A stretch of 64,000 nt of DNA from Neorhizobium alkalisoli (GTDB lineage Bacteria > Pseudomonadota > Alphaproteobacteria > Rhizobiales > Rhizobiaceae), in NCBI RefSeq assembly GCF_007829835.1, contig NZ_VIWP01000002.1, forward strand, positions 372,001 through 436,000, in the 5' to 3' direction. Under the pieces are notes generated by a model. The model saw nothing but the letters and a program-made list of their open reading frames with translations, did not search any database and was not told the DNA's origin. The translations under genes were made by a program, and so were the position numbers. How positions within the stretch are numbered: position 1 is the stretch's first letter; each line of letters begins with the position of its first letter. Below are positions 1-64,000 of the stretch, piece after piece.

Positions 1-64
1 ACTGGCGCGCATTCATGCGCTACCGTGTGCATTCTTGTGCACTTTCGTGCCTTTACGCGCCAGT
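1..64. repeat. 10-bp phased GYGC repeat with terminal inverted repeat
   Basis: Six consecutive 10-base units each end in G(C/T)GC, at 7-10, 17-20, 27-30, 37-40, 47-50 and 57-60. The other six bases vary. The outer 9 bases (ACTGGCGCG at 1-9 and CGCGCCAGT at 56-64) are inverted copies. The period equals about one helical turn, so every GYGC faces the same side of the DNA. The array lies just 3' of the ldtR gene and may begin outside the window. No function is assigned. Confidence 0.6.
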
Positions 65-106
65 TAGCAGTTTCGAATTATCAAGCTTTCGCAAAGCCTT
101 AGCGGC

Positions 107-622
107 TTACATCCGGTAAGCGATGCTGTCGTTCCAGAAACGATCCAGACGCTGCAGCAGCTTGTTCATCTGCGAAAACTCGCCTTCGCCGATGCCGCCG
201 ACCTTTTCGATCGAGCCGATATGGCGCTCGTAAAGCTTTGCGACGGTTTCGGCGATTTCCTGGCCTTCCGGGGTCAGGCTGATGCGGACCGAGCGGCGGT
301 CGATGCGCGAGCGCTGGTGGTTGATGAAGCCGAGGTCGACGAGCTTCTTGACGTTGTAGGAGACGTTCGAGCCGAGGTAATAACCGCGGGAGCGAAGTTC
401 ACCGGCGGTCAGTTCGGAATTGCCGATGTTGAAGAGGAGCAGTGCCTGGACTGCGTTGACATCGTCGCGACCCTGGCGGTCGAACTCGTCCTTGATGACG
501 TCGAGCAGGCGACGGTGCAGGCGTTCTACGAGGTGCAGCGACTCCATGTAGAGCGAGCGGATGGTGTCTTCATGCGGAGCTGCGACGGCCGCGGCCTGCG
601 GCTTGATTTTGGTATTCAACAT
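107..622 (-). CDS. ldtR: MarR-family transcriptional regulator, LdtR-like
   Basis: The 171-residue protein is a winged-helix MarR regulator. An N-terminal helix (about 20-50) precedes a wHTH (about 60-125) containing ELTAGELRSRGYYLGSNVS and a basic wing with RSRIDRRSVRISLTPEG. A C-terminal dimerisation helix follows. In Liberibacter and rhizobia the orthologue LdtR controls an L,D-transpeptidase and stress tolerance; that role is inferred here from overall sequence resemblance. It is transcribed away from the downstream DUF6163/hemB region, with a 230-bp upstream region that probably carries its own promoter. The start is the ATG at 622, and the length is normal for the family. Confidence 0.8.
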   Translation of the reverse strand: MLNTKIKPQAAAVAAPHEDTIRSLYMESLHLVERLHRRLLDVIKDEFDRQGRDDVNAVQALLLFNIGNSELTAGELRSRGYYLGSNVSYNVKKLVDLGFINHQRSRIDRRSVRISLTPEGQEIAETVAKLYERHIGSIEKVGGIGEGEFSQMNKLLQRLDRFWNDSIAYRM

Positions 623-791
623 GACTGCCTCACTGTTTCGTTTGGCGGTGTGTTTGTTTATTCCCGCCTTGAGACAGACACTATCGAAAGCGCATAAAAT
701 TCGACTTAAAACAAAGGGTTAATGAAACCTTGCCGAAGTTTTTCCAATGCCCGGCACTTGTGAGCCCCATAAAGCGGCCGCAATCTCACCC

Positions 792-834
792 TTGAAATTT
801 CAATGACTTAGATGCGATTTTTCGCTAAAATCGC
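792..834. promoter_or_regulatory. palindrome and hairpin between ldtR and the DUF6163 gene
   Basis: TTGAAATTTCAA at 792-803 is a perfect 12-bp palindrome. GCGATTTT at 814-821 pairs perfectly with AAAATCGC at 827-834 around a 5-base loop. The hairpin lies about 20 bases past the stop of the minus-strand DUF6163 gene and could end its transcript, although no strong U-tract follows. The palindrome could be an operator for ldtR. Both roles are guesses from position. Confidence 0.35.
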
Positions 835-852
835 GGGGTCAAAGCTTTAATT

Positions 853-1290
853 TCAGGGTAAATCAATCCTTACCCGCTCGGCCTTGCGGCGCTCTTCCAG
901 CCACAAAGAGAGACGAAAGACGATATAAAGGGCCGCCACGAAGACGTGCAGAAGCGGCACAAGCCTGTTATGTCCGAAGACATCCGGCCAGACGACATAC
1001 ATCAGAACCTGCACGGCGGCGGCGATCGTCCACAGCACCGCGCCCCAGGAGACGGTGAGCCAGAGGCCGAGCGAGGCGACCGGAAAGAGCACGGCCAGCG
1101 AACAGGCGGCGACCTTCCAGGGCAGATTGAGCAGATCGAAGCGGGCCGCACCCTTCAGCGAATAACCGACCAGCATGCCCCAATACTGGATGCCGAACCA
1201 AAGGCAGGCCACCGCGACCATCCGCAGGAAGATCACGAACAGGATTTCGGTCAGCGAGCGTTTGAGCGCCGTGGGGGAATCAGGTTCCAT
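853..1290 (-). CDS. DUF6163 family membrane protein
   Basis: The 145-residue protein has about four hydrophobic membrane-spanning segments: around 12-35, a middle pair between about 55 and 100, and one near 105-130. It ends in a charged tail (LWLEERRKAERVRIDL). I recognise it as the DUF6163 family found next to hemB in rhizobia; no function is known for it. It is divergent from hemB, and the two start regions lie 230 bp apart. It has no catalytic motif. Confidence 0.65.
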   Translation of the reverse strand: MEPDSPTALKRSLTEILFVIFLRMVAVACLWFGIQYWGMLVGYSLKGAARFDLLNLPWKVAACSLAVLFPVASLGLWLTVSWGAVLWTIAAAVQVLMYVVWPDVFGHNRLVPLLHVFVAALYIVFRLSLWLEERRKAERVRIDLP

Positions 1291-1379
1291 GGCCGCACAT
1301 TAAACATGGATGGGCGCGCCTCGCCAGATAGGCAGGGGAATGCAGACCTTGTATCCTCCGTTGAGCGCAGCCCTGCCCC

Positions 1380-1411
1380 TTTCCATGTCACCTGCTTTCC
1401 ATGTCACCTGC
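1380..1411 (+). repeat. tandem 16-bp direct repeat upstream of hemB
   Basis: The 16-base unit TTTCCATGTCACCTGC occurs twice back to back, at 1380-1395 and 1396-1411, with no mismatch. It sits 110 bp upstream of hemB and just upstream of an A/T-rich stretch (TTTTATATAAAG, about 1423-1434) that may hold the hemB promoter. A duplicated regulator site and simple slippage are both possible. Confidence 0.6.
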
Positions 1412-1520
1412 GGCATCCTGCCCTTTTATATAAAGTGGCGCCTATGCTAGTGACCTCGCCATACGATCGGACCGCCGACTTCGCCGACGGCCACGACAAA
1501 ACCCGTATCGGAGATTTTTC

Positions 1521-2531
1521 ATGGACAAGACCCATCTCGTCGACACCGTCACCGGCCACCGGCGCATGCGCCGCAATCGCAAGGCGGACTGGACGCGCCG
1601 CATGGTGCAGGAAAGCCGCCTGACGGTCGACGATTTCATCTGGCCGATCTTCATCGTGCCGGGCACGGGCATCGTCGATCCGATCAAGGCCATGCCGGGC
1701 GTCAACCGCATGAGCGTCGACAAGGCGGTCGAGGCCGTCAAGGAAGCGGCCGATCTTGGCATTCCGGCCATCGCCACCTTCCCCGATATCGAGATGGATC
1801 TGCGCGACGTTACCGGCTCGCAGAGCCTTGTCGCCGACAATCTGATCAACAAGGCGACGGCGGCGATCAAGAAGGCCGTGCCGAATATCGGTATCATTAC
1901 CGACGTGGCGCTCGATCCGTTCACCAGCCATGGCCATGACGGCATTTTGCGCGATGGCGTGATCGTCAATGACGAAACGGTCGATCAGGTCGTGCGTGCC
2001 GCAATCTTGCAGGCGGATGCCGGCGCCGATATCATCGCGCCGTCGGAAATGATGGATGGCCGCATCGGCGCCATCCGCCGCGGGCTCGACGCCGCCGGCC
2101 ACCAGGATGTCGGCATCATGTCCTATGCGACGAAATTTTCGTCCGGTTATTACGGCCCCTATCGCGAGGCGATCAACACAAGCGGCCTGTTGAAGGGCGA
2201 CAAGAACACCTACTACGTCTCGCCGGCTAACGGCACCGAGGCGCTGCGCGATGCGGCGCTCGATGTCGAGGAAGGCGCCGACATGATGATGGTCAAGCCC
2301 GGCCTTGCCTATCTCGATATCTGCTGGCGGGTGAAGGAAGCATTTGGGCTTCCGACCTATGCCTATCAGGTCTCTGGCGAATATTCGCAGATCAAGGCTG
2401 CCGCGATGAACGGCTGGATCGACGGCGAACGGATCATGATGGAGACCTTGCTCTGCTTCAAGCGCGCCGGCTGCGACGGTATTTTGACCTATTTCGCGAT
2501 CGAGGCCGCAAAGAAGCTTGCCAAGGGCTGA
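1521..2531 (+). CDS. hemB: delta-aminolevulinic acid dehydratase (porphobilinogen synthase)
   Basis: HemB condenses two 5-aminolevulinate molecules to porphobilinogen in the cytosolic tetrapyrrole (haem) pathway. The 336-residue TIM-barrel protein has the Schiff-base lysines at about Lys205 (ATKFSSG) and Lys259 (MMMVKPG). The metal-site segment reads DVALDPFTSHGHDG, so the three cysteines of zinc-type enzymes are replaced by Ala130, Asp132 and Asp140. That is the signature of magnesium-dependent rhizobial and plant-like enzymes. The start at the ATG preceded by GGAGA gives the usual length. It is a single gene, divergent from the DUF6163 gene. Confidence 0.95.
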   Translation: MDKTHLVDTVTGHRRMRRNRKADWTRRMVQESRLTVDDFIWPIFIVPGTGIVDPIKAMPGVNRMSVDKAVEAVKEAADLGIPAIATFPDIEMDLRDVTGSQSLVADNLINKATAAIKKAVPNIGIITDVALDPFTSHGHDGILRDGVIVNDETVDQVVRAAILQADAGADIIAPSEMMDGRIGAIRRGLDAAGHQDVGIMSYATKFSSGYYGPYREAINTSGLLKGDKNTYYVSPANGTEALRDAALDVEEGADMMMVKPGLAYLDICWRVKEAFGLPTYAYQVSGEYSQIKAAAMNGWIDGERIMMETLLCFKRAGCDGILTYFAIEAAKKLAKG

Positions 2532-2669
2532 TTCTTGAAGCGATCTGCAATCGTCACGCCGGATTGCGCGTGACGATTGCCGGTACCGGCCTTAGGGCCA
2601 TGGCAGTTGAACTGCATCCGGCGCGATACCATATCCCATGTCATGTCTTTCTCAGGAGAAACCAAGACG

Positions 2670-3128
2670 ATGAGCATCGAGCCGAACCCGACTTTTGCCG
2701 CACCGGAGGACTGGCGCGCCTATAGCGGCGTTCTGTCCCGGCGCATCTTCGCCTTCCTGATCGATTATCTGATCGTGCTGCTTCTGTGCATTCCGGCCGC
2801 CGTGATTGTGTTCTTCCTCGGCATCATCACGCTTGGCCTCGGCTTTGCGCTCTATCCGGCGCTGTTCGTCATCGTGGCGCTTCTCTATTTCGGCATGACG
2901 CTCGGCGGGCCGAACCAGGCCTCGCCCGGCATGCGGGCAATGGGTCTTGCCATGGCACGCATCGATGGTCGCCGCATGGATTTCTTGACGGCCATGGTCC
3001 ACACCGTGCTGTTCTGGCTGATCAACTCGGTGCTGACGCCGCTCATCCTGCTGGCCGGCCTGTTCATCGAGCGCTCGCGACTCGTACACGACCTGCTGCT
3101 CGGCACCGTGGTAATGCGCACCAATTGA
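2670..3128 (+). CDS. RDD family membrane protein
   Basis: The 152-residue protein has three hydrophobic segments (about 28-55, 58-80 and 112-135). The RDD signature is present: an Arg in RIFAFLIDYL near the first helix and Asp residues in FLIDYLI and the C-terminal LVHDLLLGTVVM. RDD proteins are small inner-membrane proteins, some linked to ion exchange, but the function here is unknown. The start chosen is the ATG at 2670, preceded by AGGAGA at 2654-2659. It is probably co-oriented with, but separate from, hemB. Confidence 0.8.
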   Translation: MSIEPNPTFAAPEDWRAYSGVLSRRIFAFLIDYLIVLLLCIPAAVIVFFLGIITLGLGFALYPALFVIVALLYFGMTLGGPNQASPGMRAMGLAMARIDGRRMDFLTAMVHTVLFWLINSVLTPLILLAGLFIERSRLVHDLLLGTVVMRTN

Positions 3129-3289
3129 TCTTTTTCAATTCCGTGCCGCGTCCCTATCGATGCGGCGCGGGACTGCAATCACTAAAATGTTGAGGCAGCC
3201 CATACCGTAGATTGCCGGAGTTGACGTTTGGCGTTTATGCGCCATGCTATGGTTACAAAGGCAATAAAGAGGGACCCGGTCGGCACTCG

Positions 3290-4054
3290 ATGAATACGCA
3301 GGCGACGCCATCACCGCAGTTCTACCTGACGGCACCGGCGATTTGTCCCTATCTTCCCGGCGAAATGGAACGCAAGGTGTTTACCCACCTCGTGGGACCA
3401 CGCGCTGCGGAAATGAACGACCTTTTGACCCAGGGCGGTTTCAGGCGTTCCCAGAACATCGCCTATCGCCCCGCATGTGAAGCCTGCCGCGCCTGCGTGT
3501 CCGTCCGCATTCTCGCCGGAGAGTTCCAGCCGGCCCGTTCGATGCGCCGCGTGCTTGCCGCCAACAAGGACGTCATTGCCAGCGTCGGCCCGGCCCAGCC
3601 CTCCACCGAACAGTTTTCCCTGTTCCGTCGTTATCTCGACGACCGCCATCAGAAGGGCGGCATGTCGGACATGTCTGCGCTCGACTATGCGATCATGGTC
3701 GAGGACACGCATGTGAACACCCGCATCATTGAGTACCGCCGCCGCGAACCGGGCGCCGGCATCAGCGCAGAGCCGAAGGGCGAATTGCTCGGCGTGGCAT
3801 TGACCGACCTGATGAGCGACGGGCTTTCGATGGTCTATTCGTTCTTCAACCCGGAGCTCGAGAAGCGTTCCTTCGGCACGTTCATGATTCTGGACCACAT
3901 CAACCGAACCAACACGCTCGGCCTGCCGCATGTCTATCTCGGCTACTGGGTGAAGGGGTCGACGAAGATGGGGTACAAGACGCGGTACCAGCCGCAAGAG
4001 CATTTGACCGCGCGAGGGTGGGAGCGGTTTGCGGGTGAGGACGGCGGGGAATAG
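3290..4054 (+). CDS. bpt: aspartate/glutamate leucyltransferase (Bpt; arginyltransferase family)
   Basis: This enzyme transfers Leu (or Arg) from aminoacyl-tRNA to proteins with N-terminal Asp/Glu, marking them for ClpS/ClpAP degradation by the bacterial N-end rule. The 254-residue protein has the N-terminal ATE domain with the Cys-rich segment [15 protein letters not shown] at about residues 57-71, and the C-terminal ATE domain with [19 protein letters not shown] and [16 protein letters not shown]. Family members are about 240-260 residues, so it is complete. The start at 3290 gives the typical N terminus. The symbol is also written ate. Confidence 0.88.
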
Positions 4055-4065
4055 GTTGGCTCAAA

Positions 4066-4101
4066 TTGTAGCCAGTTTTCGCTCATGCTATAACTTGGCT
4101 A
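4066..4101 (+). promoter_or_regulatory. promoter with flanking inverted repeat for the abrB-doc module
   Basis: TTGTAG (4066-4071), a 17-base spacer and TATAAC (4089-4094) form a good sigma-70 promoter 25 bp before the antitoxin ATG. TAGCCA (4069-4074) and TGGCTA (4096-4101) are inverted copies that flank the -10 box. This is a plausible operator for autorepression by the antitoxin. The module appears to carry its own promoter rather than relying on bpt. Confidence 0.5.
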
Positions 4102-4118
4102 TACGATAGGGGCAGGCC

Positions 4119-4340
4119 ATGAACGTCACGATACGTAAAATCGGCAATTCCGAAGGCATTATTATCCCCAAGGAAGTTCTAGATCGCATGGGCTTGAAAG
4201 AAGGCGATACGCTTCAGGTTCTGGAGGAGAACGGGAGTATTGCTCTCGTGCCAGAGCAGGCCGAACTCTCAGAGCAGCTTAAAGCCGCTCGCCTCGGTAT
4301 GGAAAAATATAAAGTTGCCCTGAGAGAACTCGCGAAATGA
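4119..4340 (+). CDS. AbrB/MazE-type antitoxin
   Basis: The 73-residue protein has a SpoVT/AbrB swapped-hairpin DNA-binding fold at 1-48 (MNVTIRKIGNSEGIIIPKEV, then LKEGDTLQVLEENGSIALVP). A charged helix at 50-73 would bind and neutralise the toxin. It overlaps the downstream doc gene by four bases (ATGA), as is usual for translationally coupled toxin-antitoxin pairs. A good Shine-Dalgarno sequence (AGGGG) precedes the ATG. It probably represses its own promoter. Confidence 0.85.
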   Translation: MNVTIRKIGNSEGIIIPKEVLDRMGLKEGDTLQVLEENGSIALVPEQAELSEQLKAARLGMEKYKVALRELAK

Positions 4341-4726
4341 CAGCCATTAAGTGGCTGTCACGTTCGTCCATTGAGATTATTCATTCCGAGCAAATTGCAG
4401 AGCACGGCGGCTTGTCTGGCCTTAAAGACGTCAATGCTTTGGAAGCAGCGCTGGCCCGTCCTATTCACAAGCACACCTACGGAGAAAACGATCTTTTCGT
4501 ACTTGCTGCCGCCTATCTTTATGGCTTAACTCGCAACCATCCGTTTTCCGACGGCAATAAACGCATTGGCTATCTTGCTGCATTTACGTTCCTACTGATC
4601 AACGGCTACCTGATAGAGGCGAGCCAGAGGCAGATCGTTAACCTAGTCCTTGCCGTAGCCGCCGGCGAGGTCGACGAGGAAGGTGCGACGCACCTTCTGC
4701 GCGACCACACCATCCCCTATCCATAA
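4337..4726 (+). CDS. doc: Doc-type toxin of the Fic/Doc family
   Basis: The 129-residue protein matches death-on-curing proteins, which phosphorylate elongation factor Tu and block translation. The Fic/Doc core motif HPFSDGNKR is intact at about residues 68-76, with His68, Asp72, Asn74, Lys75 and Arg76, so the toxin is probably active. Its ATG overlaps the antitoxin stop. Its TAA (4724-4726) is directly followed by the stop codon of the convergent parC (4727-4729), leaving no room for a terminator. This suggests the module was inserted against the parC end. Confidence 0.9.
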   Translation: MTAIKWLSRSSIEIIHSEQIAEHGGLSGLKDVNALEAALARPIHKHTYGENDLFVLAAAYLYGLTRNHPFSDGNKRIGYLAAFTFLLINGYLIEASQRQIVNLVLAVAAGEVDEEGATHLLRDHTIPYP

Positions 4727-7009
4727 TCACCCCGCAAACTTCCCGCTTCTCGGAAAGCCCTTCGGCACGGTACGGCCAGCCGAGGCACGGTCGCCCATCC
4801 ATTCCAGCAGCTCGTCCTTGTTGCGGGTGAAGGCGCGACCGGCGCTGTCTTCCCAGGAAAGGCCCGTTTCCATCGCAAAGCACTTGATGTCGGAAATGCC
4901 GCCATCCTTGTAGCGTTGCAGGCGCACGCCCTTGCCACGGCTCATTTCCGGCAGCTGGGCGAGCGGGAAGACGACCATCTTGCGGTTTTCGCCAACGACG
5001 GCGACATGATCGCCCGAGACCTGCACGACGAGCTTGGCCTCGTCCGGCATGGAGACGTTCATCACCTGCTTGCCCTTGCGGGTATTGGCGACCATGTCCG
5101 TCTCGCCGACGATAAAACCGTAACCGGAGGTCGAGGCGATAATGACCTTGCGGGATGCGTCATGCACGAAGGCGGTCAGCACGTCCTGGTCGTTTTCCAT
5201 ATCGACCATGATGCGGATCGGTTCGCCATGGCCGCGGCCGCCGGGCAGCTTGTCGGCGCCGAGCGTATAGGCCTTGCCGCCGGTCGTGACGAGCAGCAGC
5301 TTGTCGGTCGTCTGCGCCGGGAAGGCCAGTTTCGGTCCGTCGCCTTCCTTGAAGGTCAGGCCCGACGTATCGGCGACATGGCCCTTCAGCGCACGGATCC
5401 AGCCCTTTTGCGAGATGACGACGGTGATCGGTTCCTTTTCGATCATCGCCTGGTTGATCGCCTCGATATCGGCATCCGGCGCATCGGCAAAGGTCGTCAG
5501 GCGGGCAAAAGGCTTGCCCCTGCCCTTGGCGAAGGTTTTGCGGACGTCCTGGATCTCGTGCTCGATCACCTTCCACTGCTTGTCGTCGGAGGCGAGCAGC
5601 GATTCGATATCGGCCTTTTCCTTGCTCAATTCGTCGAATTCCTTGCGGATCTCGAACTCTTCCAGCTTGCGCAAATTGCGCAGACGCATGTTGAGGATAG
5701 CCTCGGCCTGCGTGTCGGTCAGCGACCAGCGCGCGATCATGACCGGCTTCGGCTCGTCCTCCTCGCGGATGATGCGGATCACCTCGTCGAGATTGAGATA
5801 GGCGATCAGGAGGCCGCCGAGGATATCGAGGCGGCGGTCGATCGCGGCCAGACGGAAGCGCGAGCGGCGGATCAGAACGTCACGGCGATGGCTGAGCCAT
5901 TCGACCAGAACCTCGTTCAGTGCCATCACTTTCGGCACCTTGCCCATGGACAGCACGTTCATGTTGAGCGGGAAACGGGTTTCCAGCTCGCTCAGCTTGA
6001 ACAGCGATTCCATCAGCAGCGTCGCATCGACGGTGCGGTTCTTCGGCACCAGAACGACGCGCACGTCTTCGGCAGATTCATCGCGGACGTCTTCGAGAAG
6101 CGGCAGCTTGCGGGCCAGAAGCAGCTCGGCGATCTTTTCGATCAGCCGCGATTTTTGAACCTGATAGGGAATTTCGGTGACGACGATCTGGTAACCGCCG
6201 CGGCCGAGATCCTCGATCTGCCAGCGGGCGCGAACGCGAAAACCGCCGCGGCCGGTCTTGTAGGCCTCGATCATCTGCTGGCGGCTGTCGATGATGATGC
6301 CGCCTGTCGGGAAGTCCGGCCCTTCGATGCCACCCTTGGCCGGATTGGCCGGATCGGCCATCAGATCCTCGACCGTCGCCTGCGGGTTCTTGATGAGGAG
6401 AAGCGCGGCGTCGCAAAGTTCATGCACGTTATGCGGCGCGATGGACGTCGCCATGCCGACGGCGATACCGGACGTGCCGTTCGCCAGAAGGTTCGGGAAG
6501 GCACCGGGCATGACGACCGGTTCTTCGTCTTCCTCGTTATAGGTCGGGCGGAAATCGACGGCGTCCTGATCGATACCTTCGAGCAGCAGCGCCGCGACAT
6601 CGGTCATGCGCGCTTCGGTGTAACGATAGGCGGCGGCGCCATCGCCGTCGATATTGCCGAAATTGCCCTGGCCATCGACGATCGGATAACGCTGCGAAAA
6701 GTCCTGGGCGAGACGCACCAGCGCGTCATAGACCGACTGGTCGCCATGCGGGTGGAATTTACCGATGACGTCACCGACGATACGGGCGCATTTCTTGAAG
6801 GCCGAATTCGGCCTTATGCCCATTTCGCTCATCGCGTGGATGATACGGCGATGCACCGGCTTCAGGCCGTCGCGGACGTCCGGAAGCGCGCGGTGCATGA
6901 TGGTCGACAGCGCATAGGCAAGGTAGCGCTCTTCCAGCGCTGCCTTGAGGTCGACTGGCAGAATATGGTCATCGCCGCCGTCAGAGGGCGGATTTACAGT
7001 TTTTCCCAT
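4727..7009 (-). CDS. parC: DNA topoisomerase IV subunit A
   Basis: ParC cuts and rejoins DNA as part of the ParC2E2 enzyme that unlinks daughter chromosomes. The 760-residue protein has the conserved winged-helix and tower regions ([17 protein letters not shown], then the active Tyr in [11 protein letters not shown] near residue 125) and a C-terminal beta-pinwheel domain. The quinolone-determining segment reads [16 protein letters not shown], with Gln at the position of Ser80 of E. coli ParC and Asp at Glu84. The length and the absence of a full GyrA box support ParC rather than GyrA. No terminator is visible at its 3' end. Confidence 0.93.
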
Positions 7010-7291
7010 GGGACTGCCCTAGCGGAAATGCGGATTTGCGGCAAGAAAGCCGGGCAAACCGCCTGTGGATTAAGAGATTTTGCACTCCAAGGACAGTTTG
7101 GCTGCGCGTAATCATTCCGCCGCAATCTTGTCTTCACAGAAGGGCTTTAGGGGCGACGTTTGGGAGTTGCGTAACTCTGTCAGCGTTTTACTGCAGGACC
7201 CCATAGACGTTTGGTATTCGCCGCCTATAACTCTTGCCTTGATTAGGCATTCATCGGTTTTGCGGGCAAGATCTGCCCGCCAGGAGGAAAA

Positions 7292-8482
7292 ATGACGCAC
7301 TATTCCACCAAGGCCCGGCTTCTTATCGCCGGTACGGCGCTTTCGGTCTTCGCCAGCCCGGCTTTCGCGCTGGATGGTCAGGACCTCCTGAAGAAGATCA
7401 ATGCCGCCATGGCCGTTCAGGGTGGTAAGCTGACGGCGGAGTCGATCGACATCAGCGGTTCGACCGTGACCCTTAAGGGCACGCGCGTCAGCCCCGTCGC
7501 GACGCCGGAAGAACTGACGATCGGCACCGTTACCATGGATGGTGTCGAGGAAGATGCGGGCGGTTATTCGATCGATAAGGTCACCTTCCCCAATATCAAC
7601 GCCTCCAGCGAAGGCACGACGGTGACTGCCACCGATCTGACTCTGAGCGGCGTCACCGTTCCGGCGGATGCCACGACCGCATCGCTGGATTCGCTTCTCA
7701 TCTATGAAAAGGCGCATTCGGGTCCGGTGAATGTCAGCGTCGGCGGCAAGACGATTTTCGCGATCGCCGAAACCAATGCCACGACCGATGTCGCCGATGA
7801 CGATACCAGCCTCGATTTCGCCTTCGACATGACCGGCATCAAGGCCGATCTCAGCATCGTCGATGACGCCCAGTCGAAGGAAGCGATCAACGCGCTCGGC
7901 CTGACCTCGCTCGATGGCAAGATCACCATGAAGGGCAGCTGGACGCAGAATGACGGCACGGTCGATGTCGAGGAATATGCGATCGACTTCGACAAGGTCG
8001 GCAGCCTCAACCTCGCCTTCAGCCTGTCGGGCTACACGATCGACTTCATCAAGTCGGCGCAAGAAACCGCCAAGGCGATGGAAGCCAATGCCAACAAGGA
8101 AGAGGCCCAGCAGGCCGCCAACCTTGCCATGCTCGGCCTGATGCAGCGCCTGACCTTCAACAGCGCCCAGATCCGTTTCGAGGATGACGGCATCACCACC
8201 AAGGCACTCGATTACGCCGGCAAGACGCAGAACACGACCGGTCCGCAGATGGCCCAGATGATCAAGGCGATGACGCCGCTGGTGCTGGCCCAGTACAATG
8301 TGCCGGAACTGCAGAACATGCTGAGCCAGGCCGTCAACAGCTTCCTCGACAAGCCGGAAAGCTTCACCGTCGATGCCGAGCCGAAGAACCCGGTCCCCTT
8401 CCCGATGCTGATGGGCGCCGCAATGGGCGCCCCGAACACGCTGCCGCAGGTTCTCGGCGTCAAGGTTTCCGCAAACGACTGA
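7292..8482 (+). CDS. secreted/periplasmic protein of unknown function
   Basis: The 396-residue protein starts with a Sec signal peptide (residues 1-26, cleavage after SPAFA). The mature part is rich in Asp, Thr and Ser, has no cysteine and no membrane segments, and shows repeating beta-strand-like stretches such as VDGVEEDAGGYSIDKVTFPNI. I recognise it only as a type common in rhizobia with no known role. A strong Shine-Dalgarno AGGAGG lies 4 bases before the ATG. It is monocistronic and ends in a rho-independent terminator. Confidence 0.75.
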   Translation: MTHYSTKARLLIAGTALSVFASPAFALDGQDLLKKINAAMAVQGGKLTAESIDISGSTVTLKGTRVSPVATPEELTIGTVTMDGVEEDAGGYSIDKVTFPNINASSEGTTVTATDLTLSGVTVPADATTASLDSLLIYEKAHSGPVNVSVGGKTIFAIAETNATTDVADDDTSLDFAFDMTGIKADLSIVDDAQSKEAINALGLTSLDGKITMKGSWTQNDGTVDVEEYAIDFDKVGSLNLAFSLSGYTIDFIKSAQETAKAMEANANKEEAQQAANLAMLGLMQRLTFNSAQIRFEDDGITTKALDYAGKTQNTTGPQMAQMIKAMTPLVLAQYNVPELQNMLSQAVNSFLDKPESFTVDAEPKNPVPFPMLMGAAMGAPNTLPQVLGVKVSAND

Positions 8483-8501
8483 TCGTTTCGCAGACTGATT
8501 C

Positions 8502-8536
8502 AAAAAGCCCCGGCAAGCGATTGCCGAGGCTTTTGT
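8502..8536. terminator. bidirectional rho-independent terminator
   Basis: AAAAGCC-CGGCAA (8503-8516) pairs with TTGCCG-GGCTTTT (8521-8534) around GCGA, with one internal mismatch. A T-run lies on the plus side and an A-run on the other. It sits between the secreted-protein gene (plus) and sulP (minus, stop at 8557), so it can end both transcripts. Confidence 0.85.
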
Positions 8537-8556
8537 TTTGGAGACGATTTTGAACG

Positions 8557-10044
8557 TCAGTGACCTGTCGGAGCAGACAGGGAAGCATGCTCCTTGTCGT
8601 GCAGGGCGAAGCGGTCGATCATACTGGCGCTTGCCTCATTTGCGCCCCTCACCTCGACCGAAACTCCACGGCGGCGGAATTTCAGGACGACCTGATCAAG
8701 CGCGCCGATGGCCGAGATATCCCAGAGGTGCGCATTGCCGACATCGATCGTGACCCGCTCGACCGGCTCGGCGAAATCGAAGGCGGAGAGAAAGTTTTCG
8801 ACGGAGGCAAAGAAGATCTGCCCCTCGACCAGATAGTGCCTCTCCTTGCCATCCGAAGACAGGTTTGAAGAAACCCGGAACAGACGGGCGACCTTTCCGG
8901 CGAAGAAGACGCCGGAGAGAAGCACGCCGACGATGACGCCCTTGGAGAGATCCTGGGTGGCAAGCACGGTGCCGACCGTTGCCAGCATGACGATCGAAGA
9001 TGTGCCGGGATGGCGTTTCAGATCGACGATCGATTTCCACGAAAACGTGCCGATCGACACCATGATCATGACAGCGACAAGCGCCGCCACCGGCACGACG
9101 CGCAGGACATCATCAAGAACGAGAAGCAGCACGAGAAGGAAGGCGCCGGCAATGAAGGTCGAGAGACGGCCACGGCCACCCGAAGTGACGTTGATCACCG
9201 ACTGGCCGATCATCGCGCAGCCGCCCATGCCGCCGAACAGGGCGGCGACGATATTGCCTGCCCCCTGCCCGGCGCATTCCTGGCTCTTACTGCTCGTCGT
9301 ATCGGTCATCTCATCGACGATCTGCGCCGTCAGCAGCGATTCCAGCAGACCGACAGCGGCGAGCGCGACAGAATAGGGAAAGATGATCCGCAGCGTCTCG
9401 AAGGTCAGGGGCACATCCGGCCAAGCGAAGGCCGGCAGCGTCGTCGGCATCTCGCCGAGATCTGCGACAGTCGGCACATGGATGCCGAAGCCGAGCGCGA
9501 TCAGGGTCACGACGACGATCGCCACCAGGGGCGAAGGGATCGCCTTGGTCAGATAGGGAAAGAGATAGATGACAGCGAGTGCCACGGCGATCAGCAGATA
9601 GGTGACTTCAGGCACATGGATGAGCTGTGGCAGCTGGGCCATGAAGATCAGGATCGCCAGCGAATTGACGAAGCCGGTCATGACCGATTTCGAGACGAAA
9701 CGCATCAACCGGCTGAGCTTCAGCATGCCCGCAATGATCTGCAGGATGCCCATCAGGATGGTTGCGGCAAACAGATATTGGATGCCGTGGTCGCGGACCA
9801 ACGGCCCCATCAGGACGGCGGTGGAGGCGGTGGCCGCCGAAATCATCGCCGGACGCCCGCCGGTGATCGCGGTGACACAGGCAATCGCTACGGAAGCGAA
9901 GAGGCCGACCTTGGGATCGACACCGGCGATGACGGAAAAGCCGACGGCTTCGGGGATCAGGGCGAGCGCCACGACGATGCCGGAGAGAATGTCAGCGCGA
10001 ATGTTGGGAAACCATTCGCGGCGATAGGTGGAAAAAGCGTTCAT
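8557..10044 (-). CDS. SulP family inorganic anion transporter with STAS domain
   Basis: SulP/SLC26 proteins carry sulfate, bicarbonate or similar anions across the inner membrane. The 495-residue protein begins with [20 protein letters not shown], the hallmark first segment, followed by about 10-12 membrane helices. A cytoplasmic STAS domain follows at about 400-485 ([20 protein letters not shown]). The substrate cannot be read from the sequence. I chose the ATG at 10044 ([11 protein letters not shown]); an upstream in-frame start at 10164 would add 40 residues without the family look. It converges with the secreted-protein gene. Confidence 0.88.
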
Positions 10045-10291
10045 GGGTTTTGGATTTTTCGCAAAAGGGAACGCATCCGCCGGGAAGAAATCCTGGTGTG
10101 ATTTTCGTCTTGAAAAAGGCTGATGCTTTGCGTTGTCCGGCGGATCGGCGGCCGGAAGAGCCACCCGGGAGTTTCACCCGAGTCCTTGTGGTGGGAAAGC
10201 TATAGCGGGGAATAACGAGACTGGCAAATGCCGGGATTGCCGATGCAATTTTTGCGTTTATCATGGTCCGCATAAAACATCGGGGGCTGTG

Positions 10292-10530
10292 ATGAATGAG
10301 ATTGCAAGGAGAACTTTGGTTAATAACGAGCGACTGAAATTACTGGCGACATTCGTGAATGGAATTGGGATAGCGACATTTGCCGTAGGAGGACTTACCC
10401 CATGATATCGAGCCTATAGGGCACCAACGGCATCTCAAAAGCCGTCTTGCTAACAAGCTCGATTTGTATTTTGGGCGCCTTCGCAATACATTATGTTGGA
10501 AGTCTATTTCTCAGGAGGCTCGTATCATGA
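10292..10530 (+). pseudogene. decayed small membrane protein gene (frameshift plus nonsense)
   Basis: Reading from ATG 10292 gives 37 residues (MNEIARRTLVNNERLKLLATF, then GIGIATFAVGGLTP) before TGA at 10403-10405. One base out of frame, the sequence continues as ISSL, a TAG stop, then GTNGISKAVLLTSSICILG and AIHYVGSLFLRRLVS, ending at TGA 10528-10530. Restoring one base near 10402 and reading the TAG as Tyr would give a coherent protein of about 78 residues with two membrane helices. It ends with an ATGA overlap on the next ORF. Sequencing error is an alternative, but two separate lesions argue for real decay. Confidence 0.55.
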
Positions 10531-10640
10531 ACACATTGCAAATTGCGTCGATGCTGTTGATGCCGGTTTCCGGACTCGCGTTCGCCTTGGTGGCCCTCTA
10601 CATTGTCAACCGCAAGTTCGGCCACGATCACCGCGACTGA
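10527..10640 (+). CDS. 37-residue single-pass membrane peptide
   Basis: This short ORF encodes one hydrophobic helix (LQIASMLLMPVSGLAFALVA, about residues 4-28) followed by the polar tail NRKFGHDHRD. It is preceded by AGGAGG at 10512-10517, about 9 bases before the ATG. The ATG overlaps the stop of the upstream decayed frame (ATGA), as expected for a coupled pair of small membrane proteins. No function is known to me. Being intact while its partner is broken, it is either independently useful or newly orphaned. Confidence 0.55.
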   Translation: MNTLQIASMLLMPVSGLAFALVALYIVNRKFGHDHRD

Positions 10641-10666
10641 GCCATTCTTGCAAATCGACATGAATT

Positions 10667-10694
10667 GGCCGGCACTCTATTGTTGGCGCCGGCC
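10667..10694. terminator. GC-rich hairpin after the small membrane ORFs
   Basis: GGCCGGC (10667-10673) pairs perfectly with GCCGGCC (10688-10694) around a 14-base loop, between the 37-residue ORF (plus) and the convergent DUF1236 gene (minus). There is no clear T-run, so termination is only likely, not certain. Confidence 0.4.
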
Positions 10695-10734
10695 TTAAAG
10701 CTCCATGATATCTGCTTAAGCGCAACCGCGTCGG

Positions 10735-11055
10735 TCACTCCAGAACCTGGATCACCGTATGGGTCTGCGGATCTACGATCACGCGGCGCTCATTGACGAC
10801 GGTATAGCCGTAATTGTCGTACCCCTGGACCGGACGTACCTCGACAGTATCCGGCAGGACGCGGCCGACAAGGACATCGCCTTCGTAAGGCACCGATTCG
10901 ACCTGCTGTTCCATCACATAGGTGCGGACCTGACCGGGCATGACCACGGTGGAATTGGTCACCGTCGGATCCTGGGTGATGACCATGGTCTGGGCCATTG
11001 CGGTGCCCGAAAGGGCCATGAGGGCGGCCGAGGCAGCCAGAACGATCTTGCGCAT
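10735..11055 (-). CDS. DUF1236 domain-containing secreted protein
   Basis: The 106-residue protein has a Sec signal peptide (1-21, ending SGTAMA) and a DUF1236 domain of about 80 residues (VLPDTVEVRPVQGYDNYGYT, then a C-terminal RRVIVDPQTHTVIQVL). DUF1236 proteins are short exported proteins common in rhizobia with no assigned role; the position suggests the periplasm. A purine-rich Shine-Dalgarno (AGGGAGAA) precedes the ATG. It is a single gene, divergent from the P450 gene. Confidence 0.8.
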   Translation of the reverse strand: MRKIVLAASAALMALSGTAMAQTMVITQDPTVTNSTVVMPGQVRTYVMEQQVESVPYEGDVLVGRVLPDTVEVRPVQGYDNYGYTVVNERRVIVDPQTHTVIQVLE

Positions 11056-11283
11056 AGTGCTTCTCCCTTAGGTTTCTGCTGGGTGGTAAACACAAGCGGC
11101 AGGATATGGTTCCGTTTCCTCCTCTGCCTTCGTTGTGCGCTGCATCATGGCTTTCATTCCCGTGGCCCGATGCAGCTTGACGAAACGGCGCCTGCGGGCG
11201 ATGACAGTTTTGACCTGCCTTCGGGCAGCAAGGGGTGTCGATGACTGCGGGGGCGCAGGCATCGCTTGAGATGGTGAAACTGC

Positions 11284-12699
11284 ATGTTGTCCTGGCTTGC
11301 TCCGCCAATCGATACGATCGAACGGCTGGACACGAGCGCGCAGAGCTTCGAGCCGGCGCGTACCGATTATTACAAAGGCAAGCCCGGGCGGCAGGTGCAG
11401 CGCCTGCTGACCGCGCGCAAGGATTTTCTGGCCGTCTGGCGGGCAGCCGATTACCAGCAGAAGGTCTCGGGCCTCAAAATCTTCGGGCGGCAGGTGGTCA
11501 CGGTCAACTCACCTGAAGCGATCAAGTATGTCGTGGCGACCCGCCATGACAATTTCGAGCGCAAGACGCCGCAGATGCGCCGGGCGCTGGAATATCTGCT
11601 GGGCGACGGCCTGTTCATTTCCGATGGCGAGACCTGGAAGAACCGGCGTCCGCTGGTCTCCGATATCGTCCACAAGAACCGCGTGCCGGCCTTCGGCTCG
11701 ATCATGACCGACACGTCGCTCGAGCTGGTCAAGCGCTGGGAGACGCTCGGCGAAGGCGCGTCCGTCAACGCGCTTTACGAAATGGCTGGTCTCACGGCGG
11801 AAATCATCTCGCGCAGCGTGTTCGGCAACGATCTTGGCGAAGATGCTGCCAATGCCGTCACCGAAGGGTTCACCAGCTATCAGTCGCTGATCGACAGTAT
11901 CAATATCGGCTATTTCCTCGGTTTCGACGAAGGCCTGCCGCAGTTGCGCACGCCGTCGCTGCGCCGCTCGGTCAAGCGCATCCACCAGATCATCGACCGG
12001 GTCATCGAAGACCATCTCGCCGGCAAGGGCGACGACAATTCCATGGTCGAGCTCCTGATCCGCCGGCAGGCCCGCAATCCGGAACTGAAGCTCGACGTGG
12101 TGGCGCTGCGCAACGAGGCCGCGACCATCTTCATGGCCGGCCACGAGACGACGGCCGCGACGCTGACATGGGCCTGGTATCTCCTCTCCCGCGCACCATG
12201 GATCGAGGAAGCCGTGCATGCGGAAATCGAGGCAGTCTGCGGCTCCAACCCGCCAACGGTCGACGACGTGCCGAAGCTGAAATGGTGTTCGGCCGTGATC
12301 GAGGAAACGCTTCGGCTCTATCCGCCGGTGCCGATCCTGGCACGGCAGGCGAAGGAGGCGGACAAGGTCGGCAATCTCGAGGTGGAACGCGCCTCGCTGC
12401 TGCTGATCGTGCCGTGGATCCTGCACCGCACCGCTTCGCTGTTCGACCGCCCGCATGAATTCCGCCCGGAGCGGTTCATGGAAGGCAAGAGGCCTATCCC
12501 CTACAGCTATATTCCATTTGCGGCAGGCCCCCGCGTCTGCCCCGGCCTGCAGTTCGGACTGACCGAAGCGATCCTCTGCCTTGCCGTCATCGCCCAGCGT
12601 TTTCGCGTACGCGTCAGGGAAGATCACAAGGTTGAACCGGTCTGCCGGCTGACGCTCAGACCGCGCGGCGGCCTGCCCGTGACCCTGCACAAGCGCTGA
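11284..12699 (+). CDS. cytochrome P450
   Basis: This 471-residue haem monooxygenase has all P450 signatures. The I-helix motif AGHETTAATLTWAW lies at about 285-298, the K-helix ETLRLYPP at about 341-348 (Glu341, Arg344), and the haem loop FAAGPRVCPGLQFG has the axial Cys at about 419. It has no N-terminal membrane anchor, so it is soluble, and no ferredoxin or reductase gene is adjacent. The general look (long-chain, CYP4/CYP102-like I and K helices) fits a fatty-acid-type substrate, which is an inference. The stop lies 7 bp before an acyltransferase gene, so the two are probably one operon. Confidence 0.93.
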   Translation: MLSWLAPPIDTIERLDTSAQSFEPARTDYYKGKPGRQVQRLLTARKDFLAVWRAADYQQKVSGLKIFGRQVVTVNSPEAIKYVVATRHDNFERKTPQMRRALEYLLGDGLFISDGETWKNRRPLVSDIVHKNRVPAFGSIMTDTSLELVKRWETLGEGASVNALYEMAGLTAEIISRSVFGNDLGEDAANAVTEGFTSYQSLIDSINIGYFLGFDEGLPQLRTPSLRRSVKRIHQIIDRVIEDHLAGKGDDNSMVELLIRRQARNPELKLDVVALRNEAATIFMAGHETTAATLTWAWYLLSRAPWIEEAVHAEIEAVCGSNPPTVDDVPKLKWCSAVIEETLRLYPPVPILARQAKEADKVGNLEVERASLLLIVPWILHRTASLFDRPHEFRPERFMEGKRPIPYSYIPFAAGPRVCPGLQFGLTEAILCLAVIAQRFRVRVREDHKVEPVCRLTLRPRGGLPVTLHKR

Positions 12700-12706
12700 G
12701 ACACGG

Positions 12707-13711
12707 ATGGCAGAGCCCGAATCGAAAGAGATACCGCTGCGCAAGCGAAAAGCCTGGATGTTTTCGCAGAGCGAGGCACCGAGGCTTTCCGCCCTGTTCG
12801 AAAGCCCGGAAGGCCGGAAGAAATTCTGGCGCTACTGGGTGAAGGACAATCTCGTCAACGGTATCGATCTTGCCGTCCATTTCGGCCTCAAGCTGATCCC
12901 GATGGATGCGGCCTCGAATTTCGGCGCCTGGCTCGGCCCCTTTGCCCTGCCCCGTTTCCACAAGACCGCGATCAGGCGCGGCCGGGCGACACTCGCCCGC
13001 CTTCTGCCGGAAAAAAGCGAAGCCGAACGCGACGCCATTCTCTATCGCAACTGGCAGGCACAGGGCCGGCTGATGACGGAGTTTTCCGCGATCAACCGGC
13101 TGCGCGGCCATATGGACCGGATCCAGCTGCACAATTTCGAGCGTCTCAGGGATACGGCCAAGGCCGGACCTGTGGTCGTCGTCGGCATGCATCTCGGCAA
13201 TTGGGAAATCGGACCGCTGATCCTCAGCACCGCGGGCCTGCAGCCCAACATCAATTACATCCCACCATCCGGCCGTGCCAAAGCCTGGATTTCGCGTCGC
13301 GTTCGCCTGAAGGCCGGCGTCGCCTTCCTGCCTCCGGGGCATCAGGGCACCCGCGCCTCCGTCAAGGTTTTGAAGGATGGCGGCATGGTCTCGATGTTCT
13401 GCGACGAAGGTGTTTCCGGAAAGATCCGCGGCCCCCTTTTCGGCCGGGCGCCGCATCAGGAAGGCAATCTCGCCGTCGCCGTGCGGCTGGCGCGGATGAC
13501 GGGTGCAAAAATCTGCCCCTGGTACAATCTGCGCGGCAAAGGTTTTCGCTTCGACGCCTACTTTCTGCCGCCGATCGAGCTGCCGCCGGAAGACAAGCCG
13601 GGCGCCCGGCTGGCCGAGGATATTCTGATGCTGAACGGCGTGATCGAGCCGGTTATCTCGGCGCATCTCGACCAGTGGTATTTTCTGGATAACAGCCTGC
13701 CGGAGGGGTGA
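12707..13711 (+). CDS. lipid A/lysophospholipid acyltransferase, LpxL/HtrB family
   Basis: The 334-residue protein belongs to the lauroyl/myristoyl acyltransferases that add acyloxyacyl chains to lipid A at the inner membrane. The HX4E catalytic motif is seen in GMHLGNWEIG at about residues 164-173. A second conserved block is around CDEGVSGKIRGPLFGR. It follows the P450 by 7 bp, so the pair may make or modify a special acyl chain, but that is an inference. Which acyl group it transfers cannot be read. The start ATG is the first after the P450 stop. Confidence 0.8.
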   Translation: MAEPESKEIPLRKRKAWMFSQSEAPRLSALFESPEGRKKFWRYWVKDNLVNGIDLAVHFGLKLIPMDAASNFGAWLGPFALPRFHKTAIRRGRATLARLLPEKSEAERDAILYRNWQAQGRLMTEFSAINRLRGHMDRIQLHNFERLRDTAKAGPVVVVGMHLGNWEIGPLILSTAGLQPNINYIPPSGRAKAWISRRVRLKAGVAFLPPGHQGTRASVKVLKDGGMVSMFCDEGVSGKIRGPLFGRAPHQEGNLAVAVRLARMTGAKICPWYNLRGKGFRFDAYFLPPIELPPEDKPGARLAEDILMLNGVIEPVISAHLDQWYFLDNSLPEG

Positions 13712-13736
13712 TCGCTACTCCGCAGCAAATTCGTCC

Positions 13737-13922
13737 TTAAGTGGACGGTGGCTGCTGTCGGCGCTCGGCCTTCACATATTTGGCGATAACCGTAGCCAGT
13801 TCTTCTTCGCTTGCGAATTCGCAACGATCAGCCTCAGCCAAACCAGCTTCAATCTCGGCAATCTGCGAGAGATTTATCGCGGTCTCTTCAGCGACCTGTG
13901 CGGTAAAATCAACCATCGGCAT
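13737..13922 (-). CDS. orphan CopG/RHH-type antitoxin
   Basis: The 61-residue protein resembles antitoxins that pair with ParE/RelE toxins. An N-terminal strand-helix part (VDFTAQVAEETAINLSQIAE) is followed by the typical EIEAGLAEADR...FASEEEL...VIAKYVKA tail. No toxin gene follows: the next 25 bp run into the end of the acyltransferase gene. It is therefore either an orphan that acts on a distant toxin or a relic. An in-frame ATG at 13916 is an equally likely start. Confidence 0.6.
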   Translation of the reverse strand: MPMVDFTAQVAEETAINLSQIAEIEAGLAEADRCEFASEEELATVIAKYVKAERRQQPPST

Positions 13923-13998
13923 CGCTTTCGTTAGGACATCACGATTAGCGGTGAACGAATGCCTTTCGTCAAGATTTCTCGAGTCAGAACAGCGCGCA

Positions 13999-14028
13999 CA
14001 AAAAAGCCCGGATCGCTCCGGGCCTTTT
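13999..14028 (-). terminator. rho-independent terminator of aspS
   Basis: AAAAGCCCGGA-TCGC-TCCGGGCCTTTT forms a GC-rich stem with A and T runs on both sides, 25 bp past the aspS stop on the minus strand. The poly-U on that strand makes it the aspS terminator. Confidence 0.85.
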
Positions 14029-14051
14029 CAATCTCATTCCACCAAAGACCC

Positions 14052-15842
14052 TCAGTCCTTCTTCTGCGGCGGCATGACGCGCAGGGAGAGCTCCATCAGC
14101 TGCTTCGGCGTTGCCGGCGAAGGTGCGTTCATCAGAAGATCCTGTGCCTGCTGGTTCATCGGGAACAGGGTGATTTCGCGCAGGTTCTTGGCGCCGAGCA
14201 GGAGCATGACGACGCGGTCGATGCCGAAGGCGCAGCCGCCGTGCGGAGGGGCGCCGTACTGGAAGGCACGGTACATGCCGCCAAAACGTTCTTCCACGTC
14301 CGTCTGGCTGAGGCCGACCAGTTCGAAGGCCTTGACCATGGCTTCCGGCGACTGGTTACGGATGGAGCCCGAGGCAATTTCGAAACCGTTGCAGACCGCG
14401 TCGTACTGATAGGCCTTGAGCGACAGCGGATCCTGGGTCTGTAGCGCTTCGAGACCGCCCTGCGGCATCGAGAAGGGGTTGTGGGCGAAGTCGATCTTCT
14501 TGTCTTCCTCGCTCCATTCGTAGAACGGGAAGTCGATGATCCAGCACAGTTCGAACCGGTCGCGATCGACGAGGTTGAGGTCTTCGCCGGCCTTGGTGCG
14601 GGCTTCGCCTGCAAACTTGTAGAACTTTGCCGGTTCGCCGGCGACGAAGAAGGCGGCATCGCCGGCTTCAAGGCCGAGCTGGACGCGGAGCGCTTCGGTG
14701 CGCTCTTCGCCAATGTTCTTGGCGAGCGGACCGGAACCACCGACCTTGCCGTCTTCTTCCTTCCAGAAGATGTAGCCGAGGCCCGGCTGGCCGAGCGACT
14801 GCGCCCAGGCGTTCATGCGGTCGCAGAATGCGCGGGAGCCGCCGGTCTTGGCCGGGATCGCCCAGACTTCGACCTTCGGGTTGGACGCGATCATGCCGGC
14901 AAACACCTTGAAGCCGGAGCCGGCAAAGTGGTCGGTGACGGCCTGCATCTCGATCGGGTTGCGCAGGTCCGGCTTGTCGGAACCGTATTTGCGGATCGCG
15001 ACGTCATAAGGAATGCGCGGCCAGTCCTTGGTGACCGGCTTGCCTTCGGCGAACTGCTCAAAGACCGAGGTCATGATCGGGGCCATCGTATCCCAGACGT
15101 CTTCCTGGGTGACGAAGCTCATTTCCAGGTCGAGCTGGTAGAATTCGCCCGGCAGACGGTCGGCACGCGGGTCTTCGTCGCGGAAGCAGGGTGCGATCTG
15201 GAAGTAACGGTCGAAACCGGCCACCATCAGCAGCTGCTTGTACTGCTGCGGCGCCTGCGGCAGGGCGAAGAATGTACCGGGATGGATACGGCTCGGCACG
15301 AGGAAGTCGCGCGCGCCTTCCGGCGAGGACGCCGTCAGGATCGGGGTCGTGTATTCGCCGAAACCGGCAGAGGTCATACGGTTGCGGATGTCGGAAATGA
15401 TCTGGCTGCGCTTGACGATGTTCTTGTGCAGCGTTTCGCGGCGCAGGTCGAGGAAGCGATATTTCAGGCGGATGTCTTCCGGGTAATCAGGCTCGCCGAA
15501 GACCGGCAGCGGCAGTTCCTTCGCTTCGGACAGGATCTCGATATCCTGGGCGTAAAGTTCGATCTCGCCGGTCGCCATGTTCTTGTTGACGGTGTCTTCC
15601 GAACGCGCCTTGACGACACCGTCGATACGGATGACCCATTCGCCGCGAACGGTTTCGGCAGCCTTGAAGGCCGGGCTATCTGGATCGGCAACGACCTGGG
15701 TCATGCCGTAATGGTCGCGCAGGTCGATGAAGAGAACGCCGCCATGATCTCGGACACGGTGAACCCAGCCGGAAATACGGACATTGGAGCCGACATCCGA
15801 CTTGCGGAGGGCTGCACAGGTGTGGCTGCGGTAACGATGCAT
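14052..15842 (-). CDS. aspS: aspartyl-tRNA synthetase
   Basis: AspRS charges tRNA-Asp in the cytosol. The 596-residue protein has the OB-fold anticodon domain at 1-115 ([20 protein letters not shown]). The class II core includes motif 2 ([19 protein letters not shown]) and motif 3 ([11 protein letters not shown] near 545), and the bacterial GAD insertion lies between. This is the normal bacterial length. The start is the ATG at 15842 ([13 protein letters not shown]); upstream in-frame ATGs would add a basic tail foreign to the family. Alphaproteobacterial enzymes of this type are often non-discriminating and feed GatCAB; that is not shown here. Confidence 0.96.
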
Positions 15843-16044
15843 TGTCTGATCCTGGACTGGTGCTTTTACGGTCTGTCGGCCTCGCGAAGCATGGCCGGCC
15901 GATATCATGGAAAATCGGCGCGAAAAGCGCACGGGTGCTCCGATTTGTCAAGGCTTTCGCGGCCAAGGGCACAGGTAAGGATACGCGCAGACGGGCTCGA
16001 AGGACAGGACCCGAAGTTGTGCATGCCCGGCAGTTGCGCGTCTC

Positions 16045-16956
16045 TCAGCCCTCGATCGCTCCTGCCGCGGCCAGCGGAAGGTTTTGGCTTTTCTTCGACA
16101 TGCGGCGCATTCCGACGGCAAGCGCAACACCGCTGACGACGATCAGCACGCCTCCGGCTACGACCGGCAGAGGCGGCACATCGGCAAAGAACAGGAAACC
16201 GAACAGGCACGCCCAACCAAGGCTCGAATATTCAATCGGCCCGACAAGGGAGGCCGGTGCAAAGCGGCAGGCTTCTACGAAAAACAGCTGGGCCAGATAG
16301 ATCTGTATGCCGAGCGCCAGCATCAGTCCCCAGTCATAGAGGCTCGAGGGCATCTGCCATGTTGCAAAGCCGACGCTGAGCGCCATGAAGACAAGACTGT
16401 TGGTGAAGAGCTGCACATCCGAGCTTTCGCGGGCGCCGCTCTTGCGGGTGAATACGACCGTGAGAGCCCAGAACAGCGCGGCTCCGAGCGAAAGTAGTGC
16501 TGCAAGCAGATCCGTATCGGCACCGGGATTGGCGGCGATTGCCGTTCCCACCAGACCGAGGATCACGGCAACCCAGTGGAGGCCATGGATTTTCTCGCCG
16601 AGCACGACGATCGACAGGAGCACAATCATCAGCGGCGCGGCGGAATAAAGCGTCGTCACATCGGCAAGCGGCATTCTGTTCGCAGCCACGTAGAAGAAAT
16701 AGGCGCAGAGAAATTGCAGCACGCCGCGGATCGCCGTCGGAAGCTTGTAGGGGCTAGCTACGAAACCCCGGACCGTTGCAGCCCTGCCAATACCGAGCGT
16801 GATCAGGAACATGACGAGGCTGCGCAGAAAGATCAGCTGCCAGATCGAATAGCCGGTGCCGAGCCATTTCATCGTCGCATAATGCAGCGAATAGGTGGCG
16901 TAACTGGCAAGCGCCAGGACGATGCCCAAAACTTTCCGGTCGGCAAAATGGCTCAT
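16045..16956 (-). CDS. DMT/EamA family permease
   Basis: The 303-residue inner-membrane protein has ten hydrophobic helices in two EamA repeats (about 10-140 and 155-280), with the usual repeat-end motifs NRMPLADVTTLYSAAPLMIV and FAPASLVGPIEYSSLGWA. EamA carriers move metabolites, drugs or amino acids; the substrate cannot be read. It is divergent from the TetR gene with 141 bp between the starts, so it is a plausible target of that regulator. Confidence 0.85.
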   Translation of the reverse strand: MSHFADRKVLGIVLALASYATYSLHYATMKWLGTGYSIWQLIFLRSLVMFLITLGIGRAATVRGFVASPYKLPTAIRGVLQFLCAYFFYVAANRMPLADVTTLYSAAPLMIVLLSIVVLGEKIHGLHWVAVILGLVGTAIAANPGADTDLLAALLSLGAALFWALTVVFTRKSGARESSDVQLFTNSLVFMALSVGFATWQMPSSLYDWGLMLALGIQIYLAQLFFVEACRFAPASLVGPIEYSSLGWACLFGFLFFADVPPLPVVAGGVLIVVSGVALAVGMRRMSKKSQNLPLAAAGAIEG

Positions 16957-17073
16957 CTCAACGGTCTTCCCTGCGACGGCTTGCGAAAACCACCCCGTGC
17001 CAGCCGATCACGAGGCGATCCGCATCGAGCACGCGGCCATTGGCGCGCGGGGCGGACGATGGTATGACTAGCC

Positions 17074-17087
17074 ACTAGTTAACTGGT
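17074..17087. promoter_or_regulatory. 14-bp palindromic operator between DMT and tetR
   Basis: ACTAGTTAACTGGT (17074-17087) is a palindrome with one mismatched pair, centred on GTTAAC. It lies 10 bp before the TetR start codon and about 120 bp before the divergent DMT transporter. This is the size and position expected of a TetR-family operator, so autorepression and control of the transporter are likely. Confidence 0.5.
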
Positions 17088-17097
17088 CTACTATCCC

Positions 17098-17700
17098 ATG
17101 TCCGACAAAAATAATCCGACCCGACAGAAGCTGATCGCAGAGGGGCTGAAATCGATGATCGTCAACGGATTTGACGGTATCGGGCTCAATGCGATCCTCG
17201 ACGCTGCGGGCGTGCCGAAGGGTTCCTTCTATTACTTCTTCAAGAGCAAGGAGGCGTTTGCCGGCGCCATTCTTGAAGAGTATGAGCGGGTCTATGTCGA
17301 CCTGCGCAATGATATTCTCGGCGATCTGTCGCATAGCCCGCTTCAGCGGCTTAGAAACTATTTTGACGAGGTCGAGCGGATCCACCGAGCCGAAACGCCA
17401 CTCGGCGGCTGTCTCTATGGCGTGTTGAGCCAGACGGCCGCGACGCGCAGCCCGGAATTCAAGGCCAAGCTGGCGCAAGTGTTTTTCCGTTGGGAGACAC
17501 AGTTGGGTGGCCTGCTGGAAGAAGCCCGTTCCGCAGGCGAAATCGATCCGGCGCTCGATACGAAAGAGGCTGCGGCTTTTCTGATCGATGCCTATGAGGG
17601 AATGCTGGTGCGGATGAAGGTTGACGGCGAAGGTGATGCCTTCGATCGCTTCCGCCGTTTTGCCTTCGGTGCGCTTGCGACAAGAAAACAGGCCTCCTGA
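17098..17700 (+). CDS. TetR/AcrR family transcriptional regulator
   Basis: The 200-residue protein has an N-terminal TetR HTH at about 8-55 (GFDGIGLNAILDAAGVPKGS, then FYYFFKSKEAFAGAILEEYE). The larger ligand-binding domain resembles the NemR-like group, with a GGCLYGVLS cysteine segment near 102-110. Such regulators usually repress an adjacent transporter, and the DMT permease lies divergent from it. No strong Shine-Dalgarno sequence precedes the ATG. The next gene, an MFS carrier 126 bp downstream on the same strand, could also be a target. Confidence 0.88.
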   Translation: MSDKNNPTRQKLIAEGLKSMIVNGFDGIGLNAILDAAGVPKGSFYYFFKSKEAFAGAILEEYERVYVDLRNDILGDLSHSPLQRLRNYFDEVERIHRAETPLGGCLYGVLSQTAATRSPEFKAKLAQVFFRWETQLGGLLEEARSAGEIDPALDTKEAAAFLIDAYEGMLVRMKVDGEGDAFDRFRRFAFGALATRKQAS

Positions 17701-17826
17701 TCACGATCATCGCGCGCAAATCGCAGAGCGTGACCATATCGCGTCGCTTCTGGCCTGTCGCAGCCCTGCCAGTCAGGATAGAGATTCGGCAAAGAGAAAC
17801 ATTGCGAATCCCCTCGCCGGTTGCAG

Positions 17827-19065
17827 ATGAGCCATATCCGTCCCCTCATTCCCCTCCTCGTCACCGCGGGCATCCTGATCGGCGGCAACGGGCTGCAGGG
17901 AACCTATATCGCGCTCAAGGGATCGGCAGAGGGATTTTCACCTTCGACAATCGGCATGATCGGCGCCGGCTACAGCATCGGCTTCGCCATCGGCTGCATT
18001 TATATCGCGAGGCTGCTGCGGGAGATCGGGCATATCCGCGCCTTTGCAGCGCTTGCGGCCATCAACGCCTCGGCTTCGATCGGCATGTCGATGGTGATCG
18101 ATCCCTTCTTCTGGCTGGCAATGCGCTTTCTGACCGGGATCACGATTGCGGGCCTGTTTGCGGCGGTCGAAAGCTGGATCAATTCCAAGGTCACCAATGC
18201 CAACCGCGCCCGGACTTTGTCGATCTATCGTTTCGTCGACCTGGGTTCGGTGACGGTCGCCCAGTATATCATCCCGACCGTCGGCATAGACGGGCCGATC
18301 ATCTTCAATCTCATCACGATCGCCCTCACGCTCTCGCTCGTGCCGATCTCGCTTGCCGACAAATCCAATCCAGAGCCACCCGAATCGATTTCCTTCGACC
18401 TCAGGGCCGTCTGGAACATCTCGCCGCTGGCCGTAGTCGGCGTTATCGCAGTCGGGCTTTCGATGGCCGCCTTCCGCAATATCGGGCCGCTCTATGCCAA
18501 GGATATCGGCATGAGCATCACCTCGATCGCCACCTTCATGAGCGCCGGCATTATCGGCGGTGTCGTGCTGCAATATCCGCTCGGCGTCTATTCAGACAGG
18601 CTCGACCGGCGCAAGGTGATCCTCTGGACGACCGTCGGCTCGATCATCAGCGGTGCCTACATGTCCTTTGGCGCTGGCACGAACGAGACAGCCAATATCG
18701 TCAGCGTCTTCCTGTTCGGCGCTTTTTCGATGCCGCTCTATTCGCTCTGTTCGGCCCATGCGAACGATTACGCCAAGCCCGGCCAGCATGCGCTGGTTTC
18801 CGCAGGCCTTCTGTTCTTCTGGTCGGCGGGTGCGATTGTCGGACCGCTTCTCGCTTCCGTCCTGCTGCAATATTACGGCGCTCGGGCCTTCTTCCTCTAT
18901 ACGTCCTTCATCTTTGCCGGGTTCCTGATCTTCACACTGCGGCGCATGCGGGCGCGGCCCTCGGTACCGCCGGCACAGCGCACCTCACGCTTTCACGCGC
19001 TTCTTCGAACCTCCGCCTATTTCAACAGATTGGCGGCACCGGCCGATAAAGATGAGAGAAAATAG
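17827..19065 (+). CDS. MFS transporter, YcaD-like
   Basis: The 412-residue inner-membrane protein has 12 predicted helices with MFS landmarks: GAGYSIGFAIGCIYIARLLR (loop 2-3), then FLTGITIAGLFAAVESWI and LGVYSDRLDRRKVILW (loop 8-9). The look is of the YcaD/CynX-type MFS group, whose substrates are mostly unknown. I chose the ATG at 17827 (MSHIRPLIPLL); a TTG six bases earlier is possible. It lies downstream of tetR and upstream of rnd, both on the same strand. Confidence 0.87.
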   Translation: MSHIRPLIPLLVTAGILIGGNGLQGTYIALKGSAEGFSPSTIGMIGAGYSIGFAIGCIYIARLLREIGHIRAFAALAAINASASIGMSMVIDPFFWLAMRFLTGITIAGLFAAVESWINSKVTNANRARTLSIYRFVDLGSVTVAQYIIPTVGIDGPIIFNLITIALTLSLVPISLADKSNPEPPESISFDLRAVWNISPLAVVGVIAVGLSMAAFRNIGPLYAKDIGMSITSIATFMSAGIIGGVVLQYPLGVYSDRLDRRKVILWTTVGSIISGAYMSFGAGTNETANIVSVFLFGAFSMPLYSLCSAHANDYAKPGQHALVSAGLLFFWSAGAIVGPLLASVLLQYYGARAFFLYTSFIFAGFLIFTLRRMRARPSVPPAQRTSRFHALLRTSAYFNRLAAPADKDERK

Positions 19066-19142
19066 TCAGGAAAGCCCGGTAGTTATTGACATATGCGGCC
19101 GGAAGGGAAAGGAAGGTTGATCACCCGTATGCGAACGAGAAG

Positions 19143-20288
19143 ATGATCGAAACCACTGCCGCTCTCGAGGAGGCCTGCGCCAAGCTGGCGCAATCGGACT
19201 TCATCACCATCGATACCGAGTTTTTGAGGGAAACGACCTTCTGGCCGGAGCTCTGCCTGATCCAGATGGCAAGCCCGACGCTGGAAGTGCTGGTCGATCC
19301 GCTGGCAAAAGGGCTGGACCTAAAGCCCTTCTTCGAGCTGATGGCCAATTCGGCAGTCGTGAAGGTGTTTCACGCTGCCCGCCAGGATATCGAAATCATC
19401 CACCATCTCGGCAATCTCGTGCCGCATCCGATCTTCGACACGCAGGTGGCCGCCATGGTCTGCGGCTTCGGCGATTCGGTTTCCTACGACCAGCTGGTCA
19501 ACCGCATCAAGGGCGTGCAGATCGACAAGTCGTCGCGCTTCACCGACTGGAGCCGCCGACCACTGTCCGAAAAGCAGCTTGATTACGCGCTGGCCGACGT
19601 CACGCATCTGCGCGACGTCTATCTTTCCCTGAAAGAGCAGCTGGAGCGCGAAGGCCGCGCCCTGTGGCTGACCGAGGAAATGGCCGTGCTGGAATCGCCC
19701 GGCACATATGACCTGCATCCGGACGATGCCTGGCTGCGGCTGAAATCACGCCTGCGCAAGCCGGCGGAACTGGCCATCCTGAAATTCGTCGCCGCATGGC
19801 GCGAGCGCGAAGCCCGCAGCCGCAACGTGCCGCGTTCGCGCGTGCTGAAGGACGACGCGATCTATGAGATCGCCCAGCAGCAGCCGAAGGATACGGAAGC
19901 CCTGTCGCGCCTTCGCACCATTCCGAAGGGCTGGGAGCGTTCAGCTTCAGGCACCGCGATCATCGAGGCCGTCAATGCCGCGCTGGCGCTGCCGAAGGCT
20001 GAAATGCCGCATGCGCCGAAGCACGTACATGTGCCTGAGGGCACCGGTGCTGCCGTCGAGCTTTTGAAAGTTCTGCTGAAGCTGATCTCGGACAAGGAAG
20101 GCGTCGCTGCCAAGGTGATCGCCAATACCGACGATCTGGAAAAGATCGCGGCAGAAGGCGAAAATGCCGAAGTCGCCGCCCTTTCCGGCTGGCGCCGCGA
20201 CCTCTTTGGCGAAACCGCGCTGAAACTGATCGGCGGCGGTGTCGGCCTGCGCTTCGTCAACAAGAAGGTCGAGGCGGTCGAGTTCTAG
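19143..20288 (+). CDS. rnd: ribonuclease D
   Basis: RNase D is a 3'-5' exonuclease that trims tRNA and other RNA ends. The 381-residue protein has the DEDDy exonuclease domain at about 1-170 (Asp and Glu in TIDTEFLRE, Asp in FHAARQDIEI, and Tyr/Asp in DYALADVTHLRDVY). One HRDC domain follows at about 200-290. The start at 19143 (MIETTAALEEAC) matches the family; an earlier TTG at 19086 would add 19 odd residues. It ends 17 bp before the convergent FitB-type toxin gene. Confidence 0.94.
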   Translation: MIETTAALEEACAKLAQSDFITIDTEFLRETTFWPELCLIQMASPTLEVLVDPLAKGLDLKPFFELMANSAVVKVFHAARQDIEIIHHLGNLVPHPIFDTQVAAMVCGFGDSVSYDQLVNRIKGVQIDKSSRFTDWSRRPLSEKQLDYALADVTHLRDVYLSLKEQLEREGRALWLTEEMAVLESPGTYDLHPDDAWLRLKSRLRKPAELAILKFVAAWREREARSRNVPRSRVLKDDAIYEIAQQQPKDTEALSRLRTIPKGWERSASGTAIIEAVNAALALPKAEMPHAPKHVHVPEGTGAAVELLKVLLKLISDKEGVAAKVIANTDDLEKIAAEGENAEVAALSGWRRDLFGETALKLIGGGVGLRFVNKKVEAVEF

Positions 20289-20305
20289 ACCGCCCGCCTT
20301 TACTT

Positions 20306-20725
20306 CTAAATCTGCCAGGGATTGATGACCGGAATTCCGGCCGCTTCGAAGGGCGCCGTGTCGCGAGTGGCGACTATCGCACCCCGAGCCTGAGCAATAG
20401 AAGCAATCTGCCCATCGGCTATTAAGATCGCCCGCCCCTGAGCACGAGCGGCAGCAACAATACGGCCATAGGCATGAGCTGCAGCTTCGTCAAACGGCAG
20501 AATGCGACCGAAAAGGTAGCGATCAAATATGATCCTTGTCCCCTCGCGTAACGTCTCCTTCCTCCGGCCATCAGGAAGCTTCTCAATGCCGAACATGATT
20601 TCCGCGAGGCTGATGGCCGTCGTGTAGAGAGCGGCCTCCGGATAATTATCCAGCCAAGCTTGAACCTGCCGGTGACGATCCGTTTTGGCTATTTCCGAGA
20701 CCACATTCGTATCGAGAACGATCAC
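20306..20725 (-). CDS. PIN-domain toxin, FitB/VapC family
   Basis: PIN toxins are metal-dependent ribonucleases that cut tRNA or mRNA. The 139-residue protein keeps the acidic residues: Asp in VIVLDTNVVSE, Glu in SLAEIMFGIE, Asp in LPFDEAAAHAYG, and Asp in ADGQIASIAQ. The start is a GTG at 20725 that overlaps the antitoxin stop as GTGA. An ATG at 20743 would add six residues inside the antitoxin frame and lacks a good ribosome site. It converges with rnd. Confidence 0.85.
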   Translation of the reverse strand: MIVLDTNVVSEIAKTDRHRQVQAWLDNYPEAALYTTAISLAEIMFGIEKLPDGRRKETLREGTRIIFDRYLFGRILPFDEAAAHAYGRIVAAARAQGRAILIADGQIASIAQARGAIVATRDTAPFEAAGIPVINPWQI

Positions 20726-20997
20726 TCGAAAGACGGCCCCCAAGCCGGGGTCTGATCTCGCGAAAAGTCGATATCGGCAAGCTCTGGATATTTTTCGCCC
20801 AGCTGCCGAAGCGCCGTACCGAGCCCGACTTTCGGCTCATCTGCTGGACCGGCTTTCGCGTCGCTGCCAGCGATAGCCAAGGCATCCTCCAAAATGCGTT
20901 CCGCTTCCATCTCGGCTGTCGTGCCGTTCTCCGCGGCGCGCGCTTCGAGCGCCCGGCTGACCTCGTCGGACAGGTTTCTGATCGTGATGGCATTCAT
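20722..20997 (-). CDS. FitA-type RHH antitoxin
   Basis: The 91-residue protein has a ribbon-helix-helix domain at 1-45 (MNAITIRNLSDEVSRALEAR) and an extended acidic tail that ends in a hydrophobic patch (DQTPAWGPSFE), typical of FitA antitoxins wrapping FitB. GGAGG lies 7 bases before the ATG at 20997; an ATG directly upstream (21000) is also possible. It overlaps the toxin by four bases and is probably autoregulatory. Confidence 0.85.
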   Translation of the reverse strand: MNAITIRNLSDEVSRALEARAAENGTTAEMEAERILEDALAIAGSDAKAGPADEPKVGLGTALRQLGEKYPELADIDFSRDQTPAWGPSFE

Positions 20998-21087
20998 CAT
21001 CGCACCTCCGACCTCATCGGTTATTGCGGCGGATGATATTCGCTCCTAGGCCTCTTTTCAACGCGAGCGATAAGAGCAGAGTCAGCC

Positions 21088-21495
21088 TCAGGCGTGCATC
21101 CTGGCACCCTTGGTGATCTTGTCGACGATCTTCTTGTCGGCCCTCAGCGCTAAACCGACCAATTTCGCATCCTCCGGCGAAAACTGCGCGAAAACCTCTC
21201 GATTGGCGGCGTCGTGACCGGTCGAGAACATTTCCTCGATATAGGCCGACGTGACGACCTCCCGCTCGAGCGAACGCCTGTGGATCGTCCGCAGGGTCTC
21301 CTGATCGGCCGAAAGCACGACGATCGGCTGGATGGTCAGCGGGTTGTAGACATTGCCCGCTGCATCCCGATATGCTTGCCCAATGATCGCAGGCGTCTGG
21401 GCGACGATGCCGCTCGTCAGGAAGGCGGTCACGTTGAGAGCCTGCCAGCCGGCAAGGTTTTCGCACAGAACGATGGCGATCTTGGTATCGAACAT
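21088..21495 (-). CDS. DUF2000 family protein
   Basis: The 135-residue protein begins MFDTKIAIVLCENLAGWQAL and matches the DUF2000 family, an alpha/beta fold related to peptidyl-tRNA-hydrolase-2-like proteins with no assigned function. I started it at the ATG at 21495, preceded by AGGGAG; a longer reading would add 67 residues that lack family similarity. Its start codon overlaps that of the divergent AraC regulator (CATG), so the two share one promoter region. The pairing with an AraC gene suggests it is a regulated target. Confidence 0.8.
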   Translation of the reverse strand: MFDTKIAIVLCENLAGWQALNVTAFLTSGIVAQTPAIIGQAYRDAAGNVYNPLTIQPIVVLSADQETLRTIHRRSLEREVVTSAYIEEMFSTGHDAANREVFAQFSPEDAKLVGLALRADKKIVDKITKGARMHA

Positions 21496-22462
21496 GAAGA
21501 AGAACTCCCTGGAAGGCTTTTCCAAACTGGATGGAACGGGACCCAACGAAGCGGGTCTCGGGGAGATAGCCGCCTGCGCGTCTGCCGGTATTGAACGTTT
21601 GTGCAAGCAGGAGGCCGCCCTAACACAGGGCGACGGCATTATCGAAAGCCCCGCTTTGGCCGGCATAGAGCGGATCGAGGCGCGTTTTCGTGGCAACGGA
21701 TTTTCCCCGCATCGCCACGATACCTATGCGCTTGGCCTGACACTTTCCGGCGTCCAGACATTTCAATATCGCGGCGCCGGCCGCGCCAGCCTGCCCGGCA
21801 ATATCATCGTACTGCACCCGGACGAATTGCATGACGGCGCGGCGGGCACGGAACAGGGCCTGACCTACCGCATGCTCTACCTGCCGCCGGAACGGCTGAT
21901 CGAGGCAACCGGTGCGACAGCGCGCCAGAAAGACGCCCTGCCCTTCATTCCGAACCCGATCGTCGCAGACGAGGATTTTCGTCTGTGTCTTGCCGAGGCG
22001 CTGGACGATCTTGCTGCCGCTCCGCAGGAACTTCTGCTCGATGATCTCATCACCCGAATTTCGGCCGGCCTGTGGCGCAATGCCGATGACAGGCGCGGTG
22101 GCGGCTCAAGGGATGGCGGAATGGCATCCGAACGGGTCGCCCGGCAGGCCATGTTGCGCTGCCGGGATTTTCTCAGAGAAAATTTCGATGCCGCCGTTTC
22201 CTCTGCGGATCTGGAAAAGGTCGGCGGTCTCGACCGCTATCAGACAGCGCGGCATTTCCGAAAATTGTTCGGCACCAGCCCGCATCGTTACCTCGTCATG
22301 CGCAGGCTCGATCGTGCGCGGCATCTCCTGTCTGAGGGTGAGAGCCTGGCGCAGGTGGCAAGCGAAACCGGCTTTGCCGATCAGGCGCATTTCACCCGCC
22401 ATTTCAAGAAGACATTCGGCATGACGCCGGGCCGCTGGATGGCGTTGAAGGCCTCCGCCTGA
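21494..22462 (+). CDS. AraC family transcriptional regulator with cupin-like sensor
   Basis: The 322-residue protein has an N-terminal AraC-binding cupin-type region (about 65-160, GFSPHRHDTYALGLTLSGVQ, then LHPDELHDGAAG). A double HTH lies at about 225-318 (DLEKVGGLDRYQTARHFRKL, then LAQVASETGFADQAHFTRHF). The His pair in the sensor fits a small-molecule-binding cupin fold. The start at 21494 overlaps the divergent DUF2000 start by three bases; the first 50 residues are low in similarity, so an internal start is possible. It probably regulates DUF2000. Confidence 0.8.
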   Translation: MKKNSLEGFSKLDGTGPNEAGLGEIAACASAGIERLCKQEAALTQGDGIIESPALAGIERIEARFRGNGFSPHRHDTYALGLTLSGVQTFQYRGAGRASLPGNIIVLHPDELHDGAAGTEQGLTYRMLYLPPERLIEATGATARQKDALPFIPNPIVADEDFRLCLAEALDDLAAAPQELLLDDLITRISAGLWRNADDRRGGGSRDGGMASERVARQAMLRCRDFLRENFDAAVSSADLEKVGGLDRYQTARHFRKLFGTSPHRYLVMRRLDRARHLLSEGESLAQVASETGFADQAHFTRHFKKTFGMTPGRWMALKASA

Positions 22463-22597
22463 GCGCGAAATCTCTCCATTAGATTGTAAAAATCCCTTCA
22501 TGGAAACTTCATCGGGGCGTTAATCTACCATCACGTGTCCGTCATGTGGCCCGCCTATCCGGTTGTCATTCCAGACCCGCCAACCACAGGTGATCCC

Positions 22598-23953
22598 ATG
22601 ACGAGACTTCTGCTTGCTTCCGTTGCTTTGGCTGCGCTTTTCGCCGGCGCCGCATCTGCCGACGACAAGGCCTTCACCGCAACGCTCGCCGGCCAGGCGA
22701 TCCTGCCGGCCAACACGGTCGTTCCGGCGCCGGCCGACGCACCGGCCTCGCTCAAGACCTCCGGCAAGTTCACCACGCCGGATCGCAAGCGCACCGACAA
22801 GCTCGGCACCGTCGATGGCAAGGACGCAGCCCGTGTGACCGACATCAAGCTGCCGCTCGACGGCCAGCCGATCCAGGGTTTTTCGGGCATCAAGAAGATG
22901 GCTGACGGCACGTTCTGGACGCTTTCGGACAATGGTTTCGGCGCCAAGGCAAACTCCTCCGACGCCATGCTTTTCCTGCACCAGATCAAGTTCGACTGGG
23001 CCGGCAATAAGGTTGATGTCGTCAAGAACATCTTCCTCTCCGACCCGAATAAGATCGCGCCCTTCCCGATCGTGACCGAAGCGACCGACACGCGCTACCT
23101 GACCGGCGCCGATTTCGACATCGAGTCGATCCAGCCGGTCGCTGACGGTTTCTGGCTCGGCGAGGAATTCGGTCCCTATCTGATCAAGGTCGATATGGAA
23201 GGCCGCCTGACCGACGTGTTCGCAACCACGGTCGATGGCAAGCCGGTCACCTCGCCCGACAATCCGCTGATCCAGCTGCCGGGCACGCCGGTCGCAAAAA
23301 TGCCGGCCTTCAATCTGAAGCGCTCGGGCGGCTTTGAAGGCCTTGCGATGTCGAAGGATGGTTCGAAGCTTTATGGTCTTCTCGAAGGCCCGATCTTTGT
23401 CGACGGCCAGATGGAGCAGGTGGACGGCAAGACCGCGATCCGCGTCATCGAATTCGATACCGCCGCCAAGAAATGGACCGGCCGCTCCTGGCTCTATCCG
23501 TTCGCCGATAAGGGTATCGCGATCGGCGATTTCAACATGATCGATGAGACGACCGCCCTCGTCATCGAGCGCGACAATGGTGCCGGCACGAAGGACAAGG
23601 CCTGCGCCGATCCGAAGCAGCCGAAGCCGGATTGCTTCGAAGCCCCGGCCGAGCTGAAGCGCGTCTACAAGATCGAATTCAACGACGCCAATGTCGGCAA
23701 GGCCGTCCGCAAGATCGGCTATATCGACCTGCTCGACATCAAGGACCCGAACAACAAGAAGAAAGCCGGCTCCAAGGATGGCATCTATGACATGCCGTTC
23801 GTGACGATCGAAAATGTCGATGTCGTCGACCCGACGCATATCGTCATCGGCAATGACAACAACCTGCCCTTCTCGGCCGGCCGCGCCGTCGACAAGGCTG
23901 ACGATAACGAATTCAGCCTGCTGGAAGTCGGCGAATTCCTCTCGGCCAAGTAA
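22598..23953 (+). CDS. secreted esterase-like phytase-family protein
   Basis: The 451-residue protein has a Sec signal peptide (1-22, ending GAASA) and a long domain of the 'esterase-like activity of phytase' type, a beta-propeller (QGFSGIKKMADGTFWTLSDN, then SIQPVADGFWLGEEFGPYL and ALVIERDNGAGTKD). It has several Asp/Glu-rich loops that may bind calcium. The likely site is the periplasm, and the substrate is unknown, perhaps a phosphate ester. It is followed by its own terminator at 23973-24005. Confidence 0.85.
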   Translation: MTRLLLASVALAALFAGAASADDKAFTATLAGQAILPANTVVPAPADAPASLKTSGKFTTPDRKRTDKLGTVDGKDAARVTDIKLPLDGQPIQGFSGIKKMADGTFWTLSDNGFGAKANSSDAMLFLHQIKFDWAGNKVDVVKNIFLSDPNKIAPFPIVTEATDTRYLTGADFDIESIQPVADGFWLGEEFGPYLIKVDMEGRLTDVFATTVDGKPVTSPDNPLIQLPGTPVAKMPAFNLKRSGGFEGLAMSKDGSKLYGLLEGPIFVDGQMEQVDGKTAIRVIEFDTAAKKWTGRSWLYPFADKGIAIGDFNMIDETTALVIERDNGAGTKDKACADPKQPKPDCFEAPAELKRVYKIEFNDANVGKAVRKIGYIDLLDIKDPNNKKKAGSKDGIYDMPFVTIENVDVVDPTHIVIGNDNNLPFSAGRAVDKADDNEFSLLEVGEFLSAK

Positions 23954-23972
23954 CGATCTCAAATCGGAAAAG

Positions 23973-24005
23973 AAGAGCGTCCGGCGCAAGCTGGGCGCTC
24001 TTTGC
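23973..24005 (+). terminator. rho-independent terminator after the phytase-like gene
   Basis: AAGAGCGTCC (23973-23982) pairs with GGGCGCTCTT (23993-24002) with one G-T pair, followed by a short T-run. It lies 20 bp past the stop at 23953. Confidence 0.75.
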
Positions 24006-24240
24006 ATTTCCGGCCGGATTTTGCGGTCCTCCGAGCGCCTTCATGAAATAGATTTAACGATCATGCGAACTCCCGCTCATCGGGAACAGGCCACGGTCTG
24101 GCGCGACACGCTTCAAAGCCTGAGTCGCGACACCAATCGGGGCGACGCATGTTCTATATTTTCTCAATTTCCAAAGACCTTTTTTCAGTCCTGCGGGCAT
24201 CAGCAGAGGGGACGCAAGACCGCCTTGCGGGTGACCGATA

Positions 24241-25539
24241 ATGTCGGTGGCTGTTACGACCGGCCACGATAGCGGACCTCCTGTGACACGAGAGGATCCG
24301 GAGCTTAGGCGTGACTTCGGCGGCGGTATCATCGGCATACATGCGATCGTGCAGATGGCCTTCGACAGGGCTGATTTTTCACCGCTCTGGAACATGCTGA
24401 TGCAACGTGTCCAAGCCAACCCGTTCGACGCCGCTGCAATCTTCGACATCGCCACCATATTGCAGAGCCTCGGGCGAACCCGCGAAGCACGCCAAACGCT
24501 CGACACGGCTCTTTCACTGCGGCGGAATTTCTGCAGCGTGCATGGTGAAGGCACGGGCCTGAAGCTGCTGGCCTTCGTGACGGCGGGCGATTTCATGGCC
24601 AACACGCCGCTGGATTTTCTTCTGGTCGGTAGCGACTGCGTGCTTCATCTCCACTATGTCGATGCGCAGACACAAACGCTGGACAACCTGCCGGACCATG
24701 ACGTCGCCTTCATGGCGATTGCCGAATCGACAGATAACCTGCCGGTTCTGCGCCATATGGTGGATCTGCTGTCCCTCTATACCGGCACAATCATCAATAA
24801 CCGTCCCGCGCTCGTTGCGGGCCTGACCCGAGACGGCGTCAGCGCCATGCTGGCAAACGAACCCTCCATCCTGTCCCCCGCGACCTTTCGCCTGTCGCGG
24901 GATGTGCTGATGGACATTGCCTGCGGGGAAAAGGCGCTTGCCGACGTCGCGCCAGAGCTTTCCTTCCCGCTCGTTCTGCGACCGGTCAGCACCCATGCCG
25001 GCGAAGGCATGCAGAAGATTGCCGATCCCGGCGAATTGATTGCCATGCTGGCGAGCCAAACGGCTGAGCAGCTTTATGCCGCGCCTTTCATCGATTTTCG
25101 TGGCAGCGACGGACTTTATAACAAGCAGCGCGTCGTGTTCATCAAGGGCCGGCCATTCGCCAGTCATATGGCTCTCTCAGATCACTGGATCGTTCATTAT
25201 CTCAGTTCCGGCATGATGACCGACGCCGCGAAACGGGATGTCGAACGCATCTGGATGGAGACCTTTGACCAAGATTATGCGGTCCGGCATGCGGATGCGT
25301 TTTCGGCCCTCTACCGCCATATCGGGCTCGATTATTTCGGCATCGATTGCGCCGAACTGCCGGACGGGCGGCTGCTGGTTTTCGAGGTGGATGTCGCCAT
25401 GGTCGTCCACAACATGGATAGCCCGACGGTGTTTCCTTACAAACACGTTGCCATGCGCAAGCTGTTCGACGCCTTCATTCGGGCGTTCGATCCGGCACGG
25501 GCGGAGGATTTTCTGACGACCAGTGAAACCACGGCGTAA
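24241..25539 (+). CDS. TPR-like plus ATP-grasp (RimK-like) protein, function unknown
   Basis: The 432-residue protein has a helical N-terminal TPR-like part at about 35-95 (NPFDAAAIFDIATILQSLGR). A C-terminal ATP-grasp ligase fold follows at about 235-425: a nucleotide-binding strand (FPLVLRPVSTHAGEGMQKI), the catalytic region near SDHWIVHYLSSG, and the Mg-ligand set GIDCAELPDG and LLVFEVDVAMVVHNMD. ATP-grasp enzymes join an acid to an amine using ATP; the substrate here is unknown. No peptide precursor or partner is adjacent. The start is the ATG at 24241. Confidence 0.75.
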   Translation: MSVAVTTGHDSGPPVTREDPELRRDFGGGIIGIHAIVQMAFDRADFSPLWNMLMQRVQANPFDAAAIFDIATILQSLGRTREARQTLDTALSLRRNFCSVHGEGTGLKLLAFVTAGDFMANTPLDFLLVGSDCVLHLHYVDAQTQTLDNLPDHDVAFMAIAESTDNLPVLRHMVDLLSLYTGTIINNRPALVAGLTRDGVSAMLANEPSILSPATFRLSRDVLMDIACGEKALADVAPELSFPLVLRPVSTHAGEGMQKIADPGELIAMLASQTAEQLYAAPFIDFRGSDGLYNKQRVVFIKGRPFASHMALSDHWIVHYLSSGMMTDAAKRDVERIWMETFDQDYAVRHADAFSALYRHIGLDYFGIDCAELPDGRLLVFEVDVAMVVHNMDSPTVFPYKHVAMRKLFDAFIRAFDPARAEDFLTTSETTA

Positions 25540-25631
25540 GCGAAAAGAATGCCGCCCTGGCAGGCCGGGGCGGCACATTCGTCAGGCTTCATCGCCTGCA
25601 TTATCGGTTTCGAGCGGTGAAAACCGCGGGC

Positions 25632-26633
25632 TCAAAGCGCAGCTTTGACCTTTTCCGCGACTTCCGGGCTGACCCACTGCGTCCAGACTTCCGGCCGGTT
25701 CTTCATGAAATAACGGGCCGCATCGTCATTGGTGCCCTGGTTGTCGACCTGCCAGGCAAGGATGCTGTTGACCGTGTCATTGGTCCATTTGCGCTTCTTC
25801 AGGTAATCCATGGCAATACCCGCCTTTTCGGCGAACTGCTTTGTCACGACGCTGTAGACGGCCGAGACCGGATAGGAATTGACCTTCGGGTTGGCGCAAT
25901 CCGTCACAGACGTGCAGGCATCCCATTCGGTCTTGTCATGCGGCACGCCGAAGGAGAGCTTGACCATCTGATACTTGCCGAGGATCGCGGTCGGCGACCA
26001 GTAATAACCGAGCCAGCCGGTCTTGTTCTCGAAGGCGCGGGTGATCGTGCCGTCGAGTGCGGCACCGGAACCGGTCTCGACCAGTTCAAATCCCTTCTTC
26101 TCTGCGCCGAGCGCGCGATAAAGATTGCCGAGCGAGGACTGGCACTGCCAGCCGGGCGGGCAATTGTAGATGGCGGCCTTGGACTTGTCGTCCGGCGCCG
26201 GAAAGAGCTCGGGATGCTCCAGCGCCTGCTGCACGGTCTTGATATCCGGGTGGGCGTCGGCCAGGAATTTCGGGATCCACCAGCCATCGACGCCGCCTTC
26301 CGACAGGATATCGGCGGCAATCACCAGCCGACCTTCGCCAACGGCCTTGTCGAGCGGCGTGCGCACGGCATTGATCCAGAGTTCCGGCGCGATATCCGGC
26401 TGGCCCTTTTCGTTCATGGAGGTAAAGGTCGGCAGCGTATCGCCGGTGACGAGCTCGACCGAGCAGCCATACCCTTCCTGGAGGATGATCTTGTCGACAT
26501 TGGCCGCGACGCCGGCAGAGGCCCAGTTCATCTCGGCAATCGTCACCGTGCCGCAATCGGCAGCATGGGCGTTACCGGCAAGGGCGTAAAGGGATGCGGC
26601 AAAGGCGGCTGCAGCCACCAGTTTGTTCTTCAT
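25632..26633 (-). CDS. ABC transporter substrate-binding protein, glycine betaine/ProX (OpuAC) type
   Basis: The 333-residue protein has a Sec signal peptide (about 1-25, ending NAHA) and the OpuAC two-lobed fold. Trp residues that could stack on a quaternary amine are seen in ELWINAVRT, GWWIPKFLAD and GYYWSPTAI. It should bind betaine, proline betaine or choline in the periplasm. Permease and ATPase genes are absent from this region, so it is an orphan or serves a transporter elsewhere. I chose the ATG at 26633, which has GGAGG 8 bases upstream; a TTG six bases earlier is less likely. Confidence 0.85.
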   Translation of the reverse strand: MKNKLVAAAAFAASLYALAGNAHAADCGTVTIAEMNWASAGVAANVDKIILQEGYGCSVELVTGDTLPTFTSMNEKGQPDIAPELWINAVRTPLDKAVGEGRLVIAADILSEGGVDGWWIPKFLADAHPDIKTVQQALEHPELFPAPDDKSKAAIYNCPPGWQCQSSLGNLYRALGAEKKGFELVETGSGAALDGTITRAFENKTGWLGYYWSPTAILGKYQMVKLSFGVPHDKTEWDACTSVTDCANPKVNSYPVSAVYSVVTKQFAEKAGIAMDYLKKRKWTNDTVNSILAWQVDNQGTNDDAARYFMKNRPEVWTQWVSPEVAEKVKAAL

Positions 26634-26686
26634 GTTCAAGACCTCCAGGCCTCAGGCGTTGGCAATATTCTGATCGGGCGCCGCCC

Positions 26687-26701
26687 GCGGAGAAACTCCG
26701 C
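26687..26701. promoter_or_regulatory. small hairpin upstream of the betaine-binding gene
   Basis: GCGGAG (26687-26692) pairs with CTCCGC (26696-26701) around AAA. It lies in the 203-bp gap between the betaine-binding protein gene and the short paralog, just past the stop of the latter on the same strand. It has no U-tract; it may be a weak terminator or an attenuator. The rest of the gap shows nothing I recognise. Confidence 0.3.
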
Positions 26702-26836
26702 CGGCCAGGCACGCGCCATCGCCATAAGTCAGCGAGATAACGTTTACATTACGCCCGGCTAAATACCGGCGCCTGCCCACAGGAAAGATGGCGTCCTCAA
26801 GCTCGCGTATCGACACGCCAGGAACTAGAGCCTGCT

Positions 26837-27553
26837 TCACGAGGCATGCCCCTGCTTTATGAGCAGCGAGACGAGATCGGCATCGCCAGGGACAATCGTA
26901 CCCCACGAATTTCCGCCCCATTCCCAACCTGTGTTCATGTCGAATGACAGAGAACGCTGCTGCTCCCGATCCACGGAGACAAGCAATGCCTGACTGCAGG
27001 AGCCACCATGCCCCGCAGATGGCGTATACTTTTCCAATGCCGTTCCCGGGTTCGCTGGCTGGGTCGTGAAGAGCAGAAGACAGCGAGGTAAGGGCGTCGC
27101 GACATTGATCTGATGACCGTAAAGAGGAACCGCATAGATTGGCGCCGGAACGTCGGAGCCCAGGACCATACGCGACAGACCGGAGGTAAACTGGTGTCCG
27201 GTCTCGTTTATCATGGTGATTGCGGACAACACGCCTTCGGATTTGACCTCTCCTCCACCACCCGCATGAACCAAGAAAGTCTCTCCTGGTTCAACGACCG
27301 TTTCAAATCCAGGCGCGATCACTCGACCAGCACGAATGGGGCTAGAGGATGTGTAAGCCCCAACCGACAGCGACCATTCCAATGCCATCCGTGGCATGAT
27401 GTCTCGAGTTGAAAAGGCAACCGTCGGACGCGCCGCTGCGTTGGCCATTGCCGTCGCAAAAAGCAGGCTGAGGGAATACCCTCCCTTCAAGAGTGCATCG
27501 ACCGTGGCCGAAGAGAGGGCGATATCGACGATATAGGTGGCTTTGGTCGCCAT
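26837..27553 (-). CDS. uncharacterised beta-rich protein, short paralog of the 27.7-28.7 kb gene
   Basis: I do not recognise this family. The 238-residue protein has no signal peptide, no membrane helix and no cysteine cluster, and is rich in short strands. Its whole length aligns by eye with the C-terminal two thirds of the next protein upstream: ATVDALLKGGYSL matches ATVTALSNGNYLL, WSLSVGAYTSSSPI matches WEIQYQAYTSRSEI, VPLYGHQI matches FPLYGNGL, and SFDMNTGWEWGGNSW matches SFDINKGWSWGGYSW. It shares the strand with that paralog, 101 bp downstream, and probably the transcript. It may act as a homo- or hetero-oligomer with the long paralog. Confidence 0.7.
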   Translation of the reverse strand: MATKATYIVDIALSSATVDALLKGGYSLSLLFATAMANAAARPTVAFSTRDIMPRMALEWSLSVGAYTSSSPIRAGRVIAPGFETVVEPGETFLVHAGGGGEVKSEGVLSAITMINETGHQFTSGLSRMVLGSDVPAPIYAVPLYGHQINVATPLPRCLLLFTTQPANPGTALEKYTPSAGHGGSCSQALLVSVDREQQRSLSFDMNTGWEWGGNSWGTIVPGDADLVSLLIKQGHAS

Positions 27554-27654
27554 ATGACAATCTCCGCGCCTTCGGAAAGACCTGTGCGCTGTCGCGAAGA
27601 CAAACGGCAGCGCAGCGCACGACCGTTTGTCCTGTTCATTCCCGGAGGTTCTGA

Positions 27655-28656
27655 TCAGGCTGCGTCGATCAGCAGCGGTACGACATTCGAGTCCGCCTCG
27701 ACCTTCTGAGCCCAGCTATATCCTCCCCACGACCATCCCTTGTTGATGTCGAATGACACCGCCCTGTGGGTGCTGCTCGTGAGGTCGATCAGGATGCTCT
27801 GGCTGTAGGCCTGCTCGATCACGGTTCCGGTGTTCACCACCTTGGTCGAAAAGGTGAGAAGCACCTTCTGAATAGGAACCATGGCATCCAGGCCGTTGCC
27901 ATAAAGGGGGAACGCGCACAGCGGCTGGGCAGTGCCTTCGACGACTTCGGAAATACCGCAGGTCATCTGATCCGTGGTGAGATTGAGAATAGAGATATTG
28001 CCCGGATCACCCTCAACGACATTGCCGGAACCCTGCGGTGTCTGAACCTTGAGCTTCTGGCCGAGGTTGATGTTGTACGGGGTCAAACCCTTGATCTGCC
28101 CGTTGGGGATGATCTCAGATCGGGATGTATAGGCCTGGTACTGGATTTCCCAGCTGACATCCGTCTCCGTTCCGTAATCGGCTGACTTGAACCAGACGAG
28201 CGGCCTGCCTCCCCCCATATTCGCCTGAACACCTTTGAAACCGTAGAGCAGGTAATTGCCGTTGGAGAGAGCGGTAACTGTCGCATCCGTCATCTGAATA
28301 GCGACGCCATAACTCGTGGCGCCGAGAAGATTGCCCATTGTCGGTTCCAGCGGTCCGAAAGACCGGTCCGCCGGACCATCGGATGATGTTGCCGCAGCGA
28401 CTTTTCCCGCGACCCACATGACGCTCAGTCCCTTGAAACCGAGCTGGGAGCCTGCAAATTCCAGGGGGTTGATCGCCATATCGCCAGGTCCCTTGGCGAT
28501 CACCCGCTTGGTTGAGGCCTCTTCATATATGTAAAGATTGGGATCATATACCTCCGGATTACTCTGATTTTCCCCGGCCTTTTTGATGATATTATGCACG
28601 TCACCCTTGTGGATGTTTTTCGACATGCACTCGAAATAATAGGCGCCCTTTGCCAT
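27655..28656 (-). CDS. uncharacterised beta-rich protein, long paralog with N-terminal extension
   Basis: The 333-residue protein consists of an extra N-terminal region of about 110 residues (MAKGAYYFECMSKNIHKGDV, with a predicted small alpha/beta stretch) and a C-terminal domain paralogous to the short gene downstream. The shared end motif is SFDINKGWSWGGYSW. No signal peptide or known catalytic motif is visible. A strong Shine-Dalgarno GGAGAGG lies 8 bases before the ATG at 28656. It sits between the short paralog and an AraC-type regulator, all on the minus strand; the pair is probably under that regulator's control. Confidence 0.7.
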   Translation of the reverse strand: MAKGAYYFECMSKNIHKGDVHNIIKKAGENQSNPEVYDPNLYIYEEASTKRVIAKGPGDMAINPLEFAGSQLGFKGLSVMWVAGKVAAATSSDGPADRSFGPLEPTMGNLLGATSYGVAIQMTDATVTALSNGNYLLYGFKGVQANMGGGRPLVWFKSADYGTETDVSWEIQYQAYTSRSEIIPNGQIKGLTPYNINLGQKLKVQTPQGSGNVVEGDPGNISILNLTTDQMTCGISEVVEGTAQPLCAFPLYGNGLDAMVPIQKVLLTFSTKVVNTGTVIEQAYSQSILIDLTSSTHRAVSFDINKGWSWGGYSWAQKVEADSNVVPLLIDAA

Positions 28657-28834
28657 GGCAAAGCCCTCTCCTGGTTGATGTGAAAGATATTGGTCCGGAC
28701 ACGGACTTTCGTTTTGGAACCGGCCCGATGCCCGGCAGTTCTTCTGCTTCCCGGAGAATGCGAAGCCTGTTCGCATCCCAGAGTTGCCACACCAATCTAC
28801 GCAACCATTGGTTATTTTCTTTTGGCGCAATCAC

Positions 28835-29614
28835 TCATGCTTGTGATCGCATCATCATCCGGCGATACGCGCTTGGAGAGAGCCCCCTGCTCTGCCGGAA
28901 AGCCGTGGCGAAATTTGCCGGCTCGCCGTAACCGACTGCAAAGCCGATCTCACCGATGGAAAGCGTCGAGGTTCGTAGCAGCCTTGCGGCCTCATCGAGC
29001 CTCCGCTCCCGCAACCAGGCGTATGGACCTATGCCCAGGACATTCCTGAAGGCGCGCGTCAGCGAGTTGTGATTTGAACCCATATGCCGGGCCAGAGCAT
29101 GCAGGGAAAACTCGGCCACGATATCCTTGACCAGGAAGGCGCATGTGTCGTTGACCAGCTTGCGCTCCTTTGCTGTGGCGCGGTGCGAGCTGCCGGCGTC
29201 TATCGCCTCCGCGAACGATGCTTCTGGAAGCGGCCAGCGAAGGACACGGAAAGCGGCAACGGTACCGAGGCGTGTCGCCAGCTCCATGGCAAGAAAAGGA
29301 TAATAGACAATATCGCTGAAACCGGCCGCAAAAAGCGCCGCCCGTTCCTTGTGTCCGCTGTTCACGACAGCCAGAACAGGGATGCCGCTATGCCGGCACT
29401 GGGCGAGAAGTTGCGGTGAAGCCCGTTTGCCGGTGTCGATCTCGACCATGTCGGCAAGGATGACCAGATCCTTTTCATCGCCGCTGAGCCCCAGCTTGCC
29501 CGATGCCGAAATCTCACCGCGGCACCCTTCGAGCACCGCCATATTGGCCATGAATTCCTCGGCCCGTTGCTCGGCGGCGCATACGAAATGCACGCGAAGG
29601 CCGTAGTCGGGCAT
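28835..29614 (-). CDS. AraC family regulator with degenerate receiver-like N-terminal domain
   Basis: The 259-residue protein has a C-terminal AraC double HTH at about 155-255 (LHALARHMGSNHNSLTRAFR, then IGEIGFAVGYGEPANFATAF). The N-terminal 120 residues look like a receiver domain: strand DLVILADMVEID, GIPVLAVVNSG in place of the usual strand 4/Thr, and FSDIVYYPFL where receivers have a Lys-Pro-Phe. The Lys is Tyr here, so phosphorylation control is probably lost and another signal is used. No kinase gene is adjacent. It heads the set with the two paralogs downstream on the same strand. Confidence 0.75.
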   Translation of the reverse strand: MPDYGLRVHFVCAAEQRAEEFMANMAVLEGCRGEISASGKLGLSGDEKDLVILADMVEIDTGKRASPQLLAQCRHSGIPVLAVVNSGHKERAALFAAGFSDIVYYPFLAMELATRLGTVAAFRVLRWPLPEASFAEAIDAGSSHRATAKERKLVNDTCAFLVKDIVAEFSLHALARHMGSNHNSLTRAFRNVLGIGPYAWLRERRLDEAARLLRTSTLSIGEIGFAVGYGEPANFATAFRQSRGLSPSAYRRMMMRSQA

Positions 29615-29694
29615 CGCGACCTATCCTGTTTCAACAATAGTCGGTAACGGCGGCTACGGTTGAGAGGAATAAAACCCAAACACCCAAAAGCAAC

Positions 29695-29754
29695 CTAGGA
29701 TTTTCATCCTAGATGAAGAACAAAAGAAGTACAACTTTAGATTTTACGAAGTTG
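29695..29754. promoter_or_regulatory. two inverted repeats upstream of the AraC gene
   Basis: CTAGGAT (29695-29701) and ATCCTAG (29706-29712) form a perfect 7-bp inverted repeat with a 4-base gap. CAACTT (29732-29737) and AAGTTG (29749-29754) form a second with an 11-base gap. The stretch 29670-29770 is clearly richer in A/T than its surroundings and holds the start region of the AraC-type regulator. These are candidate operator sites. No other feature is visible between 29615 and 29870. Confidence 0.45.
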
Positions 29755-29870
29755 CAAAAAACTGCCCGAGGCAGCATATGCGAACACGTCTCAGACGCGC
29801 GGAAAGGATGCAGACCGCCTTGCCCGACTGAATTCATCGCGGCAGGACGGCCCTCACAACCGATATGGGA

Positions 29871-31391
29871 CTATTCGAAAACGAAAGCGAGCCGCTTGCC
29901 GGTCAGCTTCGCAAGCTGCTGCAGCCGGCCGTCCAGCCGTTCGCCGGCGAAACTGGCATAGGCGTGCGGCACGACGAATTCGAGGTCGAGATCCGGGGAT
30001 GCCGAATGCCGGAAGGTCAGATGGTTGACGATGCCGGGCATGGAGGCCGAGAACAGATAGACCACCCGCAGCAGGCCGCCGAGTAGCTTTGCCAGATCGA
30101 GCAGGCGCGGCGTGCCGATCGTGGCAAGTGGCCCGGTCGCGCCGTCATCATTCAGACCTTCGAAGCGATAATAATTGGCGAGCGCCAGATAGGCGCGGCC
30201 GGCATGGGTGATGCCGACGAAGGACGAATGGGCAATGACATTCAGTGCCTGGGCGCCGCGATAATCGGGATGGGCGCGCCAGCTGATATCGGCGAGAAGG
30301 CAGGCAGCCTGACGGTAGCGGCCTTCCTCTTCCGTCTCGGTAATGCCGAAGAACGGCACCATGCGGCCGGTCCAGTCGGCAAGCTCGCGGGCGTGCTCCG
30401 GTGACCGGGCGCGCAGAATTGCCAGCTGGTCGGCGGCGACGAGAAGCGGATCGGCTTCACGCTCATCGTCCGGCATCAGCGAATAGAGGTAACCTTCGCG
30501 CACGCCTTGGGCGGAGAAGGTGACCGAAGCGGGCTTCATGACGCTCAGCACTTCCTGCATGGCGATTGCGCCATAGGGGAGAAGTGAGCGGCGGCTCTTG
30601 GAAACGGCCTGCCAGGCGGGATCCTTCGAATCCTTGGCGGCGATCACCTCTTCAAGGAAGCGCTGCATTTCGGCGAGCGGCAATTCGTAACCCTGCATCA
30701 TGTGCAGCGGGTACTTGGTGATTTCCATATGCAGCTTGGCGATGTTTCGCCATGTGCCGCCGACGGCGTAAAAGGTGCGGCCTTCGCCCTTTTCCAGAAA
30801 ACGCGCCGTCTTCACCTGCTTGCGAGCAAAGGTGCGTGCCTTGGAAAGCGAATTGCCGGAGGATTCCGACAGGCGCAGGCCGCCGAGCGGCAGCGTGATG
30901 CCCTTGCCGAAGTCATGTCCCTTGATGTCGATCAGTTCCAGCGATCCGCCGCCGAGATCACCGGCAACGCCATCCACATCGTGGAAGCCGCTGATAACGC
31001 CGAGCGCAGAATATTTGGCCTCTTCCTCACCGGAAAGGACCTGAACCGGCTGGCCCAGAATTTCTTCGGCAGCGCGGATGAAATCGGGACCATTGGAGGC
31101 TTCGCGGGCGGCAGCTGTCGCCAGCACGTAGACATGCGTGGCGCGGGCCTGGACGGAGAGCGCGTGAAAACGCTTCAGCGCGCCGAGTGCACGGGCGACA
31201 CCTTCGTCGTCCATGCGGCCGTTCGCACCCAGTCCCTTTCCGAGCCCGCACAGGACCTTCTCGTTGAAGAGAATGGTCGGCGCACGCGAAAGGCCTTCGT
31301 AGATAACCACGCGAACCGAATTCGAGCCGATATCGATGACGGAAACGGGGGCAATGCCGGGAAGGCGCCCCTGGGCTTCAGATCGTACCAT
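29871..31391 (-). CDS. ppx: exopolyphosphatase, Ppx/GppA family
   Basis: Ppx removes phosphate from the ends of polyphosphate, or pentaphosphate from pppGpp, in the cytosol. The 506-residue protein has the ASKHA fold with the phosphate-1 motif IDIGSNSVRVVIYE near residue 22, GGGSLELIDIKGHDFGKGIT near residue 150, and a long helical C-terminal HD-like part. It lies 36 bp downstream of ppk1, as in many proteobacteria, so synthesis and breakdown of polyphosphate are encoded together. Confidence 0.92.
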   Translation of the reverse strand: MVRSEAQGRLPGIAPVSVIDIGSNSVRVVIYEGLSRAPTILFNEKVLCGLGKGLGANGRMDDEGVARALGALKRFHALSVQARATHVYVLATAAAREASNGPDFIRAAEEILGQPVQVLSGEEEAKYSALGVISGFHDVDGVAGDLGGGSLELIDIKGHDFGKGITLPLGGLRLSESSGNSLSKARTFARKQVKTARFLEKGEGRTFYAVGGTWRNIAKLHMEITKYPLHMMQGYELPLAEMQRFLEEVIAAKDSKDPAWQAVSKSRRSLLPYGAIAMQEVLSVMKPASVTFSAQGVREGYLYSLMPDDEREADPLLVAADQLAILRARSPEHARELADWTGRMVPFFGITETEEEGRYRQAACLLADISWRAHPDYRGAQALNVIAHSSFVGITHAGRAYLALANYYRFEGLNDDGATGPLATIGTPRLLDLAKLLGGLLRVVYLFSASMPGIVNHLTFRHSASPDLDLEFVVPHAYASFAGERLDGRLQQLAKLTGKRLAFVFE

Positions 31392-31427
31392 ACTGCCTAT
31401 TTCTTGAATTGGGCTTTTATTAACGGG

Positions 31428-33632
31428 CTACTTCTTACGTCCCGACATCACGCCGGCGATCAGTTTCGGTGCGCTCGATTTCAGGGCCTCACCACGACCG
31501 GAAAGGCTGGGATTGGTCATGAAATACTGCTGCGCGTTGAACGGTTCCTCGCCCTTGCGCACCTCCATGCGCCTCGACGTACCGTCGGGCAATATCTCGT
31601 AGCTCTGCTGGTTGTCAATGAGATTGCCCAGCATAATCTGGGATAGAACCTGCTCATGCACAGTCGGGTTCAACAGCGGCACCAGCGTTTCCACACGACG
31701 ATCGAGGTTGCGCGGCATCATGTCGGCCGAGCCGATATAGACCAACGCCTTGTCGGACGGCAGGCCATAACCATTGCCGAAGCAGAAGATGCGGCTGTGT
31801 TCGAGGAAGCGCCCGACGATGGATTTGACGCGGATATTTTCGGACAGGCCGGCCACCTGCGGGCGCAGGCAGCAGATGCCGCGCACGACCAGATCGACCT
31901 CCACCCCTGCCCGGCTGGCGCGGTAAAGCGCATCGATGATTTCCGGATCGACCAGCGAATTCATCTTCATCCAGATCGCCGCCGGCTTGCCGGCCTTGGC
32001 GTGGCAGATCTCTTCCTCGATATGGCGCAGGATACGCGGCCGCAGCGTATAGGGCGAGACGGCCAGCTTCATGCTTTCGGTCGGCTCGCCGTAACCGGTG
32101 ATGAAGTTGAAGATATTCGCCATGTCATGGGCGATCTTCGGATTGCAGGTGAAGAAGGACAGGTCGGTGTAAATCTTCGCCGTGACCGGGTGATAATTGC
32201 CGGTGCCGAGATGGCAATAGGTCCTGAGCTTGCCGTCTTCACGGCGCACGACCATCGACATTTTCGCGTGGGTCTTGAGTTCGATGAAGCCGAACACGAC
32301 CTGCACGCCGGCGCGTTCAAGGTCGCGCGCCCAGCGGATATTGGCCTCCTCATCGAAACGCGCCTTGAGCTCGACCAGCGCCGTCACCGACTTGCCCATT
32401 TCGGCCGCATCGATCAGCGCCCGGACGATCGGGCTGTCGTTGGAGGTTCTGTAGAGGGTTTGCTTGATCGCAAGCACGTCCGGATCGCGCGCCGCCTGAA
32501 GCAGGAACTGCACCACCACGTCGAAGCTTTCGTACGGATGGTGGACCACCATGTCCTTTTCGCGAATGGCGGCGAGGCAGTCTCCGGCGTGTTCACGGAC
32601 GCGCTCGGGAAATCGCGCATTGTAGCTTTCGAAGCGCAGATCGTCGCGCGGCGCCTTGGCGATTTCAGACAGTGTGTTGAGGGCCAGAAGGCCCGGCAGA
32701 ACCGCGACGCGATTGTCCGGCACGCCGAGTTCCTGAACCACGAACTGGCGCAGCGAGGCGGGCATTTCGCTATCCGTCTCGATGCGGATGACCTTACCAC
32801 GGCGGCGGCGCTTCAGCGCCGTCTCGAAGAAGCGCACGAGGTCTTCAGCCTCTTCTTCGACTTCAATATCGCTGTCGCGGATGATGCGGAACGTGCCGGC
32901 ACCCCTCACCTCGTAACCGGGGAAAAGCCGGTCGGTGAACATGCCGACCACGTCTTCCAGCGTGATGTAACGCACCGTCGCGCCATCATCCGGCAGGCGA
33001 ATGAAGCGGTCGAGCGTCGTCGGCAGGCGCAACAGGCCGGTCATCGGCTCCTTGCCATGCAGGCTGTGCAGCTGCAGGCCCATGGAGAAGCCGAGGTTCG
33101 GAATGAACGGGAAAGGATGCGCCGGGTCGATCGCAAGCGGCGTCAGAACCGGGAAGAGATCGTCCTCGAAATCGGTCGCGAGCCAGGTCTTGTCCTCGGT
33201 CGAAAGTGCTGCCGGGCGGACGATCAGGATATCTTCCTGGGCGAGATATTGCTGGAGGACGGCAAGCGAAGCCTGCTGTTCCATCTGCAGATTGTCGATC
33301 TCCTGCAGGATCTCTTCCAGCTGCTCGACCGGCGTCTTGCCATCGGGGCTGCGGATGGCGATGTTCTGCCGGACCTGACCTTCGAGGCCGGCGACGCGGA
33401 CCATGAAAAATTCATCGAGGTTGGCGGCCGAAATCGACAGGAAGCGAATGCGCTCCAGAAGCGGATGGGCGGTGTTCAGCGTTTCCTCGAGAACACGGCG
33501 ATTAAACTGCAGCCAGGAAAATTCGCGGTTGATGAAGCGATGCGGGCTCGTCAGCAAGTCCTCGGCGGCATCGGCCACCGGCGCCGTTTCCGGCTGCTGC
33601 TGCATTTCCGTCATCGATTCCATCTCATCCAT
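31428..33632 (-). CDS. ppk1: polyphosphate kinase 1
   Basis: Ppk1 makes polyphosphate from ATP at the membrane. The 734-residue protein has the N-terminal helical domain starting near [20 protein letters not shown], the head domain, and two phospholipase-D-like C-terminal domains. The phosphorylated His lies in [14 protein letters not shown] (HxxxxNxxP pattern). The second conserved His is in [13 protein letters not shown]. The length is normal. It is upstream of ppx on the same strand, and the likely promoter lies between this gene and hdaA. Confidence 0.95.
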
Positions 33633-33689
33633 TCCAGTGCATGTCCTCTGCTTGGCCCCTGCCCCACTTTGACGAGGGAATTGTCACAG

Positions 33690-34391
33690 TCAATCGCCGG
33701 TTCCGGCATTTCCGAAATCGCTCAGGACTTCGGCCGCCAGCACCCGGTTTATCTTCGTGCCGCGCGAGAGCGCCAGCCGGTCGAGCCGGTCGACGATCGC
33801 CTGCGCCGCACCGAGTGACCGCTCCATCCGCGCAACAATATAAGCGACGAGCTTGTCATCGATATAAAGCTGGCGGTCGGAAAACAGTTTTACGATCACC
33901 TGGGCGAGCAGCTCCTCATCCGGTTCGCCGATCTCGACCACGGTCGCCGCCTTGAGGCGCGATTTCAGGTCGGGCAGCGTCACGGACCAGGAAGCCGGCC
34001 ACAGGCGCGATGTCATCAGCAGACTGTGGCCATTTTCGCGCACGCTGTTGATGACGTGAAACAATTCCGTCTCGTCGAAGCCGCGCCGATCTGCATCCTC
34101 GAACAGGACGGGACCGGAAGCAGCGATGACCGCGGCCTCGGAACCGGCAAGCGGATGGATGTCGCGGGCTGCCGCCCGTTCCTGCCAGATATGCGCCAGA
34201 TGCGATTTGCCAGACCCGACCGGGCCGGCAAGGATAACGACCGGCGACGGCCATGCCGGCCATTCGTCGACGATCGAAACGGCGGCCGCAAGGCGCTCGG
34301 AGACGAGAAGGTCGTCACGCCCCCTCGCCGCATCATGGGTGAATTGCAGCGGCAGCTGCTCGGTCTTGCGACGCTCGTCAGTCTCGGTCAT
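33690..34391 (-). CDS. hdaA: HdaA, DnaA regulatory inactivator homologue
   Basis: HdaA acts with the sliding clamp to stimulate ATP hydrolysis by DnaA and prevent over-initiation of replication. The 233-residue protein is a lone AAA+ module related to DnaA domain III, with Walker A GPVGSGKSHLAHIW and Walker B PVLFEDADR, and no DNA-binding domain IV. A putative clamp-binding motif EQLPLQFTH lies near the N terminus. The start is the ATG at 34391 (MTETDERR). It is separated by 19 bp from the upstream AI-2E gene, so the two may be co-transcribed. Confidence 0.88.
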   Translation of the reverse strand: MTETDERRKTEQLPLQFTHDAARGRDDLLVSERLAAAVSIVDEWPAWPSPVVILAGPVGSGKSHLAHIWQERAAARDIHPLAGSEAAVIAASGPVLFEDADRRGFDETELFHVINSVRENGHSLLMTSRLWPASWSVTLPDLKSRLKAATVVEIGEPDEELLAQVIVKLFSDRQLYIDDKLVAYIVARMERSLGAAQAIVDRLDRLALSRGTKINRVLAAEVLSDFGNAGTGD

Positions 34392-34410
34392 CGGTGTTTT
34401 TTTTCGAACT

Positions 34411-35592
34411 TCAGCTTTTCGGATTTTCGCTGTGGGAAGCATCGATCCGCTGCAGCGTGGCGGCTTCATGGCTCACCACCTGCTGCTGATCGTCTTCCCA
34501 GGGCAGGTCCATGGACCGCCCGTAATAGATGTCGCTGTCAAGATATCGCGACAGGGCGAAACGGACAAGCACGCCGACAACGGCTGCGGCCGGAACCGCG
34601 ATCAGCAGACCGACGAAACCGAACATCGCGCCAAAGGCAAACAGCGCGAACATCAGCCAGACCGGGTGCAGGCCGACGCTCTGGCCGACGAGTTTCGGCT
34701 GCAGAATATTGCCTTCGAGGAACTGGCCGGAGAAGAAGACGCAGGCGACTGCGATGATCCACGGATAATCCGGCCAGAACTGCACGACGGCGACACCGAC
34801 AGCGAGAATCAGACCGATGGTCGAGCCGATATAAGGGATGAAGGAGATCATGCCCGAGATGAAGCCGATCAGCAGGCCGAAGTTAAGCCCGACCAGCGAC
34901 AGGCCGACGGCGTAATAGATGCCGAGAATGAGGCAGAGCGAGCCCTGGCCGCGGATGAAGCCGGCGACGGACTCATCCATCTCGCGGGCGATCTCGCGTA
35001 CGACGACGGTCTGGTCACGCGGGATCCAGCTGTCGACCTTGGAGACCATGCGGTCCCAGTCGAGCAGGAGATAAAAGGCGACGACGGGGGTGACGATCAG
35101 CAGCGAGACGACATCGACGATCGCCTTGCCGGAATTCCAGATCTGCGCGAACAAAGTGCCGATAAAACCGGCGCCCTGGCTCAGGACCTCGGTAAAATTC
35201 TGCTTGATCGTATCGATCTGGCTGGTGACCCAGCTTGGCAGGAAGGAACTCTGCGGGCTCGACAGGATCTGCTGCAGCTCGGAAATATAACCCGGCATGG
35301 CGGCTGCGAACTGTGTGAACTGGTTGATGATGATCGGGATGACCAGCATCAGCGACAGCGCGAAGACGAGCACGAAACAGACGAGGATAACGACCGTCGC
35401 CATGGTGCGGCTCAGGCCGCGGCGTTCCAGCCAGTCGGCCACCGGATCAAGGAAATAGGCCAGCGCCATGCCCGCCACGAAGGGGAGCAGAATGGACGAG
35501 AAGAACCAGACGAAAAGAATGAAGCCGACAAGTATACCCATCCAGAACAGGATATGGCGCTTGAGTGTCGCGCCACTGATTTGATGAGGCAT
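34411..35592 (-). CDS. AI-2E family transporter (PerM-like)
   Basis: The 393-residue inner-membrane protein has about eight hydrophobic helices in the arrangement of AI-2E/PerM transporters (GILVGFILFVWFFSSILLPF at the start, FISGMISFIPYIGSTIGLIL in the middle). Some members export autoinducer-2 or act as Na+/H+ antiporters; the substrate is unknown. It lies upstream of hdaA on the same strand, a pairing known in alphaproteobacteria, and is divergent from purM. Confidence 0.88.
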   Translation of the reverse strand: MPHQISGATLKRHILFWMGILVGFILFVWFFSSILLPFVAGMALAYFLDPVADWLERRGLSRTMATVVILVCFVLVFALSLMLVIPIIINQFTQFAAAMPGYISELQQILSSPQSSFLPSWVTSQIDTIKQNFTEVLSQGAGFIGTLFAQIWNSGKAIVDVVSLLIVTPVVAFYLLLDWDRMVSKVDSWIPRDQTVVVREIAREMDESVAGFIRGQGSLCLILGIYYAVGLSLVGLNFGLLIGFISGMISFIPYIGSTIGLILAVGVAVVQFWPDYPWIIAVACVFFSGQFLEGNILQPKLVGQSVGLHPVWLMFALFAFGAMFGFVGLLIAVPAAAVVGVLVRFALSRYLDSDIYYGRSMDLPWEDDQQQVVSHEAATLQRIDASHSENPKS

Positions 35593-35790
35593 GTCTGCTC
35601 CTTGATTGCTTTGGACTTAGGCCCGGATAGGCATATGAGGGGCATATAGGGTAAGGTCAAGTTTGCAGGAGGGGCGGAAGGCCGCAGCTGTGAAAAGCCT
35701 TCAAAACCCGCCTCAACGCTTGCATATCGGGGCGTCCCGTGCAATTGGCGGCGTTAAAACATACCCTTGGGTCCCCACCGGAGAAATGAG

Positions 35791-36864
35791 ATGAGCGAGC
35801 CGGGCAAAAACGGTCTCACCTATAGCGATGCTGGCGTCGATATCGATGCGGGCAACCTGATGGTGGAAAAGATCAAGCCGGCCGTGCGCTCCACACGCCG
35901 TCCGGGCGCCGATGGCGAGATCGGCGGCTTCGGCGGCTTGTTCGACCTGAAGGCCGCCGGCTTCAAGGATCCGATCCTCGTTGCCGCCAATGACGGCGTC
36001 GGCACCAAGCTGAAGATCGCCATCGACGCGGATTTCCACGACACTGTCGGCATCGACCTCGTTGCGATGTGCGTCAACGATCTCGTCGTGCAGGGTGCCG
36101 AACCGCTGCTCTTCCTCGACTATTTTGCCACCGGCAAGCTCGATCCCGACCAGGGTGCGGCGATCGTCAAGGGCATTGCCGCCGGCTGTGTTGAATCCGG
36201 CTGTGCGCTGATCGGCGGCGAGACCGCCGAAATGCCGGGCATGTATTCCGATGGCGATTATGACCTTGCCGGCTTTGCCGTCGGTGCGGCCGAACGCGGC
36301 CAGCTTCTGCCGGCCGGCGATATCGCTTCCGGCGACATCATTCTCGGCCTCACCTCTTCCGGTGTTCATTCCAACGGCTTTTCGCTGGTGCGCAAGATCG
36401 TTTCGCTTTCCGGTCTCGCTTGGGATGCCCCTGCCCCGTTCGCGGACGGCAAGGCGCTCGGCGAAGCGCTGCTGACGCCGACCCGCATCTATGTGAAGCC
36501 GCTCCTGAAGGCGATCCGCGAAACGGGTTCGCTGAAGGCGCTCGCCCACATCACCGGCGGCGGTTTTCCGGAAAACATTCCGCGCGTGCTGCCGAAGCAT
36601 CTGGCAGCCGAAATCGATCTCGCTTCCATCCCGGTTCCGGCCGTGTTCTCGTGGCTGGCCAAGACCGGCGGCGTCGAAGCCAAGGAAATGCTGCGCACCT
36701 TCAACTGCGGCGTCGGCATGATCGTCGTCGTTGCGGCTGAAAACGTGAAGGCCGTGACCGACGTACTGACGGCCGAAGGCGAAGTCGTCTTGCCACTCGG
36801 CCGCATGGTCGATCGCACCGAGGGCGAAGCCGGCGTCATCTACAAGGGCACGCTCGGCCTGTGA
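35791..36864 (+). CDS. purM: phosphoribosylformylglycinamidine cyclo-ligase
   Basis: PurM closes the imidazole ring (FGAM to AIR) in purine synthesis. The 357-residue protein has the PurM/ThiL-type N-terminal domain with [21 protein letters not shown], and [20 protein letters not shown], which forms the ATP/Mg-binding part. I chose the ATG at 35791, preceded by GGAGA at 35780. Its TGA overlaps the purN GTG by four bases, so the genes are translationally coupled. Confidence 0.96.
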
Positions 36865-37541
36865 GCGACGCCGTGACCACGACATCCAAGAAGCGCGTCG
36901 CCGTCTTCATCTCCGGCGGCGGCTCCAACATGGTGTCACTTGCCGATGCCTGCGCCGCGCCGGACTTTCCGGCCGAAATCGTCGCCGTGATCTCCGACAA
37001 GCCGACCGCCGGCGGGCTCGCCAAGGCTCAAGGCCGCGGCATCTCGACCTTCGTCTTCGAACGCAAGGATTTTGCGGGCAAGGCCGAACACGAAGCGGCT
37101 ATCCTCGCGGCGCTTGCAGACATTCGCCCGGACATCATCTGTCTCGCCGGTTATATGCGCATCATCTCCGGTGATTTCATCCGCGTCTATGAAGGCCGGA
37201 TGCTCAACATCCACCCTTCCCTCCTGCCGCTCTTCCCCGGCCTGCACACGCACCAGCGTGCGATCAATGCCGGCATGAAGATTGCCGGCTGCACCGTGCA
37301 TTTCGTCACCGAAGGCATGGACGAAGGCCCGATCGTCGCCCAGGCGGTTGTGCCGCTGATGGCAGACGATACTTCTGAGACGCTGGCCAGCCGCGTGCTG
37401 ACCGTGGAGCACAAGCTTTACCCGCTGGCACTGCGGATGCTTTCCGAAGGCAAGGTCAGGATGGAAGACGGCAAGGCGGCATTTGCCGATCTTGCGGCGA
37501 ATGAAACGGCGAAGCTTATCTCTCCGGATGTTTCGGCCTGA
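36861..37541 (+). CDS. purN: phosphoribosylglycinamide formyltransferase
   Basis: PurN transfers a formyl group from 10-formyl-THF to GAR in purine synthesis. The 226-residue protein has the glycine-rich start [16 protein letters not shown] and the catalytic Asn-His-Asp set in [17 protein letters not shown] and [15 protein letters not shown]. The start is a GTG that overlaps the purM stop (GTGA). A two-gene purMN operon is usual in rhizobia. Confidence 0.96.
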
Positions 37542-37776
37542 TGGCCGGACAAACCTTGGTGAACAACACATTCTAGCCCCATTAATTCTGCTTCGAGATC
37601 CGTTCGGAAAAGTTCGTGCATTACTTGATGCGCGAACCAAAAAACCTGATATTCGATAATATTTTCAAATAAATCGCGGCAATTTTGCATCAATGGTGGC
37701 AAATGACCTTTCAGTCATCTGTCGACACTTGGCGCCCAACTGAATTATGGCAATAATGCGGCCATCTTAATTATGG

Positions 37777-38733
37777 ATGGCTGATTTGAAAAAGACCCTG
37801 CCTGCTCTTGCCCTCGCATTTGGCGCCCTGGCGACCACGCCCTCTTTCGCCGATGACACGATCGCAAGTTCTGCCGACAATACATTCTGGCTGTCGGGCA
37901 GCGTCGGGCTGATGGACATCACCGCCCGCGAATATGTCAACGGACCCGGGTTCAAGCTGAGCCAGCTCGACTGGGAGAGCAAGCACGTCATGCTCTATAG
38001 CGGCACGATCGGCGCGGAATTCGCGGATGACTGGACGATCACCGCCAAGTTCGATTTCGGCGCCGGCGGTAATGGCGACATGGCCGATTACGATTGGGTA
38101 CCGCCCTACCCGACCGACAATTCCAAGGATGGCTGGAGCCATCGTTCGCTGCACCCGAGGACCGATCTCAACCACTATCTGGCCGGCACGCTGGAAATCG
38201 GCCGCAAGGTCGCCGTCACCGATACGGGCAGCCTCGGCATCAGCGGCGGCTTCAAATACACGGATGTGCAATGGGATGCCCGCGGCGGCTCCTATATCTA
38301 CAGCAGCGGCGGTTTTCGCAATGATATCGGCGAGTTCAAGGATGCGACGGTCATCACCTATCGCCAGCGCATCCCGTCCGCCTTTCTCGGCGTCAACGGC
38401 TCGCAGAGCTTTGACCGGCTGACGCTGTCGGCCGGCGTCAAGGGCGGCCTCACCTTCGGCATCAACGATGTCGACGACCACTGGCTGCGCAACACGCGCT
38501 TCAAGGGCAGCATGGATGCGGCACCGATGATGATGATCGATGCGTCCGCCGACTATAAGGTTGCCAGCAACGTTTCGATCTTCCTCGCCGGCTCATTCGA
38601 AAACGTCTTTCGAGCCGATGGTGATATCAGCAGCTATGAACGGACGAGTGGCACGCGAAGCAATACTGCCGGGGCTGCCGGCGCGTCGTTCCAGACCATG
38701 TCGATCAAGTTCGGCCTCAAAGGCACATTCTGA
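37777..38733 (+). CDS. omptin-family outer-membrane protease
   Basis: Omptins are beta-barrel aspartic-type proteases that cut proteins, often antimicrobial peptides, at the cell surface. The 318-residue protein has a signal peptide (about 1-25, ending PSFA) and many amphipathic strands. The catalytic residues align by eye with E. coli OmpT: Asp104 and Asp106 in GDMADYDW (OmpT Asp83, Asp85), and Asp233/His235 in NDVDDHW (Asp210, His212). The stretch SHRSLHPRTDLNHY matches the conserved OmpT region that follows. The 235 bp upstream are A/T-rich with no sure promoter. The ATG at 37777 lacks a clear ribosome site. Confidence 0.8.
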   Translation: MADLKKTLPALALAFGALATTPSFADDTIASSADNTFWLSGSVGLMDITAREYVNGPGFKLSQLDWESKHVMLYSGTIGAEFADDWTITAKFDFGAGGNGDMADYDWVPPYPTDNSKDGWSHRSLHPRTDLNHYLAGTLEIGRKVAVTDTGSLGISGGFKYTDVQWDARGGSYIYSSGGFRNDIGEFKDATVITYRQRIPSAFLGVNGSQSFDRLTLSAGVKGGLTFGINDVDDHWLRNTRFKGSMDAAPMMMIDASADYKVASNVSIFLAGSFENVFRADGDISSYERTSGTRSNTAGAAGASFQTMSIKFGLKGTF

Positions 38734-38804
38734 CGCCCTCGGCGCCTCTGCGGATCAGGCGCAAAAGGATCAGCACTGCTGATCTAAAGCGCTCGATGTC
38801 ATGG

Positions 38805-39386
38805 TCAGCCGCGTTGAAGTCTTGCCCATTGCAACATCATGATCGTCTTCGCGTCGATGATCCGACCATCCTCGATCATCGCCAGCGCGTCATCGAGCGG
38901 GACCTCGAGCACTTCGATATCCTCGTGTTCCTCGGCCAGGCCTCCGCCTTCCTCGACACGGTCGGTAAGATCGACCTCTGCATGGAAGAAATGCACCACT
39001 TCGGTCACGGCACCGGGCGACATCAGCGCCTTGAAGACGAATTTCACATCGCGGACGCGAAACCCGGTTTCTTCCATGGCCTCGCGGCGGATCGCCTCTT
39101 CCGGCGTATCTCCGTCAAGAAGTCCGGCCGGCACCTCGATCATGAAATCGTCTTCGCCGGCGAGATGTGCGGGTAGCCGGAACTGTTTCACCAGAACGAC
39201 GGTGTCGCGCTCGACATCGTGGAGGAGAATGCAGGCGGCAGGGGTGCGGTGGAAGATCTCGCGGTGGATGCGGTGAGTGTCGCCCTTGCGGTCGGTATAA
39301 TCGAGTTCGTAGCTCGAGAGTCGTGTCCATCCGTTCGACAGCGTCTTGTCGCTGACGATTTTTACTCGGTCACTGTTATCGGTCAT
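38805..39386 (-). CDS. NUDIX hydrolase, NudK/ADP-ribose pyrophosphatase-like
   Basis: The 193-residue protein has a Nudix box around residues 88-110 (GLLDGDTPEEAIRREAMEET), which binds Mg2+ and hydrolyses a nucleoside diphosphate linked to another group. The spacing of that box and the LVKQFRLPAHL region resemble NudK (GDP-mannose type) and ADP-ribose pyrophosphatases; the substrate is not certain. Its ATG overlaps the stop of the upstream molybdopterin oxidoreductase gene (ATGA), so it is co-translated with it. Confidence 0.88.
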   Translation of the reverse strand: MTDNSDRVKIVSDKTLSNGWTRLSSYELDYTDRKGDTHRIHREIFHRTPAACILLHDVERDTVVLVKQFRLPAHLAGEDDFMIEVPAGLLDGDTPEEAIRREAMEETGFRVRDVKFVFKALMSPGAVTEVVHFFHAEVDLTDRVEEGGGLAEEHEDIEVLEVPLDDALAMIEDGRIIDAKTIMMLQWARLQRG

Positions 39387-41545
39387 GCCATCTCTCTGGT
39401 CGTATCCGGCGAAAAATCCTTGCGCAGCCAGACCTTGTTGTCATGCACCGCCGCGCCACCAAACGGGGCGACTGGATCGGCGCCGGTCAAGACGTTGATC
39501 CCCTCGCCGTCGAGATGCGCATCGTTCGGCCAGAGACCTTCGGCGATCAGCACGCCGGGTTTTGCGCCGGGAACGAGTTTCGCATGCAGGCGGATCTCGC
39601 CGCGGCGATTGCCGATCGAGACGATATCGCCATCGACGATTTGGAGGCGCTCGGCATCGCTCGGCTCGATCATCACTTCCGGCCGGCCTTCCTTCTGCAC
39701 CGAGCTTTTCGTCTCTGCGAAGCTGGAATTCAGAAAGCTGCGCGAGGGCGAGGTGGCGAGCCGGAACGGATGGTCGGCATCGGCAGTCTCGATGACCGGC
39801 ACGAAGTCGGGAAAACGTGGCAGGTCTGCATGCGGGCCGAGCGGGCCGACGCTGTCCGGCGTGCGATCCGGCGACGGGCCGCCCACCCAGTCGGGGCTGA
39901 AGCGGAATTTTCCGTCCGCGTAACCGAAGCCGTTTATGTAATGGGCCATCTCGAAATCCGGCTGGGCATCGATCCACTTGTTGGCCTTGAGATCCTCGTA
40001 GGAACCCCAGCCACTGGCTTCGAGAATGTGGTCGATATGGGTGCGCTCATCCAGACCGAAACCGGCGAAATGATCAACACCGAGGCGTTTTGCCAGTTCC
40101 TCGATGACGAAGAGATTGGTGCGCACGGTTTCCGGCGGCTCGACGAGCTTCGGGCCCAGCAAAATATGCTGCTGACCACCGGCGCGATAAAGATCGTCAT
40201 GCTCAACGAACATGGTGGCCGGCAAGACGATATCGGCGACCTTGGCCGTATCGGTCATGAACTGCTCGTGGACGGCAACGAACAGGTCATCACGCAAAAA
40301 GCCTTCGCGGACGAGGCGCTGTTCCGGCGCGATATTCATCGGATTGGTGTTCTGGATCAGCATGGCCGTCACCGGGCCGCGATGGCGCAGCGCTTCGGCA
40401 TCACCGGTCAGAACCCGGCCGACCTGCGACTGGTCAAGCTGGCGAATGTCCGGGTCCATATAGGCCGTGCCCATCAGCTCCGACTTGTCGAGCTTGAAAA
40501 TTTCGCCATTGTTGTGAAAGGCGCCGCCGCCTTCATATTGCCAGGAGCCGAGCACGGTCGCGACGGAAAGCGCCGCATGCATCGAAGCCGTACCGTTGCG
40601 CTGGCGCGAAAAGCCGTAACCGAGGCGGAAGAAGGTCTTTTTCGTCGTGCCGACCAGAGCGGCGAAAGCCTCGATTCCCTCGATCGAAAGGCCGGTGATC
40701 GCAGAGGCCCATTCCGGCGTCCGGCTCTTCAGATGCGCTTCGAGGCCTGCCGCATCGTCGGCATATTTTTCCATATAGGCGCGGTCGGCATGACCATCGC
40801 GGAAGGCGATATGCATGACGGCACAGGCCAGCGCCGCATCCGTGCCGGGGCGCAGGACGAGTTTGACGTCCGCCTGTTTCATCGTCGGGTTGTCATAGAT
40901 GTCGATGACGACAATCTTTGCGCCGCGTTCCTTGCGGGCCTTGACTGCGTGGGTCATGACATTGACCTGGGTGGCAACCGCATTGGTGCCCCAGATAACG
41001 ACGCAATCCGACTTCGCCATTTCGCGCGGATCAGGGCCGCGCAGGGCGCCGGTGCCCATGACATAACCGGTCCAGGCCATGTTGGTGCAGATCGTGCCCA
41101 TGAAGCCCGAATATTTTTTCGCATGCCGCAGACGCTCGATCGAGTCACGCTGCACCTGCCCCATCGTGCCGGCATAAAAATACGGCCAGACCGCTTCGGA
41201 CCCATGCTTCGCCTCGGCCTTGACGAAGGCATCGGCAATCTCGTCGAGCGCCGCCTCCCAGGAAACCTCCTGCCAATTGCCGGCACCCTTCGCGCCCTTG
41301 CGGCGCTGCGGCACCATCAGGCGGCCGGGATGGTAGAGGCGCTCGGTATAACGCGCGACCTTGGCGCAGATGACACCGGCCGTATAGGTGTTGTCGGAAG
41401 CGCCACGCACCCTGCCGATCTTCCCGTCCGCGGTCAGATCGACATCGAGCGCGCAGGCGCTCGGACAGTCATGCGGACAGACGGTATGGCCGACAGAATT
41501 GTGGCCGGCCTTGGCAACAGGGGTGATTTTGGTCGCAACGTTCAT
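39383..41545 (-). CDS. molybdopterin-dependent oxidoreductase with [4Fe-4S] domain
   Basis: The 720-residue protein belongs to the DMSO-reductase superfamily (formate dehydrogenase/BisC-like). An N-terminal iron-sulfur motif CPHDCPSACAL with a later Cys in AGVICAKVARY lies in residues 22-65. Molybdopterin domains include WGTNAVATQVNVM, and a C-terminal dinucleotide-binding part (IVDGDIVSIGNRRGEIRLHA) near residues 640-700. It has no Tat signal, so it is cytosolic. The substrate is unknown. It overlaps the DUF2442 gene upstream and the NUDIX gene downstream by four bases each. Confidence 0.88.
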   Translation of the reverse strand: MNVATKITPVAKAGHNSVGHTVCPHDCPSACALDVDLTADGKIGRVRGASDNTYTAGVICAKVARYTERLYHPGRLMVPQRRKGAKGAGNWQEVSWEAALDEIADAFVKAEAKHGSEAVWPYFYAGTMGQVQRDSIERLRHAKKYSGFMGTICTNMAWTGYVMGTGALRGPDPREMAKSDCVVIWGTNAVATQVNVMTHAVKARKERGAKIVVIDIYDNPTMKQADVKLVLRPGTDAALACAVMHIAFRDGHADRAYMEKYADDAAGLEAHLKSRTPEWASAITGLSIEGIEAFAALVGTTKKTFFRLGYGFSRQRNGTASMHAALSVATVLGSWQYEGGGAFHNNGEIFKLDKSELMGTAYMDPDIRQLDQSQVGRVLTGDAEALRHRGPVTAMLIQNTNPMNIAPEQRLVREGFLRDDLFVAVHEQFMTDTAKVADIVLPATMFVEHDDLYRAGGQQHILLGPKLVEPPETVRTNLFVIEELAKRLGVDHFAGFGLDERTHIDHILEASGWGSYEDLKANKWIDAQPDFEMAHYINGFGYADGKFRFSPDWVGGPSPDRTPDSVGPLGPHADLPRFPDFVPVIETADADHPFRLATSPSRSFLNSSFAETKSSVQKEGRPEVMIEPSDAERLQIVDGDIVSIGNRRGEIRLHAKLVPGAKPGVLIAEGLWPNDAHLDGEGINVLTGADPVAPFGGAAVHDNKVWLRKDFSPDTTREMA

Positions 41546-42021
41546 CGGTCTGTCTGTCCTTCATGCTCGACGAGATAGCGCGTCGCCAAGCCGATATGGC
41601 GGGGAATGGGCTTGTTTTTCCGATAGTCGGCGACCTGTCGCCGGGAAATCTCCAGCGCGGAAGCCATGCCATCCAGGCTCATGCCCAGGTCGTCCATAGC
41701 CTGCCGAAAATCAGCATTGCCGAATTCCACTGAAGGAAGCTTATCGAGCCATACGGCCGAAAAGTCGAGATCCTCCCCCCATTCGATCGCATCGCCGTAG
41801 TCGCTGACCTTGAAGGACCGAAACAGGGCGTCGTCGTCGCGTAGCGCTATGTAGAAACGACGGCTGGCAAGGGCCGGCGCCAGATCCACCACTTTTGTTG
41901 TTCCGCTCTCGAAGGTTACACGCAGTTTCCGTCCTTCCAGGGCAGCGACATCGACAAGACGCGGCAGGGTTTCAGTGCCGTGAACGATATCATCGTCCGG
42001 GATTGAGACGTTTCCACTCAC
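41542..42021 (-). CDS. DUF2442 protein with C-terminal HTH
   Basis: The 159-residue protein has a DUF2442-type domain at about 15-85 (DVAALEGRKLRVTFESGTTK, then LAPALASRRFYIALRDDDAL). A helix-turn-helix region follows near 110-150 (MSLDGMASALEISRRQVADY). DUF2442 is often encoded beside DUF4160 and the pair behaves like a toxin-antitoxin module; the HTH makes this one the likely DNA-binding partner. The start is uncertain: the GTG at 42021 lies inside the DUF4160 gene, with GGAG 10 bases before it, and a TTG six bases earlier is an alternative. Its stop overlaps the next gene by ATGA. Confidence 0.65.
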   Translation of the reverse strand: MSGNVSIPDDDIVHGTETLPRLVDVAALEGRKLRVTFESGTTKVVDLAPALASRRFYIALRDDDALFRSFKVSDYGDAIEWGEDLDFSAVWLDKLPSVEFGNADFRQAMDDLGMSLDGMASALEISRRQVADYRKNKPIPRHIGLATRYLVEHEGQTDR

Positions 42022-42223
42022 GTTCAAGGTGCTCCCTGTTTTCCGCTGCCCATGCGAGGGCGATCGCAAGGCTCTTCCTGTCCATGCTGCCCGCCACGAT
42101 GGAAAAGTCGGAAAGCAGTATGGAAATCTGGTGACTCGGTGTGGCGACATGAAAATGCGGGGGATTGTGATCATTGGCGAACATGCGGATCGCCACATTG
42201 CCCAGGATCACGATCGTCGGCAT
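41990..42223 (-). CDS. DUF4160 protein (toxin-like partner of DUF2442)
   Basis: The 77-residue protein has the DUF4160 signature, with MFANDHNPPHFHVATPSHQ at about residues 14-32 and a C-terminal helix with ALAWAAENREHLEREWKRLN. It is the first gene of a four-gene operon behind the 18-bp inverted repeat at 42268-42310. A good Shine-Dalgarno GGAGG lies 6 bases before the ATG. DUF4160 proteins are suspected toxins, which is an inference from pairing rather than a shown activity. Confidence 0.75.
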   Translation of the reverse strand: MPTIVILGNVAIRMFANDHNPPHFHVATPSHQISILLSDFSIVAGSMDRKSLAIALAWAAENREHLEREWKRLNPGR

Positions 42224-42247
42224 TCAGGGCCTCCTCACCTGCCTGCA

Positions 42248-42310
42248 ATCGTACAGATGCCATGGATAGACGTCAAGAATAGTGCATCACACGCACTATT
42301 CTTGACGTCT
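42248..42310 (-). promoter_or_regulatory. promoter with 18-bp inverted-repeat operator of the DUF4160 operon
   Basis: On the minus strand, TTGACG (42271-42276), a 17-base spacer and TACGAT (42248-42253) form a near-consensus promoter 25 bp from the DUF4160 ATG. The -35 box lies inside a perfect 18-bp inverted repeat (arms 42268-42285 and 42293-42310, 7-base gap). The arm on the other side also offers TTGACG facing rlmJ. A dimeric repressor such as the DUF2442 HTH protein could block the operon by binding here. The repeat has no T-run and is not a terminator. Confidence 0.65.
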
Positions 42311-42390
42311 TCGATATCGAGCTCTTGCACTAAGCGCGGGAAAGCGTCATCTGCGGCATCGAACCCCATTCACGCGAGACCCCAACCGCC

Positions 42391-43257
42391 ATGAACTATC
42401 GCCACATCTATCATGCGGGCAATTTTGCCGATGTGCTCAAGCATGCGGTGCTGGCGCGGCTGGTGCGGTATGCACAGAACAAGGACAAGGCGTTTCGCGT
42501 GCTCGATACCCATGCCGGTATCGGGCTTTACGACCTCTCCTCCGAAGAAGCGCAGAAGACCGGCGAATGGGTGGACGGGATCGGCCGGCTGATGGAGGCC
42601 GAACTGCCGGAAGATGTGGCCGAGATCCTCGAACCCTATCTGACCGCCGTCAAAACACTCAATCCGGCCGGTGGCATAAAACTTTATCCCGGTTCGCCAA
42701 AGCTGGCGCGCATGCTGTTCAGGCCGCAGGACAGGTTGTCGGCGATGGAACTGCATCCGGAAGATTTTAATCGGCTGCACAATCTCTTCGAAGGTGATTT
42801 TCAGGCGCGGGTGACGGAACTCGACGGCTGGCTGGCGCTCGGGGCGCATCTGCCGCCGAAGGAAAAGCGTGGCATCGTTCTGGTCGATCCGCCCTTCGAG
42901 GAAAACGGCGAATATGAGCGGCTGGTCTCGGGCCTGGCACATGCCTGGAAACGCTTTGCGGGCGGTACCTATTGCCTGTGGTATCCGATCAAGAAAGGCG
43001 CGCCGATCAAAGCCTTCCACGACCAGCTTCAGGCCCTCAACATTCCGAAAATGCTCTGCGCCGAGCTCTCGGTCAAAAGCGACCGGGAGACGACCGGCCT
43101 TTCCGGGTCGGGCCTGATCATCGTCAACCCGCCCTTCACGCTGAAGGACGAGCTGCATGTGATGCTGCCGGTCATCAAGACGATCCTCGCGCAGGACCGT
43201 TTCGCCTCGCAGCGCGCCTTCTGGATAAGGGGTGAAAGCGTCGACATTCCGGCTTGA
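42391..43257 (+). CDS. rlmJ: 23S rRNA (adenine(2030)-N6)-methyltransferase RlmJ
   Basis: RlmJ methylates A2030 of 23S rRNA in the cytosol. The 288-residue protein begins MNYRHIYHAGNFADVLKHAV, typical of the family. It has the SAM-binding DTHAGIGLYDL (motif I, about residues 36-46) and the catalytic DPPFEENGEY (motif IV) near residue 167. The full family length is present. It has 167 bp upstream that it shares with the divergent DUF4160 operon and its inverted repeat. Confidence 0.95.
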   Translation: MNYRHIYHAGNFADVLKHAVLARLVRYAQNKDKAFRVLDTHAGIGLYDLSSEEAQKTGEWVDGIGRLMEAELPEDVAEILEPYLTAVKTLNPAGGIKLYPGSPKLARMLFRPQDRLSAMELHPEDFNRLHNLFEGDFQARVTELDGWLALGAHLPPKEKRGIVLVDPPFEENGEYERLVSGLAHAWKRFAGGTYCLWYPIKKGAPIKAFHDQLQALNIPKMLCAELSVKSDRETTGLSGSGLIIVNPPFTLKDELHVMLPVIKTILAQDRFASQRAFWIRGESVDIPA

Positions 43258-43308
43258 CCGGGTCCCGCTTCGTCGCCAAGGTGCCGCCGATCCGAAAGAG
43301 GCGTCGCC

Positions 43309-43986
43309 ATGAAAAGACAGATCCTTTCCCTATTGATGCTGCTTGTCATGGCCGGCGGCGCTGCCGCTCAGGAACGCCGCTGGGATAACCAGTCCGGCGG
43401 CCGTCAGGATCGCGCCGGCGTCTTCGATTTCTACGTCCTGTCGCTCTCCTGGTCGCCAAGCTTCTGCGCCTCGAACAAGGGCGGCAGCAATGACGACCAG
43501 TGCGGCATCGACAAGCATTACCGCTTCATCGTGCATGGCCTCTGGCCGCAATATGAAAAAGGCTATCCGGATTTCTGCCGCAGCTCGGAGCCGGATCGGG
43601 TTGCCTACTCGCTCGGCCGTTCGCTGTTCGACATCATGCCGTCGATGGGCCTGATCGGCCATGAATGGCGCAAGCACGGCGTCTGCTCCGGCCTTTCCCA
43701 GCGCGACTATTTTGGCCAGATCCGGCAGGCCTTTTCGAATGTGAAAATTCCGGCCGATCTTTCCCAAGGTTCGGCCACGGCCACGCTTTCGCCGGCCGAT
43801 ATCGAGACGAAATTCGTCGCCGCCAATCCCGGCATGAGCACCAAGGGCATCTCCACCAGCTGCCAGAACCGGCAGCTGACGGAAGTGCGCATCTGCCTGA
43901 CAAAGGACCTGCAGTTCCGCGACTGCCAGGAGGTCGACCGCGACAGCTGCCGGGCTGGCCAGCTGAGCGTGCCGCCGCCGCGTTGA
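43309..43986 (+). CDS. ribonuclease T2 family, RNase I-like
   Basis: This is a secreted, non-specific RNase with a periplasmic role in RNA scavenging. The 225-residue protein has a signal peptide (1-20, ending GGAAA) and both catalytic segments: CAS I in FIVHGLWPQ (His76) and CAS II in GHEWRKHGVC (His118, Glu119, His123). Cysteines at about 53, 65, 90, 125 and further on fit the disulfides of the fold. It is monocistronic, with a small hairpin downstream. Confidence 0.92.
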   Translation: MKRQILSLLMLLVMAGGAAAQERRWDNQSGGRQDRAGVFDFYVLSLSWSPSFCASNKGGSNDDQCGIDKHYRFIVHGLWPQYEKGYPDFCRSSEPDRVAYSLGRSLFDIMPSMGLIGHEWRKHGVCSGLSQRDYFGQIRQAFSNVKIPADLSQGSATATLSPADIETKFVAANPGMSTKGISTSCQNRQLTEVRICLTKDLQFRDCQEVDRDSCRAGQLSVPPPR

Positions 43987-43991
43987 AATTT

Positions 43992-44013
43992 GCAGGCCAC
44001 AGGACTGGCCTGC
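43992..44013 (+). terminator. hairpin between RNase T2 and GST genes
   Basis: GCAGGCCA (43992-43999) pairs perfectly with TGGCCTGC (44006-44013) around a 6-base loop, just past the RNase T2 stop. It lacks a T-run, so it may stall rather than end transcription; some read-through into the GST gene at 44039 is possible. Confidence 0.4.
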
Positions 44014-44038
44014 CGAAATGACCGAGAAGGATTTCTGG

Positions 44039-44635
44039 ATGAAACTGCTTTATTCCCCCGCCTCCCCCTATTCCGCCAAGGTGCGCATGGCGGCCCGCCA
44101 TCTCGGCATCGAGATCACCGAGGTGAAGACCGATACGAATGCGGCGCCTGCGGAGCTCACCGGCAACAATCCTCTCGGAAAAATCCCGGTCCTGATCCGC
44201 GACGGCGAAACGCCGATCTATGACAGCGTCGCGATCATGCATTTTCTCGACCGCCAGTCGGGCGGCAAGCTTTATCCGAAGAAGGAGGTCAAGCGCACTG
44301 AAGCTGAGGTGCTGGAAGCGCTGTGCGACGGCGTGATGGATTGCCTGCTCGCCATCGTCTACGAGCGCCGCTCGCGCGAAGAGGAAAAGGTGCATCAGCC
44401 CTGGATCGACAAGCAGTGGTCCAAGGTGGTGCGCAGCCTCGACTATCTCGAGGAGAACCTGCCGAAGACCGGCAAGAAGCTGCATGGCGGCCATTTCGCG
44501 CTGGCCGCGATGATCGGTTACCTCGACCTACGCTTCAACGGCCAATGGGCCGAAGGCCGGCCGGAACTCGCCTCCTGGCCCGACGATTTCGCCAAGCGTT
44601 TTGCGGACTATCAGTCGATGAAGGCCGCCGCCTGA
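44039..44635 (+). CDS. glutathione S-transferase family protein
   Basis: The 198-residue protein has an N-terminal thioredoxin-like domain (MKLLYSPASPYSAKVRMAA, with Ser at the catalytic position) and a C-terminal helical domain. The cis-Pro/GSH-binding region is NPLGKIPVLIRDGETPIYDS, at about residues 47-66. The substrate cannot be read. I chose the ATG at 44039, with AAGGA 7 bases upstream; an ATG at 44018 would add seven residues. Confidence 0.88.
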   Translation: MKLLYSPASPYSAKVRMAARHLGIEITEVKTDTNAAPAELTGNNPLGKIPVLIRDGETPIYDSVAIMHFLDRQSGGKLYPKKEVKRTEAEVLEALCDGVMDCLLAIVYERRSREEEKVHQPWIDKQWSKVVRSLDYLEENLPKTGKKLHGGHFALAAMIGYLDLRFNGQWAEGRPELASWPDDFAKRFADYQSMKAAA

Positions 44636-44659
44636 TAAAACAGGAAAAAATCACGCAGC

Positions 44660-44690
44660 AAAAAGCCCGGGCTACAAACCCGGGCTTTTT
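44660..44690. terminator. bidirectional rho-independent terminator
   Basis: AAAAAGCCCGGG (44660-44671) pairs perfectly with CCCGGGCTTTTT (44679-44690) around a 7-base loop. It lies between the convergent GST gene (stop 44635) and the Omp25-type gene (stop 44712) and serves both strands. Confidence 0.9.
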
Positions 44691-44711
44691 CTGTTTCAAA
44701 CCTTGGGAGGC

Positions 44712-45350
44712 TTAGAACTTCACGCCGATACCGACCTTGACGCTGTGGTCGTCGAAGCCCTTCGAGACCGAGCCGGAATCGAGGTTGTAGGTATCCTTGC
44801 CGAAATCGGTGTAGCGATATTCGACGCGGGCGGTGATGTTGTTGGTGACGAAAGCTTCTGCACCGACGCCGACCGTGTAACCGACAGCCGTCTTCGAGTC
44901 AGACGAGGTGGCGTCGGACATCTTGTTGTCGCCGAGTGCCAGACCAGCCGTACCGTAGATCAGGAAGGGGTTCATGTCGTAGCCGACGCGGCCGCGAACC
45001 GAGCCGTTCCAGCTCTGCTTGGCATCATTGCCTTCGATCGTGGTGTTCTTAGTGCCGTTGTAACCGACATCAGCTTCAACACCGTAGACGACCGAACCGG
45101 ACTGCCAGTTGTAGCCGGTGTAAGCACCGCCGCCGAACTTGCCGTCACGGTCGCCATAGGCGCCGAAGCGGCCCCAGTCATAGGCGCCGTTACCACCGAG
45201 GTAGAAACCCTGCCAGGTGGCGGCCGGAGCCGGCTGGTCAACCGCGACCGGAGCCTGCGGGATCTGCTCTACGGCATCAGCGGCGTTCGCCGCAGAAATC
45301 GCGATGAAGCTGGCGGCCGAGGCCATCAGAGTTGCGACGAGGATACGCAT
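44712..45350 (-). CDS. outer-membrane beta-barrel protein, Omp25/Omp31 family
   Basis: The 212-residue protein has a signal peptide (1-23, ending SAANA), a short Pro-rich linker (about 27-44), and an eight-strand barrel with Tyr/Gly-rich strands (WQGFYLGGNGAYDW, then GVGAEAFVTNNITARVEYRY and the C-terminal Phe in KVGIGVKF). Such proteins are abundant surface proteins of rhizobia and Brucella. A short RBS-like purine run (AAGGAGAT) lies just before the ATG. The large gap upstream (to uvrC) may hold its promoter. Confidence 0.88.
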   Translation of the reverse strand: MRILVATLMASAASFIAISAANAADAVEQIPQAPVAVDQPAPAATWQGFYLGGNGAYDWGRFGAYGDRDGKFGGGAYTGYNWQSGSVVYGVEADVGYNGTKNTTIEGNDAKQSWNGSVRGRVGYDMNPFLIYGTAGLALGDNKMSDATSSDSKTAVGYTVGVGAEAFVTNNITARVEYRYTDFGKDTYNLDSGSVSKGFDDHSVKVGIGVKF

Positions 45351-45999
45351 ACATTTATCTCCTTTTACTGCTGTGCCGGGAAAACACGTCGCTTCAATGT
45401 GTTGGCGACGGCTTTGTTCCCTGCCCGCTGAAAAGGAATTTGGATGCCAATTGAGGATTTCGAAGAGCCGAATTGTGAATTGATTATGGCAACAGAGCGG
45501 CTAAATTTCGATGTTGCTTGGCCGCAACATGTATAATATTAACCCTAACAAAAGATAAATTCAAATATTAACGTTTTCACACCCGTTACTTACTTCTTAA
45601 TATCAAAACAAAACGCGGTCAATACAACTTAGTATCACGAAGCCATCGGCCGAAATCCATGATTCTAGACATTGAGTGCCAGGAAACCCGGTGTCGGGTC
45701 TGTGCTTTATGCCCATCAATTCTGAGGGATTACCATCGATCCTGCCGCCAACCCACGCTCTGTGCGTAAGCATGCCCGAATTCAGACATGATCGATCTTG
45801 TGGCAATCGGTTACCTGAGGCATGCCGACCAATGGGACACGAAAGCGTGAATTCCCTCCCCGACCTCGGCACCGCCAGCCTGCCGCTTTCAAACCGCAGT
45901 CGAAGACACTATTTCTGCCTGACAATATTCAGCGGCGAATCGAAAATAAATGCGTCCGGCCCGGCTTGCCGCGGAGATTAGGGCCGGCGGAGACATGTA
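45351..45999. other. 649-bp gene-free region
   Basis: The first 250 bp are A/T-rich (about 45480-45610, several TTAATATT-type runs) and probably carry the promoter of the Omp25-type gene. The rest (45610-45990) has open frames of up to 101 codons on both strands, but none has a ribosome site or a family-like sequence. A weak hairpin (ACCCG-GTGT-CGGGT, about 45687-45700) is present. I see no gene. A small RNA is possible but unsupported. Confidence 0.5.
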
Positions 46000-48048
46000 A
46001 TGAATGCAGGCAAGCTGCCGGATGGCGGCGTTCTTTATGACGGGACGGAAGATGATGACGACGATATCGGCACAGCCGAACCGTCCGCCGTCGCCGGATT
46101 GCCGATCGACTGGAACGAGGGCCTGAAGAACGACAGCGGCCTCAAGGGCGCCGATCTGATCGCCGAATTCGTCAAACACCTGCCGAATGCGCCGGGCGTC
46201 TACCGCATGTTCAACGAGGCCGGCGACGTCATGTATGTCGGCAAGGCGCGCAGCCTGAAAAAGCGCGTCGGCAATTACGCGCAGGGGCGCGTGCATTCCA
46301 ACCGGATTGCGAAAATGGTGCGCGAGACGACCCATATGGAGTTCGTCACCACCCGCACCGAGACCGAGGCTCTGCTTCTCGAAGCCAACCTGATCAAGCG
46401 CCTGCGGCCGCGCTTCAACGTGCTTCTGCGCGACGACAAGTCGTTTCCCTATATCATGATCACCGGCGACCACCGGGCACCGGCCATCTTCAAGCATCGC
46501 GGCGCGCGTGCCCGCAAGGGCGACTACTTTGGTCCCTTCGCATCGGCGGCGGCAGTCGGGCGGACGATCAATTCGCTGCAGCGCGCGTTTCTGCTGCGCA
46601 CCTGTACCGACAGCGTGTTCGAGACACGCACGCGGCCCTGTCTTCTCTACCAGATCAAACGCTGTTCCGGCCCCTGCACGCATGAAATCAGCGATGCGGG
46701 GTATGCGGAACTGGTGGAAGAGGCCAAGGACTTCCTTTCCGGCAAGAGCCAGGCCGTGAAGGCGACGATCGCCGGCCAGATGGCGGAAGCCTCCGAAGAT
46801 CTCGATTTCGAACGGGCAGCGATCTATCGCGACCGACTGGCAGCACTTTCGCACGTACAGAGCCACCAGGGCATCAACCCGGCCGGCGTCGAAGAGGCGG
46901 ATGTCTTTGCCATCTATAATGAAGGCGGGCTGTCCTGCATTCAGGTTTTCTTCTTCCGCACCGGCCAGAACTGGGGCAACCGCGCCTATTTCCCGAAGGC
47001 CGACCCGCAAATGTCCGGCGCGGAGATCTTGAACGCCTTTCTGGCGCAGTTCTACGACGACAAGCCGGTGCCGCGGCAGATCCTGCTTTCGGAAACCGTC
47101 GAGGAACAGGACCTGCTGGCCCTCGCCTTTTCGGAGAAAGCCAGCCACAAGGTGCAGATTCTGGTGCCGCAGCGTGGCGAGAAGAAAGATCTCGTCGACC
47201 ATGTCATCGCCAATGCCCGCGAGGCGCATGGACGGCGGCTGGCGGAAACGTCTTCGCAGGCGCGACTGCTCAAGGGATTGGCCGAGACCTTCGGCCTCTC
47301 CTACGTGCCACGCCGCATCGAGATCTACGATAACTCGCATATCATGGGCACCAATGCCGTCGGTGGCATGGTGGTCGCTGGACCGGAAGGTTTTGCCAAA
47401 AGCCAGTACCGAAAATTCAACATCAAATCGACCGACATCACCCCCGGCGACGATTTCGGGATGATGAAGGAAGTGATGACAAGGCGGTTTTCACGCCTGC
47501 TCAAGGAAGAAGGCCTTCCGGACCGGAGCGCAGCGGCGACCGGAGCTGAAAGCGGCAGCGACGACATCAACGACACCGCCTTCCCGGCCTGGCCCGACGT
47601 GATCCTGATCGACGGTGGCCAGGGGCAGATGACGGCGGTGCGCGCCATTCTCGACGAACTCGGCATCCGCGACGTGGTGACGGCGATCGGCGTCGCCAAG
47701 GGCGTCGACCGCGAGGCAGGCCGCGAGCGTTTCTTCGCCGATGGCAAGAGCGATTTCTCGCTGCCGCCGCGCGATCCGGTTCTCTATTTCATCCAGCGCA
47801 TGCGCGACGAGGCCCACAGGTTTGCCATCGGCTCGCATCGGGCTCGGCGCAAGAAGGAAATGGTGAAAAACCCGCTCGACGAGATTTCCGGCATCGGCCC
47901 CGGCCGCAAGCGCAAGCTTCTGCAGCACTTTGGAACGGCCAAGGCCGTGTCACGGGCCGGTTTGACCGACCTGATGGCGGTCGAGGGAATTTCCGAAGCG
48001 GTGGCGAAACAGGTCTATAACCATTTTCACGAGAACCGGGCGCCATGA
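46000..48048 (+). CDS. uvrC: excinuclease ABC subunit C
   Basis: UvrC makes both incisions around DNA damage in nucleotide excision repair. The 682-residue protein has an N-terminal GIY-YIG domain ([20 protein letters not shown], about residues 66-85), the UVR motif (about 255-290), and the C-terminal RNase H-like nuclease. Helix-hairpin-helix repeats near 630-675 read [17 protein letters not shown] and [14 protein letters not shown] variable acidic tail of about 50 residues precedes GIY-YIG. GGAG lies 7 bases before the ATG. Confidence 0.96.
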
Positions 48049-48220
48049 GCCAAAATGAAGGGCTGGGCGGCCGGAAGACCGAATCTTTTTCGGTATATTT
48101 CGGAACTTGCCTTCGCCCTTCATCGCACCGCCGCAAACAACTGCAAAAAAGCCGCGAAAGCCTGTTGACGCTTTCGTCTCCAGACATCAACTAGGGGCAA
48201 ACCCTAAGCACAGGTCGAAA

Positions 48221-48808
48221 ATGGCTTCCCGCGCATACAGCATCCCCAATCTCCTGACCTATGCACGCATCATCGCCGTGCCGTTGATCGTTCTATGCTT
48301 CTTCGTCGAAGGGAAGCTCGAGAGTTCGGATTTTGCCCGCTGGGCGGGGTTCTGGATCTTCGTCGTCGCCTCGATCACCGACTATCTCGACGGTTATCTC
48401 GCGCGTATCTGGAACCAGACGTCGAATATCGGCCGCATGCTCGATCCGATCGCCGACAAGCTGCTGGTCGCATCCGTGCTGCTTCTGATGGCAGCGGACG
48501 GCACGATTGCCGGCTGGTCGCTCTGGGCCGCGATCACCATTCTCTGCCGCGAAATTCTGGTCTCCGGCCTGCGCGAATATCTGGCGGCGCTGAAAGTCTC
48601 GGTGCCGGTGACGCGCATCGCCAAGTGGAAAACGACGATCCAGATGGTCGCGATCGCCTTCCTGCTCGCAGGTCCGGCCGGCGAAGCCTATCTGCCCTAC
48701 ACCACGATGATCGGCATCGGCCTTTTGTGGATCGCTGCGATCCTCACCTTCTACACCGGCTATGACTATTTCCGCGCTGGCCTCAAGCATCTGGTGGATG
48801 AGGACTGA
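48221..48808 (+). CDS. pgsA: CDP-diacylglycerol-glycerol-3-phosphate phosphatidyltransferase
   Basis: PgsA makes phosphatidylglycerol phosphate at the inner membrane. The 195-residue protein has about five helices and the CDP-alcohol transferase motif DGX2ARX8GX3DX3D in DYLDGYLARIWNQTSNIGR followed by LDPIADK. I chose the ATG at 48221 (MASRAYSIPNLLTYARI). Its stop overlaps the moaD start by one base (TGATG), so the genes are coupled. Confidence 0.94.
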   Translation: MASRAYSIPNLLTYARIIAVPLIVLCFFVEGKLESSDFARWAGFWIFVVASITDYLDGYLARIWNQTSNIGRMLDPIADKLLVASVLLLMAADGTIAGWSLWAAITILCREILVSGLREYLAALKVSVPVTRIAKWKTTIQMVAIAFLLAGPAGEAYLPYTTMIGIGLLWIAAILTFYTGYDYFRAGLKHLVDED

Positions 48809-49062
48809 TGACGAAGCTCGTCTATTTCGCCTGGGTGCGTGAGAGAATCGGCAAGCCGGAAGAAGATCTCGATCTTCCCGAAGGCGTCGTCACCGTGGCC
48901 GACCTGCTGAGCCATCTGAAAACGCTCGGCGAGGAATACGAGAACGCGTTGCAGTTTCCCGACGTCATTCGGGTGGCGATCAACCAGGAACATGTCGAGC
49001 ACGACGAACCGATCGCCGGCGCCCGCGAAATCGGCGTCTTCCCGCCGATGACGGGTGGGTGA
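48808..49062 (+). CDS. moaD: molybdopterin synthase sulfur carrier subunit
   Basis: MoaD is the ubiquitin-like carrier that delivers sulfur to molybdopterin precursor. The 84-residue protein has the beta-grasp fold and ends in the required Gly-Gly (FPPMTGG). It starts at the ATG overlapping the pgsA stop. MoaE, its partner, follows after 123 bp. Confidence 0.94.
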   Translation: MTKLVYFAWVRERIGKPEEDLDLPEGVVTVADLLSHLKTLGEEYENALQFPDVIRVAINQEHVEHDEPIAGAREIGVFPPMTGG

Positions 49063-49083
49063 GAGGCGACGGCGCAAGCCGGC

Positions 49084-49106
49084 AAAACGCTCCAGTGGAG
49101 CGTTTT
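49084..49106 (+). other. hairpin between moaD and moaE
   Basis: AAAACGCTCC (49084-49093) pairs perfectly with GGAGCGTTTT (49097-49106) around a 3-base loop. It sits in the 123-bp gap between moaD and moaE and ends in TTTT. It could act as a partial terminator, but it also resembles the short intergenic palindromes scattered in rhizobial genomes. Confidence 0.5.
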
Positions 49107-49185
49107 GAGCCTCGAACACCCTGAGCCAAAGCGAAGGAGCGGGATACGGTGCGGACCGCTCCACCTGCTGCCAAGGACCAAGACC

Positions 49186-49647
49186 ATGCCCATCACCCCA
49201 ACGATCCGCGTGCAATCTGCCGATTTCGACCAGCAGGCCGAGATGGCAGCGATCACCGCCGGTCGTCTGAATATCGGCGCGGTCGTGTCCTTCGTGGGCC
49301 TGTGTCGCGGCGAAGAAGGAAAACTTTCAGCGCTTGAACTCGAACATTATCCCGGCATGGCGGAAACCGAGATGCGCCGCATCGCCGATCTCGCGATCGA
49401 ACGTTTTTCACTGATCGACCTCACCGCCATCCATCGCCATGGCAAAATCGCGGCCGGCGAAAATATCGTGCTGGTGATCGCAGCCGCATCCCACCGCCAG
49501 GCCGCTTTCGACGGCGCCAATTTCGTCATGGACTTTTTGAAGACCTCCGCCCCCTTCTGGAAGAAGGAACACGCGGCAGACGGCAGCCAAGGCGAATGGA
49601 TCCAAGCGAAAGACAGCGACGACCACGCCCGCGACAAGTGGTCGTAA
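49186..49647 (+). CDS. moaE: molybdopterin synthase catalytic subunit
   Basis: MoaE forms the heterotetramer with MoaD that makes molybdopterin. The 153-residue protein has GAVVSFVGLCRGEE and LELEHYPGMAETEMRRIADL, the conserved IHRHGKIAAGE, and the Lys-rich active-site segment LKTSAPFWKKEH near 122-133. I chose the ATG at 49186, with AAGGA 8 bases before it. The cofactor could serve the Mo-oxidoreductase at 39.4-41.5 kb. Confidence 0.94.
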   Translation: MPITPTIRVQSADFDQQAEMAAITAGRLNIGAVVSFVGLCRGEEGKLSALELEHYPGMAETEMRRIADLAIERFSLIDLTAIHRHGKIAAGENIVLVIAAASHRQAAFDGANFVMDFLKTSAPFWKKEHAADGSQGEWIQAKDSDDHARDKWS

Positions 49648-49682
49648 GGACGCAGGTCTCTGCTTGACCGGCGATTCGGTCT

Positions 49683-50072
49683 TCACCAGACGCGGTTCAG
49701 GCCCGGCATGGTATCGAAGACGGCATCTGCGGATATGAGCGGCACCCCGAGATCGAAAGCAGTCGCCGCGAGAATTCGATCAAACGGATCGCGATGCTCC
49801 CAGACCATCATGGCCGCCTGCAAGGATATTTGCGGTGTCAGTGAAGCCACTCGACCGCCCTGCCTCTCCAGAAGTGCCGGCAGGTTTTCGACATGTGGCT
49901 GCATCTGCGGCCATTTGCCGATCCGCACTTTCTGGCCGATCTCGAAAAGGCTGATGGGGCTGACGAAGACGCTTTCGGCCGCAAGCATGGCCGATATCGC
50001 CTTTTCCGAAAGCTGGGCATCTCCCGTCAGAGACCAGGCCCAGGCATGGGTATCAAGCAGAATGGCGTTCAA
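49683..50072 (-). CDS. PIN-domain toxin, VapC-like
   Basis: This is a metal-dependent ribonuclease toxin. The 129-residue protein has Asp in ILLDTHAWAWSL, Glu in SLFEIGQKV, Asp in WEHRDPFDRILAATA, and Asp in LISADAVFD. It probably starts at the TTG at 50072, which overlaps the antitoxin TGA (TTGA); longer starts would read through the antitoxin end. It is convergent with moaE (stop 49647). Confidence 0.83.
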   Translation of the reverse strand: MNAILLDTHAWAWSLTGDAQLSEKAISAMLAAESVFVSPISLFEIGQKVRIGKWPQMQPHVENLPALLERQGGRVASLTPQISLQAAMMVWEHRDPFDRILAATAFDLGVPLISADAVFDTMPGLNRVW

Positions 50073-50302
50073 GCCTTGCCTTCCCACAGATCCAGCTCAT
50101 GATCAGGCATCGGCTCGAAGAAATCAGGCGCCTCGCCATCGAGCTCGCCCTTCAAGAGGCCGATGGTAAAGCCTCCTTCGGTTACGGGAACGATGCGCGC
50201 CACAGGCGTTTTGCCCTTGGCGATGACTACTTCCTCACCGGCACGGGCAAGCTCGATCAGCTTGGAAAGATTTGTCTTGGCGGCATGAATGGTGACTTGC
50301 AT
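50069..50302 (-). CDS. Phd/YefM-type antitoxin
   Basis: The 77-residue protein has the Phd start MQVTIHAAKTNLSKLIELA and the conserved GEEVVIAKGKTPVARIVPV, followed by a short acidic tail (DHELDLWEGKA). I chose the ATG at 50302, which has AAGGGG 5 bases before it; a GTG two codons upstream is also possible. It overlaps the toxin by four bases and probably binds the repeats at 50312-50329. Confidence 0.85.
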   Translation of the reverse strand: MQVTIHAAKTNLSKLIELARAGEEVVIAKGKTPVARIVPVTEGGFTIGLLKGELDGEAPDFFEPMPDHELDLWEGKA

Positions 50303-50311
50303 ATGCACCCC

Positions 50312-50329
50312 TTAGCTAAGGTAGCTAAC
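50312..50329. promoter_or_regulatory. repeated TAGCTAA operator of the Phd module
   Basis: TTAGCTAAG followed by GTAGCTAAC gives two near-identical TAGCTAA boxes spaced 9 bases apart, 10-27 bp before the antitoxin ATG. Each box contains the palindromic core TAGCTA. This fits an autoregulatory Phd site. Confidence 0.5.
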
Positions 50330-50359
50330 TTTACCATTCCGATGGGACAAAATCCACAT

Positions 50360-51256
50360 TCAAGGCACCACCCTCTCCCGCCGGCTGAGAACCAGGACGG
50401 CCACGAGCGCCGCTGAGACGACGAGATCGCGCCAGACGACGGGGCCATAGCCGCTCCACAACGTTTCCGCCAAACCGACCGCTGCGGCGCCTGCTGCTGA
50501 ACGTGCCGGGTGTGAGTGGCCGCCGGCTGCGGCGATCAGCACGACCTTGAGGCCGAAAACGAGGCCGGCGCCGAAATCCATCGTGCCGTAATGCGAGGTG
50601 GAGAGAATGCCGGCAAAGGCGGCGTAGAGTGCCGCGGCACCATAGGACATGACGAAGACGCGGGCAGAATTGACGCCGGAGAGTTCTGCCGCCAGCGGAT
50701 CCTCCGCTACGGCACGCCACAGGCGGCCGAGCCGGCTGCAATCCAGAACGAGACAGCCGAGGCTGATTGCGGCAAGCATCAGCGCCACATTGGCGAGCTG
50801 TATGGCCGTCAGCGTCACCGGATATCCGTCCCCCTGCCAGATGACGATCACCTGGTTGAAGAACGGCGGCAACCAGAGCTCGCGGGTATCGGCTGCCAGC
50901 CGTGCCCCCTCCATCAGGACCAGAAGCACGCCGAGTGCTGCGACGATCAACGCGTTCGGGGCGGAGCGCGCCAAGGGGCGCATGACGATACCGCCGATCG
51001 CCAGACCCGCGCCGAGGCTGCCGATCATTGAGGCCGCGGCGCCAAAGGCAAGCGAAGCCGGCAGGATCAGCCAGAGGCGATCCCAGCCGACATGGGCAAA
51101 CAGCACATAGAGATGACCGGAGAAGGCAAAGAGCGCGCCATAGGCAATGTCGGCGCGTCTCGTCACCGCAAAGCCGATCGCGTAGCCGAAGGCGAGCGTC
51201 GCATAAAGCGCCGAAAGCGGCAGAGCATTTGCCAGTTGCTGCAGGAGATAGGCCAT
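50360..51256 (-). CDS. branched-chain amino acid ABC permease, LivH-like
   Basis: The 298-residue protein has eight or so hydrophobic helices and the LivH-type signatures LPLSALYATLAFGYAIGFAV and GVNSARVFVMSYGAAALYAAFAG. LivH forms the inner-membrane channel with LivM, LivF, LivG and a binding protein. None of these is adjacent, so this permease is an orphan. I chose the ATG at 51256. It is divergent from the CGNR gene, with a palindrome between the two starts that probably controls both. Confidence 0.82.
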   Translation of the reverse strand: MAYLLQQLANALPLSALYATLAFGYAIGFAVTRRADIAYGALFAFSGHLYVLFAHVGWDRLWLILPASLAFGAAASMIGSLGAGLAIGGIVMRPLARSAPNALIVAALGVLLVLMEGARLAADTRELWLPPFFNQVIVIWQGDGYPVTLTAIQLANVALMLAAISLGCLVLDCSRLGRLWRAVAEDPLAAELSGVNSARVFVMSYGAAALYAAFAGILSTSHYGTMDFGAGLVFGLKVVLIAAAGGHSHPARSAAGAAAVGLAETLWSGYGPVVWRDLVVSAALVAVLVLSRRERVVP

Positions 51257-51280
51257 GTACGGCTCCGGATATCCAGCATG

Positions 51281-51316
51281 AATATAACTGGTAAAAATGC
51301 TTTTGCCAGTTATATT
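51281..51316. promoter_or_regulatory. 36-bp palindrome with two outward -10 boxes between livH and CGNR genes
   Basis: AATATAACTGG (51281-51291) and CCAGTTATATT (51306-51316) are perfect 11-bp inverted copies separated by 14 bases. Each arm ends in a TATATT -10 box facing outward. The plus-strand -10 ends 7 bases before the CGNR start codon, so that transcript may be leaderless. Good -35 boxes are absent, which suggests an activator or auto-regulator binds the palindrome. Confidence 0.6.
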
Positions 51317-51322
51317 GGCCGC

Positions 51323-51880
51323 ATGGATTTTTCGTGGACAGAACATCGATTTGCGGGAGGGGCGCTGGCGCTGGATGTCGCCAATAGCGTCGTTCTACGC
51401 ATCGATCCCGAGCGCAGCATCGACCGTTTTTCCGTGCCGGAACAGATGGATGCCTTTCCCGAGGCCGCGATGGAGTTTTCGACGGAACGGGCGCTGTTCG
51501 GCACGCTTGCACCGGTGGTATCGGAAAACAGAAAAGCGTTTCTGGTGCTGCGTGAGGCGATCGACGGCTATTTTCGCGCGGTCGTTCGCGGCAATGAAAA
51601 TGGCGGGCTGCTGGCGGATCTGCTGGAGGCTGTGGCGGGCATGCTGCGGCGCTCGGCCAGCGGTTCACTGGAGGCGGCAACGGCGCATTCTGCGCTTGCT
51701 CTTCTCGCCGAGGGGGAAAAGAAGCGTCTGAAACTCTGCGGCAATTGCGGCTGGCTATTCATCGATCGCAGCAAGAACCGCAGCCGCACATGGTGCGACA
51801 TGGCCGTCTGCGGCAACCGGGTGAAGGCCGCCCGCCATTATCGGCGCGGCAGATCGGTGGCCACGGGAGAGAAGCCGTGA
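51323..51880 (+). CDS. CGNR zinc-finger (ABATE-domain) transcriptional regulator
   Basis: The 185-residue protein has an N-terminal ABATE domain (1-120) that begins with GGALALDVANSVV and a C-terminal CGNR zinc finger: LCGNCGWLFIDRSKNR with a second Cys pair in TWCDMAVCGNR near 160-170. Such proteins are suspected stress regulators that bind DNA. It is divergent from an orphan livH gene, with the shared palindrome 51281-51316 between the starts. Its stop overlaps the GTG of the next gene (GTGA). Confidence 0.82.
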   Translation: MDFSWTEHRFAGGALALDVANSVVLRIDPERSIDRFSVPEQMDAFPEAAMEFSTERALFGTLAPVVSENRKAFLVLREAIDGYFRAVVRGNENGGLLADLLEAVAGMLRRSASGSLEAATAHSALALLAEGEKKRLKLCGNCGWLFIDRSKNRSRTWCDMAVCGNRVKAARHYRRGRSVATGEKP

Positions 51881-52386
51881 GACGGCGCTGGCTGGCGGCA
51901 ACGACACTCCTTCTTCTGACGCTTGCCGCCGGTTGCCAGCGGGAATCGAAGGGCATCTATCTGGAAATTTCCGGCCGGATCTTCGTGTTCAACTACCGCG
52001 TGGCGACCGCCAATTATCTCGTGACGCTCAGGCGCGTGGCTCCGATACCCGACGGCAGCCGCGTGCAGGCGGAATTCGAAGATCCGCATGGCGGAGCCCC
52101 GCTTGTTGCCAGCGAGCCTCTATTCGCCATCGATGACCGCGTGTCACTGACCAGCCCTTTCCTCAGCTGTGTCAGGAAGGACAGGCCCTATAAGGTTCAT
52201 GTGCGGCTTGTCGATTCCACGGGCGCGCTGCTGCAGGAAATCGAGACGAGCGTCACATCGGATGTCGACCAGTCGGTCATGCCGGGCAAGCCGCTGGTGG
52301 TCGGGCCTGTCTATACGCCCAACCCGGACGTATTCAAACCGGACGGCAGTATGGACGACCGGCGCACCGAGAGTTGCTCGCAATAA
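51877..52386 (+). CDS. putative lipoprotein, function unknown
   Basis: The 169-residue protein has a lipoprotein signal (about residues 1-18, lipobox LAAGC) and no recognised domain after it. The remainder has short strands (GRIFVFNYRVATANYLVTLR) and one conserved-looking CVRKDRPYKVHVRLVD stretch. It starts at the GTG overlapping the CGNR stop, so it is translationally coupled to that regulator. No function is known to me. Confidence 0.65.
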   Translation: MRRRWLAATTLLLLTLAAGCQRESKGIYLEISGRIFVFNYRVATANYLVTLRRVAPIPDGSRVQAEFEDPHGGAPLVASEPLFAIDDRVSLTSPFLSCVRKDRPYKVHVRLVDSTGALLQEIETSVTSDVDQSVMPGKPLVVGPVYTPNPDVFKPDGSMDDRRTESCSQ

Positions 52387-52537
52387 GGCAAAGCCGCCCA
52401 GAGATTGCGCAACCCCTTCAAATACGGTTGCAAGCTTCTGAATTAACTACTCTCCTAACCCAAATGGGGGGCGCCGCCGCCTTACGCTTTCGTTACGGAT
52501 ATGGGCGGCGGAAATTCGCCTTTTGGGGACGGAGCAC

Positions 52538-53839
52538 ATGGCAAACCTACAGAGATATTTCCCGGGCGGGGTCAATCCGGACGAGTACGATCCGCCAATC
52601 GACGGTATGGACTACATGCCGATGATGGACGAGATGGTCGATTTGAGTCAGGATGCCGTCTCCGGCAGTTCCAGCACGACACAGGCTCTTCTCAAGCTGC
52701 AGAACGGCATCCAGTTCGCGATCAACGGCTCCTTCACGCTCGACGCAGATGGCGACGTTGCTGCTGGCACGATCACGGGGTTTCAGACTTTCACTTCGGA
52801 TGGGTCACTGATCGAGACGATCAGCAAGTTCACCCTCTCCATTGCAAATTTCAAATCCCTGGCCAATGAAGGTGGCTTCAGCAATGTGCTCTACAGCATC
52901 TTCAGCGGCAATGACACGCTGAAGGGTGGCGGCGGCGACGACGACCTGTTCGGCCACAATGGTAATGACAAACTTATCGGCGGCGGCGGCGGCGACTACC
53001 TGCATGGCGGCCGTGGCAAGGATACCTATGATGGTGGCTCCGGCTACGACCAGCTCAGCTTTGTAGAGCGCGACACCACAGGCACGCACGGCGTGACGAT
53101 CGATGCTTCCAAGGGAACCGCGATCGATCCCTGGGGCAACAAGGAAACCTTCAAGAGCATCGAGAGCTTCCGCGGCACCCTGCTCGACGACACGATGAAG
53201 GGGTCGTCCGGCGACGACACGTTCATGGGCCTGAAGGGCGACGACAAGATCGACGGCGGTGCCGGCTTCGATACGGTGCGTTACCATCGCGACGCAAACT
53301 ACGGCGCGAAGCACGGCGTCAAAGTGGACCTTACCAAGGGAACGGCAGTCGACGGCTTCGGCGACAAGGATACGCTGACCAGCATAGAGGGCGTACGCGG
53401 CAGCGACTTTGCCGACAAGCTGACCGGCAGTGCGGTAAAAAACACGCTGCGTGGCGACGGCGGCAATGACACGCTCGCCGGCAAGGGCGGCAACGACTAC
53501 CTGATCGGCGGCGCCGGCAAGGATATCTTTGTGTTCGACACAGCGCTCTCCAAGACGAAAAATGTCGATACGATCGAGGACTTCAGCGTCAAGGACGATA
53601 CCTTCAAGCTCGACAACGCGATCTTCACCGAGATCACGGGGACTGGCAAGCTGAGCTCGGCCCAGTTCTGGGCTTCGACCTCAGGCAAGGCGCATGATGC
53701 CAGCGATCGCATCATCTACGACAAGGACGACGGCAAGCTCTATTATGACAGCGACGGCAGTGGCAAGGCGGCGGCGGTGCTGTTTGCCACGCTCAGCGAC
53801 GGCCTGAAGCTGACCAATGCAGACTTCCTGATCTTCTAA
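52538..53839 (+). CDS. RTX (hemolysin-type calcium-binding) repeat protein
   Basis: The 433-residue secreted protein has a unique N-terminal part of about 125 residues. Many GGxGxDxxx nonapeptide repeats follow (about 125-165, then 215-245 and 300-330), which fold with calcium into beta-rolls. A duplicated module (GTHGVTIDASKGTAID and AKHGVKVDLTKGTAVDG) lies between the repeat blocks. It has no N-terminal signal peptide and ends in the acidic-hydrophobic tail NADFLIF, typical of type I secretion. No secretion genes are nearby. Its role is unknown. Confidence 0.85.
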   Translation: MANLQRYFPGGVNPDEYDPPIDGMDYMPMMDEMVDLSQDAVSGSSSTTQALLKLQNGIQFAINGSFTLDADGDVAAGTITGFQTFTSDGSLIETISKFTLSIANFKSLANEGGFSNVLYSIFSGNDTLKGGGGDDDLFGHNGNDKLIGGGGGDYLHGGRGKDTYDGGSGYDQLSFVERDTTGTHGVTIDASKGTAIDPWGNKETFKSIESFRGTLLDDTMKGSSGDDTFMGLKGDDKIDGGAGFDTVRYHRDANYGAKHGVKVDLTKGTAVDGFGDKDTLTSIEGVRGSDFADKLTGSAVKNTLRGDGGNDTLAGKGGNDYLIGGAGKDIFVFDTALSKTKNVDTIEDFSVKDDTFKLDNAIFTEITGTGKLSSAQFWASTSGKAHDASDRIIYDKDDGKLYYDSDGSGKAAAVLFATLSDGLKLTNADFLIF

Positions 53840-53871
53840 ACTTTTTACAGTTGGCACGAGAGCCGCGGACG

Positions 53872-53910
53872 AAAAAGGCCCTGGATGTTCCCACATCCAG
53901 GGCCTTTTTT
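53872..53910. terminator. bidirectional rho-independent terminator
   Basis: AAAAAGGCCCTGGATGT (53872-53888) pairs with ACATCCAGGGCCTTTTT (53893-53909) around 4 bases, a perfect 17-bp stem with A and T runs on both sides. It lies between the RTX gene (stop 53839) and the convergent ndk gene (stop 53959) and can end both. Confidence 0.9.
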
Positions 53911-53958
53911 ATTTCGACCGATCGGCAGCCATTGTCAGCTGCCGACGGGCTTATGGCT

Positions 53959-54381
53959 TCAGCCGACGATTTCGGTTTCAGCGAACCAGTAAGCGATTTC
54001 CTGGGCAGCGGTTTCCGGAGCGTCCGAACCGTGAACCGAGTTTTCGCCGATCGACAGGGCGAACTGCTTGCGGATCGTGCCTTCGTCAGCGTTTGCCGGG
54101 TTGGTCGCGCCCATGATTTCGCGGTTCTTCAGGATGGCGCCTTCGCCTTCCAGAACCTGAACGATGGTCGGGCCGGAGGTCATGCCTTCAACGAGTTCGC
54201 CGAAGAAGGGGCGTTCCTTGTGAACGGCGTAAAAGCCTTCGGCTTCGCGCTTGCTCATCCAGACGCGCTTGGATGCGATGATCCGCAGACCGTTGTCTTC
54301 AAATACCTTGGTGATTGCACCGGTCAGGTTGCGCTTGGTGGCATCCGGCTTGATCATCGAAAACGTGCGTTCAATCGCCAT
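53959..54381 (-). CDS. ndk: nucleoside diphosphate kinase
   Basis: Ndk moves phosphate between nucleoside di- and triphosphates through a phospho-His intermediate. The 140-residue protein has the start [19 protein letters not shown] and the conserved end [20 protein letters not shown], whose HGSD holds the active-site His. The start is the ATG at 54381; an upstream start at 54444 would add 21 non-family residues. It is monocistronic. Confidence 0.96.
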
Positions 54382-54460
54382 GTCTCTGTCCTTCATATCC
54401 AGGGAAAGTGGGCGGTGTTTACCCGCCCCTTTCATTGGAAACAAGGGGGTTCGGCCAATT

Positions 54461-55150
54461 TCACGCCGCTGTCACACGTCGCCCGACGCCATTATGCAGG
54501 TCGAGGCAGCGTTCGAACCAGAGACCGACCGGGTCGTCGTCGGAAAACACCTTGGCGCCTGCGGTGATACGCATCCATTGCAGGGCGCCGAACAGGATGT
54601 AATCGGCAAATAGCGGGCTGTCGCCGCCGATGAAGTCCTGGAACTTCAGCGTATGGCGGATCGGCTTCAGCTTTTCGGCAAAACCGTCGATCTCCGCCTG
54701 GCGAACCGCATCGACGGCCTCGAGCGTGGTGCCGAGAAAGGCCTCGCGGCTCTCGCGGAAATAGACCTGATCCTTATCGCCCAGCATGTCGTGAATATTC
54801 TTCACTGCGATACGGGTGATCCCCGGATGCACGACCATCTGCGAAAAGCCTTCGACGAAACGGGCAAGCGCCTTGCCGCCCTCGCCGCCGAACAGGGTCG
54901 GCCGGTCGGGATATTTGTCCTCGAGGTAAAGCGCGATGTCGAAACTGTCGCGGATCAGCTCGTTGCCGTCCCGCAGGATCGGTACCGTTTTCGAGAACCC
55001 GTCCTCCAGTGCCGGGATTTCCGTAAAGGGCGTGGGCCTTTCGATGAAATCGAGACCCTTATGCTCCAGGGCCTGTACCACTTTCCAGCAATGGGGAGAA
55101 AAGGGGCGGCTCTCGTCGGCGCCGCAAAGCGTATAGAGGATGCGTGTCAT
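54461..55150 (-). CDS. glutathione S-transferase family protein (LigE/beta-etherase-like)
   Basis: The 229-residue protein has a thioredoxin-like N-terminal domain with the Ser/Cys region [20 protein letters not shown] and [20 protein letters not shown] (about residues 55-74). A helical C-terminal domain follows. The general look is of the beta-etherase-type GSTs; the substrate cannot be read. It lies 79 bp upstream of ndk on the same strand and may share its transcript. Confidence 0.82.
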
Positions 55151-55416
55151 GGGCTCTCTCCGGATGCGAATGGCTGCGATAATGCGGCAGTAATCGGCAC
55201 CGAGTCCAATCAGGAAATTTCATGGGCGCCATTCATGGACAGGGTTTCTGTTGCAAGGCCCCGGCAGGAGGAATTCGGCGCATTCTCGCATTCATCTGCA
55301 CGCTTCATTAACCGCAACCCCACGCAGCATGTCGTCTTTTAGCGGATATTAAGCGGCATCCGTGCATGCCTTTCTGCAAAGACGATACTTCCGACCAGAG
55401 GATGAGGACGCGGAAC

Positions 55417-56424
55417 ATGGCGGGCGAAGTTTTGAAGACATCGCAGGACCGGCAGCTGCAGCTGGTGACCCAGCATATGGCGAAACACGAGATTGCCGGC
55501 CTGCCGCGCAATTACGAGCTCGTGCACGAGGCAATATCAGGCACGGATGCCGCACTTTCGCGCGAGGTCCTGTCGCTTGCCAACCCGCCGCAAAGCCTGC
55601 TCGACGAGATCGGCGCTCGCTATCAGATCACGTCCTTCGTCACATTGGCGACGCCCAAAAGCCGCGCCGACGAAATCCGTCTGCTTCTCGACCTCCGGAC
55701 CAAGATGGCAAGCGGCGTCACCCAGAAGCAGGGTTTTACCAAAGTTCTGGAAACCGTTGCCCGCAGCCTGCGGCAGGACAAGGGCGCAGGCCCGGAAGAC
55801 ATTCTTGCGGAAATCGAATTCCTGAGCGTCTCCCTGTCGGATGCGGTCGTTGCTGAAACCGAGCTCGAAGGCATCCTGCGTTCTGCCGCCGACCGCCTGA
55901 TCCAGGCGGAAACCGAAGCGAATGCAGCCCGTGCGATCACGCTGCGCGACCGGCTGACCTCGCTTCCCAACCATACAGCGCTTGCCGAAAGGCTGGAGGC
56001 GCTCTACGGCGGTTCCGACGAGCGCGAAAGCGCGCTCTTCCTCGTTTCGCTGACGGATCTTGCGCATCTGGCACAGGTCTACGGTGAATCCGCCGCCAAC
56101 CGCATCGTCAAGAAGGCGGCGACGGTGTTCCGCAAGGCGATCAAGAAGCACGATTTTCTGGCCCGCACTGGCCGCGGCGAATTCGCCTTCCTGTTCCGCG
56201 AGGTCAATCGCGAGACCGTGCATGCGATCGCCGACCGACTGAAAACATCGATTGCCGACAACTTGGTCTTTGCCACATCGGACGGTTCGGCGCGCGTGAC
56301 GGTGTCGATCGGCGTCGCACTTGCAGCCGACGCCTTTTCGCCGCAGCAATTGCGGCTGCAGGCCGCCAAGGCGCTGGAGACAGCCAAGGCAAGCCCCCGC
56401 CTGACGGTCGTCGTGCATAACTGA
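55417..56424 (+). CDS. GGDEF-domain protein with degenerate active site
   Basis: The 335-residue protein has a helical N-terminal region of about 150 residues and a GGDEF domain at about 180-330. The catalytic half-site that should read GG(D/E)EF is GRGEF here (RTGRGEFAFLF), and no RxxD inhibitory site precedes it. It probably lacks diguanylate cyclase activity and may act as a receptor or protein partner. The DRLTSLPNHTALAERL motif at the start of the domain is intact. I chose the ATG at 55417. Confidence 0.82.
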   Translation: MAGEVLKTSQDRQLQLVTQHMAKHEIAGLPRNYELVHEAISGTDAALSREVLSLANPPQSLLDEIGARYQITSFVTLATPKSRADEIRLLLDLRTKMASGVTQKQGFTKVLETVARSLRQDKGAGPEDILAEIEFLSVSLSDAVVAETELEGILRSAADRLIQAETEANAARAITLRDRLTSLPNHTALAERLEALYGGSDERESALFLVSLTDLAHLAQVYGESAANRIVKKAATVFRKAIKKHDFLARTGRGEFAFLFREVNRETVHAIADRLKTSIADNLVFATSDGSARVTVSIGVALAADAFSPQQLRLQAAKALETAKASPRLTVVVHN

Positions 56425-56517
56425 GCCAATCAGACCGCAAAATGCCTTTGTGATTGATCCTCGGCCAATGCCGGGGACCGCTTGCGTTCGGCCCGCGTTT
56501 CGGCCAAAACCGCGGCC

Positions 56518-58401
56518 ATGATCACGATTACCGACCTCTCCGCCCGTATCGCAGGCCGCCTGCTTCTCGACCATGCCAGCGTCTCGCTTCCGGCGGGCGC
56601 CAAGGTCGGCCTGATCGGCCGCAATGGTGCCGGGAAATCGACGCTGTTTCGCGTGATTACCGGCGATCTCGTCTCCGAGAGCGGTTACGTCACCATTCCG
56701 AAAAATGCGCGGATCGGCCAGGTGGCGCAGGAAGCACCGGGCACGGAGGATTCGCTGATCACCATCGTCATGGCAGCCGACAAGGAGCGCACGGCGCTGA
56801 TGGCGGAAGCCGAGACCGCGACCGATCCCAACCGGATTGCCGAAATCCAGATGCGGCTCGTCGATATCGACGCCCATTCGGCCGAAGCGCGGGCGGCGAG
56901 CATTCTGGCCGGCCTCGGTTTCAATGCCGAAGCACAACTGCGGCCCGCCTCGTCCTTTTCCGGCGGCTGGCGGATGCGCGTGGCGCTGGCCGCCGTTTTG
57001 TTTGCCGAACCGGACCTGCTGCTGCTCGACGAACCGACCAACTATCTCGATCTCGAAGGCACGATGTGGCTCGAGGATTATGTGCGGCGTTATCCGCACA
57101 CCGTCATCGTCATCAGCCACGACCGCGACATGCTCAATAATGCCGTCACCTCGATCGTGCATCTCGACCAGAAGAAGCTCACCTTCTATCGCGGCGGTTA
57201 CGACCAGTTCGAGCGCCAGAAGGCCGAGAACGACGAATTGCAGATGAAGGCCAAGGCGAAGAACGACGCGGCGCGAAAGCACCTGCAGAGCTTTATCGAC
57301 CGGTTCAAGGCCAAAGCCACCAAGGCCAAGCAGGCACAAAGCCGTGTCAAAGCGCTGGAGCGGATGGGCACGGTCGCGGCCGTGGTCGAGGACCATGTGC
57401 AGCCGATCAATTTTCCGAAGCCGGAAAAGCTGCCCGCATCCCCGATCGTTGCAATCAACAAGGGGTCGGTCGGCTACACGCCGGGTAAGCCCATCCTGAA
57501 GAACATCAGCCTGCGGATCGACAATGACGACCGCATCGCCCTGCTCGGCTCGAACGGCAACGGCAAGTCGACCTTCGCCAAGCTGATCTCCGGCCGGCTG
57601 CAAAACGAAGCCGGCGAGATGAAGCTTGCCCCTTCCCTGTCGATCGGCTTTTTCGCGCAGCACCAGCTGGACGACCTGATCCCCGAGGAGACGCCCGTCG
57701 ATCACGTGCGTCGGCTGATGCCGCAGGCGCCGGAAGCGCAGGTGCGTGCCCGGGTGGCCCAGATGGGGCTTGCGACGGAAAAGATGAACACGGCCGCCAA
57801 GGACCTTTCCGGCGGCGAAAAGGCGCGGCTCCTGATGGGGCTTGCCGCCTTCCATGCACCGAACCTGCTGATCCTCGACGAACCGACCAACCATCTCGAT
57901 ATCGACAGCCGCCGCGCGCTGATCGAGGCGCTAAACGACTATGACGGCGCCGTTATCCTGATCAGCCATGATCGCCATCTGATCGAGGCGACGGTTGACC
58001 GGCTGTGGCTGGTCAATGAGGGTACAGTCAAACCCTTCGACGGCGACCTTGAGGAATATCGCGAGCTGATCATCGCGAGCGGCCGCAAGAAGGAAGAAAA
58101 AACGTCAGCTGCGGACGATACGGCATCGAAGGCCGACCAGCGCAAGGCCAATGCGGAGAAGCGCGCATCGCTGGCGCCGCTGAAGAAAAAGATCAACGAA
58201 GCCGAGGCTTTGACCGCAAAGCTGGAGAAGCTGATTCAAGCGCTTGATAAGGAACTTGCGGACCCGGCGCTTTATGAAAAGGCGCCCGCCAAGGCGGCGA
58301 GCAAAGCCAAGGAGCGCGGTGAAGCGGCGGCGAAACTTTCCGCCGCCGAGGAGGAATGGCTGATGCTTTCCTCCGAATATGAAGAGGCCATGGCCTCCTG
58401 A
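56518..58401 (+). CDS. ABC-F family ATPase
   Basis: The 627-residue soluble protein has two ABC ATPase domains: first Walker A GRNGAGKST with signature SSFSGGWRMRVAL, second Walker A GSNGNGKST with signature DLSGGEKARLLMG. An ABC-F linker (about residues 235-300, rich in Lys and Ala) joins them. A C-terminal coiled coil (about 540-627) extends it. Such proteins act on the ribosome E-site or in translation control; members like YheS and Uup have this layout. It has no membrane segments. I chose the ATG at 56518. Confidence 0.92.
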   Translation: MITITDLSARIAGRLLLDHASVSLPAGAKVGLIGRNGAGKSTLFRVITGDLVSESGYVTIPKNARIGQVAQEAPGTEDSLITIVMAADKERTALMAEAETATDPNRIAEIQMRLVDIDAHSAEARAASILAGLGFNAEAQLRPASSFSGGWRMRVALAAVLFAEPDLLLLDEPTNYLDLEGTMWLEDYVRRYPHTVIVISHDRDMLNNAVTSIVHLDQKKLTFYRGGYDQFERQKAENDELQMKAKAKNDAARKHLQSFIDRFKAKATKAKQAQSRVKALERMGTVAAVVEDHVQPINFPKPEKLPASPIVAINKGSVGYTPGKPILKNISLRIDNDDRIALLGSNGNGKSTFAKLISGRLQNEAGEMKLAPSLSIGFFAQHQLDDLIPEETPVDHVRRLMPQAPEAQVRARVAQMGLATEKMNTAAKDLSGGEKARLLMGLAAFHAPNLLILDEPTNHLDIDSRRALIEALNDYDGAVILISHDRHLIEATVDRLWLVNEGTVKPFDGDLEEYRELIIASGRKKEEKTSAADDTASKADQRKANAEKRASLAPLKKKINEAEALTAKLEKLIQALDKELADPALYEKAPAKAASKAKERGEAAAKLSAAEEEWLMLSSEYEEAMAS

Positions 58402-58446
58402 GCATGTCGCGCAAAAATGTAGAGCGTTTTTGCGATAACGACATGC
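58402..58446. repeat. nested palindrome, rhizobial intergenic element type
   Basis: GCATGTCG (58402-58409) pairs with CGACATGC (58439-58446). Inside it, CGCAAAAA (58410-58417) pairs with TTTTTGCG (58427-58434). Two nested stems of this kind, with GCATGTCG at the ends, are like the short palindromic intergenic elements that occur many times in rhizobial genomes; I have seen only one full copy in this window. It lies 8 bp past the ABC-F stop and may also end its transcript. Confidence 0.5.
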
Positions 58447-58558
58447 GATGAAAAACAACCTGAAGCACGCAAGCGGATCCGAAGGATTGCGGTGTGCTTC
58501 AGGTCGAAAGAGGCGTAGGGGGCGCCCGGGGGGCTCAGGGCGCCCCTCGCCACGGAGC

Positions 58559-58870
58559 TTAGCGGCAGCCGCAGCGCCGTGTCTTGCCACCGTAGCTGCT
58601 GTTGTCATTGTTGTTGCCGGACAGGATGCCAAGGCCGAGAAGGCCGTTATTGTTGTTGCCCGACAGGATGCTGTTGCCGTTGAGGATCTTGTTGCCGGAG
58701 AGCAGGCCGCTCAGCACGCTCGTATTGCTGTTGTTCAGGACGCTCACCTGCGGCGAGACGGAAATGAGGCTCGACGAGCCACCACCGATATTGATGAGCG
58801 AACCTGCAGAAGCCTGCGAGGCAGCAGCGACGGTGAGGGCGAAGGCAGCAGCGATAGCGATGATTTTCAT
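58559..58870 (-). CDS. small secreted Asn/Gly/Ser-rich protein with SGN repeats
   Basis: The 103-residue protein has a Sec signal peptide (1-22, ending ASQASA). The mature part contains repeated [LI]L(S/N)GN units (LLSGN, ILNGN, ILSGN, ILSGN) between about residues 53 and 88, then a short tail with two Cys (TRRCGCR). I know no family for it. The composition and repeat suggest a stacked-strand or curli-like structure, but that is a guess. Start ATG at 58870, with an AGT-rich 5' region of 200 bp. Confidence 0.65.
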   Translation of the reverse strand: MKIIAIAAAFALTVAAASQASAGSLINIGGGSSSLISVSPQVSVLNNSNTSVLSGLLSGNKILNGNSILSGNNNNGLLGLGILSGNNNDNSSYGGKTRRCGCR

Positions 58871-59071
58871 GAACTTTACTCCCGAGTTGCATGTGTGGTT
58901 GCGATGACTGGAGAGTATAAATTAGCACTTTCGAAATCAACGATATAAGCAAATCATAATAAACCATTAAGCATAACAGCTAAGCTTTTACTCAAACTGT
59001 TCGTATCTGCCGAATGCTTGCCCCCTGCCCTTTTGATGCCTAGGTAAGAGCTCGCAAATCAGGAGGCTCGC

Positions 59072-61126
59072 GTGAAAACTGGCATGGATCTTTTCCTCGA
59101 AACCGACAACGACCCGAAGACGCTTTCCTTCGTTGCGGAGTTGAACGCCGCCTCCGACGCAAAATTGCGGACACCGGAATTCGAGGCGGATCGCGATGCG
59201 GTCAAGGCGATGTTCGAGCGCGAGGACCGGCTGATCGTGCCGACACGGCGCGGCCGCTGGTTGTTTGATTTCCATCGTAGCAAGGAAAACCCGCTCGGCC
59301 TCTGGCGCCGCCTGCCGGCCGATCAGGAACCGCGTTCGGATGCCGCCTGGGAAACCGTGCTCGATTTCGACGCCTTCTGCGAAAAGGAAGGCAAGCGCTG
59401 GATCTATTCCGGCGCGATCACCTGTCCCTTCGAGCCGACGCTTGTGCTGCTGATCCTCTCGGACGGCGGCTCCGACCTGCTGCGGCTCGTTGAATTCGAT
59501 ACAGAGACGAAGACGTTTGTCGAAGGTGGTTTCGACACGCCGCCGGTGCGCGCCCATGCAAGCTGGATCAGCCGCGATGAGATCGCCTATTTTGGTTCGG
59601 TGGATGAATTTTCCGCCACCCGCTCCGGCTGGCCGCGGGTCGGCCGTATCCTCAAGCGCGGACAGGCGATCACGGATGCGCCGATCCTGTTCGAAGCTGG
59701 CATGGACGACGTTTATGGCGCAGCCAGCTTCATCGATCCGCTCTATTGGGGCGGCTCCACTGATGAGCGCCGTATCGAAATCTTTTCGGTCGGCCACGAG
59801 ATCGGCAAATCGAGCCTTTATGTGCGGGGCGCTGACGGCGACATCCACCATCTCGATCTGCCGACCGAGATCGACAGCGACCTTAACCACACGCATCTCC
59901 TCTGGCGCGCCAAGACCGATGAGCGTTACCCGAGCGGCAGCCTGATCCTGCAGGAGTTTTCGCCTTTTGGCGAAAAACAGCTGGGCAAGGCGCGCGTGCT
60001 GTTTTCGCCGAAGGAAGGCCAGTCGGTTTCTCAGTTCACACTGCTGAAAACCTGGGCGCTTTATATCGTCAGCGACCGGATAGTGCCGAAACTGTTCCTG
60101 CTCGACCTGACGAGACCGGATGCCGAAGCGCAGGAACTCTCCCTGCCCTCCGAACTGCAGAGCATCAGTTTTCGCCTTCTCGACGCCGACCTGACGCTCG
60201 GCCAAGAAATCCTGACCGTCGTCGGCCAGGGCTTTCTCACGCCTTACGGCACCTACCGGCTCGACCTGACCGATCACGCTAAGACGCAGGAACTGGTGCC
60301 GACCGGTATCTCGCCGAGCTATTTCGATGCAGACGGCATGCGCTCCGAGCTTCTGGAAGCCATTTCGGAAGACGGCACAAAAGTGCCCTACCACATTGTC
60401 TTTCCAAAGACGTGGACTATGGGTGAACTGCCGGTGCTGATGTATGGCTATGGCGGTTTCGCGGTGCCGCTGTCACCCTATTATTCCGGCAATAACGGCC
60501 TGTGGCTGACCCATGGCGGCGCCTATGTGCAGGCCTATATCCGCGGCGGCGGCGAACTCGGGCCCCACTGGCACACGGTCGCCAAGGGCAAGGGCCGCCA
60601 CAAGGCTTTCGAAGACTTTTCCGCAATTGCCCGCGATCTGGTGAAGCGCGGTTATTCGAAACCGTCGCGCATCGCCTGCACAGGCGGCAGCAATGGCGGC
60701 CTGTTGACCGCCGTCATGCTGACCCGCTACCCGCAAGATTTTGGCGCGGTCTGGACCCGCGTGCCGGTCATCGACATGGAACGTTTCCATCTCTTCCCGG
60801 CTGGTCGCGCCTGGATGGACGAATACGGCAATCCCGACGTTGCGGAGGACCTGGACGCGATGCTCGATTATTCGCCGCTGCATCAGGTAAAGCCGGCATC
60901 CGAGGTGACTTACCCGCCGGTCTATATCGAAAGCTCGACCAACGACGACCGCGTACACCCCTCCCACGCCCGGCGATTCGCCGCCCGGCTGATCGAGGCG
61001 GGCCACACGCCACTCTTCCACGAATACGGCTCCGGCGGCCATGGCGGCGCCGGCGATTCCAAGGAACAGGCCGAACGGCTGGCAATGGGTTACAGCTTTC
61101 TGCGGCAGACGATCCTTAAGGGGTGA
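59072..61126 (+). CDS. prolyl oligopeptidase family serine peptidase (S9)
   Basis: The 684-residue protein has an N-terminal beta-propeller (about 60-400) and a C-terminal alpha/beta hydrolase. The nucleophile Ser is in CTGGSNGGLLTAVM, the Asp in SSTNDDRVHPSHARRF and the His in GSGGHGGAGD. It has no signal peptide, so it is cytosolic, and it should cut short peptides after Pro or similar residues. The start is a GTG at 59072 with AGGAGG 5 bases upstream. Confidence 0.92.
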   Translation: MKTGMDLFLETDNDPKTLSFVAELNAASDAKLRTPEFEADRDAVKAMFEREDRLIVPTRRGRWLFDFHRSKENPLGLWRRLPADQEPRSDAAWETVLDFDAFCEKEGKRWIYSGAITCPFEPTLVLLILSDGGSDLLRLVEFDTETKTFVEGGFDTPPVRAHASWISRDEIAYFGSVDEFSATRSGWPRVGRILKRGQAITDAPILFEAGMDDVYGAASFIDPLYWGGSTDERRIEIFSVGHEIGKSSLYVRGADGDIHHLDLPTEIDSDLNHTHLLWRAKTDERYPSGSLILQEFSPFGEKQLGKARVLFSPKEGQSVSQFTLLKTWALYIVSDRIVPKLFLLDLTRPDAEAQELSLPSELQSISFRLLDADLTLGQEILTVVGQGFLTPYGTYRLDLTDHAKTQELVPTGISPSYFDADGMRSELLEAISEDGTKVPYHIVFPKTWTMGELPVLMYGYGGFAVPLSPYYSGNNGLWLTHGGAYVQAYIRGGGELGPHWHTVAKGKGRHKAFEDFSAIARDLVKRGYSKPSRIACTGGSNGGLLTAVMLTRYPQDFGAVWTRVPVIDMERFHLFPAGRAWMDEYGNPDVAEDLDAMLDYSPLHQVKPASEVTYPPVYIESSTNDDRVHPSHARRFAARLIEAGHTPLFHEYGSGGHGGAGDSKEQAERLAMGYSFLRQTILKG

Positions 61127-61141
61127 ACAAAAGACCTTCGG

Positions 61142-61186
61142 TTGTCGCCTTCGTGAAGATGCACTATCTTTGAACCATCTTCACGA
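61142..61186 (+). promoter_or_regulatory. promoter and 11-bp inverted-repeat operator of the VapBC module
   Basis: TTGTCG (61142-61147), a 17-base spacer and TATCTT (61165-61170) form the promoter. TCGTGAAGATG (61151-61161) and CATCTTCACGA (61176-61186) are perfect 11-bp inverted copies that flank the -10 box with a 14-base gap. The site is 10-45 bp before the antitoxin ATG. It is the expected place for binding by the VapBC complex. Confidence 0.65.
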
Positions 61187-61195
61187 GGCACGACC

Positions 61196-61450
61196 ATGGC
61201 CCTCTCCCTGGATGACGACAGCATCGACCGGCTTGCCGAGCAGGCGCAGAAGATTTTGAAGGCGCCGAGCAAGGCGGACGCGATCCGGCAGGCGCTGGAG
61301 CGTGTGGTAGAGGCGAAGCAGGATAATCCGCCCGCCGAAAGACCTTTGGCCGAGAGGCTCCAAACCATCCGCGATCGATATCAGGCGATGGGTACGCCCG
61401 ATCCCGCTTTTGATGAAAAGGCGTTTGTCGACGAAATGTGGAAACCCTGA
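61196..61450 (+). CDS. VapB-type antitoxin (PSK-operon transcription factor-like)
   Basis: The 84-residue protein has an N-terminal helical/RHH-like segment (MALSLDDDSIDRLAEQAQKI, then APSKADAIRQALERVVEA) and a C-terminal tail with DPAFDEKAFVDEMW, which should bind the toxin. Its TGA overlaps the toxin ATG by one base (TGATG). It is likely autoregulatory through the inverted repeat upstream. Confidence 0.83.
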   Translation: MALSLDDDSIDRLAEQAQKILKAPSKADAIRQALERVVEAKQDNPPAERPLAERLQTIRDRYQAMGTPDPAFDEKAFVDEMWKP

Positions 61451-61842
61451 TGTTTCTGGATAGCTCGGCGATTGTGGAATATTTCATCACTGGTCCCGAG
61501 TTCGATCGGATTGCTTCTGCGTTCTCCACCGCGAATACCCGCTTCTGCACTTCAGGAATGGTGATGTTCGAAACCACGACCGTTCTCGCGAGCCGCCGGC
61601 AGATTGAAGTCAGTGAAGCCTACGTTCTCCTCAACGATCTCCTCCTGGAATTGCGGGCCGAGATCATGCCAATCACAGACGAAACCGCCTCCGCGGCCAT
61701 CGACGCCTTTTCCCGCTACGGCAAAGGCCGCCATCCGGCAAAACTCAATTTCGGCGACTGCTTTTCCTATGCCGGCGCGAAGATCGCAGGCGTGCCTCTC
61801 CTCTATGTCGGCGGCGATTTTGCGCTGACGGATCTCGGATGA
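61450..61842 (+). CDS. vapC: VapC-type PIN-domain toxin
   Basis: The 130-residue protein starts MFLDSSAIVEYFITG (the active Asp in LDSSA). It has Glu in VMFETTTVLASRR, Asp in LNFGDCFSYAGA and Asp in YVGGDFALTDLG, so all four acidic PIN positions are present. The start at 61450 overlaps the antitoxin stop; an in-frame ATG four codons earlier lies inside the antitoxin gene. Confidence 0.87.
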   Translation: MFLDSSAIVEYFITGPEFDRIASAFSTANTRFCTSGMVMFETTTVLASRRQIEVSEAYVLLNDLLLELRAEIMPITDETASAAIDAFSRYGKGRHPAKLNFGDCFSYAGAKIAGVPLLYVGGDFALTDLG

Positions 61843-61944
61843 AACGTTAAGCGCCGAAAGCCAATCCTAACCATCCGTTAACCATGATCGGAGAAAGTGA
61901 AGGAGAATCAAATCCTTCTTCATTTTTCAGCCGAGCACGTCCCC

Positions 61945-62814
61945 ATGTCCGTCAGGACCCTTTGTGTTGCCGCAGCGCTTGCAGCCCTTCTCTCCTCCTG
62001 CGCCGGCCGTCCGCCGTCCGAAGGTGGCTCGCTTGCCACATCCTTTGCCCCAGCCAAAGCGCTGAGTTCGCCGAAAAAAGCCGATGCCGATGATCCGGTG
62101 GCGCTGACGCCGGCTGCCTGGGGTCGCCTCGGCAATCCGGGCAGCCTTGCCGGCCGCACGATCGACGTTTCCTCTCTCTCGGATATCAAGCTGCGCGACA
62201 AGGAAGTCGTTCTGTCCTTCGACGATGGCCCGATGCCGAAGAAGACGGAGCGGATCCTCGCGACGCTCGATGAATTCGGCGTCAAGGCGACCTTCCTGAT
62301 GGTCGGTGAAATGGCCAAGGCACATCCGGAAATCGCCCGCGAAGTGGTTGCGGCCGGCCATTCGATCGGCAGCCATACTTACCGCCATCCTGACCTTGCG
62401 CATCTTTCGTTCGATGCGGCAGTCGCCGAGATCGAAAAGGGCAAGGCGGCCGTTGCCAGCGCCACGCATGAAGATCCGGAATTTTTCCGCTTCCCCTACC
62501 TTTCCGATAGCCGCAAGCTGCGCCAGTGGGTTGGCGATCACGGCATGGTGGTGATGGATGTCCAGGTCGATTCGAAGGATTATTTCGGCGTCACCCCGGC
62601 TGCCGTCGCGACCCGGACGATGAATACGCTGCGCGTCCAGCGCAAGGGCATCATCCTGCTGCACGACATCCATATCCGCACCGCGGCCATGCTGCCGGCG
62701 CTGCTGACGCAGCTGAAGGCGGAAGGTTACAAGGTCGTGCGGCTGCGCCATGCCGGCGGTTCGCGCATGCTGACGGCTTCGATCATGGGATCGACCGAAA
62801 CCGTGGTGCGCTGA
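61945..62814 (+). CDS. polysaccharide deacetylase lipoprotein (NodB-homology domain)
   Basis: The 289-residue protein has a lipoprotein signal (lipobox LLSSC near residue 18) and a NodB-type deacetylase domain at about 85-270. Motif 1 is LSFDDGPMP (the Asp pair), motif 2 is SHTYRHPDL (two metal His), and motif 3 is FRFPYLSDS. It removes acetyl groups from a glycan such as peptidoglycan or an exopolysaccharide, probably in the periplasm or at the membrane. The start is the ATG at 61945 (MSVRTLCVAAAL). It is single, and the substrate is unknown. Confidence 0.87.
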   Translation: MSVRTLCVAAALAALLSSCAGRPPSEGGSLATSFAPAKALSSPKKADADDPVALTPAAWGRLGNPGSLAGRTIDVSSLSDIKLRDKEVVLSFDDGPMPKKTERILATLDEFGVKATFLMVGEMAKAHPEIAREVVAAGHSIGSHTYRHPDLAHLSFDAAVAEIEKGKAAVASATHEDPEFFRFPYLSDSRKLRQWVGDHGMVVMDVQVDSKDYFGVTPAAVATRTMNTLRVQRKGIILLHDIHIRTAAMLPALLTQLKAEGYKVVRLRHAGGSRMLTASIMGSTETVVR

Positions 62815-62868
62815 TCGGGCCAGCCCGGAGATTTGAAAATCGAGAACAGCGTGTAGCGGAAAAGCGCC

Positions 62869-63318
62869 TCACGCCTTCTTCACCCAGCGCCCTTCTTCGG
62901 ACTGCTGCCAATAGGTCAGCGCATGTCCCTCGCCTTTCAGGCGTTTCCACTGGGCGCGCGCGCCTTCCAGCTGCTGCTGGTCATACCCGTCGAACATGAA
63001 GACGATCCGCTCATAGCTTTCCACCGCCGGCGGCTCGGCGCCGTCGACGACGAAGCGGACTGTTGCGGAATTCGGGTTGTCCTGCGTTGCCGTCAGGAGA
63101 ACAGGCTGGTCTTCCGCCATCGGCGCAGCATCCGTGCCATGGCCCAAAAAACTGTCGTCGCGAAAGGTCCAGAGATGGTCGTCGAGAAAATCCCGGCGAC
63201 CTTCGAGCCCCGTCTGAACCACCACTTTCCAGCCGCGCTCGACACTCTTTTCCAAGAGTGCCGGAAGCGCGTCTTCCAGTTTCGATTCGGTCAGGTGATA
63301 AAACAGGACGTCGGTCAT
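62869..63318 (-). CDS. holC: DNA polymerase III chi subunit
   Basis: HolC is part of the clamp-loader complex and links it to single-strand binding protein. The 149-residue protein has the start [20 protein letters not shown] and the conserved middle LWTFRDDSFLGHG, with a C-terminal helix. The start at 63318 overlaps the pepA stop by one base (TGATG on the minus strand), as in other rhizobia. Confidence 0.88.
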   Translation of the reverse strand: MTDVLFYHLTESKLEDALPALLEKSVERGWKVVVQTGLEGRRDFLDDHLWTFRDDSFLGHGTDAAPMAEDQPVLLTATQDNPNSATVRFVVDGAEPPAVESYERIVFMFDGYDQQQLEGARAQWKRLKGEGHALTYWQQSEEGRWVKKA

Positions 63319-64000
63319 CAGCCCTCGTAATGCGCCCTGACAAGCTCGTCCAGCAGGCGGACGCCGAAACCGGAGGTCCAGGACTGGCTGATCTCGTTCG
63401 TCGGCGAGTTCAGAGCCGTGCCGGCAATGTCGAGATGCGCCCAGGGCGTATCGCCGACAAAACGCTTCAGGAATTGCGCGGCGGTGATCGAACCGGCCTG
63501 ACGGCCACCGGAATTCTTCATGTCCGCAAAACGGCTGTCGATCATCTTGTCGTATTCCTTGGCGAGCGGCAGGCGCCACAGCTTTTCGTGGGTCGTCTCG
63601 CCCGCAGCGGAGAGTTCAGCGGCCAAAGTGTCGTCATTGGAAAACAGGCCGGCGTGATGGGCACCGAGCGCCACGACAACGGCACCGGTCAGGGTCGCGA
63701 GGTTGATCATGAAACGCGGCTTGAACCGTTCCTTGGTGTACCAAAGCGCATCGCCGAGGACGAGCCGGCCTTCGGCATCGGTATTGACGATCTCGATCGT
63801 CTGGCCGGACATCGACGTGACGATATCGCCGGGACGCTGCGCATTGCCGTCGGGCATGTTTTCCACGAGGCCGATAATGCCGACGACATTGGCCTTCGCC
63901 TTGCGGGCGGCCAGCGCGTGCATCAGGCCGGTCACGGCGGCAGCGCCGCCCATGTCGCCCTTCATGTCTTCCATGCCGGCACCGGGCTTGATGGAAATGC
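63318..64000 (-). CDS. pepA: leucyl aminopeptidase, C-terminal part (gene continues beyond window)
   Basis: PepA is a hexameric two-metal aminopeptidase of the M17 family. The visible 227 codons cover the C-terminal catalytic domain. They include [19 protein letters not shown], the metal and catalytic motif [14 protein letters not shown], and the C-terminal [18 protein letters not shown]. Reading remains open to 64000 with [17 protein letters not shown], so the N terminus lies outside the window. Its stop overlaps the holC start by one base. Confidence 0.93.

What the first reader, a model, noticed from the sequence alone, without database searches (positions are those of the whole stretch)
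26837..29754. Two paralogous uncharacterised proteins behind an AraC regulator
The 238- and 333-residue proteins are clearly homologous over about 225 residues (shared blocks include WGG-SW near the C terminus), match no family I know, and lie together on the minus strand downstream of an AraC-type regulator. The upstream 100 bp are A/T-rich with two inverted repeats. The long one has an extra 110-residue N-terminal module. The set looks like a small horizontally acquired system in which two forms of one domain may form a mixed complex.
Basis: partly seen in the sequence, partly recalled or inferred. Interest (0 to 1): 0.78.

Follow-up and report, generated by a model that had tools for sequence, protein, structure and literature searches.

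The report
Paired sister proteins, unknown accessory system
Two sister proteins of an unnamed family sit side by side under their own regulator in a soil-type bacterium, and similar two-gene sets recur, rarely but with a steady layout, in distantly related bacteria, so this looks like a small mobile two-part system whose job is still unknown.

Summary
P0001 (238 aa, gene B) and P0002 (333 aa, gene A) are true paralogues (33% over 227 aa, E 4e-35) behind an AraC-type regulator. Neither matches Pfam, NCBIfam, PHROGs or PADLOC; P0002 and a family profile match no PDB sequence at E 1. AlphaFold2 gives both a confident all-beta domain without a clear fold match; A adds an 84-residue ferredoxin-like module.

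The pair recurs, sparsely, in Proteobacteria, Myxococcota and Bacteroidota. Of 25 loci with intact A, 22 have an intact B next downstream (in 7 after one small gene), 1 a broken B, 2 none. A is conserved, B diverges faster, and their distances correlate (r 0.85). AraC relatives of the same type precede 7 of 8 A genes with the module and 0 of 17 without. A stable hairpin lies before B in 20 of 21 gaps, against 15 of 42 control gaps.

The set lies in a 5.9-kb block that 14 of 29 inspected same-genus relatives lack there.

Most likely: an accessory two-subunit system (major A, minor B) under a dedicated regulator, laid out like AidA/PixA pairs but without detectable homology to them.

The parts
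26837..27553 (-). gene B (P0001, 238 aa): single all-beta domain, faster-evolving partner
27597..27633 (-). intercistronic RNA hairpin between A and B (stem of 17 positions, one mismatch allowed, loop 3), starting 22 nt after the A stop codon
   Evidence: p 0.003 against dinucleotide shuffles
27655..28656 (-). gene A (P0002, 333 aa): N-terminal module, linker, all-beta domain; conserved partner
27658..28320 (-). shared all-beta domain of A (residues 113-333)
28321..28404 (-). linker of A (residues 85-112); pLDDT under 50 in residues 86-110
28405..28656 (-). N-terminal ferredoxin-like (beta-alpha-beta-beta-alpha-beta) module of A (residues 1-84)
28835..29614 (-). AraC-type regulator (P0003, 259 aa), HTH at residues 174-252; N-terminal half without a Pfam match at E 1
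29655..29754 (.). A/T-rich stretch upstream of araC with two short inverted repeats
29761..29775 (-). intrinsic-terminator-like site behind ppx, which would separate the araC-A-B set from the ppk-ppx transcript (consensus match only)
24010..29866 (.). genus-variable block (ATP-grasp-like gene, ChoX-like binding protein, pair, araC; the first two named by eye) between ppx and a phytase-like gene; 0.4-1.3 kb in the 14 relatives where both flanks were seen

Best explanation
A small accessory system: a dedicated regulator (here AraC-type) controls two paralogous all-beta proteins. A is the conserved, probably more abundant subunit; B is the faster-changing, probably less abundant one; the hairpin between the genes sets their unequal output. 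Neither shows a signal peptide by eye, so they act in the cytoplasm or leave by a non-Sec route. They most likely assemble with each other and bind a target or build a deposit, with A's N-terminal module as an exchangeable add-on. In layout this resembles the AidA/PixA pairs. Shown: paralogy, conserved pairing and order, correlated divergence, purifying selection, hairpin, regulator association in one clade, variable genomic position. Inferred: regulation of A and B by the adjacent gene, unequal output, assembly, role.
For: Intact B next downstream of A in 22 of 25 loci, in 7 of them after one small gene. Paired distance matrices correlate, r 0.85, Mantel p 0.0005, n 22. In the three genomes outside the window's that I searched whole by locus, the pair are the only two members, 3 of 3. 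dN/dS below 1 for both in 6 of 6 locus pairs, lower for A in 5 of 6. Hairpin in 20 of 21 A-B gaps against 15 of 42 other same-strand gaps (Fisher 3e-6), 3 of 20 stretches after B and 3 of 19 before A, 1 of 12 windows inside A. AraC of the same type (BLAST E 3e-23 or better to P0003) in 7 of 8 module-bearing loci and 0 of 17 others; within the genus this AraC at E 1e-30 is found only in the genome with the pair, 1 of 57. The distant branch repeats the layout: AraC-type genes upstream of tandem members in L097, L098, L101 and an XRE-type gene in L099. Three AidA/PixA pairs have a hairpin behind their first gene, two of them significant (p 0.007, 0.020, 0.066).
Against: No complex was modelled or measured. 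The hairpin may be a plain terminator in some loci (T-runs in L040 and L041), with B transcribed alone; 36% of ordinary same-strand gaps also carry a significant hairpin. Two loci have A alone (L039, L042), and the two Vibrio plasmid loci that I read have a single gene, so B is not always needed. The tree does not make A or B one clade (5 and 4 changes), and in Skermanella and Sorangium A and B of one locus group together. The AraC-module link lies within one clade, so its Fisher value overstates independence. L025 has module and pair without the AraC. No function can be read from conserved residues.
Confidence: 0.42

Rival explanations
1. A secreted or surface two-part binding protein (lectin-, adhesin- or pore-like), leaving the cell by a type I or other non-Sec route.
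Confidence: 0.25
2. An AidA/PixA-like stationary-phase or density-regulated deposit (inclusion) system, reached by convergence.
For: Same layout: two paralogous, mostly beta proteins side by side, often on accessory replicons, with a hairpin behind the first gene; the BCAS0292-aidA operon is described so in PMC9060813 (passages).
Against: No sequence relation found (hhalign probability 0.1-0.3%); no evidence of inclusions; sizes differ (about 220-residue domain against 173-191 aa).
Confidence: 0.2
3. A toxin-immunity or defence pair.
For: Sparse, mobile, two adjacent genes of which one diverges faster.
Against: The partners are paralogues of one fold; no PADLOC match for P0001 to P0003; no enzyme family recognised; loci without B exist.
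Confidence: 0.08

Closest known systems
AidA/PixA family (Pfam PF12306; Burkholderia BCAS0292-aidA operon, Xenorhabdus PixA)
   Same: Two paralogous, mostly-beta proteins side by side; often plasmid-borne; hairpin behind the first gene in the three pairs tested, significant in two.
   Different: No detectable homology; about 220-residue domain; A may carry an N-terminal module; adjacent AraC-type regulator here.
Ig-like/CnaB pilin and adhesin domains (BcpA 3kpt, FctB 3klq, others)
   Different: The match is within the range of unrelated models; no secretion signal seen by eye.
PUD-1/PUD-2 heterodimer (4jde)
   Different: Nematode proteins (recalled); Z too low to mean a shared fold.

Membership tests
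AidA/PixA (PF12306) | sequence match to the family profile | tested here: not met
   no PF12306 match at E 1 for P0001 and P0002 nor for nine further family members; profile-profile probability 0.1 and 0.3% (the PixA profile had 9 sequences, so sensitivity is limited)
AidA/PixA (PF12306) | fold of 4lzk/4q52/4pib | tested here: inconclusive
   not in the rows shown for the P0001 model; absence there does not exclude it
AidA/PixA (PF12306) | accumulation as stationary-phase inclusions | not testable with these tools
   no expression or microscopy data
Ig-like pilin/adhesin | Ig-like beta-sandwich | tested here: inconclusive
Ig-like pilin/adhesin | export signal and assembly machinery | not tested
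   no signal-peptide predictor run; none seen by eye; no dedicated exporter among the listed shared clusters
AraC family regulator (P0003) | AraC-type HTH domain | tested here: met
   HTH_18 E 3.3e-23, 82.2 bits against a cut-off of 33.6
known anti-phage systems | match to PADLOC models | tested here: not met
   none at E 0.01 for P0001, P0002, P0003

The most novel reading that the evidence does not exclude
An undescribed protein family whose members work as major/minor pairs (A in excess, B limiting, ratio set by an intercistronic hairpin) that build a new kind of protein assembly; A displays exchangeable N-terminal modules, and the cassette is passed around with interchangeable regulators across several phyla.
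Probability: 0.2. Interest if true: 0.75.

Novelty: new variant of a known kind. Interest (0 to 1): 0.5.

Why it matters
A family that I could not find in Pfam, NCBIfam, PHROGs or PADLOC nevertheless keeps one layout (A, sometimes a small protein, hairpin, B, often behind a regulator) from Rhizobium to Sorangium and Flavobacterium. If the pair assembles, it gives a compact model for how cells fix the ratio of two paralogous subunits. The similar layout of the unrelated AidA/PixA pairs suggests a repeated solution worth testing side by side.

Tried and rejected
Known family: P0001 and P0002 have no match at E 1 in Pfam, NCBIfam or PHROGs. For relatives and one small protein there are scattered weak matches (E 0.012-0.27), each to a different unrelated family; those from Pfam and NCBIfam are below cut-off. 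PDB by sequence: none for P0002 at E 1; two rows at E 1.6 and 9.1 for profile A4. P0001 alone was not compared with PDB sequences. PixA homology: not detectable, although the layout is alike; the PixA structures 4lzk, 4q52 and 4pib are not among the fold rows shown for P0001, which proves nothing. Phage or viral origin: no relative in viral contigs, no BFVD match at E 0.001. Foldseek for P0002 lists two rows under E 0.001 (RNA polymerase II complexes, rmsd about 30), which I hold to be artefacts. Homology of the small proteins between Halomonas-type and distant loci: not shown (hhalign probability 3.5%). Papers: a search by accession and locus tag hit 8 papers, the 5 listed all through the loose term 'vicrs' and none through a gene of this family; a search on subunit hairpins returned nothing. 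Of I saw listings only; PMC9060813 was seen as passages; one search returned nothing.

Limits. The genome scan used two short peptide patterns, so its 23 loci are a sample biased to the A type. Gene calls in unannotated loci are mechanical. Some loci are close kin (four Halomonadaceae L030-L033, L036/L044, L040/L041, L037/L038), so counts are not fully independent. The control gaps rest on rough gene calls. The reference set contains at least one antisense call (22520-24007, minus), so its ranks are rough. The second Rhizobium plasmid record (NZ_CP020910) was seen only as a hit, and L043 (A broken) was left out of the 25. L028 (gap 16 nt) was left out of the 21 hairpin gaps. The 'after B' control left out L032 and L033; the 'before A' control left out the window, L032 and L033. 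A Fisher value for the 'after B' control was computed with 4 instead of the correct 3 and is not used. In the distant branch I tested four gaps: p 0.63, 0.007, 0.003 and 0.050. Identity of the module in L026 is by alignment and eye; the module was modelled only for P0002.

Full report
What is there. On the minus strand lie, in order of transcription, an AraC-type regulator (28835-29614), gene A (P0002, 27655-28656, 333 aa) and gene B (P0001, 26837-27553, 238 aa). A and B share 33% identity over 227 residues, E 4e-35, and are the only two members found in the 7.03 Mb genome. The A/T-rich stretch with two short inverted repeats lies upstream of araC; the repeats are only weakly above chance. A terminator-like site on the minus strand behind ppx would make araC-A-B its own unit.

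No known family. P0001 and P0002 have no match at E 1 in Pfam or NCBIfam or PHROGs and none in PADLOC at E 0.01. P0002 matches no PDB sequence at E 1; a family profile gives two rows at E 1.6 and 9.1. Nine further family members and one small neighbour protein gave only scattered weak Pfam or NCBIfam matches, all below cut-off.

Distribution. Tblastn of P0002 on 72,556 plasmids found 14 records: Rhizobium 2, Skermanella 2, Vibrio 10. A scan of genome contigs with alignment A2 gave 23 loci, L022-L044, from Rhizobiales, Maricaulis, Sorangium, Nitrosomonas, Halomonadaceae, Caulobacterales, Oleisolibacter, Afifella, Roseivirga and Flavobacterium. It is rare: 1 of 60 genomes near the window's with P0002 (the own one), 2 of 385 of the class, 5 of 398 of the phylum, 7 of 297 of the family, of which 5 hold only distant members, 3 of 151 of the family of G784 and 1 of 200 of the order of G755; the own or centre genome is among the hits in each. 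Viral contigs: none. A distant branch was found with profile A1, which holds none of it (E 2e-10 to 4e-5).

Conserved pair. I counted 25 loci with an intact A: the window, L003, L004, L022-L042 and L044. In 22 an intact B follows on the same strand, in 7 of them after one small gene; in L003 B is broken; L039 and L042 have none. L043 has a broken A and is not counted. Searched whole, the genomes of L028, L029 and L041 hold the pair and no other member, 3 of 3. The tree keeps the Rhizobiales-Maricaulis A proteins together (100/100) and their B proteins together (100/98), so that split is older than those lineages; but A and B as wholes are not single clades (5 and 4 changes), and in Skermanella and Sorangium A and B of one locus group together. 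A and B distances correlate over 22 loci (r 0.85, Mantel p 0.0005), and mean distance is 0.49 for A and 0.69 for B. In 6 locus pairs dN/dS is 0.04-0.23 for A and 0.17-0.45 for B (A lower in 5 of 6): both are kept by selection, A as a rule more strictly.

Modules and regulators. The ferredoxin-like module is present in 8 of the 25 A proteins (window, L003, L022-L027; by alignment and eye); Sorangium and Nitrosomonas have other N-terminal parts of about 90-100 residues, and the other 15 have none. Elsewhere the upstream gene is a LuxR-type response regulator (L029), an XRE-type gene (L034, L036; L044 by homology) or nothing I recognised; L041 has a different AraC-like gene two genes before A (E 8e-8 to P0003). 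Of five distant-branch loci from the family search, AraC-type genes precede tandem members in L097, L098 and L101, an XRE-type gene in L099, and L100 has a single member; the distant loci L018-L021 were not tested this way. Within the genus, P0003 at E 1e-30 occurs only in this genome, 1 of 57. Large AAA ATPase genes lie near in 8 loci (domains checked in three).

Hairpin. Between A and B there is a stable hairpin of differing sequence, starting 11-61 nt after the A stop in 14 loci; in the 7 loci with an extra small gene it lies after that gene. Against dinucleotide shuffles 20 of 21 gaps reach p below 0.05 (L033: 0.056). Controls: 15 of 42 other same-strand gaps of 70-400 nt (Fisher 3e-6), 3 of 20 stretches after B and 3 of 19 before A, 1 of 12 windows inside A. 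T-runs follow in L040 and L041 and shorter ones in some others, so some may be terminators. I infer unequal output of A and B; this was not measured.

Acquisition. Of 57 genus genomes with ppx, 30 loci were fetched, one of them the window's own. In 14 of the 29 others the phytase-like gene that lies at 22535-23953 in the window follows ppx after 0.4-1.3 kb, where the window has 5.9 kb (gene named by eye from its translation). The other 15 show no match to it within the 1.5 kb read and are uninformative. Against 35 mechanically called window genes, B would rank lowest in codon adaptation, araC second and A eighth, while the ChoX-like neighbour ranks high. So araC and B, and less clearly A, look foreign and perhaps joined the block separately. 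Relatives on conjugative Rhizobium plasmids and the broken copies in L003 and L043 fit an accessory trait.

How it may work, and what it is like. The nearest parallel is the AidA/PixA pairs: in B. cenocepacia BCAS0292 and aidA form a two-gene operon of PixA-type proteins, among the most strongly quorum-regulated genes (passages of PMC9060813). PixA-type genes also lie in tandem on Rhizobium leguminosarum plasmids, and three such pairs, two of them close kin, carry a hairpin behind the first gene (p 0.007, 0.020, 0.066). But profile comparison finds no homology (probability 0.1 and 0.3%). It may work like such a system; it did not meet the one membership feature that I could decide. I commit to an accessory two-subunit assembly, A major and B minor, controlled by the adjacent regulator (confidence 0.42); secreted binding protein and inclusion-type deposit are the main rivals.

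Noticed in passing
L080:1511-1615, L079:4520-4623, L075:1368-1491: AidA/PixA tandem pairs carry a hairpin 10-15 nt behind the first gene (p 0.007, 0.020, 0.066), like the unrelated pair of this finding.
   Followed up: partly
L030-L034, L036, L044 between A and B: An extra small protein of about 80 residues is encoded between A and B; no Pfam match in the two copies tested. Similar-sized ones occur in L097 and L101, homology not shown.
   Followed up: partly
L005, L006, L023, L025, L030-L033: Large AAA ATPase genes (with guanylate cyclase domain in L023 and L025, HTH and TPR in L033) recur near the pair or single gene.
   Followed up: partly
L004:11012-16675, L097:6637-9981: A non-ribosomal peptide synthetase gene (L004, as annotated) and an AMP-binding/carrier-protein gene (L097) lie near two family loci.
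   Followed up: no
L041:7198-7683: A gene with the putative adhesin domain Stv (PF21527) lies directly before A in Flavobacterium sp. KJJ.
   Followed up: no
L022, L023, L025, L026, upstream of A: A CTCCTTT...AAAGGAG-like stem that might hide the ribosome site of A; individually weak (p 0.04-0.18).
   Followed up: no
L003:9204-9695 and L043:7860-8361: Broken copies: B in the Rhizobium sp. NXC14 plasmid, A in Bradyrhizobium canariense.
   Followed up: no
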